51,525 bases of DNA from Candidatus Omnitrophota bacterium (GTDB lineage: Bacteria > Omnitrophota > Gorgyraeia > Zapsychrales > Fredricksoniimonadaceae). The notes below the pieces were generated by a model, which saw only the letters and a list, made by a program, of their open reading frames with translations, was not told the origin of the DNA and did no database searches. The stretch's first letter is position 1, and each line of letters starts with the position of its first letter. Shown in pieces: positions 1 through 51,525 of the stretch. Location: positions 1 through 51,525 of the forward strand of contig JADGCU010000006.1 of assembly GCA_015228785.1 (NCBI GenBank), read 5' to 3'. The translations under genes were made by a program, and so were the position numbers.

Positions 1-1950
1 TTTTATGAAACCAAGCGCTACAGCCATCTTTTTGATTCCATCACAAAAGGAACGATCTCCCAAGACTATCCTGAATGGGACCTCAGAGTCGTTGATCGTG
101 ACAAGCCGTATCTTCCCTACATCAACAAAAATGACTCCACTATCTTCACCCGCTTTGGTGGGGCACTCCTGACCATCATCTTCTTCATCGCAAGCGCCTT
201 TGCCATCCTTCTATTTCAGCGAAAAAGCAAACTCACCGCGTTTCACGGAAGTTACCAAATCTTAACTGGTGCGGGATACCTCATCCTAGAGACGCTATTT
301 CTACAGATCTACCAGGAACACTTCCGCTCACCAGCCATTGCGTTTGTCATTATCCTCACCACATTACTCATCACATCCGCAACCGGTGGATACACCATCA
401 GTCGCCGATTAACGCCTTCTCTTGCCCTTCTCGGAACCTTCCTCAGCCTCATCATCCATGCGGGTCTACATGCCGGAGGCCTTGATGCAATCAGTTCTCA
501 AGTACTAAAAATATTGATAATCCTTCTGACCGTCGGCATGAGTGGTTTTTTCATGGGCTATTTCCTTCCCTTTGGACTCAATGCGGCACGAACATCCGGC
601 CACACAGATAAGCATCTGGCTAATCTATTCGCCCTCAACAGTCTGGCCGGAGCAGCAACGCCCATACTCGTTCTCTTCCTCTCCTCTCATATTTCCCTGT
701 CCTTCTCCCTATGGACAGCCGCAACTCTATATGCGATAGCCTCTTTAATAGCCTACTCCTTCAATGATGATAGAAAAAATTCACCAGGATCCGTATCTCA
801 TAAACATCTCAGCGTGCTTCTTCTGTTATTCTCTATCTTCACCGTTATCGCCTCTTACAATTCCTCCAATGGATCTTTCTTCTACAAAAAGAAGCAAACC
901 GCAACAGTAAAGAAAGAAATTCTCAATAAAAGAATAGAAACAAAGACTACTCCTACTCAAATCCAACACATAGAAGACAAGCCTGCCAGAGCACTGAAAC
1001 AACCTTCCATCAACCATCCTAAATCAATTCTCCTATCACCTAACGGAAAAAGAGCCTACATCCAGAACCTCTATACCCATACGGTCAATGTAGTCGATAC
1101 CGCCTCACTTGAAATCATCAAGGTCATTCCCTTAAAAGGAAGAGCTTGTGAAGCAACAATTACCCCCGATGGACGCTGGCTATGGGTCAGTGTAGCAGCT
1201 CTGGAAGACGATAAAGGAACCTACCCTAAATACATCCCAGAACCAACCCCAGGATGGGAAACATATAATTTCCCCTCCATCGTTAACCTGATCGATACCA
1301 CACAAGACAATGGCACCGTCATTGCTGAAGTCCCTGTTGATGTCAAACCAAAGATTGTACGCCTTTCACCAAATGGAAAATTCCTCCTGGTTTCCAATTT
1401 TAATTCTGGAACAATCTCGGTTATCAATACAAAATCCCGTAAAGTCATCAAAACAATCAAGGTCGGCAGACTACCACGAGGAATTTGCTTTTCCCTTGAT
1501 GGAAAATATGCTTATATCGCTAACATGGGAAGTCGAGAGATCACCTGTATCGATATGAAGCAATTAGAAGTCATCCGCTCTCTGACCATGCCCGCCATTC
1601 CTCGTCATCTCGTTACAAGCCCTGATGGGAAATTCATTTACTATTCTGACGCGAGCAGGCAAGGGCACCTTATTAAGATTGATTCCATGACCGGGGTGGA
1701 GATCGGGCGCGCTAAAACCGGTGAAATATCACGAACCTTTGTTCTTTCATCTGATGGAAAGAAAGCTTTCGTTGGCAATTACAGTTCTGCGGATGTTACC
1801 ATCATTAATACAGCATTCATGACGCCCATTGGTCGTATCAAAACACTTCCCCAACCCATTGGGCTAGCTCTAAGTCCTGATGATAAAGAACTCTGGGTTT
1901 CCTCTTTTACGAAGAGCTCAATTTCTATCTATAATGTTAATGAGCTCTAA
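1..1950 (+). CDS. Membrane spermidine-synthase-like protein fused to YVTN beta-propeller (5' partial)
   Basis: The frame is open from base 1 with no stop, so the gene begins left of the window; the in-frame TTG at 514 is not the real start. About the first 260 residues are hydrophobic and resemble the C-terminal half of fused MFS/spermidine-synthase-like membrane proteins: an end-of-synthase stretch (YETKRYSHLFD), then helices with GAGYLILETLFLQ, TTLLITSATGGY and FFMGYFLPFGL motifs. After a Lys-rich linker (about residues 290-335) come roughly seven YVTN-type blades with repeated SPNGK/SPDGK turns (KSILLSPNGKRAYI, VRLSPNGKFLLVS, LALSPDDKELWVS), forming a beta-propeller that is probably periplasmic. 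This fusion is unusual. The propeller is certain as a fold; the membrane family is likely; the substrate is unknown. The next gene starts 29 bases downstream on the same strand. Confidence 0.75.
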   Translation, partial: FYETKRYSHLFDSITKGTISQDYPEWDLRVVDRDKPYLPYINKNDSTIFTRFGGALLTIIFFIASAFAILLFQRKSKLTAFHGSYQILTGAGYLILETLFLQIYQEHFRSPAIAFVIILTTLLITSATGGYTISRRLTPSLALLGTFLSLIIHAGLHAGGLDAISSQVLKILIILLTVGMSGFFMGYFLPFGLNAARTSGHTDKHLANLFALNSLAGAATPILVLFLSSHISLSFSLWTAATLYAIASLIAYSFNDDRKNSPGSVSHKHLSVLLLLFSIFTVIASYNSSNGSFFYKKKQTATVKKEILNKRIETKTTPTQIQHIEDKPARALKQPSINHPKSILLSPNGKRAYIQNLYTHTVNVVDTASLEIIKVIPLKGRACEATITPDGRWLWVSVAALEDDKGTYPKYIPEPTPGWETYNFPSIVNLIDTTQDNGTVIAEVPVDVKPKIVRLSPNGKFLLVSNFNSGTISVINTKSRKVIKTIKVGRLPRGICFSLDGKYAYIANMGSREITCIDMKQLEVIRSLTMPAIPRHLVTSPDGKFIYYSDASRQGHLIKIDSMTGVEIGRAKTGEISRTFVLSSDGKKAFVGNYSSADVTIINTAFMTPIGRIKTLPQPIGLALSPDDKELWVSSFTKSSISIYNVNEL

Positions 1951-1979
1951 CCTATGTTTCATCTAAAACTCTTACCCTT

Positions 1980-3707
1980 ATGATTAGAATAAATTTAGAA
2001 GAATGTCTCTCATTTCTGAAAACAGTCTTCTTTTTCTGCGCTGTTATTGCCTTTCTAATAGGAATATTTATCTGTTTTGTTCCGGAACATAATACAGCCC
2101 GATGGTGGCTCTCATACACATCATTTTACTTTATCAGCGCTCTGTTTCTATTATGGTTAGTAACATTGCTTTCTCCCGACCCTAAAAGTCAACCATCATC
2201 ATACATCAACTTCTCTTCCCTTCTTTTTACTGGAATCGCCATTCTCCTCACAACAACCATTTTTGTAATGAATCCTCCCCGCCTCCGTCTTCATACAGAT
2301 GAAGTCTTACTATTAGGAACTTCACGAACTCTTTATACTGAGAAAACCATCCATATCCCACAAGATGCTGTTTTATCAAATAATCGACTGGAAATTATCC
2401 GCACATCTTTACCCTTTCGCCCGCTCCTGTTCTCCTTCTTAACAAACTTGGTTCACAGATGTAAAGGATACAACTTCCATAATGTTTTTATCCTCAATTT
2501 TATAGGACTATCCTTATTGCTAATTCTTGCTGGCGCTTTCATTGGTAAACACTGGGGCATTGCTGCGGGAATCGCCACTCAATTTGCCATTGTCTCTCAC
2601 CCAATCATATGGCACACAGCATCATCTGGCATCGCAGATATCTTCCACGCTCTTTTCTTCTTTATTTCAGCATTAACTCTCAGAAAACACCTTCACACCC
2701 CCTCTCCCCGATCTATAGCGCTATTGATCCTGTCGTTATGTCTTTTAGGCAATATTCGTTTTGAATCTATTATCTTTCTATTCATAACGATTCCGGCTCT
2801 TTTATTGTTTCGCAGAATATCCTGGGAACATGTCCAATCAGCCAAGCTCATAATAGTTCTAACCGCTGTCTGCTCATTGCCCTTTTTCTGGCAACGCTCT
2901 ATTTTTATTGATCTACCTCAAATTTACGGCGCGACAATAACAAACTTCAGCCTAGAATACTTTCTTAAATTCTTCCCCATATCTGTTTCGACTTTTCTCT
3001 CCCTTGATCCAAGCTTTCTCTATTATTTCACCCCGCTTTTAACACTGGGCGTCACTGCCATCATTCTCTTGATATTAAAAATTATTCTAAACATCAAAAA
3101 AACGCCTCTTTCCAAAGAAAATGAATTCTTTTTATGGCTAACCATCTGCGTCGTCCTACATCAAATCCTCATATGCTCTTTTACCGGAGGTTTTATCGGA
3201 GGCTACACACGTGCTCGTTACTTTATGATCGAAGCCATATTTCTCAGTACTCTCGCCACCATTTTCCTTTTTTCTTACTCAAAGAATTTATTTCTGCGAA
3301 TCTTTCTATCTATAACGTTTCCGCTTCTTTTTATCTTCCAACTCCATCTTGCGCCTGAACTCCAAAAAGAGGAGATTAAAGGATGCCCTCAAGCAACATA
3401 TTTCCAAGCTGTTTACAACCTGGTCCATAATCTTGAGCCCCAAAAGTCATTGCTGGTCATAGATTACCCGATAGAATACATCCTACGGGGGTGGCCTTCT
3501 ATTCATCCTAAAGTTTTTACTACCCAAACTTCTTCAATTAAAGAAGCTTGGGATACCCATGAATACAAGGCCATTTACTATATTGAAAAATCTAAAAACA
3601 ATCGTCAAAGGGCAGAATTAAAAGGGGACTGGACGGCTAAATTCCTACAAACATCCATGCTTAGTAGAAATTCATTTGTTACGCTATACACCCTGGAGCC
3701 AAAGTAG
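1980..3707 (+). CDS. GT-C fold membrane glycosyltransferase (ArnT/PMT-like)
   Basis: A 575-residue polytopic membrane protein with about 11-13 hydrophobic helices. After the second or third helix, around residue 103, it carries a His-Thr-Asp-Glu motif (RLHTDEVLLLG), the position of the catalytic acidic pair in the first outer loop of GT-C enzymes such as ArnT and protein O-mannosyltransferases (GT39/GT83). These enzymes use polyprenyl-phosphate sugars on the periplasmic face. A soluble C-terminal tail (about 100 residues) ends in TLEPK. It starts at ATG 29 bases after the propeller fusion gene and probably shares its transcript. The stop lies 16 bases from the stop of a convergent gene; no terminator hairpin is visible between them. 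Donor and acceptor are unknown. Confidence 0.75.
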   Translation: MIRINLEECLSFLKTVFFFCAVIAFLIGIFICFVPEHNTARWWLSYTSFYFISALFLLWLVTLLSPDPKSQPSSYINFSSLLFTGIAILLTTTIFVMNPPRLRLHTDEVLLLGTSRTLYTEKTIHIPQDAVLSNNRLEIIRTSLPFRPLLFSFLTNLVHRCKGYNFHNVFILNFIGLSLLLILAGAFIGKHWGIAAGIATQFAIVSHPIIWHTASSGIADIFHALFFFISALTLRKHLHTPSPRSIALLILSLCLLGNIRFESIIFLFITIPALLLFRRISWEHVQSAKLIIVLTAVCSLPFFWQRSIFIDLPQIYGATITNFSLEYFLKFFPISVSTFLSLDPSFLYYFTPLLTLGVTAIILLILKIILNIKKTPLSKENEFFLWLTICVVLHQILICSFTGGFIGGYTRARYFMIEAIFLSTLATIFLFSYSKNLFLRIFLSITFPLLFIFQLHLAPELQKEEIKGCPQATYFQAVYNLVHNLEPQKSLLVIDYPIEYILRGWPSIHPKVFTTQTSSIKEAWDTHEYKAIYYIEKSKNNRQRAELKGDWTAKFLQTSMLSRNSFVTLYTLEPK

Positions 3708-3723
3708 GGCAAAACCTACTAAT

Positions 3724-4980
3724 TTATGGATCGATCTTCCCATAATTAAACTGCACCCCTTTAAAGAAATCATAAGGGACCCGTTGAATTCTCGAGACCG
3801 CCCTACGTTTTCCCTTATTATTACCTTCAGTTAGAAAATCAACGTACCATTCCCATACAACCTCCCCGGAAATGGTTACCTCAAAAGCTCGCCCACTATC
3901 ACTATCTGCGATCAAGGTATTACCATTGGGAAGACGTTGTGCAGATCCTCGTAAATTGGAGAAGAACTCCTGCCCAGGTTTCTGACCGTATTGCCATACA
4001 ATCTTCCCAGATCTAATGTCAACAACAATGATCCTGGATGATTTCTTATTAGATCCGTTGTCAAACAGTAAGATCTGATCGCCTGTAAGAAACGTAGCAT
4101 GATGGGGATGACTGATAATATTCTCTCCCCATTGCCAAACAATTCTCTCTTGCTCTGGGGCAACGATAAAGATTCTGTCTAAATGTCTAACGGTAACAAG
4201 CCAGTCTCCCTTTTTAGCAATACCAGGGATGTCCCATTCAAGATTAACGATGTTATTGGCGTGGAAAGGATCAAACTTTGGCTTCTTGTTTTCTCCTCGA
4301 GAAGACCTCGTTAGATAATCCTTTTGATAATCATAGAATTCTCCAAGTTTCTTGTGATAGCCGAGATCTTCAGCAAAAAGATTCCTTAAAGAGATCTTCT
4401 TAAGAGTTCTCCCATCAGAAGAGACGCGAACTAAGGAATTATCCTGAACCTTGAGCATAAGATCACGAAAAGGAATGTAAATCATATTGGAAACAAGTCC
4501 AAGAAATCCGCCATCTTTTAAATAATACGCGCCATGATGAGCCGACTGCCCAGGCATATCAATGACATCAATACAATGAGAATTGACATCAACCCATTGC
4601 CAGTCAATAGTGCCCATGTGACAAGATAAGAATATTGACCCATCGGGGAAAGGCGTCACCTGTTCCCATCTTACCTTAACGCTTTGCGGATTTCTTCTGG
4701 CCCATCGATGGACAATCTTGCCATCCATATCAATTAAATTCACAAACCCATCAGGTTTCATGTCTGACGTATAAATACTATACCCAGAAAAGGCCTTATC
4801 TTTCTTATAAATTGTCGTCCCTGCTTTATTGGGTTCTTTTTCTGTCTTAACGTAATCAATATAAGGCAATGAGAGTAAGGACGCAGCAGAGTCTTCGCCG
4901 AGGTCCGAGGCAGCATAAGACGGATGTTTAAACAAGATTATGGACAATAAAACAAGCGGAAAGAACGAACGCAATAGCAT
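3724..4980 (-). CDS. Exported arylsulfotransferase-like beta-propeller, paralog 1
   Basis: The ATG at 4980, two bases from the end of the upstream GT43 gene, begins a clear signal peptide (MLLRSFFPLVLLSIILF, ending near PSYAA); an in-frame TTG at 5013 would put 11 polar residues ahead of it. The rest resembles the arylsulfotransferase (ASST/Arylsulfotransferase_2) propeller family: AHHGAYYL near residue 150, HANNIVNLEWD near 242, HPHHATFL followed by LLFDNG near 292, RGSAQRLPNGNTLIAD near 343 and GEVVWEWY near 372. In characterised ASSTs a His carries the sulfo group between phenolic donor and acceptor in the periplasm; the repeated His-containing blades here fit that plan, but the function of this branch is not known. 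Two close copies lie at 8246-9535 and 9558-10817. Confidence 0.8.
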   Translation of the reverse strand: MLLRSFFPLVLLSIILFKHPSYAASDLGEDSAASLLSLPYIDYVKTEKEPNKAGTTIYKKDKAFSGYSIYTSDMKPDGFVNLIDMDGKIVHRWARRNPQSVKVRWEQVTPFPDGSIFLSCHMGTIDWQWVDVNSHCIDVIDMPGQSAHHGAYYLKDGGFLGLVSNMIYIPFRDLMLKVQDNSLVRVSSDGRTLKKISLRNLFAEDLGYHKKLGEFYDYQKDYLTRSSRGENKKPKFDPFHANNIVNLEWDIPGIAKKGDWLVTVRHLDRIFIVAPEQERIVWQWGENIISHPHHATFLTGDQILLFDNGSNKKSSRIIVVDIRSGKIVWQYGQKPGQEFFSNLRGSAQRLPNGNTLIADSDSGRAFEVTISGEVVWEWYVDFLTEGNNKGKRRAVSRIQRVPYDFFKGVQFNYGKIDP

Positions 4981-4981
4981 A

Positions 4982-5737
4982 TTATCGTTTGGAATTGTAT
5001 TTCTGAAGGGCAACCTTAGGATCCTCTATAATAGCGACAGAAAATTTAAAGTATGTCTTTAAAATCACATTGACTTTGTATAGCACCTTCCTCAACGGCC
5101 ATGGGAACCAAAGATCATTATGCCACACATAACACGTATGACATTCATCACACAGGATCTCAAATTCATCTGATGACTGGATGACCTTTTCAATAAAATC
5201 TGTTTCCCCTGAAGCCTGTGACGGAGCCCAAAGCGGATTCTTGAGCGCATCCAACACATCCGCATTCACAGCATACCCTGCCTGATCGACCGGAAACTTC
5301 CTGAATGACCAATTCGCATCCCAGCCAACAATCTTCCCATCCCTGACAATCGGCCGCTCAATACCAGTCGGTCCCCGGTTCCCAACAGGAAATATAGATA
5401 TCTTCTTTGTCCTTCGAATTTCTTCAAAGAGACGAACATCATAACGATTATCATCATCTGCAATATAAACAATCCCCTTAAGATGATTATCCCGAATATA
5501 GGTTAATCCTAAATTCTTCTGGCTATTCCCAAAGTTCCGAGAATAAATATGAAAATACTTGTATGGGATACCGCTTTCTACCAAAAGACGCTCAACATCA
5601 GGATCAATATCATGCCCATCTTCAACCACAATCCACAACATATTTGACACCTTCACAAACGTCCGAACACATTCTCGAATAAACTGTTTGCGATAAGGTC
5701 GACGGACGGTACACGTAATGATCAATAATGGCTTCAT
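4982..5737 (-). CDS. GT43-family (glucuronyltransferase-like) glycosyltransferase
   Basis: A 251-residue soluble protein closely patterned on animal beta-1,3-glucuronyltransferases (GT43, GlcAT-I/B3GAT). In order: ITCTVRRPYRK at the N-terminus (family ITPTY.RP), VVEDGHD near residue 40, a QKNLGL stretch (family QRN.AL), IVYIADDDNRYD near 97 with the DDD manganese/UDP-sugar motif, LFEEIRRTKKISIFPVG, ERPIVRDGKIVGWD, FPVDQAGYAVN, GETDF near 177 (position of the catalytic Glu) and CYVWHNDLWF near 205 (the UDP-contacting His). All the key positions are kept. There is no membrane anchor, unlike the animal Golgi enzymes. ATG 5737 is preferred by family alignment; an in-frame GTG at 5755 has a GGGAG 12 bases upstream and is possible. 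Probably adds a uronic acid or related sugar to a surface glycan. Confidence 0.85.
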   Translation of the reverse strand: MKPLLIITCTVRRPYRKQFIRECVRTFVKVSNMLWIVVEDGHDIDPDVERLLVESGIPYKYFHIYSRNFGNSQKNLGLTYIRDNHLKGIVYIADDDNRYDVRLFEEIRRTKKISIFPVGNRGPTGIERPIVRDGKIVGWDANWSFRKFPVDQAGYAVNADVLDALKNPLWAPSQASGETDFIEKVIQSSDEFEILCDECHTCYVWHNDLWFPWPLRKVLYKVNVILKTYFKFSVAIIEDPKVALQKYNSKR

Positions 5738-5776
5738 AAATAAATCACGCCCCACAAAAAGGCTACGCTCCCTTTA

Positions 5777-7042
5777 TTAAGACAAATAACCATCTCTCAT
5801 AGACTCCAGAATTCCCTGGAACCTCCACGCCCCATAACGCCCAATCGAATGGATTTCTTGATCGCGTAAATAACCAATCGCATCCTCTCTCCATGTCGAA
5901 CCAAGTCGACGCCAAGTATACGCATGATCAATCCAAGTTGGGCTTACCACTTCCACTCCGTTAATATATTGCCACGCTTTCAACTCCGCAACAATCTCTC
6001 CTGAAAGCCGCTCTAATGAACCCTTTTTAGGCCTATCTTTTGGCAGGAAGGCCTTCTCAACATAGATACTGACAAGCCTCTTCTGTTGATCTGTCTTGGG
6101 CAAGAAAGAGGCATCCACGTTACTGTAAAAACCAACCCGATGAAATCCACTGAGGCTCTTAGGAATATAAACCCAGTGGTCCTTAGGGCATTTGCTCCCT
6201 CTTTGGGCGCCAATATTCAAAACCAAAACAGAGGTATACGGATCTTCCTTCCCCAAATTACGCAAGCCACAAAGCTTGATCATCTCATCGAGAGGGATTG
6301 TTGAAATCAACTTCTTATAAGAAACCTCACTCCCATCTTGAAAAAAAACCATCTTTCTTGCTATATCAATCCGCACAGCCCTTTTGTTATACCGCACATC
6401 ACACTGCTTCTCGAGCCTTCCGATAAAATGATCTAACCCCTTCCGAGGGTAAACAAAAGTCGTATTATATCCCGATGGCAATGTCCTCCCCTTCAGTCCC
6501 CGCAGAATCTTGGATCGATCAACCGGATTCTTGAACTGGTCCTGAGTTGCTATCTTAGCCGTCAACCCCGCAGTATAGAGTGAATGAAACGGCAGAAAGA
6601 ATAATTCGCCAAGAGTTCTCCCAAAATTAGAAATCAGCCATTCCTGTAAAGTCTCAGGGGACTTCCCAAGAAGAGCCACACCAATCTCATCACGAATCCT
6701 GCGCCTGATCTCAGCTGGGAACGCATACGAATGGTTCTGTATCGGATATGGCACATAAAGATCCCGATCAGGAAAATAAACCGAGGCTTTTCGTGAATAT
6801 ACCTTGACGGGAGATAAGCCTTTTACAGCATCCAGAAGTTTTTCATCATTGCCGAATATCCAATGTCCACCGCCTTTTTCAAACCGGTAACACTGCGCGA
6901 GTCGAGTTCCATCGCCAAGCCCAATATAATAGGACGCGCAAAGTCCTCCTGGAGCAGACAACCCCTCATAAATAATTCGCCTTCTTCGGTGGCCTGCACA
7001 AAGTCCGGTAATCCCGGCTCCTAAAATGACCGTTGAGGCCAT
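5777..7042 (-). CDS. FAD-dependent UDP-galactopyranose-mutase/protoporphyrinogen-oxidase-like enzyme
   Basis: A 421-residue protein that opens with the FAD-binding motif VILGAGITGLCAG, followed by an acidic strand end (IIYEG) and the PGGLCAS motif that continues the dinucleotide fold. A GGGHWIFGND stretch near residue 60 resembles the substrate/FAD region of UDP-galactopyranose-mutase-like oxidoreductases, and the C-terminus (ERLSGEIV, then IHSIGRYGAWRFQG, SMRDGYL) matches the closing FAD-contact segment of the amine-oxidase superfamily. Enzymes of this class in glycan clusters isomerise or oxidise sugar nucleotides or lipid-linked sugars. ATG with a GGGAG seven bases upstream. It sits between a GT2 and the GT43 gene in one minus-strand run. 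The exact reaction cannot be read from sequence. Confidence 0.7.
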   Translation of the reverse strand: MASTVILGAGITGLCAGHRRRRIIYEGLSAPGGLCASYYIGLGDGTRLAQCYRFEKGGGHWIFGNDEKLLDAVKGLSPVKVYSRKASVYFPDRDLYVPYPIQNHSYAFPAEIRRRIRDEIGVALLGKSPETLQEWLISNFGRTLGELFFLPFHSLYTAGLTAKIATQDQFKNPVDRSKILRGLKGRTLPSGYNTTFVYPRKGLDHFIGRLEKQCDVRYNKRAVRIDIARKMVFFQDGSEVSYKKLISTIPLDEMIKLCGLRNLGKEDPYTSVLVLNIGAQRGSKCPKDHWVYIPKSLSGFHRVGFYSNVDASFLPKTDQQKRLVSIYVEKAFLPKDRPKKGSLERLSGEIVAELKAWQYINGVEVVSPTWIDHAYTWRRLGSTWREDAIGYLRDQEIHSIGRYGAWRFQGILESMRDGYLS

Positions 7043-7057
7043 AACAGCACTCCCGAT

Positions 7058-8065
7058 TTAATGTGACTTCTGAGAAGAATTACCCCTCGGTTGCCTTAGA
7101 GAGAAATAAATAAGTCCCGAGATGATACCGGATAACATAACAATTTGGTCTAAGAAAGTAAAAATGATCGATCTTGTGGCAAACCATAGTCCTTTTTCTC
7201 TAAACAAAAAACCCCAAAAGCCTCCATTCAAAAGAGACCAAATAATGAGACACGCAACTAAATAAGGAAATACAGTCATCCCCAATATCTCCATAAACAT
7301 CAATAGCATGATCATAACCGAAGAACTAAGCCCCATAAGCTGCCGCAACGAAGCATGCGCAAAACCAACACCGTTCTTTCCCACTTGCCTAATGCCTCTA
7401 TAACGCAGGAATATACACGACCAATAAAAAGGCACATCAAAATCATTACGAATAAGCTTGCGCAGATCGTAATGCTTCACATGCTCTACTTCAATACTCT
7501 TATCAAGGTAAATCGTCTTGCCTTTCAACCAAAGTTGTTGTCCGAATAACGTATCCCCCCCATAGCGTATATCAGAAATATGCTCCTTCGCTATTTCACG
7601 ACGAAAGATAAAAAGTGAACCATAAAGAAACGTCACCCTTCTAGGCAACTGATTAAAGATATAATGCATGTATAAATTCTTATACTGACTAGAAAAGTTC
7701 TGAAATGGATGCTTTTTTGATAGCATCCCCGTAACAGCATCCGCCTCCGGGCATAAAGCAAAGACTGACCTGATTTTATCAAGGGTATCGGGAAAAACGA
7801 GAACATCCGCATCAAGGTTAACAATAAGCTCTCCCCTTGCCGTCGTATAACCGACTGTACGCGCCTCGTTGACCCCGCGATGACTTTCAAAAGCGATTAC
7901 CTTATCAGTAAACCGCCTCGCGACATCAACAGTGCCATCCTTACTGGCATCATCAACCACGATTAATTCAAAATCTTGATTTGTCGATCGGGAAAGGGCC
8001 TCAAGACAACGAGATAGCAATTCAGCATTATTACAAGCTGTTACAACAACGGAAATCAGGGGCAT
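7058..8065 (-). CDS. Family 2 glycosyltransferase with C-terminal membrane helices
   Basis: A 335-residue protein with a GT-A fold: VVVTACNNAELLSRCLEAL at the N-terminus, ELIVVDDASKDGT near residue 35 (nucleotide-sugar binding Asp pair), and GELIVNLDADVLVFPD near 80 (the DxD metal site). YGGDTLFGQQLWLKG near 170 is the GT2 equivalent of the ED acceptor/catalytic motif region. About three hydrophobic helices follow after residue 230, so it is probably attached to the inner membrane and works on a lipid-linked or membrane acceptor. Starts at ATG with only a weak TTTAGG in front. First gene after a 180-base AT-rich gap; the FAD enzyme follows 15 bases downstream. Confidence 0.85.
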   Translation of the reverse strand: MPLISVVVTACNNAELLSRCLEALSRSTNQDFELIVVDDASKDGTVDVARRFTDKVIAFESHRGVNEARTVGYTTARGELIVNLDADVLVFPDTLDKIRSVFALCPEADAVTGMLSKKHPFQNFSSQYKNLYMHYIFNQLPRRVTFLYGSLFIFRREIAKEHISDIRYGGDTLFGQQLWLKGKTIYLDKSIEVEHVKHYDLRKLIRNDFDVPFYWSCIFLRYRGIRQVGKNGVGFAHASLRQLMGLSSSVMIMLLMFMEILGMTVFPYLVACLIIWSLLNGGFWGFLFREKGLWFATRSIIFTFLDQIVMLSGIISGLIYFSLRQPRGNSSQKSH

Positions 8066-8245
8066 CCTAAATATTTCACTTTCAGTTTGAAGTAATCGTT
8101 ATGAACTGATCAAAAACCGCTAAAGACATTCAACGTCGTCCATAAATAATACAATATTATTACAATTCGAGCACGGAATTCTAAACTTCTTTTCGATTTT
8201 TTTTCTATAATAGCAACGATTAATATTCGCGAAAAATGTCTCTTT

Positions 8246-9535
8246 TCATACCTCTGGCTTAATTTCTCCATAATTAAACTTTACGTTCTTAAAGAAATCA
8301 TACGGGATTCGCTGCATGCGATAAATAATTCTTCGTTTTCCTTTATTCTCGCCTTGAGTATAAAATTCAGCATACCACTCCCATACAACCTCCCCTGAAC
8401 TCGTCACTTCAAAAACATGCCCGCTATTACTCTCAGCAATCAAGATATTACCATTCGGAAGCTTTTGCGCAGACCCTCGAGCATCCGTAAAGAATTCCTG
8501 GCCAGGCTTTTGGCCGTATTGCCATATAATCTCTTGGGAGATTATGTCAATAATAATCACCCTGGAAGACTGCTTGCTCACCCCATTATCAAATAGTAAA
8601 ATCCGATCATCTTTAAGAAACGAAGCATGATGAGGCATACTAATAATATTTTCTCCCCATTGCCAAATAATTTTCTCTTGCACAGGGTCAACGATAAAGA
8701 TCCTACCAAGATTCCTGATAGTAACAAGCCAGTCCCCCTTCTTGGCAATACCAGGAATATCCCACTCAAGGCTCTCAATATTGTTAGCATGAAAAGGGTC
8801 AAACATGGGAGGCTTCCCATCATTATTAACAGGGACTTTTAGCAGATGTTTCTTAAGACTTTTATAGCATTCTCTAAGTTGATTTTTATAACCACGATCA
8901 TCTATAAAAAGCTTGCTTAGCGGAATTATTTTTAATGGCCGACCTTCTGCCGAGATATGGACCAAAGAATTATCCTGAGCTTCAAGCATAAGATCACGAA
9001 AAGGAATATGTATCGTATTGGCAACAAGTCCGAGAAATCCGCCATCTTTCAGACAATACGCCGCATGATGGGCCATTTGCCCAGGCATATTATAAATAGC
9101 CAAGACATGAGAACTCGCGTCAATCCGCTTCCAATCTCCAAAATCAGGAAGCTTAGTAATTAGAAATAGGGTCCCGTCAGGAAAAGGCGTCGCGTCTTTC
9201 CACAACATTGAAAGACCACTTTGTTCATTTCTGACCCAGCTATGAACAAGCTTGCCATCCATATCAATTAAATGAACAAACCCATCCGGGCCAGATTCTG
9301 ATGAATACATACTATACCCAGAATATGCCTTGTTTTTGTTGTAAATCGTTGTCCCCACTTTATTCGGTGCTTTTTCTGTTTCCACATGCTGGATGTAAGG
9401 CAACGAACGTAAAGACTCGGCAGGGTCTTCACTAGACGTGAGTGCGCACCCAAATTGGCTACCAAACAATATGGCCGAAAGAAGGCTGAGTATCAAAACC
9501 ATAGGAACACGTAATTGAATAAGAATACTTAACAC
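8246..9535 (-). CDS. Exported arylsulfotransferase-like beta-propeller, paralog 2
   Basis: A 429-residue copy of the ASST-like protein, co-linear with paralogs 1 and 3 over its whole length: GTTIYNKNKAYSGYSMY near residue 62, MAHHAAYCLKDGGFLGL, FDPFHANNIESLEWD, MPHHASFL, LLFDNG, RGSAQKLPNGNILIAE and GEVVWEWYAEF. The N-terminus is a signal peptide (VLILSLLSAILFG) with a Cys soon after (QFGCAL), but the residues before that Cys do not make a proper lipobox. GTG 9535 gives the best match to the paralogs' starts; ATG at 9502 would shorten the signal. The stop of paralog 3 lies 22 bases upstream of this gene, so the two are a tandem pair. Expected in the periplasm or on the cell surface. Confidence 0.8.
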   Translation of the reverse strand: MLSILIQLRVPMVLILSLLSAILFGSQFGCALTSSEDPAESLRSLPYIQHVETEKAPNKVGTTIYNKNKAYSGYSMYSSESGPDGFVHLIDMDGKLVHSWVRNEQSGLSMLWKDATPFPDGTLFLITKLPDFGDWKRIDASSHVLAIYNMPGQMAHHAAYCLKDGGFLGLVANTIHIPFRDLMLEAQDNSLVHISAEGRPLKIIPLSKLFIDDRGYKNQLRECYKSLKKHLLKVPVNNDGKPPMFDPFHANNIESLEWDIPGIAKKGDWLVTIRNLGRIFIVDPVQEKIIWQWGENIISMPHHASFLKDDRILLFDNGVSKQSSRVIIIDIISQEIIWQYGQKPGQEFFTDARGSAQKLPNGNILIAESNSGHVFEVTSSGEVVWEWYAEFYTQGENKGKRRIIYRMQRIPYDFFKNVKFNYGEIKPEV

Positions 9536-9557
9536 GCGTATAGTATTAATCCTTTTC

Positions 9558-10817
9558 TTAGCGCTTTATAACCCCATAATTAAATTCTACGCCTTCAAAA
9601 AAGTTATAAGGAAGCCGCTCAATCCTCCCAACAACCCTACGCTTACCTTTATTCTGGCCTTGCGTGCGAAAATCAGCATACCATTCCCACACAACTTCAC
9701 CGGAATCCATCACTTCAAACGCGCGCCCTTTGTTGCTCTCGTTGATTAAGGTGTTACCATTAGGAAGTCTCTGAACACTCCCTCTTTCGGCAGTAAAGAA
9801 CTCCTGCCCGGGTTTTTGGCCGTATTGCCATACGATTTGCTTAGACCTAATATCAACAACAATGACTCGCGAAAAATGCTTACTTACGCCGTTATCAAAC
9901 AATAAAATCTTCCCCCCTTTCAAGAACGAGGCATCATGAGGATGACTAATGATGTTCTCTCCCCATTGCCAAATAATCTCCTCTTTGACAGGATCAACAA
10001 CAATAATTCTATTAAGATTTCTGACAGTAACAAGCCAGGCTCCCTTCTTTAAAACACCAGGGATATCCCATTCAAGCCTAACAATGGTATTGCTATGAAA
10101 AAAGTCAAAAATAGGCCTCTTGGCCTTGTCTTGAGATGATTTCCTTTGGTAATCCTTTAGATAATCATGCGCTTCTTTGAGCTTTTCTTGATAACCTCCA
10201 TCTTCTCTAAAGAGTTTACTTAACGAAATCATCTTCAAAATTGCGCCCTCGGAAGAAACCCAAACCAGGGAATTATCATAAGCTTTAAAGCGTAGACCTT
10301 GAGACCGAATGCGAATCGTATTAGAAGTAAGACCAAGAAATCCTCCCTCTTTCAGCCAATAGGCAGCATGATGCGCCGAATGCCTGGGTATATCATATGT
10401 AATAATACTATGAGAATTCGCATCAACAAGTTCCCAACCAACCGGCCTCTGTTCATTAGTTAAAAATATTGACCCGTCAGGAAAAGGTATCGCCTGTTTC
10501 CACCTAAGAGTGCTATCTTGTGGATTTCTTACCCATCGATGAACAAGCCTACCATCCATATCAATTAAATTAGCAAAAACATCCAAGCCCTCATATGACG
10601 TATAAATACTATACCCAGAAAACGCCTTATCTTTCTTATAAATCGTTGTTCCTGCTTTTTCTGGCGAATTTTCTATTGCTACATGTCCAAGATAAGGCAA
10701 TGAAACCAAAGACTCCGTTGGGTTTAAAATGGATTCTGAAGCGCACCAAGACGGACCGCTGAACAATATAGTCGATGACAAGACAAGCGAAATAAATAAT
10801 GATATCCGCAGGCGCAT
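9558..10817 (-). CDS. Exported arylsulfotransferase-like beta-propeller, paralog 3
   Basis: The third ASST-like copy. ATG 10817 starts a signal peptide (MRLRISLFISLVLSSTILF, cut near SWCA); an upstream in-frame TTG at 10841 would add eight residues. The same landmarks appear in order (SAHHAAYWLKEGGFLGL, HSNTIVRLEWD, RGSVQRLPNGNTLIN, GEVVWEWYADF), but it differs at sites that may be catalytic: HPHDASFL in place of HHATFL/HHASFL, and FFHSNTI in place of FHANNI. This suggests the three copies have drifted in substrate or activity. It is the upstream member of the tandem pair; the preceding gap (10818-10974) shows no clear promoter or terminator. Confidence 0.8.
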   Translation of the reverse strand: MRLRISLFISLVLSSTILFSGPSWCASESILNPTESLVSLPYLGHVAIENSPEKAGTTIYKKDKAFSGYSIYTSYEGLDVFANLIDMDGRLVHRWVRNPQDSTLRWKQAIPFPDGSIFLTNEQRPVGWELVDANSHSIITYDIPRHSAHHAAYWLKEGGFLGLTSNTIRIRSQGLRFKAYDNSLVWVSSEGAILKMISLSKLFREDGGYQEKLKEAHDYLKDYQRKSSQDKAKRPIFDFFHSNTIVRLEWDIPGVLKKGAWLVTVRNLNRIIVVDPVKEEIIWQWGENIISHPHDASFLKGGKILLFDNGVSKHFSRVIVVDIRSKQIVWQYGQKPGQEFFTAERGSVQRLPNGNTLINESNKGRAFEVMDSGEVVWEWYADFRTQGQNKGKRRVVGRIERLPYNFFEGVEFNYGVIKR

Positions 10818-10974
10818 AAAGATATAAATTATTGATGACAAGTTATTAATAACCTTTAGCCTTAAATGCTGATCATCCTTAGGCTCTTACGGATTGCCCC
10901 ACTGCACCCGCCGATAAGATCGTTGATCCTCAAGAAGTCAGGAAAAAGAACCGTCCAGGTCCAAAATCTGGTTA

Positions 10975-12357
10975 TCAATCTCTTGCGCTGTATTCTCGAA
11001 ACTGGCGCGCACGATCCCCCCATATCCTAGAGGGATCCACCCCAAGGAGCTGAGAGGCGAGTTCCAACCCCTGAGAAATAGAGTGATCGATATTACAATG
11101 AAGAAACATGCCCCTACGACCAACAGAATAAATCCCTCGTACCGCGTTGATCCTAGAGTATAAACAATCAAAACGTTCTTTCCAATTAAGATCATAAAGC
11201 GGATAGGCCTTTTCTAAACAAATTGAGAACGATCGGATGACTTCAGGCGTATCTTTATAAATCCCTGTAACAAGAAGGTCTTCCAACGCGATCTGAAGAA
11301 GCTCATCATCCCGCTTCAACCACGTTGGATCACCTAGTGAACAAGGAAACTCTATCGTTAATAACACCCCTTCCAAAGACGGATTCAAATCCGGCGAAAA
11401 CTTCTGGATAAGTGAAACCCTTCCCAAACGAACCTTGCGTTCAGGAAAATAAAATGTGTCGTTCCCGAGAGAAGGAACCTGCTTAAGATGCACATAAAGA
11501 ACCCTCAGCCCTCTCCACTTCAACGATTCCGAAGCATCCTGCGGTCCAAACAAGCACTCCTGCAATGCGTCTACAGGGATCGTTGAAATAACCTGTGACG
11601 CCTCAATCTGGTTTGATTTCCCCTGGGGATCTTCGTAAACAACAGAAGAGACCTGAGAATCCTTATCAAAATTCACCTGCGTAACCCTGCATCCTTTCAA
11701 AATCCTGCCTTGGCTCTGAACTATCTCCTGCTCGAATCTTTTCGCAATCTCCCCAATGCCATGACGAGGGTAGAAGAAGTACCGGTCCATTCCCAAAACA
11801 GACTTCCTGATCGCCTTCCAATTGAACGCAAGGCTTCGCCGACGCATCCCCTCAGCCGAGATCCCGGCTGGATCCATTCCCCACAATTTCCACGCAAAAT
11901 CCTCATAAAGGTCTGTATAAATCCTTTGCCCAACGAACGCACACATAGCCTGCTTATAGGAATCTACGGGCCACTTCTGAAGCCGGATGAGATTAGCCAA
12001 ATAACTTAAACCATAAATCAAACTTTTACGAATAGAGATTGCTCGAATAAAATCAAGAATTATTACAGGGTAACGGAGGAATTTACCTTGTAAATATAAC
12101 GCCCCCCTGCGAGGTCGTTTCAGAAGTTCAATGCCCAAATCACTCCTCAAATAGCGCAGGACGCCAACATCTGTATCGGGATGTATACGATGCGACCCAA
12201 GATCAAAGGATATTCCGTCTTTCGTAAGCGTAGCCGCAAGCCCCCCCACATAGGACTCTTTTTCTAGGATCACCACAGAATAACCTTGAGCACGGGACAA
12301 TTCCCTGGCAACTGTTAGCCCCGTCAACCCTGCTCCTAAAACAACAATGTTCTTCAC
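10975..12357 (-). CDS. FAD-dependent protoporphyrinogen-oxidase/UGM-like oxidoreductase
   Basis: A 460-residue amine-oxidase-superfamily flavoprotein. It begins MKNIVVLGAGLTGLTVARELS, then VVILEKESYVGGLAATL, the full FAD-binding Rossmann signature, then FDLGSHRIHPD near residue 53, which matches the GPH/SHR loop of UDP-galactopyranose-mutase-like and HemY-like enzymes. The C-terminus carries GIYSVGRRGMFLHCNIDHSISQG, the second FAD contact. Such enzymes next to glycosyltransferases usually modify a sugar or isoprenoid intermediate. Start is GTG with AGAAGG six bases upstream. It is only loosely similar to the other FAD enzyme at 5777-7042. It follows the B12-type radical SAM gene by 87 bases. 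Confidence 0.75.
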   Translation of the reverse strand: MKNIVVLGAGLTGLTVARELSRAQGYSVVILEKESYVGGLAATLTKDGISFDLGSHRIHPDTDVGVLRYLRSDLGIELLKRPRRGALYLQGKFLRYPVIILDFIRAISIRKSLIYGLSYLANLIRLQKWPVDSYKQAMCAFVGQRIYTDLYEDFAWKLWGMDPAGISAEGMRRRSLAFNWKAIRKSVLGMDRYFFYPRHGIGEIAKRFEQEIVQSQGRILKGCRVTQVNFDKDSQVSSVVYEDPQGKSNQIEASQVISTIPVDALQECLFGPQDASESLKWRGLRVLYVHLKQVPSLGNDTFYFPERKVRLGRVSLIQKFSPDLNPSLEGVLLTIEFPCSLGDPTWLKRDDELLQIALEDLLVTGIYKDTPEVIRSFSICLEKAYPLYDLNWKERFDCLYSRINAVRGIYSVGRRGMFLHCNIDHSISQGLELASQLLGVDPSRIWGDRARQFREYSARD

Positions 12358-12444
12358 GCTGCACCTTCTGTTATAAATTCTTAAAACCAGTAAACAATGT
12401 TTATTTAAATGATCCTTACCGTCTTTCTTAGAGCAAGCGACACC

Positions 12445-13977
12445 CTATTTATACTGTATCCTAAACATCTTAAAACGCTCTCTCAAGTTATCCATACAAA
12501 AAACCTTAAGAGCTGTCACAATCAAAAGAATAAAATACGGGAAAATATATACCTTTTGAATACCTCGATGATCTGACAAGAATTTACGACACCGAAACCG
12601 AAGTATCCGCGTAAAGAAATAAATCGATATTTTAAAATGCATTCTTAAACATGTCATCGTAGTTTCGCGGCTCATTCTTATAAGAGGACCCGCATAATTA
12701 CTCGGAACAGCCAAAATTTCTTCCTCGCTCTTTAGAAGATCGTGCGTTCTGCAAAACTCATATAAAGAAGTCTTCGGATATGGCCGAAAAAAGAAACAAG
12801 TTCCAGAATCCGGGGCAATAGACCTATTAAACTCATAGGTAGCCCGCATTTGAGCTTCTGTTTCAAATGGCAGCCCAATCATGTTCAATGTTGTGAGCTC
12901 GATGCCCGCATCTTTTATAAGCTGACATTTCTCAAGAATAAAGTCATTGGTGGGTGATCGTCCTAAGAATTCATTACGATATGCCTCATCTCCACTCTCG
13001 ATTCCTATTTGCACGCATAAACATCCGCTCTCTTTTAACGCCGATACAATCACTGGCGTAATGCACTCAGCTCTCCCATGAAGCACATAGGGTAATCCGA
13101 TCTCTTCTTTATACTGCGAAGCAAATGAAACAAACCACGACTCCTTGACTAACAGCAAATCGTCATCAAAACCAAAAGACTGATTTTCAGGATACTTTTG
13201 CTGCAACTGCTGAAGCATTCGAATGGCATATTCAACAGGCGGCAATTTGTAATAATAGCGCGAATGCGTAGCACCCTTCAGAGCCGCGTTACAACAATAC
13301 TTACAATCATACGGGCATCCCCGACTAATCATAACCGCAAAACGATTCTTAATATTAGTCTTCCCTACAATGAGCCTTCGCTCTATTTCAGTATTAATAA
13401 CTGAACAACGATCAAAAACAGAATAGTCAGGAAATTCTAATGTAGATAAATCACTAATCGGCTCTGGGATCCTGTTCTTGATGATTGCCTTACCATCTCG
13501 CCAGAAAAATCCTGGAGTAGTAATAATATCTTTCTTCAGACTAATACGTGTTAACAGCTCATCAAGAGGAAATTCCCCCTCTCCTATACAAACACCATGA
13601 AGGGCCGTCTTTCGTAAAGTTTCTTCAGGCTCTAAAGTTGGATGCACTCCTCCAGCAATCTGTAGCACTGCCAGATCCCTTGCGAGAGCATTAGAATATT
13701 TCTGAAGAAATGTAAACTGATTTGTATTGCTTGTGAACCCAATAATAGCTGGACCTTCCTTGAGCACCTTTTTCGTAAAATCATCCACAACCTCTGGATA
13801 ACGCATATGTATAAGGGAAATATTGAACCCGTGCCGCTTAATAATCGGGACCAGACTCGCCACCCCATGATGAGCCCCCTGAATTCTCACGCCAATATCG
13901 AAATGAACAAAAATAAATTTCTTATTCTTATTAATCGCTTCAAGGACTGAAGCATTAAAATGTGCTCTATCATTCAT
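12445..13977 (-). CDS. B12-binding-domain radical SAM enzyme (BchE/RSMB12-like)
   Basis: A 510-residue protein. Residues about 20-150 form a cobalamin-binding-like Rossmann domain (IIGFTSNTNQF, then LQIAGGVHPTLEPEET and CIGEGEFPLDELL), typical of class B radical SAM proteins. The radical SAM core follows with ISRGCPYDCKYCCN near residue 213 (CxxxCxxC for the 4Fe-4S cluster), FGFDDDLLLV, VQIGIESGDEAYR and LTTLNMIGLPFETEAQM. The C-terminus is basic with a hydrophobic stretch (YIFPYFILLIVTALKV). Family members catalyse methylations, ring formations or rearrangements in lipid, hopanoid, bacteriochlorophyll and antibiotic pathways. Substrate unknown. A 178-base gap with no visible signal separates it from the MiaB-like gene upstream. 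Confidence 0.85.
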   Translation of the reverse strand: MNDRAHFNASVLEAINKNKKFIFVHFDIGVRIQGAHHGVASLVPIIKRHGFNISLIHMRYPEVVDDFTKKVLKEGPAIIGFTSNTNQFTFLQKYSNALARDLAVLQIAGGVHPTLEPEETLRKTALHGVCIGEGEFPLDELLTRISLKKDIITTPGFFWRDGKAIIKNRIPEPISDLSTLEFPDYSVFDRCSVINTEIERRLIVGKTNIKNRFAVMISRGCPYDCKYCCNAALKGATHSRYYYKLPPVEYAIRMLQQLQQKYPENQSFGFDDDLLLVKESWFVSFASQYKEEIGLPYVLHGRAECITPVIVSALKESGCLCVQIGIESGDEAYRNEFLGRSPTNDFILEKCQLIKDAGIELTTLNMIGLPFETEAQMRATYEFNRSIAPDSGTCFFFRPYPKTSLYEFCRTHDLLKSEEEILAVPSNYAGPLIRMSRETTMTCLRMHFKISIYFFTRILRFRCRKFLSDHRGIQKVYIFPYFILLIVTALKVFCMDNLRERFKMFRIQYK

Positions 13978-14155
13978 AACCTTTGAAAACTCCTACCGAT
14001 TCACGCACCCCACAGCCATCGCAACATTCAAACCGCAATCACTATCGCGATATTGTTCCAATCCCGATCCGATCGTCCCTGATAACAATCATAAAGGCCG
14101 TCGCAAGAATTTACTCTCTCCCAAAACGCCTCTGATAAATCTTAAAAGAATCGGC

Positions 14156-15391
14156 CTATGACTTAACTTGCTTTTTCCCGTAACGTCGCCTTAGTACTGC
14201 CCAGTGAAAAATAAAATACAACACTCTCTGCCGCCAAATCTTTATTTTATTCGGAATCTTATCGGGAAAAGTGCTCGCAAGGGTGCCCGCTCTTTCATCG
14301 TAACGAAATCCGTTAATTGTTATAAACGGAATCCGTCTTATAACATCGAGCGTCTCTTCAAAATCCTCTTGAGTTTCTCCAGGAAAACCCACAATTACAT
14401 CTGTTCTAAGGGCGATATTCCGATCTTTGGATAAAACACCATTCGCAAGCGCCATGAAATTCATTTTTGTATACCGCCGATTCATCCTCTCTAGAATTCG
14501 ATCACTCCCAGATTGTAAAACGAGATGTATGGATTTGATCCTGCCAGGGATTATACATTCAAGAAATAAATCCATATGATCAACGCAATACATCGGATTC
14601 AGATTAAATAGCGTTAAGCTGAATTTTCCTCCCAAAGAAAAAATATCTCTTAACAACGCAATAAAATCCATTTCACGATCCAGTCCATAGGATGAGAGGT
14701 CATCGGCCACTAACACAAAATGATCGTAACCTTTCTCCAAAGCCGCATTAATTTCTTGAACAATATCGGCCCCGTTCCGGCTCTGGACGAGCGGCCCTTT
14801 GGCCAGCTTAGTTGAACAATAACTGCAATTATGAATACAGCCGACAGCGCACCTCACAAAATAAGTATGCGGGGAATACGCATATGTTGTATTGAGAAAG
14901 TTCTCGAACGTCATCGCAATAGGCACCCCGATCCTCTTTAAGAGCCCAGTTATATGCGTTAAAAAAGATCGCTTCAACCGCCACAACCTCACCATCGGAT
15001 GATAGAATTCCATCTTGGCCATATTACGCATCATGACCTGATCCCGTCTTTGCGGAAATTTGAATTCTTTCTCGAGAAGATGGATTTCCTGGGGAGAAAA
15101 TACGAAACAACCATATCGTTTTTGAATACTATCTTTCAAATCTTCCGGGCAACATCCACCTAACACGACCTTCACGCCAAGATCAGATGCCTCTTTAAGC
15201 CTTGTGAAAGCCTCTCGAACCCGATTCTCGCTCACATTACACATGCATATAATCACAACGGAAGCCTTGTCCATCTTATCAACAAGCGCATACCCGTTAT
15301 TGAGAAACACGCGTGCATAATCATCCGCATCCAATGACGACGGATAACACCCAGGTTCGATTTTCCGAATATACACATTTTTATTTTGCAT
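14156..15391 (-). CDS. MiaB-like radical SAM enzyme without TRAM domain
   Basis: A 411-residue protein laid out like a methylthiotransferase. The N-terminal UPF0004-type domain has the three cluster Cys at about residue 15 (PGCYP), about 50 (ICMCNV) and about 80 (LGGCCPED). The radical SAM site is CIHNCSYC near residue 188, then LVLQSGSDRILERMNRRY and TDVIVGFPGETQEDFEETL, both classical MiaB/RimO signatures. MiaB and RimO end in a TRAM RNA/protein-binding domain; this protein stops after FRYDERAGTLAS plus about 35 residues with no TRAM. So it is probably not a tRNA enzyme but a paralog recruited to this pathway. ATG with AAGGATG upstream. Confidence 0.8.
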   Translation of the reverse strand: MQNKNVYIRKIEPGCYPSSLDADDYARVFLNNGYALVDKMDKASVVIICMCNVSENRVREAFTRLKEASDLGVKVVLGGCCPEDLKDSIQKRYGCFVFSPQEIHLLEKEFKFPQRRDQVMMRNMAKMEFYHPMVRLWRLKRSFLTHITGLLKRIGVPIAMTFENFLNTTYAYSPHTYFVRCAVGCIHNCSYCSTKLAKGPLVQSRNGADIVQEINAALEKGYDHFVLVADDLSSYGLDREMDFIALLRDIFSLGGKFSLTLFNLNPMYCVDHMDLFLECIIPGRIKSIHLVLQSGSDRILERMNRRYTKMNFMALANGVLSKDRNIALRTDVIVGFPGETQEDFEETLDVIRRIPFITINGFRYDERAGTLASTFPDKIPNKIKIWRQRVLYFIFHWAVLRRRYGKKQVKS

Positions 15392-15407
15392 ACATCAACA
15401 TCCTTCA

Positions 15408-16334
15408 TCAGGGCATTGCTGCCTCGGTCCCTTTTTCTAGAAAGAAATTCAATATTCTATCCGCCTTACATATTTTTACAATGGTGCCAAAATCCAGAGG
15501 CCGCATTACCTTTTCATTTTCGTCAATATAATTTATATAGAACCCATATGCTCTCAACTGATCCAATAATAAAACGGGGTCAGATCCGACATTTTTGCAG
15601 CCCAAAGGCCAAAATTCCATAAATATCTTTACACTCGATTTGCAATTCCTCAAAAAAGAGTCCGCTCCCTCGACTACTAATGCCTCTGCGCCTTCAGTAT
15701 CAATCTTAACAATATCAATTTTTTTAGGATCCTTTATCACCTCAGCGATATAGGCATCCAAAGAAATACATTGCACATCAATATATTTTAAATTCCTGCG
15801 AAAGAACCCTTGTGAAAAAAAGGAGACATTTCTGTTAGAGAGTGAGGTAATACATAAATCATCATCATCTATAAACAATTTGCAGCTCCCATTCTTATCC
15901 GAAAGCGCCTTAGGGATCGGGACAATATTCACACTCTTATTTTCATTTATGTTCTTAACAAGATAACTAAAATTCTGTGGTTCAGGCTCAAACGCGTAAA
16001 CCATTCCATTTTCACCAACCAATCTGGATGCTATCAATGAATAATAGCCAATATTCGCACCAATATCTATTACAGTCATACCCGGGCACAGAGTCCTTTT
16101 AAATAATTCCGTCTCATAAGGCTCATAAACGCCATTAATATAAACACTGCGGCTCAGGTCATCATCCCTGAGAGGAATAAATATTCGGCTATCCTGACAC
16201 AAAACAGGCGAACCTCGCCCTGGTTTTAATATCCTGAAAATCACTCTAGCAAAAGCAACAACTCCCGGAATTCGACCGATAGAAAATTTTTGAAATATAT
16301 TGACGATGATCTTGAAGAACTCAACAATTTTCAA
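15408..16334 (-). CDS. FkbM-family SAM-dependent methyltransferase
   Basis: A 308-residue protein. After about 75 N-terminal residues it shows YEPYETELFKRTLCPG and VIDIGANIGYYSLIAS near residue 98 (SAM-binding motif I in FkbM form), then YAFEPEPQNFSYLVKNI, VDIVKIDTEGAE and FMEFWPLGC, the usual run for FkbM O-methyltransferases. These methylate sugar or polyketide hydroxyls and are common in surface-polysaccharide loci. The start is TTG 16334 with AAAGG six bases upstream; no ATG lies early enough. The GT4 gene ends 10 bases upstream, so the two are surely co-transcribed. Confidence 0.85.
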   Translation of the reverse strand: MKIVEFFKIIVNIFQKFSIGRIPGVVAFARVIFRILKPGRGSPVLCQDSRIFIPLRDDDLSRSVYINGVYEPYETELFKRTLCPGMTVIDIGANIGYYSLIASRLVGENGMVYAFEPEPQNFSYLVKNINENKSVNIVPIPKALSDKNGSCKLFIDDDDLCITSLSNRNVSFFSQGFFRRNLKYIDVQCISLDAYIAEVIKDPKKIDIVKIDTEGAEALVVEGADSFLRNCKSSVKIFMEFWPLGCKNVGSDPVLLLDQLRAYGFYINYIDENEKVMRPLDFGTIVKICKADRILNFFLEKGTEAAMP

Positions 16335-16344
16335 TGATAACCTT

Positions 16345-17391
16345 TCATAAAGCCGGAGGCAAGCGGTTATAAGACAATCGGAGTTTCCGAAAGAAACTTT
16401 CCCCTATTTGATTCCAGTCATAGTTCGCTTTAATAAATCGTTCTCCTGCCTCTTCTCGGCCATCACTTTGCCGTAGAACCTGTAAAATTCTATCCGCATA
16501 CTCCGCAACAGATGATGAACACTGATACGTATATTTCTTGAACCTTACAAACTCTCCGTAGTCATTGCAAACCACCTTCTTTCTCATAGCCAAATACTCT
16601 CTAACTTTCATTGAAGCTCTGAAAAGATTGACTTTCTTTAATTCATAATAGGCCAAACAAATATCTGCCTTTGCCATCTCTGCGACTATCGCCTCTTTAG
16701 ATAATGAACCAATAAATATGGCATTAACTCCGATTTCTTTTGCCAGCCGTTCAAAAAATTCTTTTTTAGGCCCGCCTCCAGCAATGATGAATGGAGCATG
16801 AATTTTATCTTGGACCAGCTTAACAGCCTTTAATATAGGAGATAGGTCCGCGGCTAAATTCAAATGAGCCATATAGAACAATGAATTCTTATCAAAAGCC
16901 TGGTTTTTATAAAAAAAGCTTCTTAAATCAACGCCTTGGTCCAATTTGTATAATTTCTCCTCATTAACACAAAGCACATTCACAATAAAATCCCTTAACA
17001 GATCATTGTGGTAAGTAATAATATCAAAGAATCGCGGCCCAATTCTCTGAAAGAACAAGATAACTTTAGAAGGAAATTCCGAGAAATATCCATGATCCAA
17101 ATCATCCACATCTACAACAATAAACTTGCGCTTTACATATTTAGCAAACAATAATGGTATCGTAATGTTCGGAAATGGCTTTACGCCTATAAAAACATCC
17201 GCATCAGATGCCAAAACATAAAAGAAATATGCAAACAATGAAAGAAAAACATCCAACATAAAGGGAAGCCCTTTTGGAAAAGGGACAACATAAACGACAT
17301 CACAGTGCTTCTTGAGAGAATCCGCCAAGTACGCAGCCCTCAACCAGCAGCCTGTATCACGCGGAAGAGCAGACAATATCATGACCTTCAT
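16345..17391 (-). CDS. GT4-type glycosyltransferase
   Basis: A 348-residue GT-B protein. The N-terminal half has LPRDTGCWLRAAYLADSL and a hydrophobic segment near residue 70 that docks many GT4 enzymes to the membrane. The C-terminal half has LAADLSPILKAV, FIIAGGGPKKEFFERLAKE, AIFIGSLSKEAIVAEMAKADICLAY (broken here for length) and VREYLAMRKKVVCND, matching the donor-binding region of family 4. The classic EX7E is degenerate, as in several family members. Its start overlaps the stop of the upstream radical SAM gene by 4 bases (ATGA), showing translational coupling. Confidence 0.75.
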   Translation of the reverse strand: MKVMILSALPRDTGCWLRAAYLADSLKKHCDVVYVVPFPKGLPFMLDVFLSLFAYFFYVLASDADVFIGVKPFPNITIPLLFAKYVKRKFIVVDVDDLDHGYFSEFPSKVILFFQRIGPRFFDIITYHNDLLRDFIVNVLCVNEEKLYKLDQGVDLRSFFYKNQAFDKNSLFYMAHLNLAADLSPILKAVKLVQDKIHAPFIIAGGGPKKEFFERLAKEIGVNAIFIGSLSKEAIVAEMAKADICLAYYELKKVNLFRASMKVREYLAMRKKVVCNDYGEFVRFKKYTYQCSSSVAEYADRILQVLRQSDGREEAGERFIKANYDWNQIGESFFRKLRLSYNRLPPAL

Positions 17392-18428
17392 AGGAACAAT
17401 CTCGGCCAGAAAGATTGGTTATACGTTAAATTCGTCATTTGAAAACACGAATGCGTACAAAAACATTCTCTCTTGCGAATATCGTCTCTTTGGTTGTTCG
17501 CATCTTTTGAATTCCATATGTTATAAAAAGATTCCTCACCCAGATTCCCGATCTTTGGCCGCAACTCACAAAAAGAAACATCCCCCTTATAATCAACAAC
17601 ACAATGAAATCGCCCAGCAAGACAAGGAAATGGCTGCGTTCTTGTCTCCAGAATCTTCATATATGCTTCATAAAGAATTACCCTCGCTTTAAATGCGATC
17701 CTCCGGTCCACAGTACTGCGAGAATGAGAATAGTCTCTCCATATCTTGAAAAGAGTTGGCTTTATTTCCTTCAATTCTTCCAGCCCCAAGAAAAGACTTT
17801 CGTGATGGCCACAGCCCCTAAGTATTTCAAAATCATGAAAATCTAATAACGGCATTCTACGTATTAATTCACTATGCAACAATTGCAAAGAATCATAATT
17901 ATGCCTAGTAAGTACCGTATTGACCCGGATACCAAGACAGGGATACGATTTCTTCAAAGGAGCTATTCGCTCATAGGTTTCTATGACTTTATCAAAACAC
18001 CGACTTCCTCGCATTTTATCGTGTATTATGCGAGGGCCATCAATGGAAAGAATAATACTCACATGTTTAATCCTCCCATATTCAAGTATTTTTCTAACAT
18101 TCGAAACAATCTGTTCCGTCAAAGTTCCATTTGTGGGAATTGAGAAAATATTGATTCTGTTGTTCAGGACAAATAACTTATAAATTTCAAATATGTCTTC
18201 CCTTAAAAATGGCTCCCCCCCAGACAAGTCTACCTCTGATAACCTCCCCAGCTGTTGCGATATATTACTGATCTGCTGAAGAGTGAGGTCAGGTGACTTA
18301 GAGAATAATTCGTTCTTAACAAAACAATGTTTACAAAATAAATTACATTTACTGGTAACAAATAAAATCAAATATCTCGGTTTTCTGTAGAAATCTTTTA
18401 GGAAAGATTCTTTAATCTTAGTCAACAT
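17388..18428 (-). CDS. Radical SAM/SPASM-type enzyme
   Basis: The ATG at 18428 starts MLTKIKESFLKDFYRKPRYL, a typical lead-in; an upstream TTG at 18479 would add a Gly-rich stretch that is just the G-rich leader. Key sites: FVTSKCNLFCKHCFV near residue 27 (CxxxCxxC), DLSGGEPFLREDI near 65 (GGEP SAM-binding motif) and IILSIDGPRIIHDKMRG. The C-terminal part has a SPASM-like Cys set (PCLAGRFHCVVDYKG, VSFCELRPKIGN, ECFCTHSCFQM) that would bind auxiliary clusters. Such enzymes modify peptides, sugars or lipids. Coupled to the GT4 gene downstream by a 4-base overlap. Confidence 0.8.
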   Translation of the reverse strand: MLTKIKESFLKDFYRKPRYLILFVTSKCNLFCKHCFVKNELFSKSPDLTLQQISNISQQLGRLSEVDLSGGEPFLREDIFEIYKLFVLNNRINIFSIPTNGTLTEQIVSNVRKILEYGRIKHVSIILSIDGPRIIHDKMRGSRCFDKVIETYERIAPLKKSYPCLGIRVNTVLTRHNYDSLQLLHSELIRRMPLLDFHDFEILRGCGHHESLFLGLEELKEIKPTLFKIWRDYSHSRSTVDRRIAFKARVILYEAYMKILETRTQPFPCLAGRFHCVVDYKGDVSFCELRPKIGNLGEESFYNIWNSKDANNQRDDIRKRECFCTHSCFQMTNLTYNQSFWPRLFL

Positions 18429-18548
18429 AAGAAGTCTAAATCCCCCTCCCCCGCATCTTTTCAACAAGAGTGGCCTCAAACCGGAGGGTTAATTAATTTT
18501 AGGTTCAATGCTTACATTAATTCGGCAACAATATATCTACAGCATAAA

Positions 18549-19577
18549 TCAAGCTGAGTTTTGACTGTGCCATTTCTTGAAATCTTGGACCTTAAACCAC
18601 TCTGCACCGAAATACTCAATGGCATATTGAGCATTATGATCTTCCGCTACCGGCATTCCCTTCAAAAGAAACATCTTTCTTTTTGAAGCATGGGCCTCCA
18701 AAACTGTTGAAATTCCTGGTTTCGTGATAATACTCCCACATGCTTTTAAAAGATGCGCCAGTGACCCCACGACTCCATACACCTTACAAGCCATATGATC
18801 TTTATAATTTTCTAATATCTTCTTGCGAAGCTCTTCATTTTCTCCACAAACCACATGAATTTCTAAATCCGGCACTTCGTGCAATAATGATCTTAAGATA
18901 TTCAGAATGGGCCCTTGCCCCCAGAACCCACATACAAGAAGAACTTTGTTTTTATCCCCAGGAATTCCTGCCAAGCCATAGTAATCTTTCCTTGCCGGGA
19001 GCACTATTGGCAGAAATTGTAGATTTTGTGAAAAAGGGAAATCCATCTCACTCTTTTCAATCGGTGACAAGAACCCTTCCATTTGCTCCCAAAAAATATA
19101 TTTCCACCCCAAACTTCTTCCATATTCGCCTAAAAGCCCCCAAAGATGAAACCCTAACTTTTCCTTGAACCTAAGACATGAAAACCAGAAAGCCGGTCGA
19201 TGGCTTATACAAATAACTGTCTTAATTCCACGCACTTCAAGGCAATGCCTTATCGGCGTAAGATCGCAAAGATTGAAATATTTCTCTCGAAGATACTTCC
19301 GATAATATATAAATGGAAATTTGTAAATTAAATAAAGCAACCACGGAAAGCGGCTGGATATTATTTTATACCTCTCGAGATCTTCATGGACAGACTTTTT
19401 AGCTTGAAAATCCTCAATAGCAACATGATGCGTCTCGATCTTTAGTCTCAATATTTCATAAAGAGCATCCCCCAAATAATACATCCCCCTGCCAACCTTT
19501 GTGCTGACAATCAACACAGGGCCTTCTAATCGCTCGTGCAAGTGTTCTAAGTTAAAGACTGGCTCTTTTTGCGTCAT
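18549..19577 (-). CDS. GT28/MGDG-synthase-like glycosyltransferase
   Basis: The frame stays open upstream to 19811, but those 78 residues lie inside the upstream radical SAM gene; ATG 19577 (MTQKEPVFNLEHL) gives a 26-base overlap and a normal N-terminus (VLIVSTKVGRGMYYLGDALY, the GT28-type acceptor/membrane loop). The C-terminal half has VLLVCGFWGQGPILNILRSL, LEIHVVCGENEELRKKI and LLKACGSIITKPGISTVLEA, the donor-binding motif of MurG, monogalactosyldiacylglycerol synthases and processive diacylglycerol glycosyltransferases. It probably glycosylates a lipid acceptor. Good candidate for putting the first sugar on a membrane lipid made by this cluster. Confidence 0.75.
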   Translation of the reverse strand: MTQKEPVFNLEHLHERLEGPVLIVSTKVGRGMYYLGDALYEILRLKIETHHVAIEDFQAKKSVHEDLERYKIISSRFPWLLYLIYKFPFIYYRKYLREKYFNLCDLTPIRHCLEVRGIKTVICISHRPAFWFSCLRFKEKLGFHLWGLLGEYGRSLGWKYIFWEQMEGFLSPIEKSEMDFPFSQNLQFLPIVLPARKDYYGLAGIPGDKNKVLLVCGFWGQGPILNILRSLLHEVPDLEIHVVCGENEELRKKILENYKDHMACKVYGVVGSLAHLLKACGSIITKPGISTVLEAHASKRKMFLLKGMPVAEDHNAQYAIEYFGAEWFKVQDFKKWHSQNSA

Positions 19578-20736
19578 AAAGGTACAGGTTATTACATTTA
19601 CTGCATACAGAAAGCGGGGCTTTCCTAATTTTCTTTCTGAAATTCTCATATGCAGAGGAATTCCAAATAGTCGCAAGGTCACTCTTCTTAAGGCTCCCCA
19701 AAATGAGATCCGGAAATTGAATACACGGAGTAACCTCTCCCGAAGGCAATACATCAAATCGAAGCCATTGTTTATAACAAAGCCGGTTTCGAATGGGTTT
19801 AGCGGGAGCATTCATGTATGGGTAAATATCTTCGGGCTCCTGCAAATAGGATGAAATTTGAATAGGCCATTTTTCGTCTCTAATTTTGTTCAGTTGCCTA
19901 ACAAACTCTTTCTGATCAATATCAACTGGGAATTGATATCCTTCCTGAGTCCTCGAATTCATTGAAAAGAAAGCCCTCATCTCTACTTTATAGGCAGCTG
20001 CCTGCTCGTCGCTCACAAACCAACGGGGGTTCAGAAGAACCCAATCCACACCAAGTCGAACCATATCTTTACAAAAATCATACATAATAGAAACGTTCTC
20101 TGGCTGAATAGTAAACTGAACACCGACATAAGGCGACTTTCTAAAAGACTTTAACAAGTGGATATTCTTAACCACCCTTTCATAAACACCGCCCCCCCTT
20201 AACCGATCATTTATTTCCTGATTCCCATCCAAAGAAAGAAGCCAGATAAGATAATGGTTATCTTCTATTGCCTTTTGATGTTTCTCTATAAGTAAACCAT
20301 TCGTGCATATAGTCGCGAATAAACGCTTCCTCTTTAAAAGTGCTGCCAAATCAGGAAAACGCTGGTAGAGTAACGGCTCGCCACCCGTAAGAATAAAAGA
20401 AGGGCGCTGTTTAGTATGTTCCTCAATAAGATTCTTAACAATATCCCAATCCAAATCTTCACTTGCCGTCGCCGCAGGAATATCTTTACACCACCCTTTC
20501 TCTCCCCACAGCATGCACACTTTACATTTTAAATTACATTTAAATGTCAGCATCAATTTATAAACAAGCGGCAATGGCACGCAACCATCCTGATCCGGAT
20601 TTCGCTCAACCCACTGATATCTTCTGGCAAAGGAAACCTTTTTCATTAAAAGGTGGCAAACATAAAGTGGATGACTACAAATTAATCTAAAGATTATTTT
20701 TAACCTATTCCAACTCATAAAGAATGATAATGCCAT
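19552..20736 (-). CDS. Radical SAM/SPASM enzyme with N-terminal hydrophobic region
   Basis: A 394-residue protein. The first 40 residues are basic and hydrophobic (FRLICSHPLYVCHLLMKK), a possible membrane-contact segment. The core has MLTFKCNLKCKVCMLWGEKG near residue 67, FILTGGEPLLY near 112 and LLSLDGNQEINDRLRG. The C-terminal SPASM region has LCYKQWLRFDV, GEVTPCIQFPDLILG and VCSKCNN, typical auxiliary-cluster Cys. It is related in plan to SPASM enzymes that act on lipids or peptides; the CxxxCxxCxxWG form is shared with the HpnH/PqqE-like group. ATG with AAAGG upstream; overlaps the glycosyltransferase gene downstream. Confidence 0.85.
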   Translation of the reverse strand: MALSFFMSWNRLKIIFRLICSHPLYVCHLLMKKVSFARRYQWVERNPDQDGCVPLPLVYKLMLTFKCNLKCKVCMLWGEKGWCKDIPAATASEDLDWDIVKNLIEEHTKQRPSFILTGGEPLLYQRFPDLAALLKRKRLFATICTNGLLIEKHQKAIEDNHYLIWLLSLDGNQEINDRLRGGGVYERVVKNIHLLKSFRKSPYVGVQFTIQPENVSIMYDFCKDMVRLGVDWVLLNPRWFVSDEQAAAYKVEMRAFFSMNSRTQEGYQFPVDIDQKEFVRQLNKIRDEKWPIQISSYLQEPEDIYPYMNAPAKPIRNRLCYKQWLRFDVLPSGEVTPCIQFPDLILGSLKKSDLATIWNSSAYENFRKKIRKAPLSVCSKCNNLYLYDAKRASL

Positions 20737-20777
20737 ACTTATAACCTTTAATTCCTAAAATACATTTGCAAAAATGA

Positions 20778-22154
20778 CTACCATATAATAATACTACTAC
20801 CAAATATCTTTTCCGAAGAAACCTGAGAAACAACAGACTTGAACTTCCGGAAATTTTCTCCCCTTATTTTCTCAACCGACTCATGAATAATCTCAATCTT
20901 CATCTTATTACCAACAAACTCTTTGATGTTCCGAATAAGAGCCAAATCCACTACAAGCCTGTCCCCAGCGTCACACGCCACTCGAACAACTAGCTGATCG
21001 ATCTGATCTTGGACAATTTGCCCTAAAAGGATACCTGGGGTCCTGTCGAGCGCCACATACAATGCTGTAATAGCTCGCTGATCCGGAGTTATCACCACGT
21101 CTGCTATCCGTCCTTCCAAAGACGCCACGATCGGAAAAGATCGTTTACACAGACATGCCACGGGTTTTAAATGGATCTTCGCCAAATCCCCGGTGCGATA
21201 ACGAATAAGCGGCATGCTAAAATTATAAAGCGACGTGCTCACAATTTCGGTCAAGACTTCATCAGCCCCAGTGCCTGAGTTCGTCGAAAACGGCTCAAAT
21301 TCCGTAACCCCATAATCCTGATGAACATGATAGTTCCCTTCCGAACATTGTGAAATCGCAACTGTCCTTTCCATATGACCGTACGCATCAAAAACTTTGC
21401 AGGAAAAAACTCTTTCGATCAATTCCCGTTGATGCCGCAGCAACGTTTCACCTTGAGAGAAAACCGCACGCAAACAAATTCCATGCCCTTTCCGTTCATT
21501 CAAGACCAACGCCAGCATGTATAAATTCGACGGAAGCCCTTTTAAAAATAACGGTTTAAATTTCCTGAAAATATTCACATAGACATCGGCATTTCTATGC
21601 GCGATCTGAAGACTATTAAGCAACAACCGACGAATCAGTGGTTGATACCTATAGAATTCTTTTCCTCTTGTTTCGTAAGGAGTAAAAACCTGGGCCGATA
21701 ATTCAGCAAATTTATCCCCAAGCCGATAGCCAGCCCAGCCCCACGATCTCCAATAATAAACAAATTCCAAGACATTCGAAACCCTATCAACAAGAAACTT
21801 AACCTGCCCCCCGGTCGTTCCGCTCGTCGCTAATTCCATGGGATCATATTGTTTCACGTTCCTAGCTATAAGCGAAGAATAATTGATCCGCAAAAGATCT
21901 TTCGTGAGACAAGGAATCTTCTCTAAATCTTTAATGGTTTTAATATCACCAGGAACCAGACCGTTCTTATGAAACAACGTCTGATAATAGGGAACATTCT
22001 GATAGGCATGAGCGATAATGATCTGAAGCCGCTTTAATTGATATTCCTGTAATATTTCCTGAGATAACCACTGATGTCTTTCAAATTCCCGCTTCAGCTT
22101 TAAGATCGCTCCAGGATAAGCAAAATCTTTAATCTTAAAATCTAGTCCCATCAT
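20778..22154 (-). CDS. PaaK/CapK-like adenylate-forming enzyme
   Basis: A 458-residue protein of the phenylacetate-CoA ligase/coenzyme F390 synthetase/CapK family. Landmarks: LKRLQIIIAHAYQNVPYYQ near residue 40, IPCLTKDLLR near 80, LATSGTTGGQVKFLVD near 107 (the AMP-binding P-loop), AYGHMERTVAISQC near 265, LIRYRTGDLAKI near 320 (the Asp that holds ribose) and LEGRIADVVITPD near 350. The enzyme activates a carboxylate as an acyl-AMP. In polysaccharide clusters such CapK-like proteins are thought to help attach acyl or amino-acid groups. No CoA-transferase or carrier-protein gene is visible nearby, so the acceptor is open. Confidence 0.85.
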   Translation of the reverse strand: MMGLDFKIKDFAYPGAILKLKREFERHQWLSQEILQEYQLKRLQIIIAHAYQNVPYYQTLFHKNGLVPGDIKTIKDLEKIPCLTKDLLRINYSSLIARNVKQYDPMELATSGTTGGQVKFLVDRVSNVLEFVYYWRSWGWAGYRLGDKFAELSAQVFTPYETRGKEFYRYQPLIRRLLLNSLQIAHRNADVYVNIFRKFKPLFLKGLPSNLYMLALVLNERKGHGICLRAVFSQGETLLRHQRELIERVFSCKVFDAYGHMERTVAISQCSEGNYHVHQDYGVTEFEPFSTNSGTGADEVLTEIVSTSLYNFSMPLIRYRTGDLAKIHLKPVACLCKRSFPIVASLEGRIADVVITPDQRAITALYVALDRTPGILLGQIVQDQIDQLVVRVACDAGDRLVVDLALIRNIKEFVGNKMKIEIIHESVEKIRGENFRKFKSVVSQVSSEKIFGSSIIIW

Positions 22155-22168
22155 TCACCTTTAAGCGA

Positions 22169-23239
22169 TTAACGACAACACAGAGGATCTTCCCTGCAGA
22201 TGGCCTGATATATATCTTTGCCCTCCTCAACGCCTACCGAGAAAGCGAGACCGCGACAACCAACACACAAATCCCCGTTTGGACATCCAGAGCATTTTCC
22301 CTGAAGATGCTTTCCAATATCCCGAACAAGCTTAAAGAAAGGGGTATCCAAAATTTCACTGATACGCATATCCTTTATATTAAAATCTCTTATCATCACA
22401 TCAGCGCAAGGCTGAACATATCCCTGACAGGTAATATAAAGGCTATAAAAATGCTGTAAGCATCCATGCCCCGGCATCGGAGAATGGACCAACCAATCGT
22501 ATCCATATTTCTCACGATCCAGTTTCAAAAGACTTTCTTTCACCGCCATAACCTTATCTTTCTCAAGCCACAAGCTATTCTTCGCTGAAAGAGCATGGTT
22601 CCGCAAAATCAGCTCTTCGAGGTTAGGATACAAATTATTATCACGACAATATTTCCAAACATCGAGGATATCCTTATAATTCTTTGCCGTAAGAACAAAA
22701 GAAGCGCCACAACGCAACTGCCCGCCCTGTGTCTTATTAAAGCCAACTGAAAAAAGATTAGCCAAGCCTTGCCTGATCTTTCGGCCAACACCCTTTTGTT
22801 GAACCAAATAATCTTGTTTAGCTTCATCCAAAGAATCCATCTTAACGAGTACAGACGCATTATGATCGTTCAAAAACTGAGCCAATGCCAAATTTAACCG
22901 GGTGGCATTGGTGATCACAACCGGAATAAGCCCATTTTTATCAATATACCGAATCAACGAACGAAAATACGGGTACAAGGTTGGCTCACCTCCCCCAATA
23001 ACAACTATCGACCTGGCTCCCAAGTCCTTCACCTGGCTGATTACTTCTTTTAATGCGCCCAAGGAAATCTCATTAGCAAGTTTTTTACCCGTAACGCCAT
23101 TACAATAACGACATCGGAGATTACAAACAGCACTGGTTTCAATTCTGGTCGCCAAAAGCCTTTTAGCACTGCCAGCCTTGCGAGCCTCAGCTAAAGAATA
23201 GTTATAACCACGCAACATGGGAGGACTTATATATTTCAC
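22169..23239 (-). CDS. Radical SAM/SPASM enzyme
   Basis: Landmarks: ETSAVCNLRCRYCNGVTGK near residue 38 (CxxxCxxC), SIVVIGGGEPTLYPYFRSL near 80 (GGEP) and LVKMDSLDEAKQDYLV. The SPASM region has GHGCLQHFYSLYITCQG, YVQPCADVM, GKCSGCPNGDLCVGCRGLA and ICREDPLCC, a Cys pattern seen in twitch/SPASM enzymes that work on cofactors and peptides. GTG 23239 has AAAGG 10 bases upstream; TTG 23257 is the longest possible start and ATG 23218 the shortest. It is the first gene of the radical SAM/glycosyltransferase block, read from a predicted promoter about 65 bases upstream. Confidence 0.85.
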   Translation of the reverse strand: MKYISPPMLRGYNYSLAEARKAGSAKRLLATRIETSAVCNLRCRYCNGVTGKKLANEISLGALKEVISQVKDLGARSIVVIGGGEPTLYPYFRSLIRYIDKNGLIPVVITNATRLNLALAQFLNDHNASVLVKMDSLDEAKQDYLVQQKGVGRKIRQGLANLFSVGFNKTQGGQLRCGASFVLTAKNYKDILDVWKYCRDNNLYPNLEELILRNHALSAKNSLWLEKDKVMAVKESLLKLDREKYGYDWLVHSPMPGHGCLQHFYSLYITCQGYVQPCADVMIRDFNIKDMRISEILDTPFFKLVRDIGKHLQGKCSGCPNGDLCVGCRGLAFSVGVEEGKDIYQAICREDPLCCR

Positions 23240-23308
23240 CTTACTAGAACCTTTCAAGTCGTTTTTAATAAATAAAATTTATTAAAATATAAATATTAAA
23301 TAATAGTT

Positions 23309-23337
23309 ATTGTAGAACGAGTACCTTCTCCAAACAA
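23309..23337 (-). promoter_or_regulatory. Predicted sigma-70 promoter of the radical SAM/glycosyltransferase block
   Basis: On the minus strand TTGTTT (23332-23337) and TACAAT (23309-23314) are 17 bases apart. They lie just after the pilin terminator and before the first radical SAM gene, in very AT-rich DNA. The transcript would begin near 23302. Confidence 0.5.
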
Positions 23338-23350
23338 CAAAATTAACGTT

Positions 23351-23388
23351 TAAAAGAAAAAGGAGGCTTTTTGGGCCTCCCTTTTTTT
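23351..23388 (-). terminator. Intrinsic terminator after the pilin gene
   Basis: A GGGAGGC/GCCTCC hairpin (arms about 23375-23381 and 23362-23367) is flanked by an A-run and a T-run. It sits 27 bases after the pilin stop. Its A- and T-runs would let it work in either direction. It separates the pilin gene from the biosynthetic block. Confidence 0.85.
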
Positions 23389-23415
23389 ATCACATAACCT
23401 TTCAATCTTAAAACC

Positions 23416-23799
23416 TTACGGTGTCAAAACACCCCCTGTTGTCATCGTATAGGTCGTTGTCCCTGAAGTACCAGATGGTGTTGCTGTATACGTGTACCCG
23501 GTAGCCGCCATAGTACAAGCATACGTATAACCAGAAACTGTATCTCCGCACGGCTCGCTATTGAGATACGGAGGCGTCGCATTAGTCAACGCGGCAATTG
23601 TGGCTGGATAATTACCGTTATTGGTAGTGGCATACGTTTCTGATGCTGTAGAAAGTGTCCGCAATGTGCCCTTCGCGACCGCATCATTGGCAGAGATCTT
23701 AGCCCTTAAGAGATTCGGGATCGCAATAGCAGCCAATAACGCAATAATGGCCACAACGATCATGATTTCAACAAGTGTAAAACCTTTTCTTGTAGACAT
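23416..23799 (-). CDS. Type IV pilin / type II pseudopilin major subunit
   Basis: A 127-residue prepilin. The six-residue leader MSTRKG is followed by FTLVEIMIVVAIIALLAAIA, the class III signal cut by prepilin peptidase before Phe, with Glu5 of the mature protein present for subunit docking. After the helix comes LLRAKISANDA, common to PilA/GspG pseudopilins, then a short beta domain with one Cys pair (EPCGDTVSGYTYAC, probably a disulfide) and a Thr/Tyr/Gly-rich tail. At 121 mature residues it is short, like Geobacter-type or GspG-type subunits. Strong ribosome-binding site AAGGAG five bases from ATG, but that site can be masked by an upstream sequence (see 23801-23854). Own promoter and terminator, so it is a single-gene unit beside the pilus machinery. 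Confidence 0.9.
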   Translation of the reverse strand: MSTRKGFTLVEIMIVVAIIALLAAIAIPNLLRAKISANDAVAKGTLRTLSTASETYATTNNGNYPATIAALTNATPPYLNSEPCGDTVSGYTYACTMAATGYTYTATPSGTSGTTTYTMTTGGVLTP

Positions 23800-23800
23800 A

Positions 23801-23854
23801 ACTTCTCCTTGTGTTGTTGTATGAACGACTTATAGAGGGAGCCTGAAGAGAAGT
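23801..23854 (-). promoter_or_regulatory. RBS-masking hairpin in the pilin leader
   Basis: In the minus-strand RNA, ACUUCUCUU (23854-23846) can pair with the ribosome-binding segment AGGAGAAGU (23809-23801), giving nine pairs with one G-U. On the plus strand the same position would be a C-A mismatch, so the stem is unbroken only in the pilin transcript. The loop is about 36 nt. It would hide the pilin ribosome-binding site. Confidence 0.5.
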
Positions 23855-23865
23855 GTTGTTAAGAA

Positions 23866-23941
23866 GATATGATAACAGCCTGGTTCCTCAGCTATACCCA
23901 AGTCAAAGCCGTTCGGTTAATAGGACAACCTTTATCACATC
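23866..23941 (-). promoter_or_regulatory. Candidate structured RNA (riboswitch-like) in the pilin leader
   Basis: GAUGUGAUAA (23941-23932) pairs with UUAUCAUAUC (23875-23866) through ten pairs with one G-U wobble, closing a 76-nt domain. Inside it GGUU-GU-CCU (23930-23922) can pair with AGGAACC (23888-23882) with a two-base bulge, enclosing about 33 nt. The wobble in the closing stem again makes it continuous only in the pilin-sense RNA. I could not match it to the GEMM (cyclic-di-GMP-I) core or another known riboswitch. Confidence 0.4.
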
Positions 23942-24056
23942 CTCCTTTCTTTCGAATCTCCTCTGGCCCCGATTCAGACAGATAAGGTAACTTAAATATA
24001 TTATACCTGTCAGCCCCGCATAATCCAGAGGGCATGAGCGATACACATCTAGTTAA

Positions 24057-24085
24057 AATATAACACTTAAAACAGGCCCTGTCAA
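24057..24085 (-). promoter_or_regulatory. Predicted sigma-70 promoter of the pilin gene
   Basis: A consensus TTGACA (24080-24085) and TATATT (24057-24062) are exactly 17 bases apart on the minus strand, just after the stop of the coiled-coil gene. The transcript would start near 24050 and carry a leader of about 250 nt before the pilin ATG. A second TATAAT at 24000-24005 lacks a good -35. Confidence 0.7.
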
Positions 24086-24091
24086 AAAAAC

Positions 24092-25141
24092 TTACTCCCC
24101 AGAACGATACAGATCCTTCTCGACAATAGACTTCTTCTTATCAAGCCGGATCATCTCACGGCGCAAACGATCTAAATCAGAACGTAAGCGCATATTACGA
24201 ACCTTAGCCTCGTTATATTTGCTCTCTAGATCTTTAGAATTCACACTTCCCTCTTGTTCCGCTTTCTTAGACAGCACCACGGTCTTCTGTCTCAAAGAAG
24301 CCATATCTTTTTGAAGAGCCTTAACGCTTGCCTCCTGAACCGCAAGGTCTGCCTCGAGATCTGACAAAAACTGTGACGTGCTTCCCTGCGCCATAAAAGG
24401 AGATAACGCCGTATCCTGGCGGGACGCGGCATCTTTTAAGCTGGCGATCTCACGCTTCAACGCCACGATCTCCTGTTTAGTGGCTTCCCTTTTTTTATTA
24501 AGCTCCTGAGAACTGGGCTGGCTCACAGCCGCAATGCTGATCTGATGCCATTCTTCCTTAGCTTTTCCCAACCGCACTGAAGCGCCCTGTATCTCCTGAA
24601 GAAGTCTGTCCCTCTCAGAACGAAAAGCCCTCATCTCAGGCCGAATCTCCGAAACCTTGGGGCCACCATTCTTAAGATCAGCCACCTCCTCTTTGAGAGT
24701 CTCCATCTTACGACGGATAGCCTCTTCGTCCCCTGCCTGGCGATCAAGATCTTGCTGGATCTGAATTTTCTCTTGCTTAACACGCTCCAATTCCTCCTGA
24801 GCCCGGGCCAGCTGATCCTCCTGGCTTCGAGACGCACTTGGCCTCTTCGCCTTCTTTTCTTCTAGACTTTTCAGCTGAGCAGCCTTTTTAACACATTCCC
24901 CTTCAATTGACGCAAGCTCAACCTTCAGCATCTTGATCTTCCCACGCAACTCTTCACTGCCGCGCACAATCTCTTTATTGTCCTCAAGAAGCTTAATAAC
25001 ACTATCCTTAAGACTTTCTAGTGTCCGATCAAGCGAACTCTCTGCGTTCTCCAAATTCCCCGTCATATCAGCAGCAAAAGCTGGCGAGATCACGCCCAGA
25101 ACAGCACAGCATACCAAAACGGTCCAAACTCTTTCTCTCAT
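24092..25141 (-). CDS. Exported long coiled-coil protein of the pilus locus
   Basis: A 349-residue protein. ATG 25141 with AGGAG five bases upstream starts a signal peptide (RVWTVLVCCAVLGVISPAFA, cut before ADMTG). Nearly all the rest is charged heptad-like helix rich in Lys, Glu, Gln and Arg, with no Gly or Pro breaks over long stretches, so it should form an extended periplasmic coiled coil. No enzymatic motif. Last gene of the pilus operon: its start is a few bases beyond the stop of the platform protein. By position it could play the spanning role that PilO/PilN or PilQ-associated proteins play elsewhere, but I see no sequence link to them. Confidence 0.75.
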   Translation of the reverse strand: MRERVWTVLVCCAVLGVISPAFAADMTGNLENAESSLDRTLESLKDSVIKLLEDNKEIVRGSEELRGKIKMLKVELASIEGECVKKAAQLKSLEEKKAKRPSASRSQEDQLARAQEELERVKQEKIQIQQDLDRQAGDEEAIRRKMETLKEEVADLKNGGPKVSEIRPEMRAFRSERDRLLQEIQGASVRLGKAKEEWHQISIAAVSQPSSQELNKKREATKQEIVALKREIASLKDAASRQDTALSPFMAQGSTSQFLSDLEADLAVQEASVKALQKDMASLRQKTVVLSKKAEQEGSVNSKDLESKYNEAKVRNMRLRSDLDRLRREMIRLDKKKSIVEKDLYRSGE

Positions 25142-25149
25142 ACCCACTC

Positions 25150-26355
25150 CTACTGAAGAACCTGCGTGATATTAATAATCGGCAAAAATAATGCCATAAC
25201 GATAAAACCAACAACAATACCCAAAAATCCTATGATCAAAGGCTCGATCATACTCGTCAATCCCTCAACAGCAGAATCAACCTGATCGTCGTAGAACTCA
25301 CCGACCTTGGAGAGCATTTTATCAAGCTGCCCTGACTGTTCCCCTACGGCGATCATCCGGGTCACCATGGTTGGAAAAATACGGCTGCGCGACAAAGGCT
25401 CCGCGATACTTTCTCCTCCCCTGACGCTCTCAATCACATCTTTAATAATACTTTCCAAAACAAGATTGCCGATCGTACGCCGCACAATATCCAAAGACTC
25501 TAAAATCGGCACCCCGCTCTGAACCAGGACCGAAAGCGTACGGCAAAAACGACTAACCGAAACTTTACAAATAAGGTCTCCAAAGATCGGGACCGCAAGC
25601 TTCCACCGATCAATCTCATAAGCCCCTTTTTCATTGCGTTTCGCTAAAACAAATAGGCCAACCAAAGCTCCCATCCCCGCAATAAAGAAAAGAAAATTCT
25701 GCTGACAGGCATCGCTAAAATTAAGCAGTATCGCGGTCATAGGAGGCAACTCCCGACCAAACGAGCCATAAATCGTTTTAAAGGTTGGGACCACCTTCAC
25801 AAGCAGAATCGTGGTCACAATAAAAGCCATCGAAACAATAACAGCCGGATAAACCATGGCCATCGTGACCTTGCGCTTCAATTTAGCCGACTTCTCCGTG
25901 TACCCTGCCAGTCGTTCCAAAATCATGGTGAGAACTCCCCCCGTCTCACCCACCCGCAGCATATTGACGAACAGATTATCAAAGACCCTCGGATGTTTAG
26001 CAAAGGCAGCTGACAGCCCACTCCCTAAACGAATATCTTCCTTGATCGCCCCCAAAACTTTCTTGAAAGAAGGATTGGCCGCCTGCTCCTGAAGCGCCTC
26101 CATGGTCTGTAAAATCGGGATCCCCGCATCAATCATGGTCGCCATCTGTCGCGTAAACAGGATAACTTCCTCAACCTTGATCGCCTTGGCCCTCTCCCCC
26201 GTGGACGACAACGATGAGCGCTGCTCCTTGATCTCAAGAATAACCAGGCGACGCTTGCGCAACTCGTCTAAGACCGTTGCCTCATCACCGGCAACGATCT
26301 TGCCTGTAATCGTGCGAGCGTTCTGATCCTTAGCTGAATACTGATATGTCGGCAC
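25150..26355 (-). CDS. pilC: Type IV pilus/type II secretion inner-membrane platform protein (PilC/GspF)
   Basis: A 401-residue protein of normal length for the family. The N-terminus has MPTYQYSAKDQNARTITGKI, the typical opening. Two T2SSF repeats follow: the first with LFTRQMATMIDAGIPILQTM near residue 70, the second with RFCRTLSVLVQSGVPILESL near 270. Helices lie at about 170-195, 220-240 and 375-398, the last close to the C-terminus (LIIGFLGIVVGFIVMALFLP). It sits in the inner membrane, binds the PilB ATPase on the cytoplasmic side and feeds pilin into the fibre. GTG start with GAGGAG five bases upstream, overlapping the stop of the MshEN-only gene by one base. Confidence 0.93.
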   Translation of the reverse strand: MPTYQYSAKDQNARTITGKIVAGDEATVLDELRKRRLVILEIKEQRSSLSSTGERAKAIKVEEVILFTRQMATMIDAGIPILQTMEALQEQAANPSFKKVLGAIKEDIRLGSGLSAAFAKHPRVFDNLFVNMLRVGETGGVLTMILERLAGYTEKSAKLKRKVTMAMVYPAVIVSMAFIVTTILLVKVVPTFKTIYGSFGRELPPMTAILLNFSDACQQNFLFFIAGMGALVGLFVLAKRNEKGAYEIDRWKLAVPIFGDLICKVSVSRFCRTLSVLVQSGVPILESLDIVRRTIGNLVLESIIKDVIESVRGGESIAEPLSRSRIFPTMVTRMIAVGEQSGQLDKMLSKVGEFYDDQVDSAVEGLTSMIEPLIIGFLGIVVGFIVMALFLPIINITQVLQ

Positions 26356-26813
26356 TAGCGCTCCTCTTCTCCGTACAGTCGTTTCAAAACAGTCTCAATC
26401 TCAGACTTCGTCGAAATAAATGTCGCGATCTGACATTTTGTTAACCTCTCAACCTCCTGACGCACATGCTCATTAAGCGGATTAAGCATGACAACGCTCA
26501 AGATATTCCCAATCCGATCAAGAGGAATAAGACGATTTTTCCAGGCAACCTGAGAAGGAATTAACGCCTTCACCTGAGGATCAATCTGATGTTGACTCAC
26601 AGAAATATACGGCAGGTGACACTGAAGAACCAACGCGGTCACAATATCTATCTCACTCACATACCCCAGACTAATCAGGATCTCACCAATATATGAACCG
26701 GAATGCGTTGTCTTCTGAGCCTCAATGGCATGATCAAGCTGGGCCAAAGTGACAAGCCTGCGCTCGATCAAGATCTCCCCTATCAACCGTCTCTCCAGCT
26801 TCGATTCCAACAT
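26355..26813 (-). CDS. Stand-alone MshEN/GspE_N-domain protein 1
   Basis: A 152-residue protein that consists only of the N-terminal domain of PilB/GspE ATPases. Two MshEN-type repeats are seen (LIGEILIERRLVTLAQLDHAI near residue 10, broken here, then YIGEILISLGYVSEIDIVTAL near 42), followed by the GspE_N part (LPYISVSQHQIDPQVKALIP, LIPLDRIGNILSVVMLNPLN). There is no Walker A or B motif. In MshE-type ATPases this kind of repeat binds cyclic-di-GMP. In operon between ATPase 2 and the platform protein, so it may regulate or adapt the ATPase. The first repeat has Arg in place of the usual Gly before Leu-Val. Confidence 0.85.
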   Translation of the reverse strand: MLESKLERRLIGEILIERRLVTLAQLDHAIEAQKTTHSGSYIGEILISLGYVSEIDIVTALVLQCHLPYISVSQHQIDPQVKALIPSQVAWKNRLIPLDRIGNILSVVMLNPLNEHVRQEVERLTKCQIATFISTKSEIETVLKRLYGEEER

Positions 26814-26883
26814 CTTTTGGCCCTCCGCAAAAGAATAATACTATTATATTAATAATTTTTGTCTTGAGTAAAGAAAACAAAAA

Positions 26884-28584
26884 TTATGCATTCGATGAAA
26901 TACGGAAAACCTCCTCCACCGTTGTCTGGCCCTGAACCAGACGATCAAGCACATCCTCCCACAATGTCTTCATCCCCTGACGCTCACAGGCATACGTCTT
27001 AATATCATCAGAGGACCGGCCCTCAATAAGCATTTCGCGAATCGTATCATCCATGACCAGGATCTCCGTCACACCAAAACGCCCCAAATACCCACTCTGA
27101 CGGCATCGGTCGCACCCTTTACCCGCATACAATTTCGTTTTAGATCCAATCTTCCCTTCAAACTTCTTAAGAACTTGTTCGGAAACTTCAACCTCTTGTT
27201 TACAATGCGGGCAAATCTTCCGACAAAGCCTCTGCGCGCAAACAAGAATAAGACTCGACGCCACCAAAAATGGCTCAACGTTCATATCAACCAAACGTGT
27301 GACCGCACCTGCCGCATCGTTAGTATGAAGGGTTGAGAACACAAGCTGCCCGGTCAACGACGCCTTGATCGCAATATCCGCCGTCTCATTATCCCGAATC
27401 TCACCCACCATGACAACATCGGGACTCTGTCGCAAGATCGATCGCAGCGCAGAGGCAAAAGTAAGGCCAATGTCACTGCGCGCCTCGATTTGCGTCAACC
27501 CCTCCATTAAATTCTCACCCGGATCCTCGACTGTCACGATATTCTTGTCTACCCTGTTAAGCTGATTGACAATCGAGTACAAGGTCGTTGACTTCCCGCT
27601 CCCCGTCGGCCCCGTCACAAGAACCATCCCAAAAGGCTTATCGATCGCCTCCTCTAAAAGCTCAACCGATCGCTCCGAGATCCCCAAGTGGGCCAACCCT
27701 ATCGAAAGATTGGCTCTATCGAGAACGCGCATAACAACCTTGGCCCCATAATAAGTCGGAAGAATAGAGACACGAAAATCAACCTCCTTACCTGAAAGAC
27801 GCAACTTAAATCGTCCATCCTGAGGAATCTGAGTGGTCGTAATATCTATCCGTGCCATAATTTTGATACGCACAATAACAGCATTCTGGTTCCCCTTGGG
27901 GATTTGAAGCACATCCAAAAGGACACCATCAACACGATACCTCACCCGCATATCGGTTTCCCCAGGCTCCATATGAATATCTGAGGCACGCTGACGAAGC
28001 GCTTCCTTGATCACAAGATTCACCATCCGAATAATGGGCGCTTCATTGCTATTCTCGACGGCCGCGGGATCATATTTCTCCATATCGGAAAGAACCTCAA
28101 AATCCCCGACATCAATATTTTTGCTGACCTCCGCCACAGTCCCCTGATTCGGGTCACCATAAAATTTATTCAAAGCCTCATCAATCTGCGCCCCAGAACT
28201 CATCACAATATCAATGCGCTTGCCGGTAATATCACGCAAATCATCGAGGGCAAATACATTTAAGGGGTCAGCGATCGCAACCGCAATGCTTTCGGACATC
28301 ATCGACACCGGAACCATTTTATATTTCCGGGCAAGTTTTTCCGGGACAACATCCTTAAGACGTTCATCAAGTTTAAACTTTGAAAGATCTATAGAAGGAA
28401 TCCGGAGTACCCGAACCAACAAAAGCATGAAATCTTTCTCAGCAATAAGCCCCTGACGAACAAGAGCCTCGCTAAAAGGGATTCCATGAGACTGCTGAAG
28501 CCATTTAGCCCCATCAATATCCTGAGGCGTAATACCCGGAAGCTGAAGAAGCGCTTCTATAATTTTCTCTCGAATAGTCTGCAT
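26884..28584 (-). CDS. pilB: PilB/GspE-type pilus assembly ATPase 2
   Basis: A hexameric secretion ATPase of normal PilB length. GspE_N region residues about 15-150, then the core: VNLVIKEALRQRASDIHMEP near residue 190, GPTGSGKSTTLYSIV near 326 (Walker A), TVEDPGENLMEG near 353 (Asp box), VVMVGEIRDNETADIAI near 393 (Walker B) and VFSTLHTND (His box). The Zn tetra-Cys is CPHC near 456 and CDRC near 485. Odd point: the Asp box normally reads EDPVE followed by an aromatic; here it is EDPGEN. ATG 28584 is chosen over TTG 28593. The neighbouring ATPase gene ends 32 bases upstream. Confidence 0.92.
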   Translation of the reverse strand: MQTIREKIIEALLQLPGITPQDIDGAKWLQQSHGIPFSEALVRQGLIAEKDFMLLLVRVLRIPSIDLSKFKLDERLKDVVPEKLARKYKMVPVSMMSESIAVAIADPLNVFALDDLRDITGKRIDIVMSSGAQIDEALNKFYGDPNQGTVAEVSKNIDVGDFEVLSDMEKYDPAAVENSNEAPIIRMVNLVIKEALRQRASDIHMEPGETDMRVRYRVDGVLLDVLQIPKGNQNAVIVRIKIMARIDITTTQIPQDGRFKLRLSGKEVDFRVSILPTYYGAKVVMRVLDRANLSIGLAHLGISERSVELLEEAIDKPFGMVLVTGPTGSGKSTTLYSIVNQLNRVDKNIVTVEDPGENLMEGLTQIEARSDIGLTFASALRSILRQSPDVVMVGEIRDNETADIAIKASLTGQLVFSTLHTNDAAGAVTRLVDMNVEPFLVASSLILVCAQRLCRKICPHCKQEVEVSEQVLKKFEGKIGSKTKLYAGKGCDRCRQSGYLGRFGVTEILVMDDTIREMLIEGRSSDDIKTYACERQGMKTLWEDVLDRLVQGQTTVEEVFRISSNA

Positions 28585-28616
28585 AATCTTCAATCACTAA
28601 TTGTTATAAACAACCG

Positions 28617-30350
28617 TTATGTTTCATCCGCCGCCGTAACACGGACAACTTCTTCCAGACTCGTCAAGCCTCGTGCTGCCTTGGTCAGAGCATCCTCACG
28701 CATGGTCCTCATCCCCTCCTGCCGCCCAGCAGCCTTGATCTGAAGCTCCCCTGCGCGACCAAGAATCTTGCTCCTTACCAACGGCGTAAACATCATCACC
28801 TCATGAATCCCCACACGCCCAGCATAACCAGTCTCTAAACAATGTTTACAACCCTTCCCGCGAAAAAAATGACGATCCTTGCCTGGAAGAATCCGTTCAA
28901 TCGTGAGCTTTTTATAAAGAACTTCGGAAATAACAATTTCTTCCTTGCACTTGGGGCAAATCTTTCTCAACAGCCTCTGGGCGATCAGGCAATTAACAGA
29001 AGAACAGATCAAAAATGGCTCGATACCCATATTCACCATACGGATGATAGATCCCGCAGCCGTCGTTGTATGTAAAGAACTGAGAACCAAATGCCCGGTC
29101 AACGCCGCCTTGACCCCAATGTCGAGTGTCTCCGCATCACGAATCTCACCGATCATAATGACGTCAGGATCCTGCCGCAAGATTGAGCGCAGGGTCGCTG
29201 TAAACGTGAGCCCCACCTCATAACGAATATTAACCTGATTGATCCCTTTCATCTGATACTCAACGGGATCCTCAACCGTCACAATATTCTTTTCAGGAGA
29301 ATCAATATGCTTCAAGATCGAATAAAGGGTCGTCGTTTTTCCGCTTCCTGTTGGACCACAGGCTAGAATCATCCCGTGAGGCCGAGCCGCAGCTACCTTG
29401 ACCTGCGCCAGATTCTTCTCCTCAAAACCAAGATTATCTATATCAACGCGCTCAAGACTCTTATCGAGAACACGTAAAACGATCTTCTCGCCAAAAACAG
29501 TAGGCAGAACACTGACACGAAAATCAACGTTCTTTCCCCCATCCACAACAGAACGAAACCGGCCATCCTGCGGCAAGCGATGCTCAGAAATATCCAAATT
29601 AGAAATAACCTTAATCCGCGAAATGATCGGAAAATGAAGCACCTTCGCCATACGGTCAATCTCACGCAACACCCCATCCACGCGATAACGAATACGTAAA
29701 TGCTTTTCCATGGGTTCTATAAAGACATCGCTCGCCTTTGCAGATACGGCCTGACGGATAATCGTATTGGTCAAACGAATGATCGGCGCTTCTTGGGTGA
29801 TCTGCTCCACTTCCCGCCCATTAGGACCAGGAGGACCATCATGAATAAGTTCTGGATCTTCAGAATCCTTAATATCCTTGATATCTTTAATAATAGAGTC
29901 CAAAGACTCCTCGGACTTGGGAGCACAATACTGCTCAATCGCCTCCTGAATATCTTTCGAACGACCAATAAGGGGTGTAATCGTAAGCCCCGTCAAGGCC
30001 TTCACATTATCAATCACAAAGATATTCAAAGGATCCGCCATGGCAACAGACAAATTGTCACCCAATCGAGACACTGGAAGAATCTGATATTTCTTCAAAA
30101 TATCAACGGGAATCGCATTCACAGCCGCAGGATCAATCTTAAGACGGGAAATATTAATAATAGGAAGGTGAAGCCCCTCGCTCAAGAGAAAGGCGAGTTG
30201 TTCCTGATCGATCAGTCCCTTGTTCATCAGGATACGACCCAAGTCCTCGCCGGTCCTTCGCTGTTCCTCAAGGGCCTTCTCAAGATCTTCAGAGGTGACG
30301 ATCTTCTCTCTGAGCAGAATCTCTTTTATCCGATCTTTCAGAGTCGACAT
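28617..30350 (-). CDS. pilB: PilB/GspE-type pilus assembly ATPase 1
   Basis: A 577-residue hexameric ATPase that powers pilus or pseudopilus assembly. The N-terminus has MshEN-like repeats (LLREKIVTSEDLEKALEEQ, then LGRILMNKGLIDQEQLAFLL) and a full GspE_N domain. The core has ASDVFIEPMEKHLRIRYRVDG, GPTGSGKTTTLYSIL near residue 333 (Walker A), TVEDPVEYQMKG near 360, VIMIGEIRDAETLDIGV near 400 (Walker B) and VLSSLHTTTA. The tetra-Cys is CPKC near 468 and CKHC near 498. Unlike its downstream neighbour it has the standard EDPVEY. Its ATG overlaps the stop of the MshEN-only gene 2 (TAATG). Both ATPases look intact. Confidence 0.93.
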   Translation of the reverse strand: MSTLKDRIKEILLREKIVTSEDLEKALEEQRRTGEDLGRILMNKGLIDQEQLAFLLSEGLHLPIINISRLKIDPAAVNAIPVDILKKYQILPVSRLGDNLSVAMADPLNIFVIDNVKALTGLTITPLIGRSKDIQEAIEQYCAPKSEESLDSIIKDIKDIKDSEDPELIHDGPPGPNGREVEQITQEAPIIRLTNTIIRQAVSAKASDVFIEPMEKHLRIRYRVDGVLREIDRMAKVLHFPIISRIKVISNLDISEHRLPQDGRFRSVVDGGKNVDFRVSVLPTVFGEKIVLRVLDKSLERVDIDNLGFEEKNLAQVKVAAARPHGMILACGPTGSGKTTTLYSILKHIDSPEKNIVTVEDPVEYQMKGINQVNIRYEVGLTFTATLRSILRQDPDVIMIGEIRDAETLDIGVKAALTGHLVLSSLHTTTAAGSIIRMVNMGIEPFLICSSVNCLIAQRLLRKICPKCKEEIVISEVLYKKLTIERILPGKDRHFFRGKGCKHCLETGYAGRVGIHEVMMFTPLVRSKILGRAGELQIKAAGRQEGMRTMREDALTKAARGLTSLEEVVRVTAADET

Positions 30351-30799
30351 TACGCCTGACCGTAGTATTTTTTGATCGCGGTACGGATATCCGTTATAGT
30401 GCTCACGAATGCCTGCACGGTGCAGCCTGTGATAAGCTCCACATCGTCAACCGCCTTGACATTCAGAGGATTGGCCATCGCCAGGGTTAAACTCTTACCA
30501 ATCTTATCAATAGGAACAAGGCAAAACTGCTCACAAAGATTAGCCGGAACAGTACGCACAACTTCCGGATCAATCTCATAATTTGCTAAAGGAAGGTAGG
30601 GAAATCCATACTGACAGGTGAGTGCTTGAGCAATATCTTCTTCGGTCGCAAAGGCAAGATTCACAAGGGCTTCGCCGAAAAGGACTCCCTCATGACTGCG
30701 CTGGTACTCCAAAACTTTCTCAACTTGAGCACGGCTCACAACCCCACGTTCAACAAGAAGCTCGCCAAGGTGCTTACTAGAAGCTCGTTCAATTCTCAT
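30350..30799 (-). CDS. Stand-alone MshEN/GspE_N-domain protein 2
   Basis: A 149-residue ATPase-less protein made of the two MshEN repeats (HLGELLVERGVVSRAQVEKVL near residue 9, broken here, and LFGEALVNLAFATEEDIAQAL near 40) and the GspE_N part (FPYLPLANYEIDPEVVRTVP, LVPIDKIGKSLTLAMANPLN). First gene of the pilus operon, about 28 nt after the predicted transcription start. It resembles the other single-domain protein at 26355-26813, so each ATPase has a partner of this kind. A cyclic-di-GMP-binding role is inferred from the family only. Confidence 0.85.
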   Translation of the reverse strand: MRIERASSKHLGELLVERGVVSRAQVEKVLEYQRSHEGVLFGEALVNLAFATEEDIAQALTCQYGFPYLPLANYEIDPEVVRTVPANLCEQFCLVPIDKIGKSLTLAMANPLNVKAVDDVELITGCTVQAFVSTITDIRTAIKKYYGQA

Positions 30800-30833
30800 A
30801 GAAAAGATGATTTCCCTTCGTCAATTCATGAGT

Positions 30834-30862
30834 ACTTTACTTAAATTGATATTAATTGTCAA
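30834..30862 (-). promoter_or_regulatory. Predicted sigma-70 promoter of the pilus-assembly operon
   Basis: Consensus TTGACA (30857-30862) and TAAAGT (30834-30839) lie 17 bases apart on the minus strand, in the AT-rich gap after the rodA stop. Transcription would begin near 30827 and run through the MshEN, ATPase, platform and coiled-coil genes. Confidence 0.65.
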
Positions 30863-30888
30863 TCAATAGAAGGAGTTTCCAGCCCATT

Positions 30889-31992
30889 TTAGGTGGACCG
30901 GCGCTGGGCAAGATTAAGGAGAATCCCCACCATCATGGCGAAAACCATAAAAGATGTCCGACCATAACTAATAAAAGGGAGCGTGATCCCAACAACCGGA
31001 CTTAACCCCATGGTCATACTTATATTAATGGTCACCTGAAGCACCAAAATCGTCACGATCCCCACAGCAACAAGATGGCCAAACTTATCCTTAAGCCGCG
31101 CCGCAATACGCACTCCTGTATAAATAAGGACAAAATAGCATGCCAAAAGAAAGATAGCCCCCAGAAAGCCCCACTCCTCACCAATCACAGAAAAAATAAA
31201 ATCCGTATGCCGTTCAGGAAGAAAATTGAGTTGATTCTGTGTTCCTGAAAGCCAGCCCTTGCCAATCACCTGACCGGAGCCAATCGCGATACGGGACTGA
31301 ATGATCGTATATCCTGCCCCAAAAGGGTCGATATTAGGATTCAAAAAAACCAGAAGCCGGTCCTTCTGATAAGCTCTTAAAAAATGCCAACCCACCGGGA
31401 CCATGGCCGCACACAATCCGAGGAAGCAAAGAAACGGCTTACGATCAATACCGCTCGCATACAGCATGACGATAAAAATGCCAAAAATAAGAATCGCAGT
31501 CCCCAAATCCGGCTGCTTGAAGATCAATCCAAAACTTAATAAAGTAAGAAGGAGCGGATAAAGAAGATCGCGTCCCAAGACGTAAAAAGAACTACGAATA
31601 TCAAAAGAAAGCTTGGGATTGCGCTTACTGAAATACCGGGCAAGAACAAGGATCAACGTTAACTTGGTAAGTTCCGACGGCTGAAAGGTCACGCCCGCAA
31701 CATTGAACCAACGGGTCGCGCCCAAAGCCTCGCGACCGGCGACAAGAACAAAAACAAGAAGACAAACATTAATCCCATAAATAATATACGCCATGTCATA
31801 AGAAAGCCGATAATTCACTCGACTTAACAAATACATGACAAGAATTCCAATCCCAGCACAGAGAAGCTGGTCCACAAACACCTGTTGAGTCACACGAACA
31901 TTTTCATAACTGGCGCTGTAAAGGGCAACAAGCCCACTGCCCATAATAAGGAGCACGGCTGCCCAGATCGTTCTCACATCAGGATGACGCAT
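30889..31992 (-). CDS. rodA: SEDS-family peptidoglycan polymerase RodA
   Basis: A 367-residue protein with about ten membrane helices. SEDS landmarks: LGATRWFNVAGVTFQPSEL near residue 91 (RodA/FtsW signature), FKQPDLGTAILIFG near 164, DPFGAGYTIIQSRIAIGSGQ near 230 and LPERHTDFIFSVIGEEWG near 264 (the loop with the catalytic Asp), ending with VVGITLPFISYGRTSF. The short N-terminus and compact loops fit RodA (elongation) better than FtsW (division). It polymerises glycan strands from lipid II in the inner membrane together with a class B PBP. No pbp2 or mreBCD gene is next to it. A small membrane protein gene is upstream. Confidence 0.9.
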   Translation of the reverse strand: MRHPDVRTIWAAVLLIMGSGLVALYSASYENVRVTQQVFVDQLLCAGIGILVMYLLSRVNYRLSYDMAYIIYGINVCLLVFVLVAGREALGATRWFNVAGVTFQPSELTKLTLILVLARYFSKRNPKLSFDIRSSFYVLGRDLLYPLLLTLLSFGLIFKQPDLGTAILIFGIFIVMLYASGIDRKPFLCFLGLCAAMVPVGWHFLRAYQKDRLLVFLNPNIDPFGAGYTIIQSRIAIGSGQVIGKGWLSGTQNQLNFLPERHTDFIFSVIGEEWGFLGAIFLLACYFVLIYTGVRIAARLKDKFGHLVAVGIVTILVLQVTINISMTMGLSPVVGITLPFISYGRTSFMVFAMMVGILLNLAQRRST

Positions 31993-32029
31993 AGCGTTTG
32001 TCCAAAAAAATCTTGCGAACCGCCTTCAC

Positions 32030-32272
32030 TTACTTGCCCTTCTCCCAGGGCCAAGGGCATTGATATTTACAGGCGATCTCAGGGTAAGGCGTTTTCACAC
32101 GCTTGAGACATGACGCTTTACAACGAATAACATCAAAAACAGGAACAAGAACAAACATCGCAAGAATCACGATCAAAAGCACCTTTTTCTGACGATCCGA
32201 CAACATGGGCTTCTTCTCTGCCTTACTACTGGGAGCCTCTTTTTTCCTTTTTGCGTTTCTTTCTCTACCCAT
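32030..32272 (-). CDS. Small single-pass membrane protein with four outer Cys
   Basis: An 80-residue protein. A Lys/Arg-rich N-terminus (about residues 1-30) is followed by one helix (KVLLIVILAMFVLVPVFDVI) and a short tail with two Cys-x3-Cys pairs (CKASC and CKYQC) and PWPWEK at the end. By the positive-inside rule the Cys lie outside, where they could form disulfides or bind metal or haem. ATG with AGGA five bases upstream. Between the MEMO-AMMECR1 fusion and rodA. No family recognised. Confidence 0.7.
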   Translation of the reverse strand: MGRERNAKRKKEAPSSKAEKKPMLSDRQKKVLLIVILAMFVLVPVFDVIRCKASCLKRVKTPYPEIACKYQCPWPWEKGK

Positions 32273-32299
32273 TGAATTCCTTTCTTAAGCCATATCGAT

Positions 32300-33799
32300 T
32301 TATTTCTTTTCCCCGAATACATTGGCCGTAAAGATCTCAAGCGTTGTCCCGGGAGTTTTCCAGCAATCCGAAGGAAGCCCTGCTTTCTGCGAACAAAGTT
32401 CTGATAGGAATCTCCCCTTACTCCAACCTGTTTCAGTCGCTACCTGAGGGAGAAAAACGCCCCTATTAAAATGTCCGCGGCTTACGATCACACCGTGTTC
32501 TCCTAAAATAATCTCATCTGCGCTCTTAGCCACACGCGGCTTAGAAAGAACCGAAATTTCAACGTCAATATCCTTAAGCTCATCAGCTGTCACAGAATTA
32601 AACCGTGGATCTTCCGATGCGGCCGCGATCGCCATGCTCCGAATCGTCTGAAATAATGGCCCGCTTCCGAAAATGTTCCCAATACAGCCACGCAACTGCC
32701 CCTTCTTCTGAAGCGTCACAAACGCCCCTTCCTCTTCGTTCAACCGCAAATCTGCCTCCTGAACTTCCGGCGCCTTTCCCGTCTTAACAAAAGCATCGAG
32801 GGTCGATCGGGCGATCTCCAAGAGCCGCTTTTTCTGTGCCTCATTTAACGACGCAACACCTTGAACACTCTGTGTCACCGGCGTCTTTTCATTCTTATCA
32901 CGAAAAAACATGATCGAGGCGTACCCCACAACACTGGAGGTGTCTCCTGTCACATCAGCTGAGGTGGCATGCCGAAGGACCTTAGCCTGAGTATACCCGG
33001 CCATCTTGGCGTAAAGCATCGCCACAGTCACCACATGAAACCCGTCGACCTCCATCTCACCGGATTGATGACCAGCCCAAAGTTTCTCAACATCCATGGC
33101 CTCAATGGCTTGAAGCCCCCGATCATCGATCTCGCGAGCAACCTTGTCTGGATGAAAATGCGACTGATCAACACTCACATCAATAAGGACATCATCTCGC
33201 CCCTGGATCGAAGAAGCAAGCGCCTCGGCAAGAGCACGCAACACCTCTGGTTCCGGCGGGTATCCCACAATGATCGGAACAATCTTAGCATTAGGAAAAG
33301 CCTTCTGAATAAAAGGAAGTTGTGTCTCCACGGAATTCTCGGCACGGCCACCCGCACCTTCAAAGACATCACGACGGAAAGAAAACCGCTTGTCACATGA
33401 AGTAATCTTTTGCGCAAGGGCTTGATCCACCTCAATCCGCCCTAACGGCGTTACAAACGCCCCATCCGGCCAAATCGATGCCCCTTTGGAACTCACATGA
33501 TGGCTCGGCGCCAGGATCACAACAGTCGCAACCTTCCTGGCCTGCGCCGCTTTAAATCCATATGCCGCAACAGGACCTGAAAAAACAAACCCCGCATGAG
33601 GAGAAACAATAACTCCCATATCAGCCTCTGTAGGAGCATCCTTGGCATTAGCAAAGAATCCATCCAACATGACTGACAACTCACGCTTGTCCCCCGGATA
33701 CCAGCTTCCCGCGAGCGCCGCTTCTTTAATATGATCTTCAGATCTGGCAGAAAAACTTATGGCCATAAAAAACACCAAAATAAAAGCAATCTTATTCAT
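32300..33799 (-). CDS. Exported MEMO1-AMMECR1 fusion protein (AmmeMemoRadiSam proteins B and A)
   Basis: A 499-residue protein. The first 20 residues are a likely signal peptide (NKIAFILVFFMAISFSARS). Residues about 25-290 are a MEMO domain (ALAGSWYPGDKRELSVMLDGF, VIVSPHAGFVFSGPVAAYG, VILAPSHH, PIIVGY, VDQSHFHP, VTVAMLYAKM), related to extradiol dioxygenases and carrying their metal-type His. Residues about 325-495 are AMMECR1 (GAFVTLQKKGQLRGCIGNIFG, AIAAASEDPRFNSV, IDVEISVLSKPR, GVFLPQVATETGW). These two plus a radical SAM protein form the conserved AmmeMemoRadiSam system of unknown function; the radical SAM partner is not beside it. Export would be unusual. Start overlaps the upstream stop by four bases. 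Confidence 0.88.
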   Translation of the reverse strand: MNKIAFILVFFMAISFSARSEDHIKEAALAGSWYPGDKRELSVMLDGFFANAKDAPTEADMGVIVSPHAGFVFSGPVAAYGFKAAQARKVATVVILAPSHHVSSKGASIWPDGAFVTPLGRIEVDQALAQKITSCDKRFSFRRDVFEGAGGRAENSVETQLPFIQKAFPNAKIVPIIVGYPPEPEVLRALAEALASSIQGRDDVLIDVSVDQSHFHPDKVAREIDDRGLQAIEAMDVEKLWAGHQSGEMEVDGFHVVTVAMLYAKMAGYTQAKVLRHATSADVTGDTSSVVGYASIMFFRDKNEKTPVTQSVQGVASLNEAQKKRLLEIARSTLDAFVKTGKAPEVQEADLRLNEEEGAFVTLQKKGQLRGCIGNIFGSGPLFQTIRSMAIAAASEDPRFNSVTADELKDIDVEISVLSKPRVAKSADEIILGEHGVIVSRGHFNRGVFLPQVATETGWSKGRFLSELCSQKAGLPSDCWKTPGTTLEIFTANVFGEKK

Positions 33800-34251
33800 G
33801 ATCGCGTCTTCACAAAATAATTATCCAGACTTAACCACCTAGCCTGATCAATATTCCTAAGGCAAAAAAGTGTACTCACAAGAACAGTTACATCCAGAAT
33901 AATCACCCCGCGCAAAGGAAGATGCACAAGACTCCCGAAACAACCGCAGCTATCTATGGGAAGGTTTCTTACGATCGCCTGCCCCACCATGAGAATCAGC
34001 GAACAAGAGACCCCAGCGAGCGCTATAAGCCCCACATCAAGCCATATGCCCAGGAGAATCGAGAGGCCAATGAAAAGCTCTGCCCATGGGAAAAAAACCG
34101 AGGCCAGCTGAGCCAGGGGATCAGGGAGAATCTGATAGGCTTGAATAACATAAAGAAAATTCTCTGATGGGCCCACAGCCTTCTCGCCACCCGACACAAT
34201 AAAAAGAACTCCCAAAAGTACCCGAATAAAAAGAAGAATATTACGGCGCAT
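33796..34251 (-). CDS. MauE/DoxX-like membrane protein
   Basis: A 151-residue protein from ATG 34251 (MRRNILLFIRVLLGVLFIVSG); the open frame before it runs into the DsbA-like gene. Four helices are seen, with KAVGPSENFLYVIQAYQILP near residue 24, FFPWAELFIGLSILLG near 50 and a central NLPIDSCGCFGSL near 98 with a Cys-x-Cys pair. This matches the MauE/DoxX-like group, which supplies or maintains disulfide chemistry for periplasmic proteins. It overlaps the end of the DsbA-like gene by 11 bases, so they are translationally coupled. The likely role is to recycle the thioredoxin-fold partner. Confidence 0.8.
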   Translation of the reverse strand: MRRNILLFIRVLLGVLFIVSGGEKAVGPSENFLYVIQAYQILPDPLAQLASVFFPWAELFIGLSILLGIWLDVGLIALAGVSCSLILMVGQAIVRNLPIDSCGCFGSLVHLPLRGVIILDVTVLVSTLFCLRNIDQARWLSLDNYFVKTRS

Positions 34252-34870
34252 CTTTTTCCAAGATCTTCTCGATCTCCTCCTTGAAGCCCTTCCCCCCAAC
34301 GATCATCTTACCGTTCACAAAGAACGTAGGCGTTGAACTCACGCCCAAAGCATTCCCCTCCTTAATATCGTTCGTGATACGCGCCTCCATGGTCCCCCCA
34401 TTAACACAGGCCGAAAGCCTCACCCCATCAACTCCAAGCGAAACAGCCATCTCTGAAAAATATGTATCCACACTTACCATTTTCGACCAGCTTTTTTGAC
34501 TCTTGAAAAGAACATCATGGAACTGCCAAAACTTCCCCTGCTCCGCCGCGCATTCCGCATAAATAGCCGCACGACGGGCAAACGCATGCATAGGAAGAGG
34601 AAAATACTTAAGCTCAATATGAATCTTATCTGGATATTTTAGAAATTCTTCTTTAATATTCTTTGCAGCACGAGAGCATGCGGGACATTGAAAGTCTGTA
34701 TATTCCACGACCTGAATAGGCGCGCCTATTTTTCCCTTTTCACGGGGCCCCAACTGAGCCATAGGCGACTTTACAAAAGGCTTTTTAAAAAGAACTGCCT
34801 TCAATGTCAAGATCGCCCCCACACACATCAGAGCAATGAGTCCGGCAAGGACAGGTTTAGATATTTTCAC
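34241..34870 (-). CDS. DsbA-like periplasmic thiol-disulfide oxidoreductase
   Basis: A 209-residue protein with an N-terminal anchor or signal (PVLAGLIALMCVGAILTL). The thioredoxin-fold domain has VEYTDFQCPACSRAAKNI with a CPAC active site near residue 60, KYFPLPMHAFARRAAIYA, a helical insert and STPTFFVNGKMIVGG near 180 with the cis-Pro, the usual layout of DsbA/BdbD-like (Thioredoxin_4) proteins. GTG start with GAGGTG five bases upstream. First gene of a run with the MauE-like and MEMO-AMMECR1 genes. Confidence 0.88.
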   Translation of the reverse strand: MKISKPVLAGLIALMCVGAILTLKAVLFKKPFVKSPMAQLGPREKGKIGAPIQVVEYTDFQCPACSRAAKNIKEEFLKYPDKIHIELKYFPLPMHAFARRAAIYAECAAEQGKFWQFHDVLFKSQKSWSKMVSVDTYFSEMAVSLGVDGVRLSACVNGGTMEARITNDIKEGNALGVSSTPTFFVNGKMIVGGKGFKEEIEKILEKDAP

Positions 34871-34959
34871 AAAGCACCTCTTCTCTTTTTTATAAACAAC
34901 TCGTGGATATTCTATAACAAAAAAGGAAAGATGAGAAGCTGAGACTGAACGAAAAAGAA

Positions 34960-37900
34960 TTACCCAGCCGTGTCGAGCGGCTCTCCTGATATAACCCCTA
35001 AAAACTGCGGAAGATCCTCAAGCGGCTGAATACTAAAAATGACAGGAACAAATCCAGATGCTTGTCTAAACCGCTCTAACTTCACGGGATCGATATTAAA
35101 CTGGATCGCGTTCCCCGTCCCTGTGGTCTTAACATCCATGCGCTGAGCCCTAAGATCAATACCACCTGTCTTATCCCCGGCCTTCATCGCCGACTCAGCA
35201 GCGATCTTGCTAAGCAAGATACGAGCATATTCAATAGCCTTGCCTTGATCAATAAAATTCGGACTCGTCACAATTGAAACAACTTTAGCCTTTCGAGCCA
35301 GAGACGCAAAATGATCGAGTGCCCTCTCGACCGCTTGCGAAGGAAGCCCGTTCAAAACGTCAATATCGATATCAACTATATCAAAACTTTTGCCGGACAC
35401 GTCCTGCGCAGAACCAGGTTCGATCTTGTAACGCAACTCTGTTCCAGGTGCCATGCCGACAGCCTGCATGGTATCCATGTTATAAAGCCAGCGCCAAACC
35501 GCAATAAGCCCCTTCTCTACAAACGGGGTAATAAACCCCTGAATACCCAGAATATTCAACCCGTAAGCATCTGCTTCTGATAACTTGTCCGATCCAGACC
35601 CGAGAAATTGAGGAGTAGAGCGGTAACGCTGCATAATCTCGGCGTCCGCATGCGCATCAATATGGAGCAGGCTATTACCCTTGCGAGAAATCCATCCTTT
35701 CTCAACAGCAAACCACCAGAAAGGAAACGCAAAATTATGATCATCTGCGATAAACACGCGTGGGCCATCAGGAATTTCGATGAGAACTTTCTTCTTTAAA
35801 CCTGTGATTTCTTTAAGGTCCTCACCTTTTAAAGACCGGTAAGAAACAATATTAGACTCGATAACCTGATCTGCCATTTCCGCCGACCATCCCCGCACAA
35901 CAGTCCAATCATCAACACCTGTCACATCGACCGCATCTCCGGCAAGGAGCTTCAGCCCAAAGGGAACGATCTCGGCAACCGCCTTTTCATTACGCTTCGT
36001 CACCTGATTCGACCCTGCTTGACCGTCTCTGTTTCTTGCCAAGAGCCGTTGAACAGCGCTCGCCGTTTCTTTATAGTTGATCACATTGGCCTTTACGAGA
36101 CCAGGAACACCTTTCACCTCCTCATCAGACCCTCCAGGTCCAAAACCATCGCCGAAATAAACAACTTTTGTACCAAACCTTGGAAAAATCTTCTTTCCCA
36201 TAGTCTCGCCTTTATTGATAGCCAAGAACCAGGAGTTGTAATGATAAAGCTCCCCATTTTTATCGCCATCAAACGGCTTAGTATCAATAAAAGGCCCCGA
36301 TGTATCAGGCAAAACAATGCCTCGCCTCTTGGTCTCGTGCCTCAAATACTCAAGGATCTCCGGGATCCTCTGCCCATGTAACAATCTAAACCTAACAGAA
36401 ATCACTCCGTCCGACGTTAATATCTGGGGCTCCATATTTTCCTCGGGAAACTTCTGTGCGATGGATAATAAGACACTCGAAAGCCTCTCCACCGTCGCAT
36501 CACCTGAAAAAGTAACTAAATCTGTCTTCAAATAACCCGTGCTGTCAACGTCATAGGAAGCTCCGCCACCCGCGACATATAGCACAATCTTCTTCCCGCC
36601 TGTCAATCGTGACCTGATCGGCATACCCTTAGCATCTTTGCTGTTTTCCAAATGCTCTCGCAATCTCTCAAAATTCCCATTGGTCAAGATCACGATCTTC
36701 TTTTTGGCATCAAGCGCAGCCAACAATGTTTCCACCATCTCTGAAGACAAGGGTGATTTGTCATCCGCGAGTGTGCCATCATAATCAAAAACCAGCACTT
36801 CCGCATCATCAAGATCTCCCATAGCGATCTTTTTAACAAGTTGTCCGTGATCAAACAGTTGATTCTCAACACTAGCCTTATCTGTCTTCATCGCCAACTC
36901 GCGGTCTGATCCCCACATCGGTGTTACAGCAACGTTCGCTTTCTTCTGAAAAAAGACCTTGCCGCTTTTAAAAGTAAGAATATCAGAAAGAAGAACTCCC
37001 TCTTTGCCAAGAACTTCCGCTATCCCTTGAGGATCATGATCAGGAAACACTCCCTGAAGATACAAAACACCTTCTGGACGCAATCGATCTACCATCGTTC
37101 GAATAAGCTCAGGAGAAAGATCCGGGCCAAAACGCATATAAATAAAATCCAAAGATCCCTCGGGAAGGAACTTTGCTGCATTCAACGCATCAGCACGGTA
37201 GAAATCAATATCAATAGGAAAACGTCCCTGAAGATATTTCATATCTTCAATGCCCTTTTTAAAACGATTGATCCACTTTGCAGCGATATCAACAACATGA
37301 AATCTAATCTCTGGCCCTTTCGCAGATCCTATTCCTCGGCCAAATGCTTTCATCATCACTAAGAATTCTTCCTTCCAAGGATCCCCAGGTGAAAAGAGGC
37401 CAATATCTCTCGGAGAAAAAGATGGCAACGCGCTATGAACAGCCTCGATCATTTCTTTAATATCCGGCTCAGCGGTATCAGGCGTTCCTGCCCACTGATT
37501 GAACTCGCCACTATCTTCACTATCATCAGCGTGCAAAGTATACTTTTCATTCCTCACCACCTCTACCCCTAATGACTTAAGCTCATAATCAAGATAATTG
37601 ATAACCACCTCTCCATTGGCCTTCAATAGAACAAACGACATCCCTTGAGAAGAAAAGACTTTCGTAGGTGCATGAATATAAATATTCTCATCTTTCATCC
37701 CACCCTGTCGTAAATACTCCACCAGATCATTCACATCACCATTCCCAGAACCTGGAACAATCACAATACGATGGTCATCATTCACGTGAGGAAGCATGTC
37801 CTTGGGCTCTCGAGTTGAAGAAAAATGCCCAAATCGAATTCCCACCCCATCTTTATCGTAAACAATAAAAGCTACACCCGTGCTATTTAAAGAAGCTGAA

Positions 37901-39384
37901 TATGTGTCCCCCAACGCATAACCTCCCTGAACAAACCACGCAAGCTTTCCTTCCTCAACCTCTTTCATGGCAGGGAGCCAAGGATGGGGGCTTTCTTGTC
38001 GCACATAAAAACGCTCTGCCTTCTCAGTCCTCCCCGATGAAGGAAGACTCGCCGTCTCCATAACCTCCGACAACTCATAATTTGCTGTCGAGGGCTCTGC
38101 GCTAGAGCGAACAGAAAAAAGAGTCCGCCCTTGAGGCAACATGGCTAGCTCCGATGTCGTTGCGCGCGCCCGGTCAAGCTTCATCCGACATCCCCCTGAG
38201 AAATATTTCCGCGGGATCATCTCCCCCGAAACCGAATCTTGCTCCTCCTTGATCATGTTAAAAGCACCTTTCTTGAAAGCCTCAACATAACGCTTCCAAA
38301 TATCCTCAGGAGAAAGATCGCTCAACGAGCCTTCGGCTCTTCCCAGGCCCACAATCTTCTTTCTGTCGACGTACACCTGAGACAAGGCGCTATCTTTAAT
38401 TTTCCTTTTAAACCAGTCCGCCAGGATCAACGAATGATAGATCTGCCGGAGCGGCGCAAAATTTCGGCCTTCATTGACTTCTCGCTCCAAGATAGGAACC
38501 ACAACTTCACGAAGAACCTGTTTGCCAAGATCTTGAGATGAAGAAGCTCTCGCCGCCTGACACTTGACACTTAAAGAAGGATCAATAACTCCAGAGGAAT
38601 TCAAGCACTCACCGGTCTCAACCCTCGAACGTCCCGCATCTTTCTCCTGGGCCAGATAATCACTCTCCAGCATCACTTTAAGCCGACTTTCAACAACATA
38701 AGCAACCGCCGTTCCATCATGTGCCGCATGTTCTGCGTCCTGTGCTTTTTCATAAACGACCGCCTTCTCCGGAACAATCCACACCTTATTAAACGTATCT
38801 ACCGGAATATCCGTCGTGCCATATTTCTCCCGAGACTTTTGGTACACCTCAGCCCAAAACTTCTTTCCCAGATCATCTTCAGGATAAATAGCTGATGCCG
38901 TAATCTGTTTCAAGAGATAATCCTGCGCTAAAAGTTCCCGCCCCATCTGAGTTTCACCAAACTCACTGGTAATAATCCGATCTTTCTCATACGGAGAAAG
39001 GTTGACCCAAAGATCATCCTCAGGGACAGTCAATGCGGCGAGAAAATATTTTATAAGACGAGTAGATTCCACCTTAAGGTCATCAGACGTAAAACGCAAC
39101 CCGGCTGCCCTCTGACGTCCAACACCTATCTTTTCGAAATCCCCTTTATCTAGAATAAAATCAAACTTAAATGGCTCCTGAGCATTGACCTTAATCCCTG
39201 CCAGAACAGGCGGTTGATAGGCATCTGAGAAGTGAACCATCGTTCCCGGCACAGACAGGCCATTGCCCATCGCTGCTCCCAAATCAGCAGCATGAACTGG
39301 CAGACTTGTAGCTGTAAAAATAACAGCCATAAATCCACACAACGTGCGCCTCAGCGCCAGCCATAAACAACCCATCTTTAACAT
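34960..39384 (-). CDS. Giant exported multidomain protein with methyltransferase-like, HAD and UPF0489 domains
   Basis: A 1474-residue protein. ATG with GGGGAGG eight bases upstream; signal peptide about residues 1-32 (LRRTLCGFMAVIFTATSLP, cut after VHA). Residues about 40-430 are a conserved-looking module of unknown fold (YEKDRIITSEFGETQMGREL, DTFNKVWIVPEKAVVYE, EVNEGRNFAPLRQIYHSLI, IPRKYFSGG). Residues 656-795 look like a SAM-methyltransferase Rossmann domain (FHVVDIAA, FYRADALNAA, LDFIYMRFG, DRLRPEGVLYLQG). Residues 861-1073 are a HAD phosphatase (VFDYDGTLADD, VILTNGN, YFGDGFGPGGSDEE). Residues 1206-1386 resemble UPF0489/arginase-like metal enzymes (DDHNFAFPFWWF, HIDAHADAEI, DIDIDVL). It ends in a DKTGGIDL module also present at 48213-48422. 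Domain activities in the periplasm are unproven. Confidence 0.8.
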   Translation of the reverse strand: MLKMGCLWLALRRTLCGFMAVIFTATSLPVHAADLGAAMGNGLSVPGTMVHFSDAYQPPVLAGIKVNAQEPFKFDFILDKGDFEKIGVGRQRAAGLRFTSDDLKVESTRLIKYFLAALTVPEDDLWVNLSPYEKDRIITSEFGETQMGRELLAQDYLLKQITASAIYPEDDLGKKFWAEVYQKSREKYGTTDIPVDTFNKVWIVPEKAVVYEKAQDAEHAAHDGTAVAYVVESRLKVMLESDYLAQEKDAGRSRVETGECLNSSGVIDPSLSVKCQAARASSSQDLGKQVLREVVVPILEREVNEGRNFAPLRQIYHSLILADWFKRKIKDSALSQVYVDRKKIVGLGRAEGSLSDLSPEDIWKRYVEAFKKGAFNMIKEEQDSVSGEMIPRKYFSGGCRMKLDRARATTSELAMLPQGRTLFSVRSSAEPSTANYELSEVMETASLPSSGRTEKAERFYVRQESPHPWLPAMKEVEEGKLAWFVQGGYALGDTYSASLNSTGVAFIVYDKDGVGIRFGHFSSTREPKDMLPHVNDDHRIVIVPGSGNGDVNDLVEYLRQGGMKDENIYIHAPTKVFSSQGMSFVLLKANGEVVINYLDYELKSLGVEVVRNEKYTLHADDSEDSGEFNQWAGTPDTAEPDIKEMIEAVHSALPSFSPRDIGLFSPGDPWKEEFLVMMKAFGRGIGSAKGPEIRFHVVDIAAKWINRFKKGIEDMKYLQGRFPIDIDFYRADALNAAKFLPEGSLDFIYMRFGPDLSPELIRTMVDRLRPEGVLYLQGVFPDHDPQGIAEVLGKEGVLLSDILTFKSGKVFFQKKANVAVTPMWGSDRELAMKTDKASVENQLFDHGQLVKKIAMGDLDDAEVLVFDYDGTLADDKSPLSSEMVETLLAALDAKKKIVILTNGNFERLREHLENSKDAKGMPIRSRLTGGKKIVLYVAGGGASYDVDSTGYLKTDLVTFSGDATVERLSSVLLSIAQKFPEENMEPQILTSDGVISVRFRLLHGQRIPEILEYLRHETKRRGIVLPDTSGPFIDTKPFDGDKNGELYHYNSWFLAINKGETMGKKIFPRFGTKVVYFGDGFGPGGSDEEVKGVPGLVKANVINYKETASAVQRLLARNRDGQAGSNQVTKRNEKAVAEIVPFGLKLLAGDAVDVTGVDDWTVVRGWSAEMADQVIESNIVSYRSLKGEDLKEITGLKKKVLIEIPDGPRVFIADDHNFAFPFWWFAVEKGWISRKGNSLLHIDAHADAEIMQRYRSTPQFLGSGSDKLSEADAYGLNILGIQGFITPFVEKGLIAVWRWLYNMDTMQAVGMAPGTELRYKIEPGSAQDVSGKSFDIVDIDIDVLNGLPSQAVERALDHFASLARKAKVVSIVTSPNFIDQGKAIEYARILLSKIAAESAMKAGDKTGGIDLRAQRMDVKTTGTGNAIQFNIDPVKLERFRQASGFVPVIFSIQPLEDLPQFLGVISGEPLDTAG

Positions 39385-39553
39385 GAAACACGCCTCCCCA
39401 AGCTAATAGAAGTATTTAATATAAATATAAGTGATACAAGGGGATAAGATAAAAAGGAAGGAAAGGCTTTCTTAATAGATAATATTATACATTGAAATAT
39501 TAATATAAAATGTTGGAATATATACAGTTACGAACTTATCGGATGAAGATGCG

Positions 39554-39910
39554 CTAGATATGCTTTTGTATCTTTTCTAAAAGATCCTTATGCTCGAATG
39601 GCTTTACAATATATTCTTTCACACCTTCGAGCTTAAAGATATCCTCAAGCTGTTCCTTATAGGTAAGAACAATAATAGGAACCTGTGCCAGATCCTTGAG
39701 TTTCTTGACCTCGAGAACAAAGGCATAACCATTCACATTCGGCATCACAATATCAAGAAGCACAAGATCAGGTGACATTTTCTGCATCTTTTGAAGAGCT
39801 TCGGCCCCGTCATGAGCGATGACAATTTCATAACCCTGCTTTTGTAAAAAGACCCCCAGCAATCTGACAAAACCTTTATCATCATCAGCAATCAAAATCT
39901 TTTTGGGCAC
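39554..39910 (-). CDS. Single-domain response regulator (CheY-like) 1
   Basis: A receiver-only protein from GTG 39910 (MPKKILIADDDKGFVRLLG) with GAGGAA six bases upstream; the TTG at 39934 is less likely. Acidic pocket ADDD, phospho-acceptor Asp in LVLLDIVMPNVNGYAF near residue 54, Thr in IIVLTYKE and Lys in EYIVKPFE are all present. No output domain. It is a near neighbour in sequence of regulator 2. No histidine kinase is in the window, so its phosphodonor is elsewhere. Last gene of the regulator group. Confidence 0.88.
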   Translation of the reverse strand: MPKKILIADDDKGFVRLLGVFLQKQGYEIVIAHDGAEALQKMQKMSPDLVLLDIVMPNVNGYAFVLEVKKLKDLAQVPIIVLTYKEQLEDIFKLEGVKEYIVKPFEHKDLLEKIQKHI

Positions 39911-39930
39911 AATAAATTCCTCTGAAATAC

Positions 39931-40287
39931 TCAAATATACTTTTGAATCATCTTAAGAAGGTCTTGGTTCACAAAAGGTTTCACTATGTATTCTTTAACC
40001 CCCTCGACCTTGAAAAGATCCCGCATCTCATCCTTACAAGTCAGAACGATCACGGGTGTTTGCGCGCTTTGCTCCAATTTCTTCATATCAAAAAGAAACG
40101 CATACCCATTGATCTTGGGCATCTCCACATCCAAAAGGATCAAATCCGGCAATTCAAACTCAAGTTTCATAAGGGCCTCTTCGCCATCATGAGCAACAAT
40201 AATCTTATAGCCATGCTCTACAAGAAAAGAGCTTAATATTTTTGTCAACGTCTTATCATCATCAGCAATCAAGATTTTCTTGGACAT
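39931..40287 (-). CDS. Single-domain response regulator (CheY-like) 2
   Basis: A 118-residue receiver-only protein: KKILIADDDKTLTKILSSFL, LILLDVEMPKINGYAFLFD with the phospho-acceptor Asp near residue 54, VIVLTCKDEMRDLF and EYIVKPFVNQDL. The GYAF and EYIVKPF stretches are shared with regulator 1, indicating a recent duplication. ATG with AAAGG upstream. It lies one base after the CheX-like gene's end. Confidence 0.88.
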   Translation of the reverse strand: MSKKILIADDDKTLTKILSSFLVEHGYKIIVAHDGEEALMKLEFELPDLILLDVEMPKINGYAFLFDMKKLEQSAQTPVIVLTCKDEMRDLFKVEGVKEYIVKPFVNQDLLKMIQKYI

Positions 40288-40288
40288 A

Positions 40289-40888
40289 TTAATACCTTTG
40301 CAATGGTTTCATCGTTAACTCTGCGACGATCTTCTTGTCCCCTTTGATAAAAAACTCGATCTCATCCTTGACGTCCTGATCAGAAGAAAAATTGACGCCA
40401 TTAATTGCGGTATTAATAAAACTTTCGAAATGCGACATCTCAAGAAAAATATATCCGTTTGCCGAGAGTTCCTTAACAAAATAGCCGGCAACAAGATTTG
40501 TGATCGTGCCGCACGCATCCATCACAACAAGTTCATCATCTTCATCAATACGACCATATTCCAAAAGCCACATCAGACGCGCAATATAGTCCACGGGAAT
40601 ATAGACAATAAGCGCCCCCAGGGCCTTCCCCTGCTCCATTAACTCCCGATCTAAATGAAATGTCACACTGGAAAAAACGGTTCTGCTGCCAAATTTCTCA
40701 AGCCCATCAACACGCATACGCCGGGCAAACTGAACAATACGCCGCTCCTTGATCGCTGGCTCCGAAGAAAGATAAATATCCCCCTTCACCCTGAGCATCT
40801 TGGAGACAGAAGTCGCCAAGATCATGGACATATCATACAGATTACGATTAGCGCCTGAAAAGGCGAGCACCTTGCTAGAACTGGACAT
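40289..40888 (-). CDS. CheX/CheC-like protein lacking the catalytic Glu
   Basis: A 199-residue protein. The central part (DELVVMDACGTITNLVAGYF near residues 117-136, then SHFESFINTAINGVNF) fits the CheX/CheC/FliY phosphatase repeat, which removes phosphate from CheY using an ExxN motif. Here the Asn is kept, but the Glu position is Thr (GTITN for GEIxN). So it may bind a receiver without hydrolysing it, or be a diverged relative. The N-terminal 60 residues (KVLAFSGANRNLYDMSM) are not recognised. Flanked on both sides by receiver genes; start overlaps the end of regulator 3 by 14 bases. Confidence 0.5.
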   Translation of the reverse strand: MSSSSKVLAFSGANRNLYDMSMILATSVSKMLRVKGDIYLSSEPAIKERRIVQFARRMRVDGLEKFGSRTVFSSVTFHLDRELMEQGKALGALIVYIPVDYIARLMWLLEYGRIDEDDELVVMDACGTITNLVAGYFVKELSANGYIFLEMSHFESFINTAINGVNFSSDQDVKDEIEFFIKGDKKIVAELTMKPLQRY

Positions 40889-41255
40889 AGGGCTTCATCA
40901 CGGCCATGATCTGATCAGGTTTATACGGCTTAATAATATATGCTTTTAAGTTCGGATTCGCCGCATAGGCGGCCTGCTTACTCTCCTCAGCGGCGGAGGC
41001 CGTGATCATGATCATAGGAATATGCGCAGTCTCCGGAACTTTAACCAAGGCTGCCATAAGTTCTACTCCCGACATATTGGGCATCTGATAATCAACAAAC
41101 ATCAGGCTGATCTGCCCCATATGCTCAGCGATAATCCGCATGGCTGCCTCACCATGCTCGGCCTGAAGGATCTCATTCTTAACGCCCAGATTAATCAGCG
41201 TCTTGGACAACAACTTTCTGTCAAGAAGCGAATCATCTACGATCAGAATTTTCAT
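40875..41255 (-). CDS. Single-domain response regulator (CheY-like) 3
   Basis: From ATG 41255 (MKILIVDDSLLDRKLLSKTL), with GAGGAG seven bases upstream; the longer frame to 41336 has no better start. Receiver features are complete: VDDS, SLMFVDYQMPNMSGVELM with the phospho-acceptor near residue 57, MIMITASAAEESKQ and AYIIKPYKPDQIM. It resembles CheY proteins of chemotaxis/pilus type (MPNMSG, TASA). First gene of the four-gene regulator group. Confidence 0.88.
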   Translation of the reverse strand: MKILIVDDSLLDRKLLSKTLINLGVKNEILQAEHGEAAMRIIAEHMGQISLMFVDYQMPNMSGVELMAALVKVPETAHIPMIMITASAAEESKQAAYAANPNLKAYIIKPYKPDQIMAVMKPYVQF

Positions 41256-41345
41256 CAATGTTCTCCTCGAGATTAAAACGAGAATGCTCGTAAAACCCTT
41301 ATCCTCAGCTCCAGGAACCAACGTACAGCCCAGCACATGAAAACA

Positions 41346-41570
41346 TTACTTCTCGTTCTTCTCATTCTCCATGGCATCCCCGGCCAGCGCCCCGCCCGCC
41401 GCGCCTACCGCGCCACCGATGAGCGCCCCTTCTGCCCCATGACCACTCTGATACCCAATAATGCCCCCCAACAACGCACCCACTCCGCCACCTGCCGCAG
41501 CCCCTTTTTGCGTCCCTGTACATCCAATAAGAGCAAAAGACATAAGAACAAAAACCACCATCTTCTTCAT
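41346..41570 (-). CDS. Glycine-zipper outer-membrane lipoprotein
   Basis: A 74-residue protein. The signal (KKMVVFVLMSFALIGC) ends in the lipobox LIGC, so the Cys at residue 17 should be lipidated. The rest is a Gly/Ala zipper (GVGALLGGIIGYQSGHG, then ALIGGAVGAAGGALAG) and a short charged tail, like YMGG/OmpA-like zipper lipoproteins (Rcs/SlyB type). AAGGAG five bases before ATG. A single-gene unit behind an extended -10 promoter at 41658-41666. Confidence 0.85.
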   Translation of the reverse strand: MKKMVVFVLMSFALIGCTGTQKGAAAGGGVGALLGGIIGYQSGHGAEGALIGGAVGAAGGALAGDAMENEKNEK

Positions 41571-41657
41571 ACAGTCTCCTTTGTATTATTATGCCCAAAC
41601 CCCATTAGGCCCGAGTTGCTTTTCAATTAAAGAAAGAAAATTATAGGTGTTATGGGT

Positions 41658-41666
41658 ATTATAACA
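41658..41666 (-). promoter_or_regulatory. Extended -10 promoter of the glycine-zipper gene
   Basis: TGTTATAAT on the minus strand (TATAAT at 41658-41663, TG at 41665-41666) fits an extended -10 element. The -35 region is poor (CTTTTC). The transcript would start near 41651, about 80 nt before the ATG. Confidence 0.4.
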
Positions 41667-41708
41667 ATGCGAATCGCGGGGAAAAGGGTTTTCTTAAGGT
41701 TTTTGGTT

Positions 41709-43079
41709 CTAATGAGTGGAGCGCACGACGATAAAACGCGTCTCTCCAGCCTCAAGCGTGACCTCGCCGATATCCTCAATACCAAGGCTCATGCCCTGAC
41801 TGTCCAGGTTGTCAAATTGGATACGACATGTTCCTGGATCAACAAAAATCCTGGCCACCCTGATTTGTGCAGGCAGCGCCTGCCAACTTCTAAGATCGGC
41901 CTGTTCTGAAAAGACATTATAAAGATTGCTCATGAGCCCAAAGACTTCAGCAGCAAAAGCCCCGCTCTTTTTATCAATGACCTCTTTCTGTTTACGCTCA
42001 ATCAGATACTTCATGGCTGGCCGCAAAACCGCTTTGGCCAAAACCGTGGCCTTACGCGACTCCAGATCCTTCATCGCAAGTTCCTCAATATTCATCCCCA
42101 ATTCCGTATCCGCAGAAACACGCGCTCCCCCCGCCTTATAAGCAATAACGCGTGCTGAATGAATATCATAATAACGCCGCATATATTTCGGAAAAGCAAG
42201 CTTGATAATAAATTGCCGATCAACCGGAATCGGAACAACATCGGCGACCTTAAGCGGCGAGTACCCGGCGAGCTGAAGAACAATGATCTTAGCCTTGTTT
42301 TCGTATCCTTGACTCGCGAAAGAACCTCGGGTCTCTTGCCGTAGAGCGGCCAAATCGTCATCAGAGAACTCCTCGGCAAGTCTTCCAGCCTCTTCTTTCA
42401 AGATCTGCGGCACATATTGCCCCTCGTAATAGGATGCGTAAAGACTTAACGCCTCCTTGTACCACAACAAGGCCTCTGCCTTATCTTCCGGCCTCCCCAT
42501 CGACTGATACAAGAGCCCCATAAACATCCGGGCAAACCCGTTGTCTTCATAACGCCGGCGTTTCATCTTATGGGCAAGATCCGTCACAACCTGATATTTA
42601 GAATTCAGATCCCGCGCCTCAACGAGTGATTCATTAGGATTCTTCAAAGACAGGAAATTCAATGCCTGGAAGATATTGACCAGGACATACTCATGATCAG
42701 CCCCACGATAAGGAAGCATATAATCATTAACAGCCCAGCTCAAAAACTCTTTACTCAGGGATTCGGTATAGAGCTCCTGAAAACGCTGCTTGGCCTTCTC
42801 AAGACTCCGAACACTTTCTTCGTAACGCCCAGCGTAGAATTCCACAAGCCCCCGGTCCAAATAATACAAAAGATAATTACCAGGACCGTAACTGGCCTCT
42901 TCCCGCTCAATCATATCAGCCGCAAGCTGTAATCGATTAGCCACAACAAGACTATTAACCTCAGGCTGCAAACGGGGACTTCCCGTCGTCATTACAGCAC
43001 ACGAAGAACAGACAAAAAGTACAGGGATAAAAAAAAGAAGGGAACGCCGTTGGGCGTTCCCTAAGATATCTCGCATCAT
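41709..43079 (-). CDS. COG3014-like TPR lipoprotein
   Basis: A 456-residue protein from ATG 43079. The signal (SLLFFIPVLFVCSSC) ends in a lipobox-like CSSC. The following region is helical and TPR-like (NYLLYYLDRGLVEFYAGRY, LVNIFQALNFLSLKNPNESL, ARMFMGLLYQSMGRPEDKAE), then a beta-rich C-terminal half (ARIFVDPGTCRIQFDNLDSQG, EVTLEAGETRFIVVRS). This is like the COG3014 family found beside LpoB genes in Bdellovibrio-like and other Gram-negatives. It is an outer-membrane lipoprotein of unknown role. Start lies just after the lpoB stop; a terminator-like hairpin lies in its first codons (see 43028-43061). Confidence 0.75.
   Translation of the reverse strand: MMRDILGNAQRRSLLFFIPVLFVCSSCAVMTTGSPRLQPEVNSLVVANRLQLAADMIEREEASYGPGNYLLYYLDRGLVEFYAGRYEESVRSLEKAKQRFQELYTESLSKEFLSWAVNDYMLPYRGADHEYVLVNIFQALNFLSLKNPNESLVEARDLNSKYQVVTDLAHKMKRRRYEDNGFARMFMGLLYQSMGRPEDKAEALLWYKEALSLYASYYEGQYVPQILKEEAGRLAEEFSDDDLAALRQETRGSFASQGYENKAKIIVLQLAGYSPLKVADVVPIPVDRQFIIKLAFPKYMRRYYDIHSARVIAYKAGGARVSADTELGMNIEELAMKDLESRKATVLAKAVLRPAMKYLIERKQKEVIDKKSGAFAAEVFGLMSNLYNVFSEQADLRSWQALPAQIRVARIFVDPGTCRIQFDNLDSQGMSLGIEDIGEVTLEAGETRFIVVRSTH
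43028..43061 (-). terminator. Terminator-like hairpin inside the lipoprotein signal codons
   Basis: Minus-strand RNA GGGAACGCC (43061-43053) and GGCGUUCCC (43048-43040) make a perfect nine-base stem with a four-base loop, followed by UUCUUUUUUUUA. This is a textbook intrinsic terminator shape, but it lies in codons 7-17 of the COG3014-like gene. Confidence 0.65.
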
Positions 43080-43087
43080 GGCGCGTC

Positions 43088-43684
43088 TCACATCGAATAT
43101 TTCGGATTCTTTACAAGCTTCTTGATCTTCTTCTGGCCAAGCCATACCTTTTCATTCGTCGACAAATTCACCAGCTCCAAATTCACCTGGAACAAAATCG
43201 CATACTGTCCCTTGGTCTCATCCTTCACAGAATTAACCGTTCCCTGCAACATGAAATCAGCACCTGATTCATTGATAAGTTTAGCACGCGTCACCTCGCT
43301 CGAATTAACCTGCTGATCCATCCGCTCTTCACGAATTTCGGTGCGCGCAGACTTATCCGCCACGAACTTGACCTTGCCAGAATTCACAAGTGCCTGCTCT
43401 AAATCCTGAACAAACACATTGGAATCAATGTGCTCATGGCTTCGATTAACAACAGAACCTATGATCACAACAGGATCACGACCATTGTCCTTGTTAAACG
43501 TTCCAATCCACCCTCCCGCCGTACACTCCTTGATCATCTCCTCAGCGGCCATCCGGGCATCCGTATCGTTCCAACGACCAGAAAGGTCTACAACCTCAGC
43601 AGGTTCCTTACGGATCACCTGTGTCGCACACCCCGCAAGTCCCATCACAACAAAAATGCTCAAAAATAAAATGTACATCTTCAT
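43088..43684 (-). CDS. lpoB: LpoB-like penicillin-binding protein activator lipoprotein
   Basis: A 198-residue protein. Signal with lipobox LAGC at residue about 19 (MKMYILFLSIFVVMGLAGC), then DLSGRWNDTDARMAAEEMI near residue 33, the family hallmark, VVIIGSVVNRSHEHIDSNVF, FVADKSAR, and QGTVNSVKDETKGQYAILFQ with LVNLSTNEKVWLGQKKIKK at the end. LpoB reaches through the periplasm to stimulate PBP1b in enterobacteria; homologs in other phyla are less studied. AAAGGG upstream. It is followed by the COG3014-like gene, a pairing seen elsewhere. Confidence 0.88.
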   Translation of the reverse strand: MKMYILFLSIFVVMGLAGCATQVIRKEPAEVVDLSGRWNDTDARMAAEEMIKECTAGGWIGTFNKDNGRDPVVIIGSVVNRSHEHIDSNVFVQDLEQALVNSGKVKFVADKSARTEIREERMDQQVNSSEVTRAKLINESGADFMLQGTVNSVKDETKGQYAILFQVNLELVNLSTNEKVWLGQKKIKKLVKNPKYSM

Positions 43685-43702
43685 AAAATATTCACCCTTT
43701 TA

Positions 43703-44176
43703 TTATTCCGTGACAATAATGCCGCTCTTCAGGTCCGCGTTGATCTCCTCTAAAACCTTCTGAGCGTCCGCCTCATTAGAAAAAGGACCAACCCGTACGC
43801 GATAAAAAACCCCGCGTGCGCCTAAATCGCTGATCATAATATAACAATTATCATGCCCCTTTTCCTTGAGCTTTAAAATAGCAGCGTCCGCCCGAGCCTT
43901 CTCTTTAAAAGAATACACCTGAATAGCTAAAGATTCTTTAGAAACAACCTCCTTGGGAGCCACAACAACAGACTCCTGCGCCCGCATTCTCGGAGCCGGA
44001 ACCACAGCCTCTGCAGTCGTTTGAGGCGACTTAACATTATTCACCACAACATTCTGCTCAACAGGAACACGTGTCTCTTGCGGCTTTTCTTTCTTAAAAG
44101 CCAGCACAACAAAACCAACCGCAAGAATGACCAAAACCCAAATGATCCAAGATTGATTCCCCTTATCAGGCGCCAT
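43703..44176 (-). CDS. SPOR-domain membrane protein
   Basis: A 157-residue protein from ATG 44176 (MAPDKGNQSWIIWVLVILAV), with GGAGGA upstream; the longer frame to 44233 lies in leader DNA. One helix at about residues 10-27, a linker rich in Val/Pro/Ala, then a SPOR domain (LAIQVYSFKEKARADAAILK, CYIMISDLG, VFYRVRVGPFSNEADAQKVL) that binds denuded glycan at septa or growing wall. First gene of the lpoB unit, behind the promoter at 44274-44302. Confidence 0.88.
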   Translation of the reverse strand: MAPDKGNQSWIIWVLVILAVGFVVLAFKKEKPQETRVPVEQNVVVNNVKSPQTTAEAVVPAPRMRAQESVVVAPKEVVSKESLAIQVYSFKEKARADAAILKLKEKGHDNCYIMISDLGARGVFYRVRVGPFSNEADAQKVLEEINADLKSGIIVTE

Positions 44177-44273
44177 GAAAATCCTCCCGCTTTTAATTAT
44201 CTTGTTGAACAAGGAACGCCGACAGTTATCCAAACGTTGACGACCTTATTATTTCCTAATGATGAACGGCGGT

Positions 44274-44302
44274 ATTTTATCTCTTTTAATTTTGATTAAC
44301 AA
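44274..44302 (-). promoter_or_regulatory. Predicted sigma-70 promoter of the SPOR/lpoB unit
   Basis: TTGTTA (44297-44302) and TAAAAT (44274-44279) lie 17 bases apart on the minus strand in AT-rich DNA after the exonuclease stop. Expected start near 44268, giving a leader of about 90 nt. Confidence 0.5.
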
Positions 44303-44345
44303 CAAAAATCATTTAAGACCCCAAAACAAAGTCTTCTCACCACAC

Positions 44346-45149
44346 CTATCCATGCTCTCCGACGACTTTTGGGGCCTCATATTTAGGAAGACGGCCTTTA
44401 AGGGCTCCCTCCACCAGCGCTTTAATGTCCTCACTGAAATCCTTGCCCAGCATCCACTCCAGATACCCAGGGTCTTTACGTGCGATCTCTCGCAGGCTTT
44501 CCTTCTTTGCATATTTGCCAAACATCATGTAAAGCTCGCCGTTCCACCAACGAAACTTGCGATCCGAATCGTAAAATTCCTGTCGCTCAACATAATTAAA
44601 CCGCCCCAAGACATCAATCGTATCTTCCCCAGCGCCATATTTCTGAATCTGACCCTCCATCACCTCAAGAGTCGCCTCCGTATCTGCCAAAGCCGCATGC
44701 GCCCCCTCAAGCTTCTTTCCACCACAATAAAACGCATAAGCAGCTGTGAGGTCCCTCTTTTCATTCAAATGAAAAACCTTCTGAGCATCATAGATCGAAC
44801 GCGCATTCATCGACAAAGACAACCCCGCATCACGAATTTCGCGTTCCAGAAGCGGGACATCAAATTTATCAACATTAAACCCGCCGATATCAGCATCTCG
44901 CAAAAAATCAACGATCTCCTTGGCAACCTCCTTAAAAGCAGGCGCATCCTTAACCGCTTCGTTAGAGATGCCCGTGAGCTCCACAACCACGGGCGGAATG
45001 GTCATCCCAGGGTTGATCCGCTTGGCATACACTTCGCGACCACCCGTCGGAAGAAGCTTGATCATCGCGATCTCAATGACCTTGTCCTTCTCAATCCACG
45101 TGCCGGTCGTCTCAAGGTCCAGAATGACCAGAGGCTTAGTCAATTTCAT
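44346..45149 (-). CDS. DnaQ-type (DEDDh) 3'-5' exonuclease
   Basis: A 267-residue protein. The exonuclease fold is in residues about 5-175: VILDLETTGTWIEKDKVIEIA (Exo I, DxE), LTGISNEAVKDAPAFKEV, GGFNVDKFDVPLLEREI (Exo II with Asp) and GAHAALADTEATLEVM (Exo III, HxxxxD), so the DEDDh set is complete. The C-terminal 90 residues (YMMFGKYAKKESLREI, DPGYLEWMLGKDFSED) form a short extra domain often seen in stand-alone DnaQ-like exonucleases. Probably acts in DNA proofreading or repair outside Pol III. Coupled to the unassigned gene upstream by a 13-base gap. Confidence 0.9.
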   Translation of the reverse strand: MKLTKPLVILDLETTGTWIEKDKVIEIAMIKLLPTGGREVYAKRINPGMTIPPVVVELTGISNEAVKDAPAFKEVAKEIVDFLRDADIGGFNVDKFDVPLLEREIRDAGLSLSMNARSIYDAQKVFHLNEKRDLTAAYAFYCGGKKLEGAHAALADTEATLEVMEGQIQKYGAGEDTIDVLGRFNYVERQEFYDSDRKFRWWNGELYMMFGKYAKKESLREIARKDPGYLEWMLGKDFSEDIKALVEGALKGRLPKYEAPKVVGEHG

Positions 45150-45162
45150 GAATAACCTTTCT

Positions 45163-45816
45163 TTACTCTATTTCTGCTTCTAATTCCCTAAAGAGTTCCT
45201 CTGCCTTCTTGACCAGATCCGCCTTAATGAGCTTCAGCGACTCAGCATCCTTCTTAAAAGAACGAATGGCATTCAAAAGCTTGCGGACCGCGGCCGTATT
45301 ACGACGTTCGCGCTCCTCATCGGGATCGACCTTCTTGCGCTCCTTCATAAGGACCACAAGATCCTGACGCACAAGCCCCGCAGATCGCCCCTTATCAAAG
45401 ACCTGCCGGCGAAGTTCAGAATAATCTTGACGCGTGATCTCCTTCTTTCCCTTGGCAAGCCGAAGAACATGGATCGCATCCATTTCCGGTAACGCTGATG
45501 CGTCGCGTTCATCCACAAAACTATCTTGCAAATACTGCGGCTCCTGCTGCTCGACAAAACAATAGGTCTTAACAAGCTTGAGGGCCATGGATTTTTTAAA
45601 TCCCAACTCCCGTTCTGCATAATGATCAAACTTCTCATAACCCCAATACTCGTAAAGCTTGTCCCGATGAATAGCAAAAAGAGACTGAGCGAATGAAAGC
45701 CATGCTGTCTTAAAATCCTTCGCCCCCTCCTGAGCACGCTCACGCAATTCTTTACTCGTCGGATTATCAAGCTTCTTAAGCTTGCTGATCTTTTCTTCCT
45801 GATCGATCACGGACAT
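45163..45816 (-). CDS. Conserved-looking helical protein of unknown function
   Basis: A 217-residue soluble protein from ATG 45816, with GAAGGAG five bases upstream (the GTG at 45822 is less likely). Mostly helical and charged: WLSFAQSLFAIHRDKLYEYW near residue 41, GYEKFDHYAERELGFKKSMA near 61, HVLRLAKGKKEITRQDYSEL near 118, and a coiled C-terminus (LIKADLVKKAEELFRELEAE). The WGYEKFDHYAERELG stretch resembles DNA-binding helical motifs in phage- or ParB-associated proteins, but only weakly. Followed by the DnaQ-type gene, so a DNA-related job is possible. Confidence 0.55.
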   Translation of the reverse strand: MSVIDQEEKISKLKKLDNPTSKELRERAQEGAKDFKTAWLSFAQSLFAIHRDKLYEYWGYEKFDHYAERELGFKKSMALKLVKTYCFVEQQEPQYLQDSFVDERDASALPEMDAIHVLRLAKGKKEITRQDYSELRRQVFDKGRSAGLVRQDLVVLMKERKKVDPDEERERRNTAAVRKLLNAIRSFKKDAESLKLIKADLVKKAEELFRELEAEIE

Positions 45817-45906
45817 AACCACTCCTTCTAAAATATCTCTACGAAAAATTTAAGACATCCCCGCGCCACGACGGCCCATCAAGACAACGGGTGAACGGAA
45901 TTCTTC

Positions 45907-46809
45907 TTAAAACTGTTTGACCCGAACTCTTCCTGCCATGCGTTGAACGCCCTTCTTGCTAATCGCGCCGGGCTTGATGGAACGGGCCGCCTCAGCGCCA
46001 CATGCGGCAGCCAGACGGATCTGATCCTCAAGCCGGTCTTGTGCCATCATCCCAGCGACACACCCAGCCAATGCCGCATCGCCACAACCAACAGTATGCC
46101 CCTTGACCTTCGGCCCTCGGGCCCATAAGAACTCTTCCCCTTGGGTGATCACAAGGCCCGCTTCTCCCAATGTCAAAAGGACCATCTTCATACCACGCTT
46201 AAGAAAAGACCGCAATCCCTTTTTTACAAGCCGCTGAGAAGAAAGACGGCATTTCAAAAACGCCTCGGCTTCTTCTTGATTAGGCTTGATCAAAAAAGGC
46301 TTCGCCTTTATACCCTCCCCAAGGGCGTCTGCACTCGTATCCAGAAATGTCTGTGCCCCGGCACGCTTGGCTACGCCAATCAAGCTCCGATAAAAAGATG
46401 AAGGAACCCCTACCGGAAGACTCCCGGAGAAAATAACGATACGAGCCCCTAAAATTTGACTGGCGAAGAATTTCTTAAACCGCATCACATCTTCCCGTGC
46501 CCATACCGGACCAGACTCAAAAATACGCGTAACCATGCCGTTCCTATGAATCGTCGTCGTATTAGTCCGCGTCTTGCCTCGAAGAATAAAAAGAACAGGT
46601 GGTAGCCCTTCGTCCCTAAGCTGCCCAGAAAGCCTGCGACCGCTCGTACCCGCAATGGCGATCAAAGGCATACTGACAAGGCCCAGGGCTTTAAGTGCTC
46701 GCGACACATTGACGCCCTTCCCCCCGGGAAAAATCGTCGTTTTCCCAGAACGAACGATCCTATCAAGAGCTGGATTAAGAGTAACGGTAAGAATCCGATT
46801 CGTCTTCAT
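45907..46809 (-). CDS. PfkB-family hexose-phosphate kinase (FruK/LacC-like)
   Basis: About 300 residues from ATG 46809 (MKTNRILTVTLNPALDRIV); ATG 46830 sits right against a terminator. PfkB motifs: FPGGKGVNVSRALKALG near residue 25, RTNTTTI, VIFSGSLPVGVPSSFY near 130, LIKPNQEEAEAFL near 180 and VKGHTVGCGDAALAGCVAGM near 245, which holds the catalytic Asp. The usual GAGD is GCGD here. The LNPALDR start and LPVGVP motif fit 1-phosphofructokinase/tagatose-6-phosphate kinase. Substrate not fixed by sequence. No PTS genes nearby, which argues against classic FruK. Confidence 0.85.
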   Translation of the reverse strand: MKTNRILTVTLNPALDRIVRSGKTTIFPGGKGVNVSRALKALGLVSMPLIAIAGTSGRRLSGQLRDEGLPPVLFILRGKTRTNTTTIHRNGMVTRIFESGPVWAREDVMRFKKFFASQILGARIVIFSGSLPVGVPSSFYRSLIGVAKRAGAQTFLDTSADALGEGIKAKPFLIKPNQEEAEAFLKCRLSSQRLVKKGLRSFLKRGMKMVLLTLGEAGLVITQGEEFLWARGPKVKGHTVGCGDAALAGCVAGMMAQDRLEDQIRLAAACGAEAARSIKPGAISKKGVQRMAGRVRVKQF

Positions 46810-46830
46810 AGTCAACAATAGTCGGCCCAT

Positions 46831-46861
46831 AAAAAAATAGCCACGGGGTCACCGTGGCTAT
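46831..46861 (-). terminator. Intrinsic terminator after the peptidoglycan-binding lipoprotein
   Basis: ATAGCCACGG (46861-46852) pairs with CCGTGGCTAT (46846-46837) around a five-base loop, followed by seven T on the minus strand. It ends exactly at the upstream possible start of the sugar kinase. Confidence 0.85.
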
Positions 46862-46883
46862 CTTTGGTCATCCTGATTATTTC

Positions 46884-47372
46884 CTACTCAACCGGAATGT
46901 ACGACTTCATCGCACCCCAGGTCTTCTGGCCCACGACGCCATCTGACTTCAGGTTATGCTGTTTCTGAAATTCAATAACCGCGGCACGCGTCTTGCTGCC
47001 GATCTTCCCATCAATCTTTCCGTCATACAAACCAGCACCCTTAAGCGCCTTCTGTAAATCAACAGCCGTAACACCTGTTGCCTTAATGATAGGAGAAGCC
47101 TGTGTATTAACAGCCGAAGAACCTGTCTTAAAAGACCCGGAACCTTCATCCGACTCCTCCATGTCGACAGTCTTGCCACTCTCAATCTTTCCAGCAATCT
47201 CTTTAACCTCATATTTCAGATCAACAACTTCCTTCTCCTGTTGTTCCATACGCTGCTGCAAATCAGCGACATGATTTTGCAACTGATTAACCGGCGAAGG
47301 GGCTTGGGGCGTCGTCGCACATCCAGAAATGGCGAACGATACAAAAGCAATCATTAAAAAACGAGCAATCAC
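46884..47372 (-). CDS. Peptidoglycan-binding (PG_binding_1) lipoprotein
   Basis: A 162-residue protein. Signal IARFLMIAFVSFAISGC with lipobox ISGC; a coiled-coil linker (LQNHVADLQQRMEQQEKEVV) and an acidic/Ser region, then a PG_binding_1 domain at residues about 95-155 (DLQKALKGAGLYDGKIDGKI, TRAAVIEFQKQHNLKSDGVV, GQKTWGAM). It should tether the outer membrane to the wall. GTG start with a near-perfect AAAGGAGG five bases upstream, so it should be well expressed. Single gene followed by a strong terminator. Confidence 0.88.
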   Translation of the reverse strand: MIARFLMIAFVSFAISGCATTPQAPSPVNQLQNHVADLQQRMEQQEKEVVDLKYEVKEIAGKIESGKTVDMEESDEGSGSFKTGSSAVNTQASPIIKATGVTAVDLQKALKGAGLYDGKIDGKIGSKTRAAVIEFQKQHNLKSDGVVGQKTWGAMKSYIPVE

Positions 47373-47411
47373 GATGTCCTCCTTTAATTAAGTTTGATCC
47401 TGAATCTTATA

Positions 47412-48095
47412 TTACTGCGCTTCATGAACACTATCAACACTCTTTACTTCTAAAAGTCCCTTAACAACCAACGCAGGATGCGAAGGCAAAAGCGATTCGA
47501 AATCTTTTTTGGCTATCTCAAAATCATCATGAAGAGCCAACTCATATTCGAACCCGGGCTGCACAACCGGAAGCCCTCCAAACTTGACCCTCTCTTTGGT
47601 CCCGTTCACATCAAGCGTACCTAAATAATTCACCCGATCGAAAGCCATCTCAAAATCCAAAGCGACTGATTCCTCAGCAATCGTTGACCCAACGGGAATC
47701 GCAATGGCCGTGATCTCATACGAACCAACCGGGAGTTCCCAGTAAAAATATCCCGGTTCAATCACTCGTCCTTCTGCCCAAGGGACAACGCTCTGATTCG
47801 CCTTATCACCAATAATAAAGAAATACTTCTTCGCTGGATCATTCCGAGAGATAACCGTAAGACGTACATAAGCGGTCTTAAGAAGCCCCGCAAAGACCGT
47901 CTTTCCAAACCCAATCCCAACAGGAACAGAATCAATATCAAGCAACGTTTCGCTTGTCATCGAAACCTGTGCCACCTCAGGAGCACTCGCCGAGGGTGAA
48001 CGCACCTCATTCCCCTCAGGCTTCACACTACTCGAAAGAGCGGTACAGCCTGCCAGACAAATCAATAAAAGAAAGGCTGTCAGATTCCTAAACAT
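47412..48095 (-). CDS. Lipoprotein of unknown function
   Basis: A 227-residue protein. Signal with lipobox (RNLTAFLLLICLAGC, Cys at about 16). A Ser/Glu linker, then a beta-rich domain (VFAGLLKTAYVRLTVISRN, YFYWELPVGSYEITAIAIPV, VNYLGTLDVNGTKERVKFGG). The GSYEITA and VNYLGTL parts recall the carboxypeptidase-regulatory/PEGA-like surface lipoproteins, but no family is assigned. The start ATG has only weak upstream purines. It lies 39 bases before the peptidoglycan-binding lipoprotein gene. Confidence 0.7.
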   Translation of the reverse strand: MFRNLTAFLLLICLAGCTALSSSVKPEGNEVRSPSASAPEVAQVSMTSETLLDIDSVPVGIGFGKTVFAGLLKTAYVRLTVISRNDPAKKYFFIIGDKANQSVVPWAEGRVIEPGYFYWELPVGSYEITAIAIPVGSTIAEESVALDFEMAFDRVNYLGTLDVNGTKERVKFGGLPVVQPGFEYELALHDDFEIAKKDFESLLPSHPALVVKGLLEVKSVDSVHEAQ

Positions 48096-48212
48096 GCTAA
48101 AAGGATCATTTATGAGATTTTAAAAACAGTGTCAGTTTAGCAAAAAGGATAGAGAACAGGTAGGAATAATTTGGAAAATAAACGGAGCAATAAAAATCCA
48201 GAAAACTATTTA

Positions 48213-51200
48213 TTACGCGCTCCCAGTCCCCATCTTGGCCTCAAGCTCAGAAAACAACGGCAAGGTAGAAGCCGGCTCAATCTTAAAGATCACAGGAACA
48301 AGACCATCGATCTTAATATTATCCAGATCCTGCTGACCAACCGGAAGAACCATGCCCTTCCCATCACGCCTGATCTGCATGTCCAAACTAGCAGCGCTAA
48401 AATCAATACCACCGGTCTTATCCATGGCTTTTTCAGACTCAATTGCCGACACCGTCATGGCCTTTTCAGAAATAAAAGGCGGTCGCACCGGCTTCACATC
48501 ACCAAATCTTTCACGCAAAGCATTAACCGCCCTGTCCTTTTGATAGATTGCGACCCATCGTTCATTTTCTGTAACCGCAGTATCTCTAAATTTCTGAAAG
48601 GTCCAAATAATCCAAGGAGCCGTTTCCTTTGTCGAGACTTCGATCAACAGTTCTCCCGACCACTTACGGGATTCAATATTGGCCCCGTGGTTCAAAAGAT
48701 TCTTACATAACGCAGGAACAGCACGTTCCTTGATAACTTCTTTAATTTCTCGATACGGGGCGCTACTGCCCCCGCTTCCCGCATTCTGGAAGGCCGAAGT
48801 ACTGATCAACTCATTTACCTTTTCCTCATCCGCCGCTACGCCCGTCATCGCCGGCTTTGGTGCCTCCTGAGCCTGCGGCCCCGCTATTGTCGTCACTCGG
48901 CTCGCTTTAATTTCCTCCACGGTCTCCCTAAACTTAGCAAGTTCTTGCCAACGGGTCATGCCCCCCAAACGAAAAGGATCCTTAAAATTCTGAACATACC
49001 AGGCCCATGCCGTCGACGCTGTGCTTTCAACAGGCCTCCCATTCCATCCAAAAGGGATATGAACTGACTTGTTTACATAAAGATATCCCTTCTTGTCGCC
49101 ATCAATACGACTTAAAGATTCCAGGCCCTTCGTCATGGATACCGCATCAGCCAGCGCCTCTTCTGCCCATGAAGGATGTGAATCTTTATAATGAAGTGAA
49201 AGCTCCAAACAAGCTGCGATGGCCCCGGCCGTCCACTCACCGCTAAAAACATCATGACTATCGGTATACCCTACCCCGAACAGTTTCCCATCCTCAGAAT
49301 ATCCAGAACGCGCTTTTGTGGTCTTCCACATACGATAAGAAGCTCCCTCCCCATACATCTCATCTAACTTCTTGGGAGAAAAAGAAACAATGCCCCATGT
49401 CTGGACATCAACCGCAAAATCACGATTTGGCCTGAATTCTTTCCCATCATACAAGCCCCCCTGATAGAGGATGCCCGCCTCTTTATCCAATCCATACTTT
49501 TTAATGTACTCTTCAATGCCATCCATCATTTTCTTATAACTAGAGTCTCCCGTAACTTCATACAACATTCTAAGGCCGGCGTAAGCGGAAAAATTATTCT
49601 CATTAGAAATATCATTTGGATTCTTCTCAAATGTCCCCTCCGGCGCATGATGGATAGCGCCTATATCATCAGTCAAAGCTTTGAACGCAGGAATAAGACT
49701 TTCGGCTAATTGAACCTCTTCACTATTACGAAGGATATTACCCCCATACTTCGCATGTGCGGTCTGAAGCGCTGCCATAATAATCCAGGCATTTTCACCC
49801 ATGATCGGTTTCCAGTCTTTCCATTCACTCTCTTCACCTGTTAAAGGATCAGCATCTTTCCATTTATCAGATACTGTGCGAAAAAATAATGCTTCACGGG
49901 GACCTAATACCTTCTTATCCTTTCCATATCTGAAATACTGCGAACCCGAAGCCCTGATGCTCCGCATCTCCCCCCATGAATCCGAGCGAAGTGTTCTAAT
50001 AAAAGTATTCGCCAAATTAAGATCTTTACGCTGAGGATCAAGAACTGAGGCGATCACACCGGCAGAACCATCATAAAAATTGAGGCTGCGATTAATCATC
50101 CGACGCTCTATCCCGTCTGGAATGGATTTCCACAAATCCAGTCTTTCTTTCAAATCTTTTGGGACCTTAAAACTACGGAGCATATTGTCTTCAAAAACAT
50201 TCCCCTTCAACCACATCATGGGATTCGCAGGTGCTTCGGCCGCTTGTAAAAAAGATGGCAGACTAAGAACCGCTAAAGCAGCGGCAGCCACTATTCCCCA
50301 ATATTTCTTGCGAACCGAGTTCAACGCCGAAGAACCTTCACTCTTCATCGCGGCCTCAGAAGTCTGCTTTAAAATCCAAGCACCTACCTCACGTACAACA
50401 TCATCAGACTCTCTCATGTAAGGCGCCACGGTGGCCATGCTCCCATGGGCACTCGCGTCATTCGTGCCATAACTGAACCGGATCATATTTAAAGGAGTAG
50501 GCGAAGAAGAAGACGGCGCCTGAAGATCCAGACCTTTCTCCTGCGTCGCCTTAGTTTTTAGCCCTTCTGACGGAAGAGGGACACTCCGCTCGATTGAGAA
50601 TGACTTTTGGGGCGGCGCCTCCCGGAATTGACCCTCTTTCGTCACCCGAACCTCGCCTGAAGATGTCCCCGAAAACACTTTGACCCAATCATCATCCTTG
50701 AGATCTGGATTCTCTTTCTTAAAATCATCCAGGACCTTCTTCATCTCCGCCCGTTGATCTTCCGGCGCAGCCGGTATGACAAGATCCCGGATCTGGGCCA
50801 ATGTATTTCCCCCGCCAACTGAAGTATACGTTGCGTTCGCATAGACCTCGCGCCCTTTCCACTCCTGACTCTTATCAGACCGCTCCTCATAAAACGGAAC
50901 CGGCTTAAGCGTATAAACCTTATGTCCCGGGACCATTTCCATGGAAAACTGGTCATCTGCGATCTTCCAGGTCGCCGGCGTTTCTGTCTCTGAAAGGAAC
51001 ACATGCGTTGCTGCAGGATTTTCTTTGACAACCTTCTCAAATTCAGACTTTAAAAGCTCTTTATCAACAGGGATTGATGTCTCATCGATCTGTTTTCGAA
51101 TGTCCGCGACCGTCGCATAACTTTGGCGCATGCTCATCATGGACGTCATCATCGGTGTCCCCTGCGGCACCTCTGAATGGATCGCCGGGGTTTCCGGAGA

Positions 51201-51525
51201 CCCGAACTCCAAGACTTGAGGAATTCTGGGACCGCCTTCCATCCCGGGCTGATTGACATATTCTTCAATAGCCTTCTGATATCGCGCCAACCTGTTGAGC
51301 CGTTGCCAATGCTGCGGATCAATGCGTACGGTCTTTAAAGTAACATCCCTGTCTAAAAGCATCTGGCCAGACGCGTCCAGGTAGTTTTTATTGTAGGGAT
51401 CATTCTTGAGCTTCTCATACTGCCAATAAAAGAACGTCTGCTTGCTTGAGACAAGCGTCTTCTTAAGATTCTCCTGAACATCTTCAGCCTGCCCCGCCTG
51501 TCTGCCGCCCTTCATATAAGTTTTG
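48213..51525 (-). CDS. Giant multidomain protein with glycosidase-like alpha/alpha barrel (5' partial)
   Basis: The frame is open to the right edge; ATG 51515 has no ribosome site, so the true start is probably outside. Counting from that Met: residues 1-400 are charged and Pro/Ser-rich without known domains; a helix at about 405-425 (IVAAAALAVLSLPSFLQAAE) looks like an internal signal or anchor; residues about 470-850 look like an alpha/alpha-barrel glycoside hydrolase (GENAWIIMAALQTAHAKYGG, NFSAYAGLRMLYEVTGDSSY, VDVQTWGIVSFSPKKLDEMY, WAWYVQNFKDPFRLGG). A HEAT-like stretch lies at about 910-1000 (AVPALCKNLLNHGANIESRK). The last 65 residues (DKTGGIDF through LVPVIFKIEP) match the end of the 1474-residue protein. 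Catalytic residues not assigned. Confidence 0.7.
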   Translation of the reverse strand, partial: KTYMKGGRQAGQAEDVQENLKKTLVSSKQTFFYWQYEKLKNDPYNKNYLDASGQMLLDRDVTLKTVRIDPQHWQRLNRLARYQKAIEEYVNQPGMEGGPRIPQVLEFGSPETPAIHSEVPQGTPMMTSMMSMRQSYATVADIRKQIDETSIPVDKELLKSEFEKVVKENPAATHVFLSETETPATWKIADDQFSMEMVPGHKVYTLKPVPFYEERSDKSQEWKGREVYANATYTSVGGGNTLAQIRDLVIPAAPEDQRAEMKKVLDDFKKENPDLKDDDWVKVFSGTSSGEVRVTKEGQFREAPPQKSFSIERSVPLPSEGLKTKATQEKGLDLQAPSSSSPTPLNMIRFSYGTNDASAHGSMATVAPYMRESDDVVREVGAWILKQTSEAAMKSEGSSALNSVRKKYWGIVAAAALAVLSLPSFLQAAEAPANPMMWLKGNVFEDNMLRSFKVPKDLKERLDLWKSIPDGIERRMINRSLNFYDGSAGVIASVLDPQRKDLNLANTFIRTLRSDSWGEMRSIRASGSQYFRYGKDKKVLGPREALFFRTVSDKWKDADPLTGEESEWKDWKPIMGENAWIIMAALQTAHAKYGGNILRNSEEVQLAESLIPAFKALTDDIGAIHHAPEGTFEKNPNDISNENNFSAYAGLRMLYEVTGDSSYKKMMDGIEEYIKKYGLDKEAGILYQGGLYDGKEFRPNRDFAVDVQTWGIVSFSPKKLDEMYGEGASYRMWKTTKARSGYSEDGKLFGVGYTDSHDVFSGEWTAGAIAACLELSLHYKDSHPSWAEEALADAVSMTKGLESLSRIDGDKKGYLYVNKSVHIPFGWNGRPVESTASTAWAWYVQNFKDPFRLGGMTRWQELAKFRETVEEIKASRVTTIAGPQAQEAPKPAMTGVAADEEKVNELISTSAFQNAGSGGSSAPYREIKEVIKERAVPALCKNLLNHGANIESRKWSGELLIEVSTKETAPWIIWTFQKFRDTAVTENERWVAIYQKDRAVNALRERFGDVKPVRPPFISEKAMTVSAIESEKAMDKTGGIDFSAASLDMQIRRDGKGMVLPVGQQDLDNIKIDGLVPVIFKIEPASTLPLFSELEAKMGTGSA

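What the first reader, a model, noticed from the sequence alone, without database searches (positions are those of the whole stretch)
34963..35175. Shared C-terminal module (DKTGGID...VPVIF.I.P..LP.F) on two giant proteins
Seen: the 1474-residue protein ends with DKTGGIDLRA, then GFVPVIFSIQPLEDLPQFL; the other giant (48213-48422) ends with DKTGGIDFSA, then GLVPVIFKIEPASTLPLF. Between them the spacing and a Met/Leu-Asp pair are kept. The proteins share nothing obvious before this module. A common end on otherwise different large exported proteins is what a sorting, anchoring or secretion signal looks like. I recall similar GGID endings in Omnitrophota giant proteins but cannot verify it here.
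Basis: partly seen in the sequence, partly recalled or inferred. Interest (0 to 1): 0.75.

Follow-up and report, generated by a model that had tools for sequence, protein, structure and literature searches.

The report
Two-ended wrapper on giant Omnitrophota proteins
The shared protein ending is real: it is one half of a matched pair of ends (a conserved signal-peptide-bearing front and a "GGID" tail) that encloses very different enzymes in dozens of giant proteins per genome in one group of uncultured Omnitrophota bacteria, and no protein database I searched describes it.

Summary
Observation confirmed, on the minus strand. The ~60-residue GGID module ends both giants (BLASTP E=2e-8). The genome holds ~23 copies and relatives up to 56; in 123/123 distinct ORFs with a stop it lies 0-64 residues from the end. 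It is near-universal in one Omnitrophota order and rare outside it.

"Share nothing before the module" comes from truncation: the second giant runs off the contig. 58/59 complete module proteins also begin with a signal peptide plus a ~334-residue domain that matches nothing in Pfam, NCBIfam or the PDB. Reciprocally, 51/58 proteins chosen by that N-domain end in a GGI(D/N/K) tail, even in families where the rest of the tail differs or is only 13 residues long.

Between the ends lie variable, catalytically intact, mostly cytosolic-type enzymes. A lineage-specific tetrapeptide recurs at boundaries: ExAM here (98 seen, 6.5 expected), DxAM in sister genera, SSP or DGG elsewhere. AlphaFold gives the tail beta-strands only alongside the N-domain.

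Best reading: a two-ended wrapper. The tail completes the N-domain by strand addition around a passenger, and the tetrapeptides are candidate processing sites. Docking and cleavage are inferred. A dedicated export signal remains a live rival.

The parts
34960..39384 (-). Giant protein P0002 (1474 aa): signal peptide + N-domain + passengers + GGID C-module
39286..39384 (-). Signal-peptide-like N-terminus (MLKMGCLWLALRRTLCGFMAVIFTATSLPVHAA)
   Evidence: sequence; all complete relatives have one; no dedicated predictor was run
38191..39336 (-). Conserved N-terminal wrapper domain (about 334 profile positions), ending just after ...KYFSGG; the interval overlaps the end of the signal peptide
   Evidence: profile A3, 462 bits
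38140..38151 (-). Boundary tetrapeptide ELAM, 13 residues after the N-domain
36889..36900 (-). Boundary tetrapeptide ELAM, before the HAD-like passenger
36616..36792 (-). HAD-like hydrolase passenger (weak: PF13344 E=1e-3, TIGR01484 E=2e-4)
35467..35757 (-). UPF0489 / peptide-arginase-like passenger; homologues are free-standing ~257-aa genes in relatives and their C-termini coincide with the junction to the tail
35185..35196 (-). Boundary tetrapeptide ESAM, just before GGID
34990..35166 (-). C-terminal GGID module (GGIDLRAQRMDVKTT...GFVPVIFSIQPLEDLPQFLGVI)
48213..51515 (-). Giant protein P0003 (at least 1100 aa); N-terminus cut by the contig end, frame open to 51524
50346..50357 (-). Boundary tetrapeptide EAAM in P0003
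50232..50312 (-). Internal signal-peptide-like segment (RKKYWGIVAAAALAVLSLPSFLQAAEA), 12 residues after EAAM
   Evidence: sequence
49470..49826 (-). Weak match to cellobiose 2-epimerase EpiA (E=0.0034, 16 bits; far below its cut-off)
48456..48467 (-). Boundary tetrapeptide EKAM in P0003
48423..48434 (-). Boundary tetrapeptide EKAM, just before DKTGGID
48246..48413 (-). C-terminal GGID module of P0003 (GGIDFSAASLDMQIRRDGKG...GLVPVIFKIEPASTLPLFSE)

Best explanation
The module is the C-terminal half of a two-ended wrapper. SHOWN by sequence: each complete giant is [signal peptide][~334-aa N-domain ending KYFSGG][one or several unrelated passenger domains][GGID tail]; both ends are conserved across dozens of paralogues and the interior is not; a lineage-specific tetrapeptide (ExAM here, DxAM in sister genera, SSP, ASP or DGG elsewhere) is strongly enriched in these proteins, and the xAM form is concentrated just after the N-domain and just before the tail. 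INFERRED: the tail donates beta-strands (first GGID[LF]..(3-5)..L.[LI], then G[FL]VPVI..I.P) to the N-domain, so the two ends close on each other and hold the passenger as an insert; the tetrapeptides are recognised by a lineage-specific protease (or at least mark exposed linkers), so the protein behaves as a polyprotein whose captured units are separated. Where the passengers finally act (own cytoplasm, cell surface or a host cell) is unknown.
For: Two-way linkage: 58/59 complete C-module proteins carry the N-domain, the exception having a masked N-terminus; 51/58 proteins selected only by the N-domain and with a stop have [GA]G[IV][DNK] in the last 220 residues, against 6% of interior 220-mers. 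Several of the other seven have variants, e.g. GGVA and GGIS, and at least one (L242) ends at its contig edge. Strictly C-terminal: 123/123. Outside the order the tail keeps GGI[DK] but its extension is replaced; in one family the protein stops 13-17 residues after it begins (GGIDLRNMRINLR*), so a single strand is the common core. AlphaFold: the tail alone, 115 sequences, gives pTM 0.28 and no strands; a full-length 774-aa protein gives N-domain blocks mostly at pLDDT 80-95, interior under 50, and tail strands 720-725 and 747-756 at about 77-88, although that alignment was shallower (48 sequences). Boundary motif: E.AM 98 against 6.5 expected, the top motif of an unbiased scan; D.AM tops G004 and G047, ASP/SSP tops G212 and the f15/f29 set, DGG tops G240. 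Window control genes are flat, 2 against 1.3. ExAM lies within 40 aa after the N-domain in 9/14 and within 40 aa before GGID in 10/21, about 1/14 expected; 0/40 sites fall inside Pfam domains, 4.8 expected. Codons vary and no ribosome-binding pattern precedes, so selection is on the amino acids. Passengers look like captured whole genes: the UPF0489 unit has free-standing ~257-aa homologues whose C-termini fall at the junction to the tail, and in G018 it follows DSAM directly; internal signal-like segments follow the N-domain in 10/58, 4% expected; catalytic motifs are kept.
Against: No contact map or PAE was available, so docking rests on secondary structure and pLDDT. Among 14 paralogues of this genome, N-domain and tail divergence are only weakly correlated (r=0.24, p=0.13). 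Foldseek finds no match. No protease was identified and cleavage is unproven; the motif could be a favoured linker. An N-terminal Sec signal is hard to reconcile with [4Fe-4S], NAD or ATP enzymes as passengers unless they are released before export or delivered to another cytosol.
Confidence: 0.5

Rival explanations
1. The tail is a C-terminal export or anchoring signal read by separate machinery, by analogy with the type IX secretion CTD of Bacteroidota (Sec signal peptide + conserved C-terminal domain + processed multi-domain cargo). The N-domain would then be a companion prodomain.
For: Sec-type N-terminus, strict C-terminal position, many unrelated cargos, up to 56 copies per genome. The T9SS CTD is likewise a conserved beta domain recognised for outer-membrane translocation (PMC4804311).
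Against: No match of 115 tails to any NCBIfam model nor to PDB sequences. SprA was not found in 14 genomes, but the control genomes were silent too, so that is weak. Exosortase is present over cut-off in 6/14 and does not track the module. The tail always comes with the N-domain, which a free-standing signal would not need, and its extension is freely replaced between families.
Confidence: 0.25
2. These are large surface or coat proteins. N-domain and tail are assembly or polymerisation modules and the interiors are domains recruited as bulk or spacer; the tetrapeptides are just preferred flexible linkers.
For: Giant ORFs are a known Omnitrophota trait, proposed to act in adhesion or as a coat (PMC10066038). 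Many interiors have no Pfam match.
Against: Recognisable passengers keep catalytic motifs (radical SAM CxxxCxxC, DnaJ HPD, PGM TASHN, RHG, receiver aspartates) and none of those found here is an adhesin repeat. A fixed Met in a tetrapeptide whose first residue switches E to D between genera is unusual for a passive linker.
Confidence: 0.15
3. The giants deliver host-directed effectors: Sec-exported carriers whose enzymes act inside a host or prey cell.
For: Cytosolic-type intact enzymes behind an export signal; one passenger matches AvrB_AvrC; host dependence is proposed for the phylum (PMC10066038).
Against: Internal Sec- or Tat-like signals inside passengers make no sense for cargo delivered to a host; no delivery machine was tested; a sequence match to an effector family does not show function.
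Confidence: 0.1

Closest known systems
Type IX secretion C-terminal domain proteins (Bacteroidota; e.g. gingipains)
   Same: Sec signal peptide at the front, conserved C-terminal beta-rich domain on unrelated multi-domain cargo, large paralogue sets
   Different: No sequence match; tail 13-130 residues with a GGI(D) core; obligatory 334-aa N-domain; lineage-specific internal tetrapeptides; phylum Omnitrophota; machinery not shown
Omnitrophota giant ORFs (Seymour et al. 2023, PMC10066038; Velamenicoccus 39,678-aa protein)
   Same: Same phylum; long proteins with few annotated domains and suggested surface roles
   Different: That work counts ORFs over 20 kb and calls most of them (in Velamenicoccia) poorly conserved; the family here is defined by conserved ends, is mostly 700-5000 aa and has recognisable enzymes inside
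Viral or eukaryotic polyproteins with short recurring cleavage sites
   Same: Several enzymes in one reading frame separated by a repeated short motif
   Different: Bacterial chromosome, N-terminal signal peptide, two conserved end pieces; cleavage not demonstrated
Membrane-anchored C-terminal sorting tails (LPXTG, PEP-CTERM, GlyGly-CTERM)
   Same: Short C-terminal signature on many exported proteins
   Different: No transmembrane helix or basic tail after GGID; exosortase distribution does not match

Membership tests
Type IX secretion CTD (TIGR04183 / TIGR04131 / PF18962) | Tail matches a T9SS sorting-domain profile | tested here: not met
   115 tails against NCBIfam, no T9SS model; P0002 and P0003 against Pfam, none
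Type IX secretion CTD (TIGR04183 / TIGR04131 / PF18962) | Genome encodes the SprA/Sov translocon | tested here: inconclusive
   0/14 genomes for PF14349, but none of the 14 control genomes rang either
Type IX secretion CTD (TIGR04183 / TIGR04131 / PF18962) | Sec signal peptide at the N-terminus of cargo | tested here: met
   N-terminal hydrophobic segments with a typical c-region in complete members; by inspection, no dedicated predictor
PEP-CTERM / exosortase sorting | C-terminal transmembrane helix followed by a basic tail | tested here: not met
   Tails are polar or beta-like with no TM helix
PEP-CTERM / exosortase sorting | Exosortase present wherever the tail is present | tested here: not met
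   PF09721 over cut-off in 6 of 14 tail- or N-domain-bearing genomes
Processed polyprotein | Several independent functional units in one ORF separated by a recurrent site | tested here: met
   Pfam units; motif enrichment and placement
Processed polyprotein | Cleavage at the site by a specific protease | not testable with these tools
   Needs N-terminomics or a biochemical assay
Omnitrophota giant ORFs | Omnitrophota origin, large ORF, few known domains | tested here: met
   29/29 named loci are Omnitrophota; several members have no Pfam hit

The most novel reading that the evidence does not exclude
A bacterial class-wide system in which whole genes are captured between a conserved exported N-domain and a strand-donating GGID tail, giving polyproteins cut at a tetrapeptide whose sequence differs from lineage to lineage together with its protease.
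Probability: 0.35. Interest if true: 0.9.

Novelty: categorically new. Interest (0 to 1): 0.74.

Why it matters
Giant Omnitrophota proteins have been described as poorly conserved and hard to assign. A conserved front and tail define a family from sequence alone, with 20-60 copies and several percent of the genome in some species (about 103 kb, 5%, here). That supplies two profiles for finding the family, borders for cutting out the passengers, and a specific tetrapeptide to test as a processing site. Multi-enzyme polyproteins with lineage-specific separator motifs would be unusual for bacteria.

Tried and rejected
Chance match: rejected. Internal translation starts at the Met of ExAM: rejected as the main cause, since no ribosome-binding pattern precedes and the acidic residue switches E to D between genera. 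A spread DNA repeat behind the motif: rejected, codons vary. Known domain for the N-domain: no Pfam hit above noise over 53 members, no PDB sequence, no Foldseek match (limited by the unfolded interior of the model). Known family for the tail: none in NCBIfam or PDB sequences. Type IX secretion via SprA: uninformative. Exosortase: uncorrelated. Tail-only AlphaFold model: no fold, so not searched further. Module in the 85k-species scan outside Omnitrophota: none found, but that scan used two conserved peptide patterns and reaches close relatives only.

Full report
1. Observation. Both giants lie on the minus strand. Their ends align at E=2e-8 and the quoted residues are exact. tblastn with one end finds 17 copies in this genome and a profile of those (A1) finds 23. 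The two proteins seemed to share nothing else because P0003 runs off the contig: the window is the whole of contig C96 and the frame is open to base 51524.

2. Position and spread of the tail. In 123 of 123 distinct ORFs with a real stop the module ends 0-64 residues before it. It occurs in 52 of 55 sampled relatives, up to 56 copies per genome. In a phylum-wide sample it occurs in 35 of 237 genomes, 28 of them in the window's own order (of 30 sampled there); the other 7 have only 1-2 copies. All 29 loci from the 85k-species scan are named Omnitrophota or MAG genera submitted alongside them; NCBI taxonomy places 'Elulimicrobium', the name on some of these records, elsewhere, so that label is doubtful.

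3. The other end. Of 59 complete module proteins over 600 aa, 58 begin with a signal-peptide-like stretch and a conserved domain of about 334 positions scoring roughly 440-550 bits against a model built from the set; the only exception has a masked N-terminus. The domain ends at (P)RKYFSGG. It has no convincing match in Pfam (53 members scanned, best E=0.006, scattered) or PDB sequences, and P0002 has no NCBIfam match there.

4. Reciprocal test. A profile of the N-domain (A3) finds it in 72 of 237 genomes: 28 in the order and 44 in other families of the same class, with 1-25 copies. I fetched N-domain proteins without regard to their C-terminus. Of 58 with a stop, 51 have [GA]G[IV][DNK] in the last 220 residues, against 6% of interior 220-mers. 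Several of the other seven have close variants (GGVAFNALPI, GGISLEGV, GGISLKNV), and L242 stops where its contig ends. The core is GGI(D/K), a hydrophobic residue, then alternating hydrophobics. What follows differs: VPVI-type in the window's order; a related LTFRIV type in f38; a ~110-residue helical extension in f15/f29/f30; and almost nothing in f24 (GGIDLRNMRINLR*).

5. Structure. The isolated tail (115 sequences) gives mean pLDDT 71, pTM 0.28 and no strands. In a complete 774-aa protein (48 sequences) most N-domain blocks reach pLDDT 80-95, the interior is below 50, and the tail gains strands at 711-713, 720-725 and 747-756 plus a helix, at about 77-88. Isolated, the tail has no strands; the interior is unfolded; so the N-domain is the likely partner. 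No contact map was available, so this is an inference. Foldseek against PDB and viral models gives nothing. Within this genome, N-domain and tail distances correlate only weakly (r=0.24, p=0.13), against r=0.71 over all species.

6. Interior. Pfam finds radical SAM with B12-binding, histidine-kinase ATPase, receiver, cNMP-binding, glycogen debranching with GH77, starch synthase, methyltransferases, glutamate dehydrogenase, phosphoglucomutase, histidine phosphatase, DnaJ, HAD, UPF0489 and AvrB_AvrC. Several others have no hit. Catalytic motifs that I checked are kept. The UPF0489 unit of P0002 lies inside module-bearing ORFs in G018 and probably G019 and in a free-standing ~257-aa ORF in nine others, including G035, which has no wrapper. 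The free-standing proteins end where P0002 passes into its ESAM-GGID tail, and the G018 copy follows DSAM directly. Identity to the free-standing copies is only 32-41%, so they are homologues, not the proven source. Internal hydrophobic, signal-like segments follow the N-domain within 110 residues in 10 of 58, against 4% at random; examples include Tat-like SRRSFLKF and lipobox-like SSGC.

7. Boundary tetrapeptide. ExAM is seen 70 times against 5.3 +/- 2.1 in shuffles in 21 proteins of this genome; 27 ordinary window genes show 2 against 1.3. An unbiased scan of 3- and 4-residue patterns ranks E.AM first by far (98 against 6.5); D.AM is first in G004 and G047; ASP/SSP in G212 and the f15/f29 set; DGG in G240; SSS in G045. 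ExAM occurs within 40 aa after the N-domain in 9/14 and before GGID in 10/21, about 1/14 expected; 0 of 40 sites lie inside Pfam domains, 4.8 expected. Codon use is free and there is no upstream ribosome-binding signature. This looks like selection for a short peptide at exposed borders; a co-evolving protease is the simplest reason, but none was found.

8. Known systems. The closest analogue is the type IX CTD (PMC4804311): Sec signal, C-terminal beta domain, multi-domain processed cargo. Membership is not supported: no profile match; the SprA search had a silent control and cannot decide. Exosortase does not track the tail. Omnitrophota giant ORFs are published (PMC10066038) without these ends in the passages I read; I did not read its supplements, and subscription papers were not searchable.

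9. Verdict. Shown: a two-ended, order- to class-wide family with lineage-specific internal motifs. Inferred: docking of the two ends and cleavage. I put 0.5 on the wrapper reading and 0.25 on a dedicated export or anchoring signal.

Noticed in passing
window 32300-34870 (-): Directly downstream of P0002 on the same strand lie a DsbA/thioredoxin-like protein (34241-34870), a MauE/DoxX membrane protein (33796-34299) and a Memo-AMMECR1 fusion (32300-33799); co-transcription with the giant is possible but untested.
   Followed up: partly
L116 1756-13515 and L098 77-11345: Wrapper genes stand in tandem: three consecutive complete ones on contig C100 of this genome and three in a named MAG contig, suggesting spread by tandem duplication.
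   Followed up: no
L120 (contig C30 of this genome): A module ORF of only 123 aa follows, in another frame, a long ORF that carries ExAM-like sites; it looks like a frameshifted giant or an assembly error.
   Followed up: partly
L080:5903-10195: A passenger matches Pfam AvrB_AvrC (56 bits, cut-off 23), a family named after plant-pathogen effectors, inside an Omnitrophota wrapper.
   Followed up: no
L238, L239, L240: Three IMG/VR 'viral' contigs carry the N-domain at 45-49% identity; they may be misclassified bacterial DNA.
   Followed up: no
L079 model residues 358-379: A further short strand just after the N-domain (E366-375, blocks at pLDDT 81-87) aligns with a loosely conserved D.V motif in family f1 proteins; it may be a third piece of the wrapper.
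   Followed up: no
G033, G035, G036: Three same-order genomes lack the tail by profile; G035 and G036 also lack the N-domain. They are natural negative controls for a partner-gene search.
   Followed up: no
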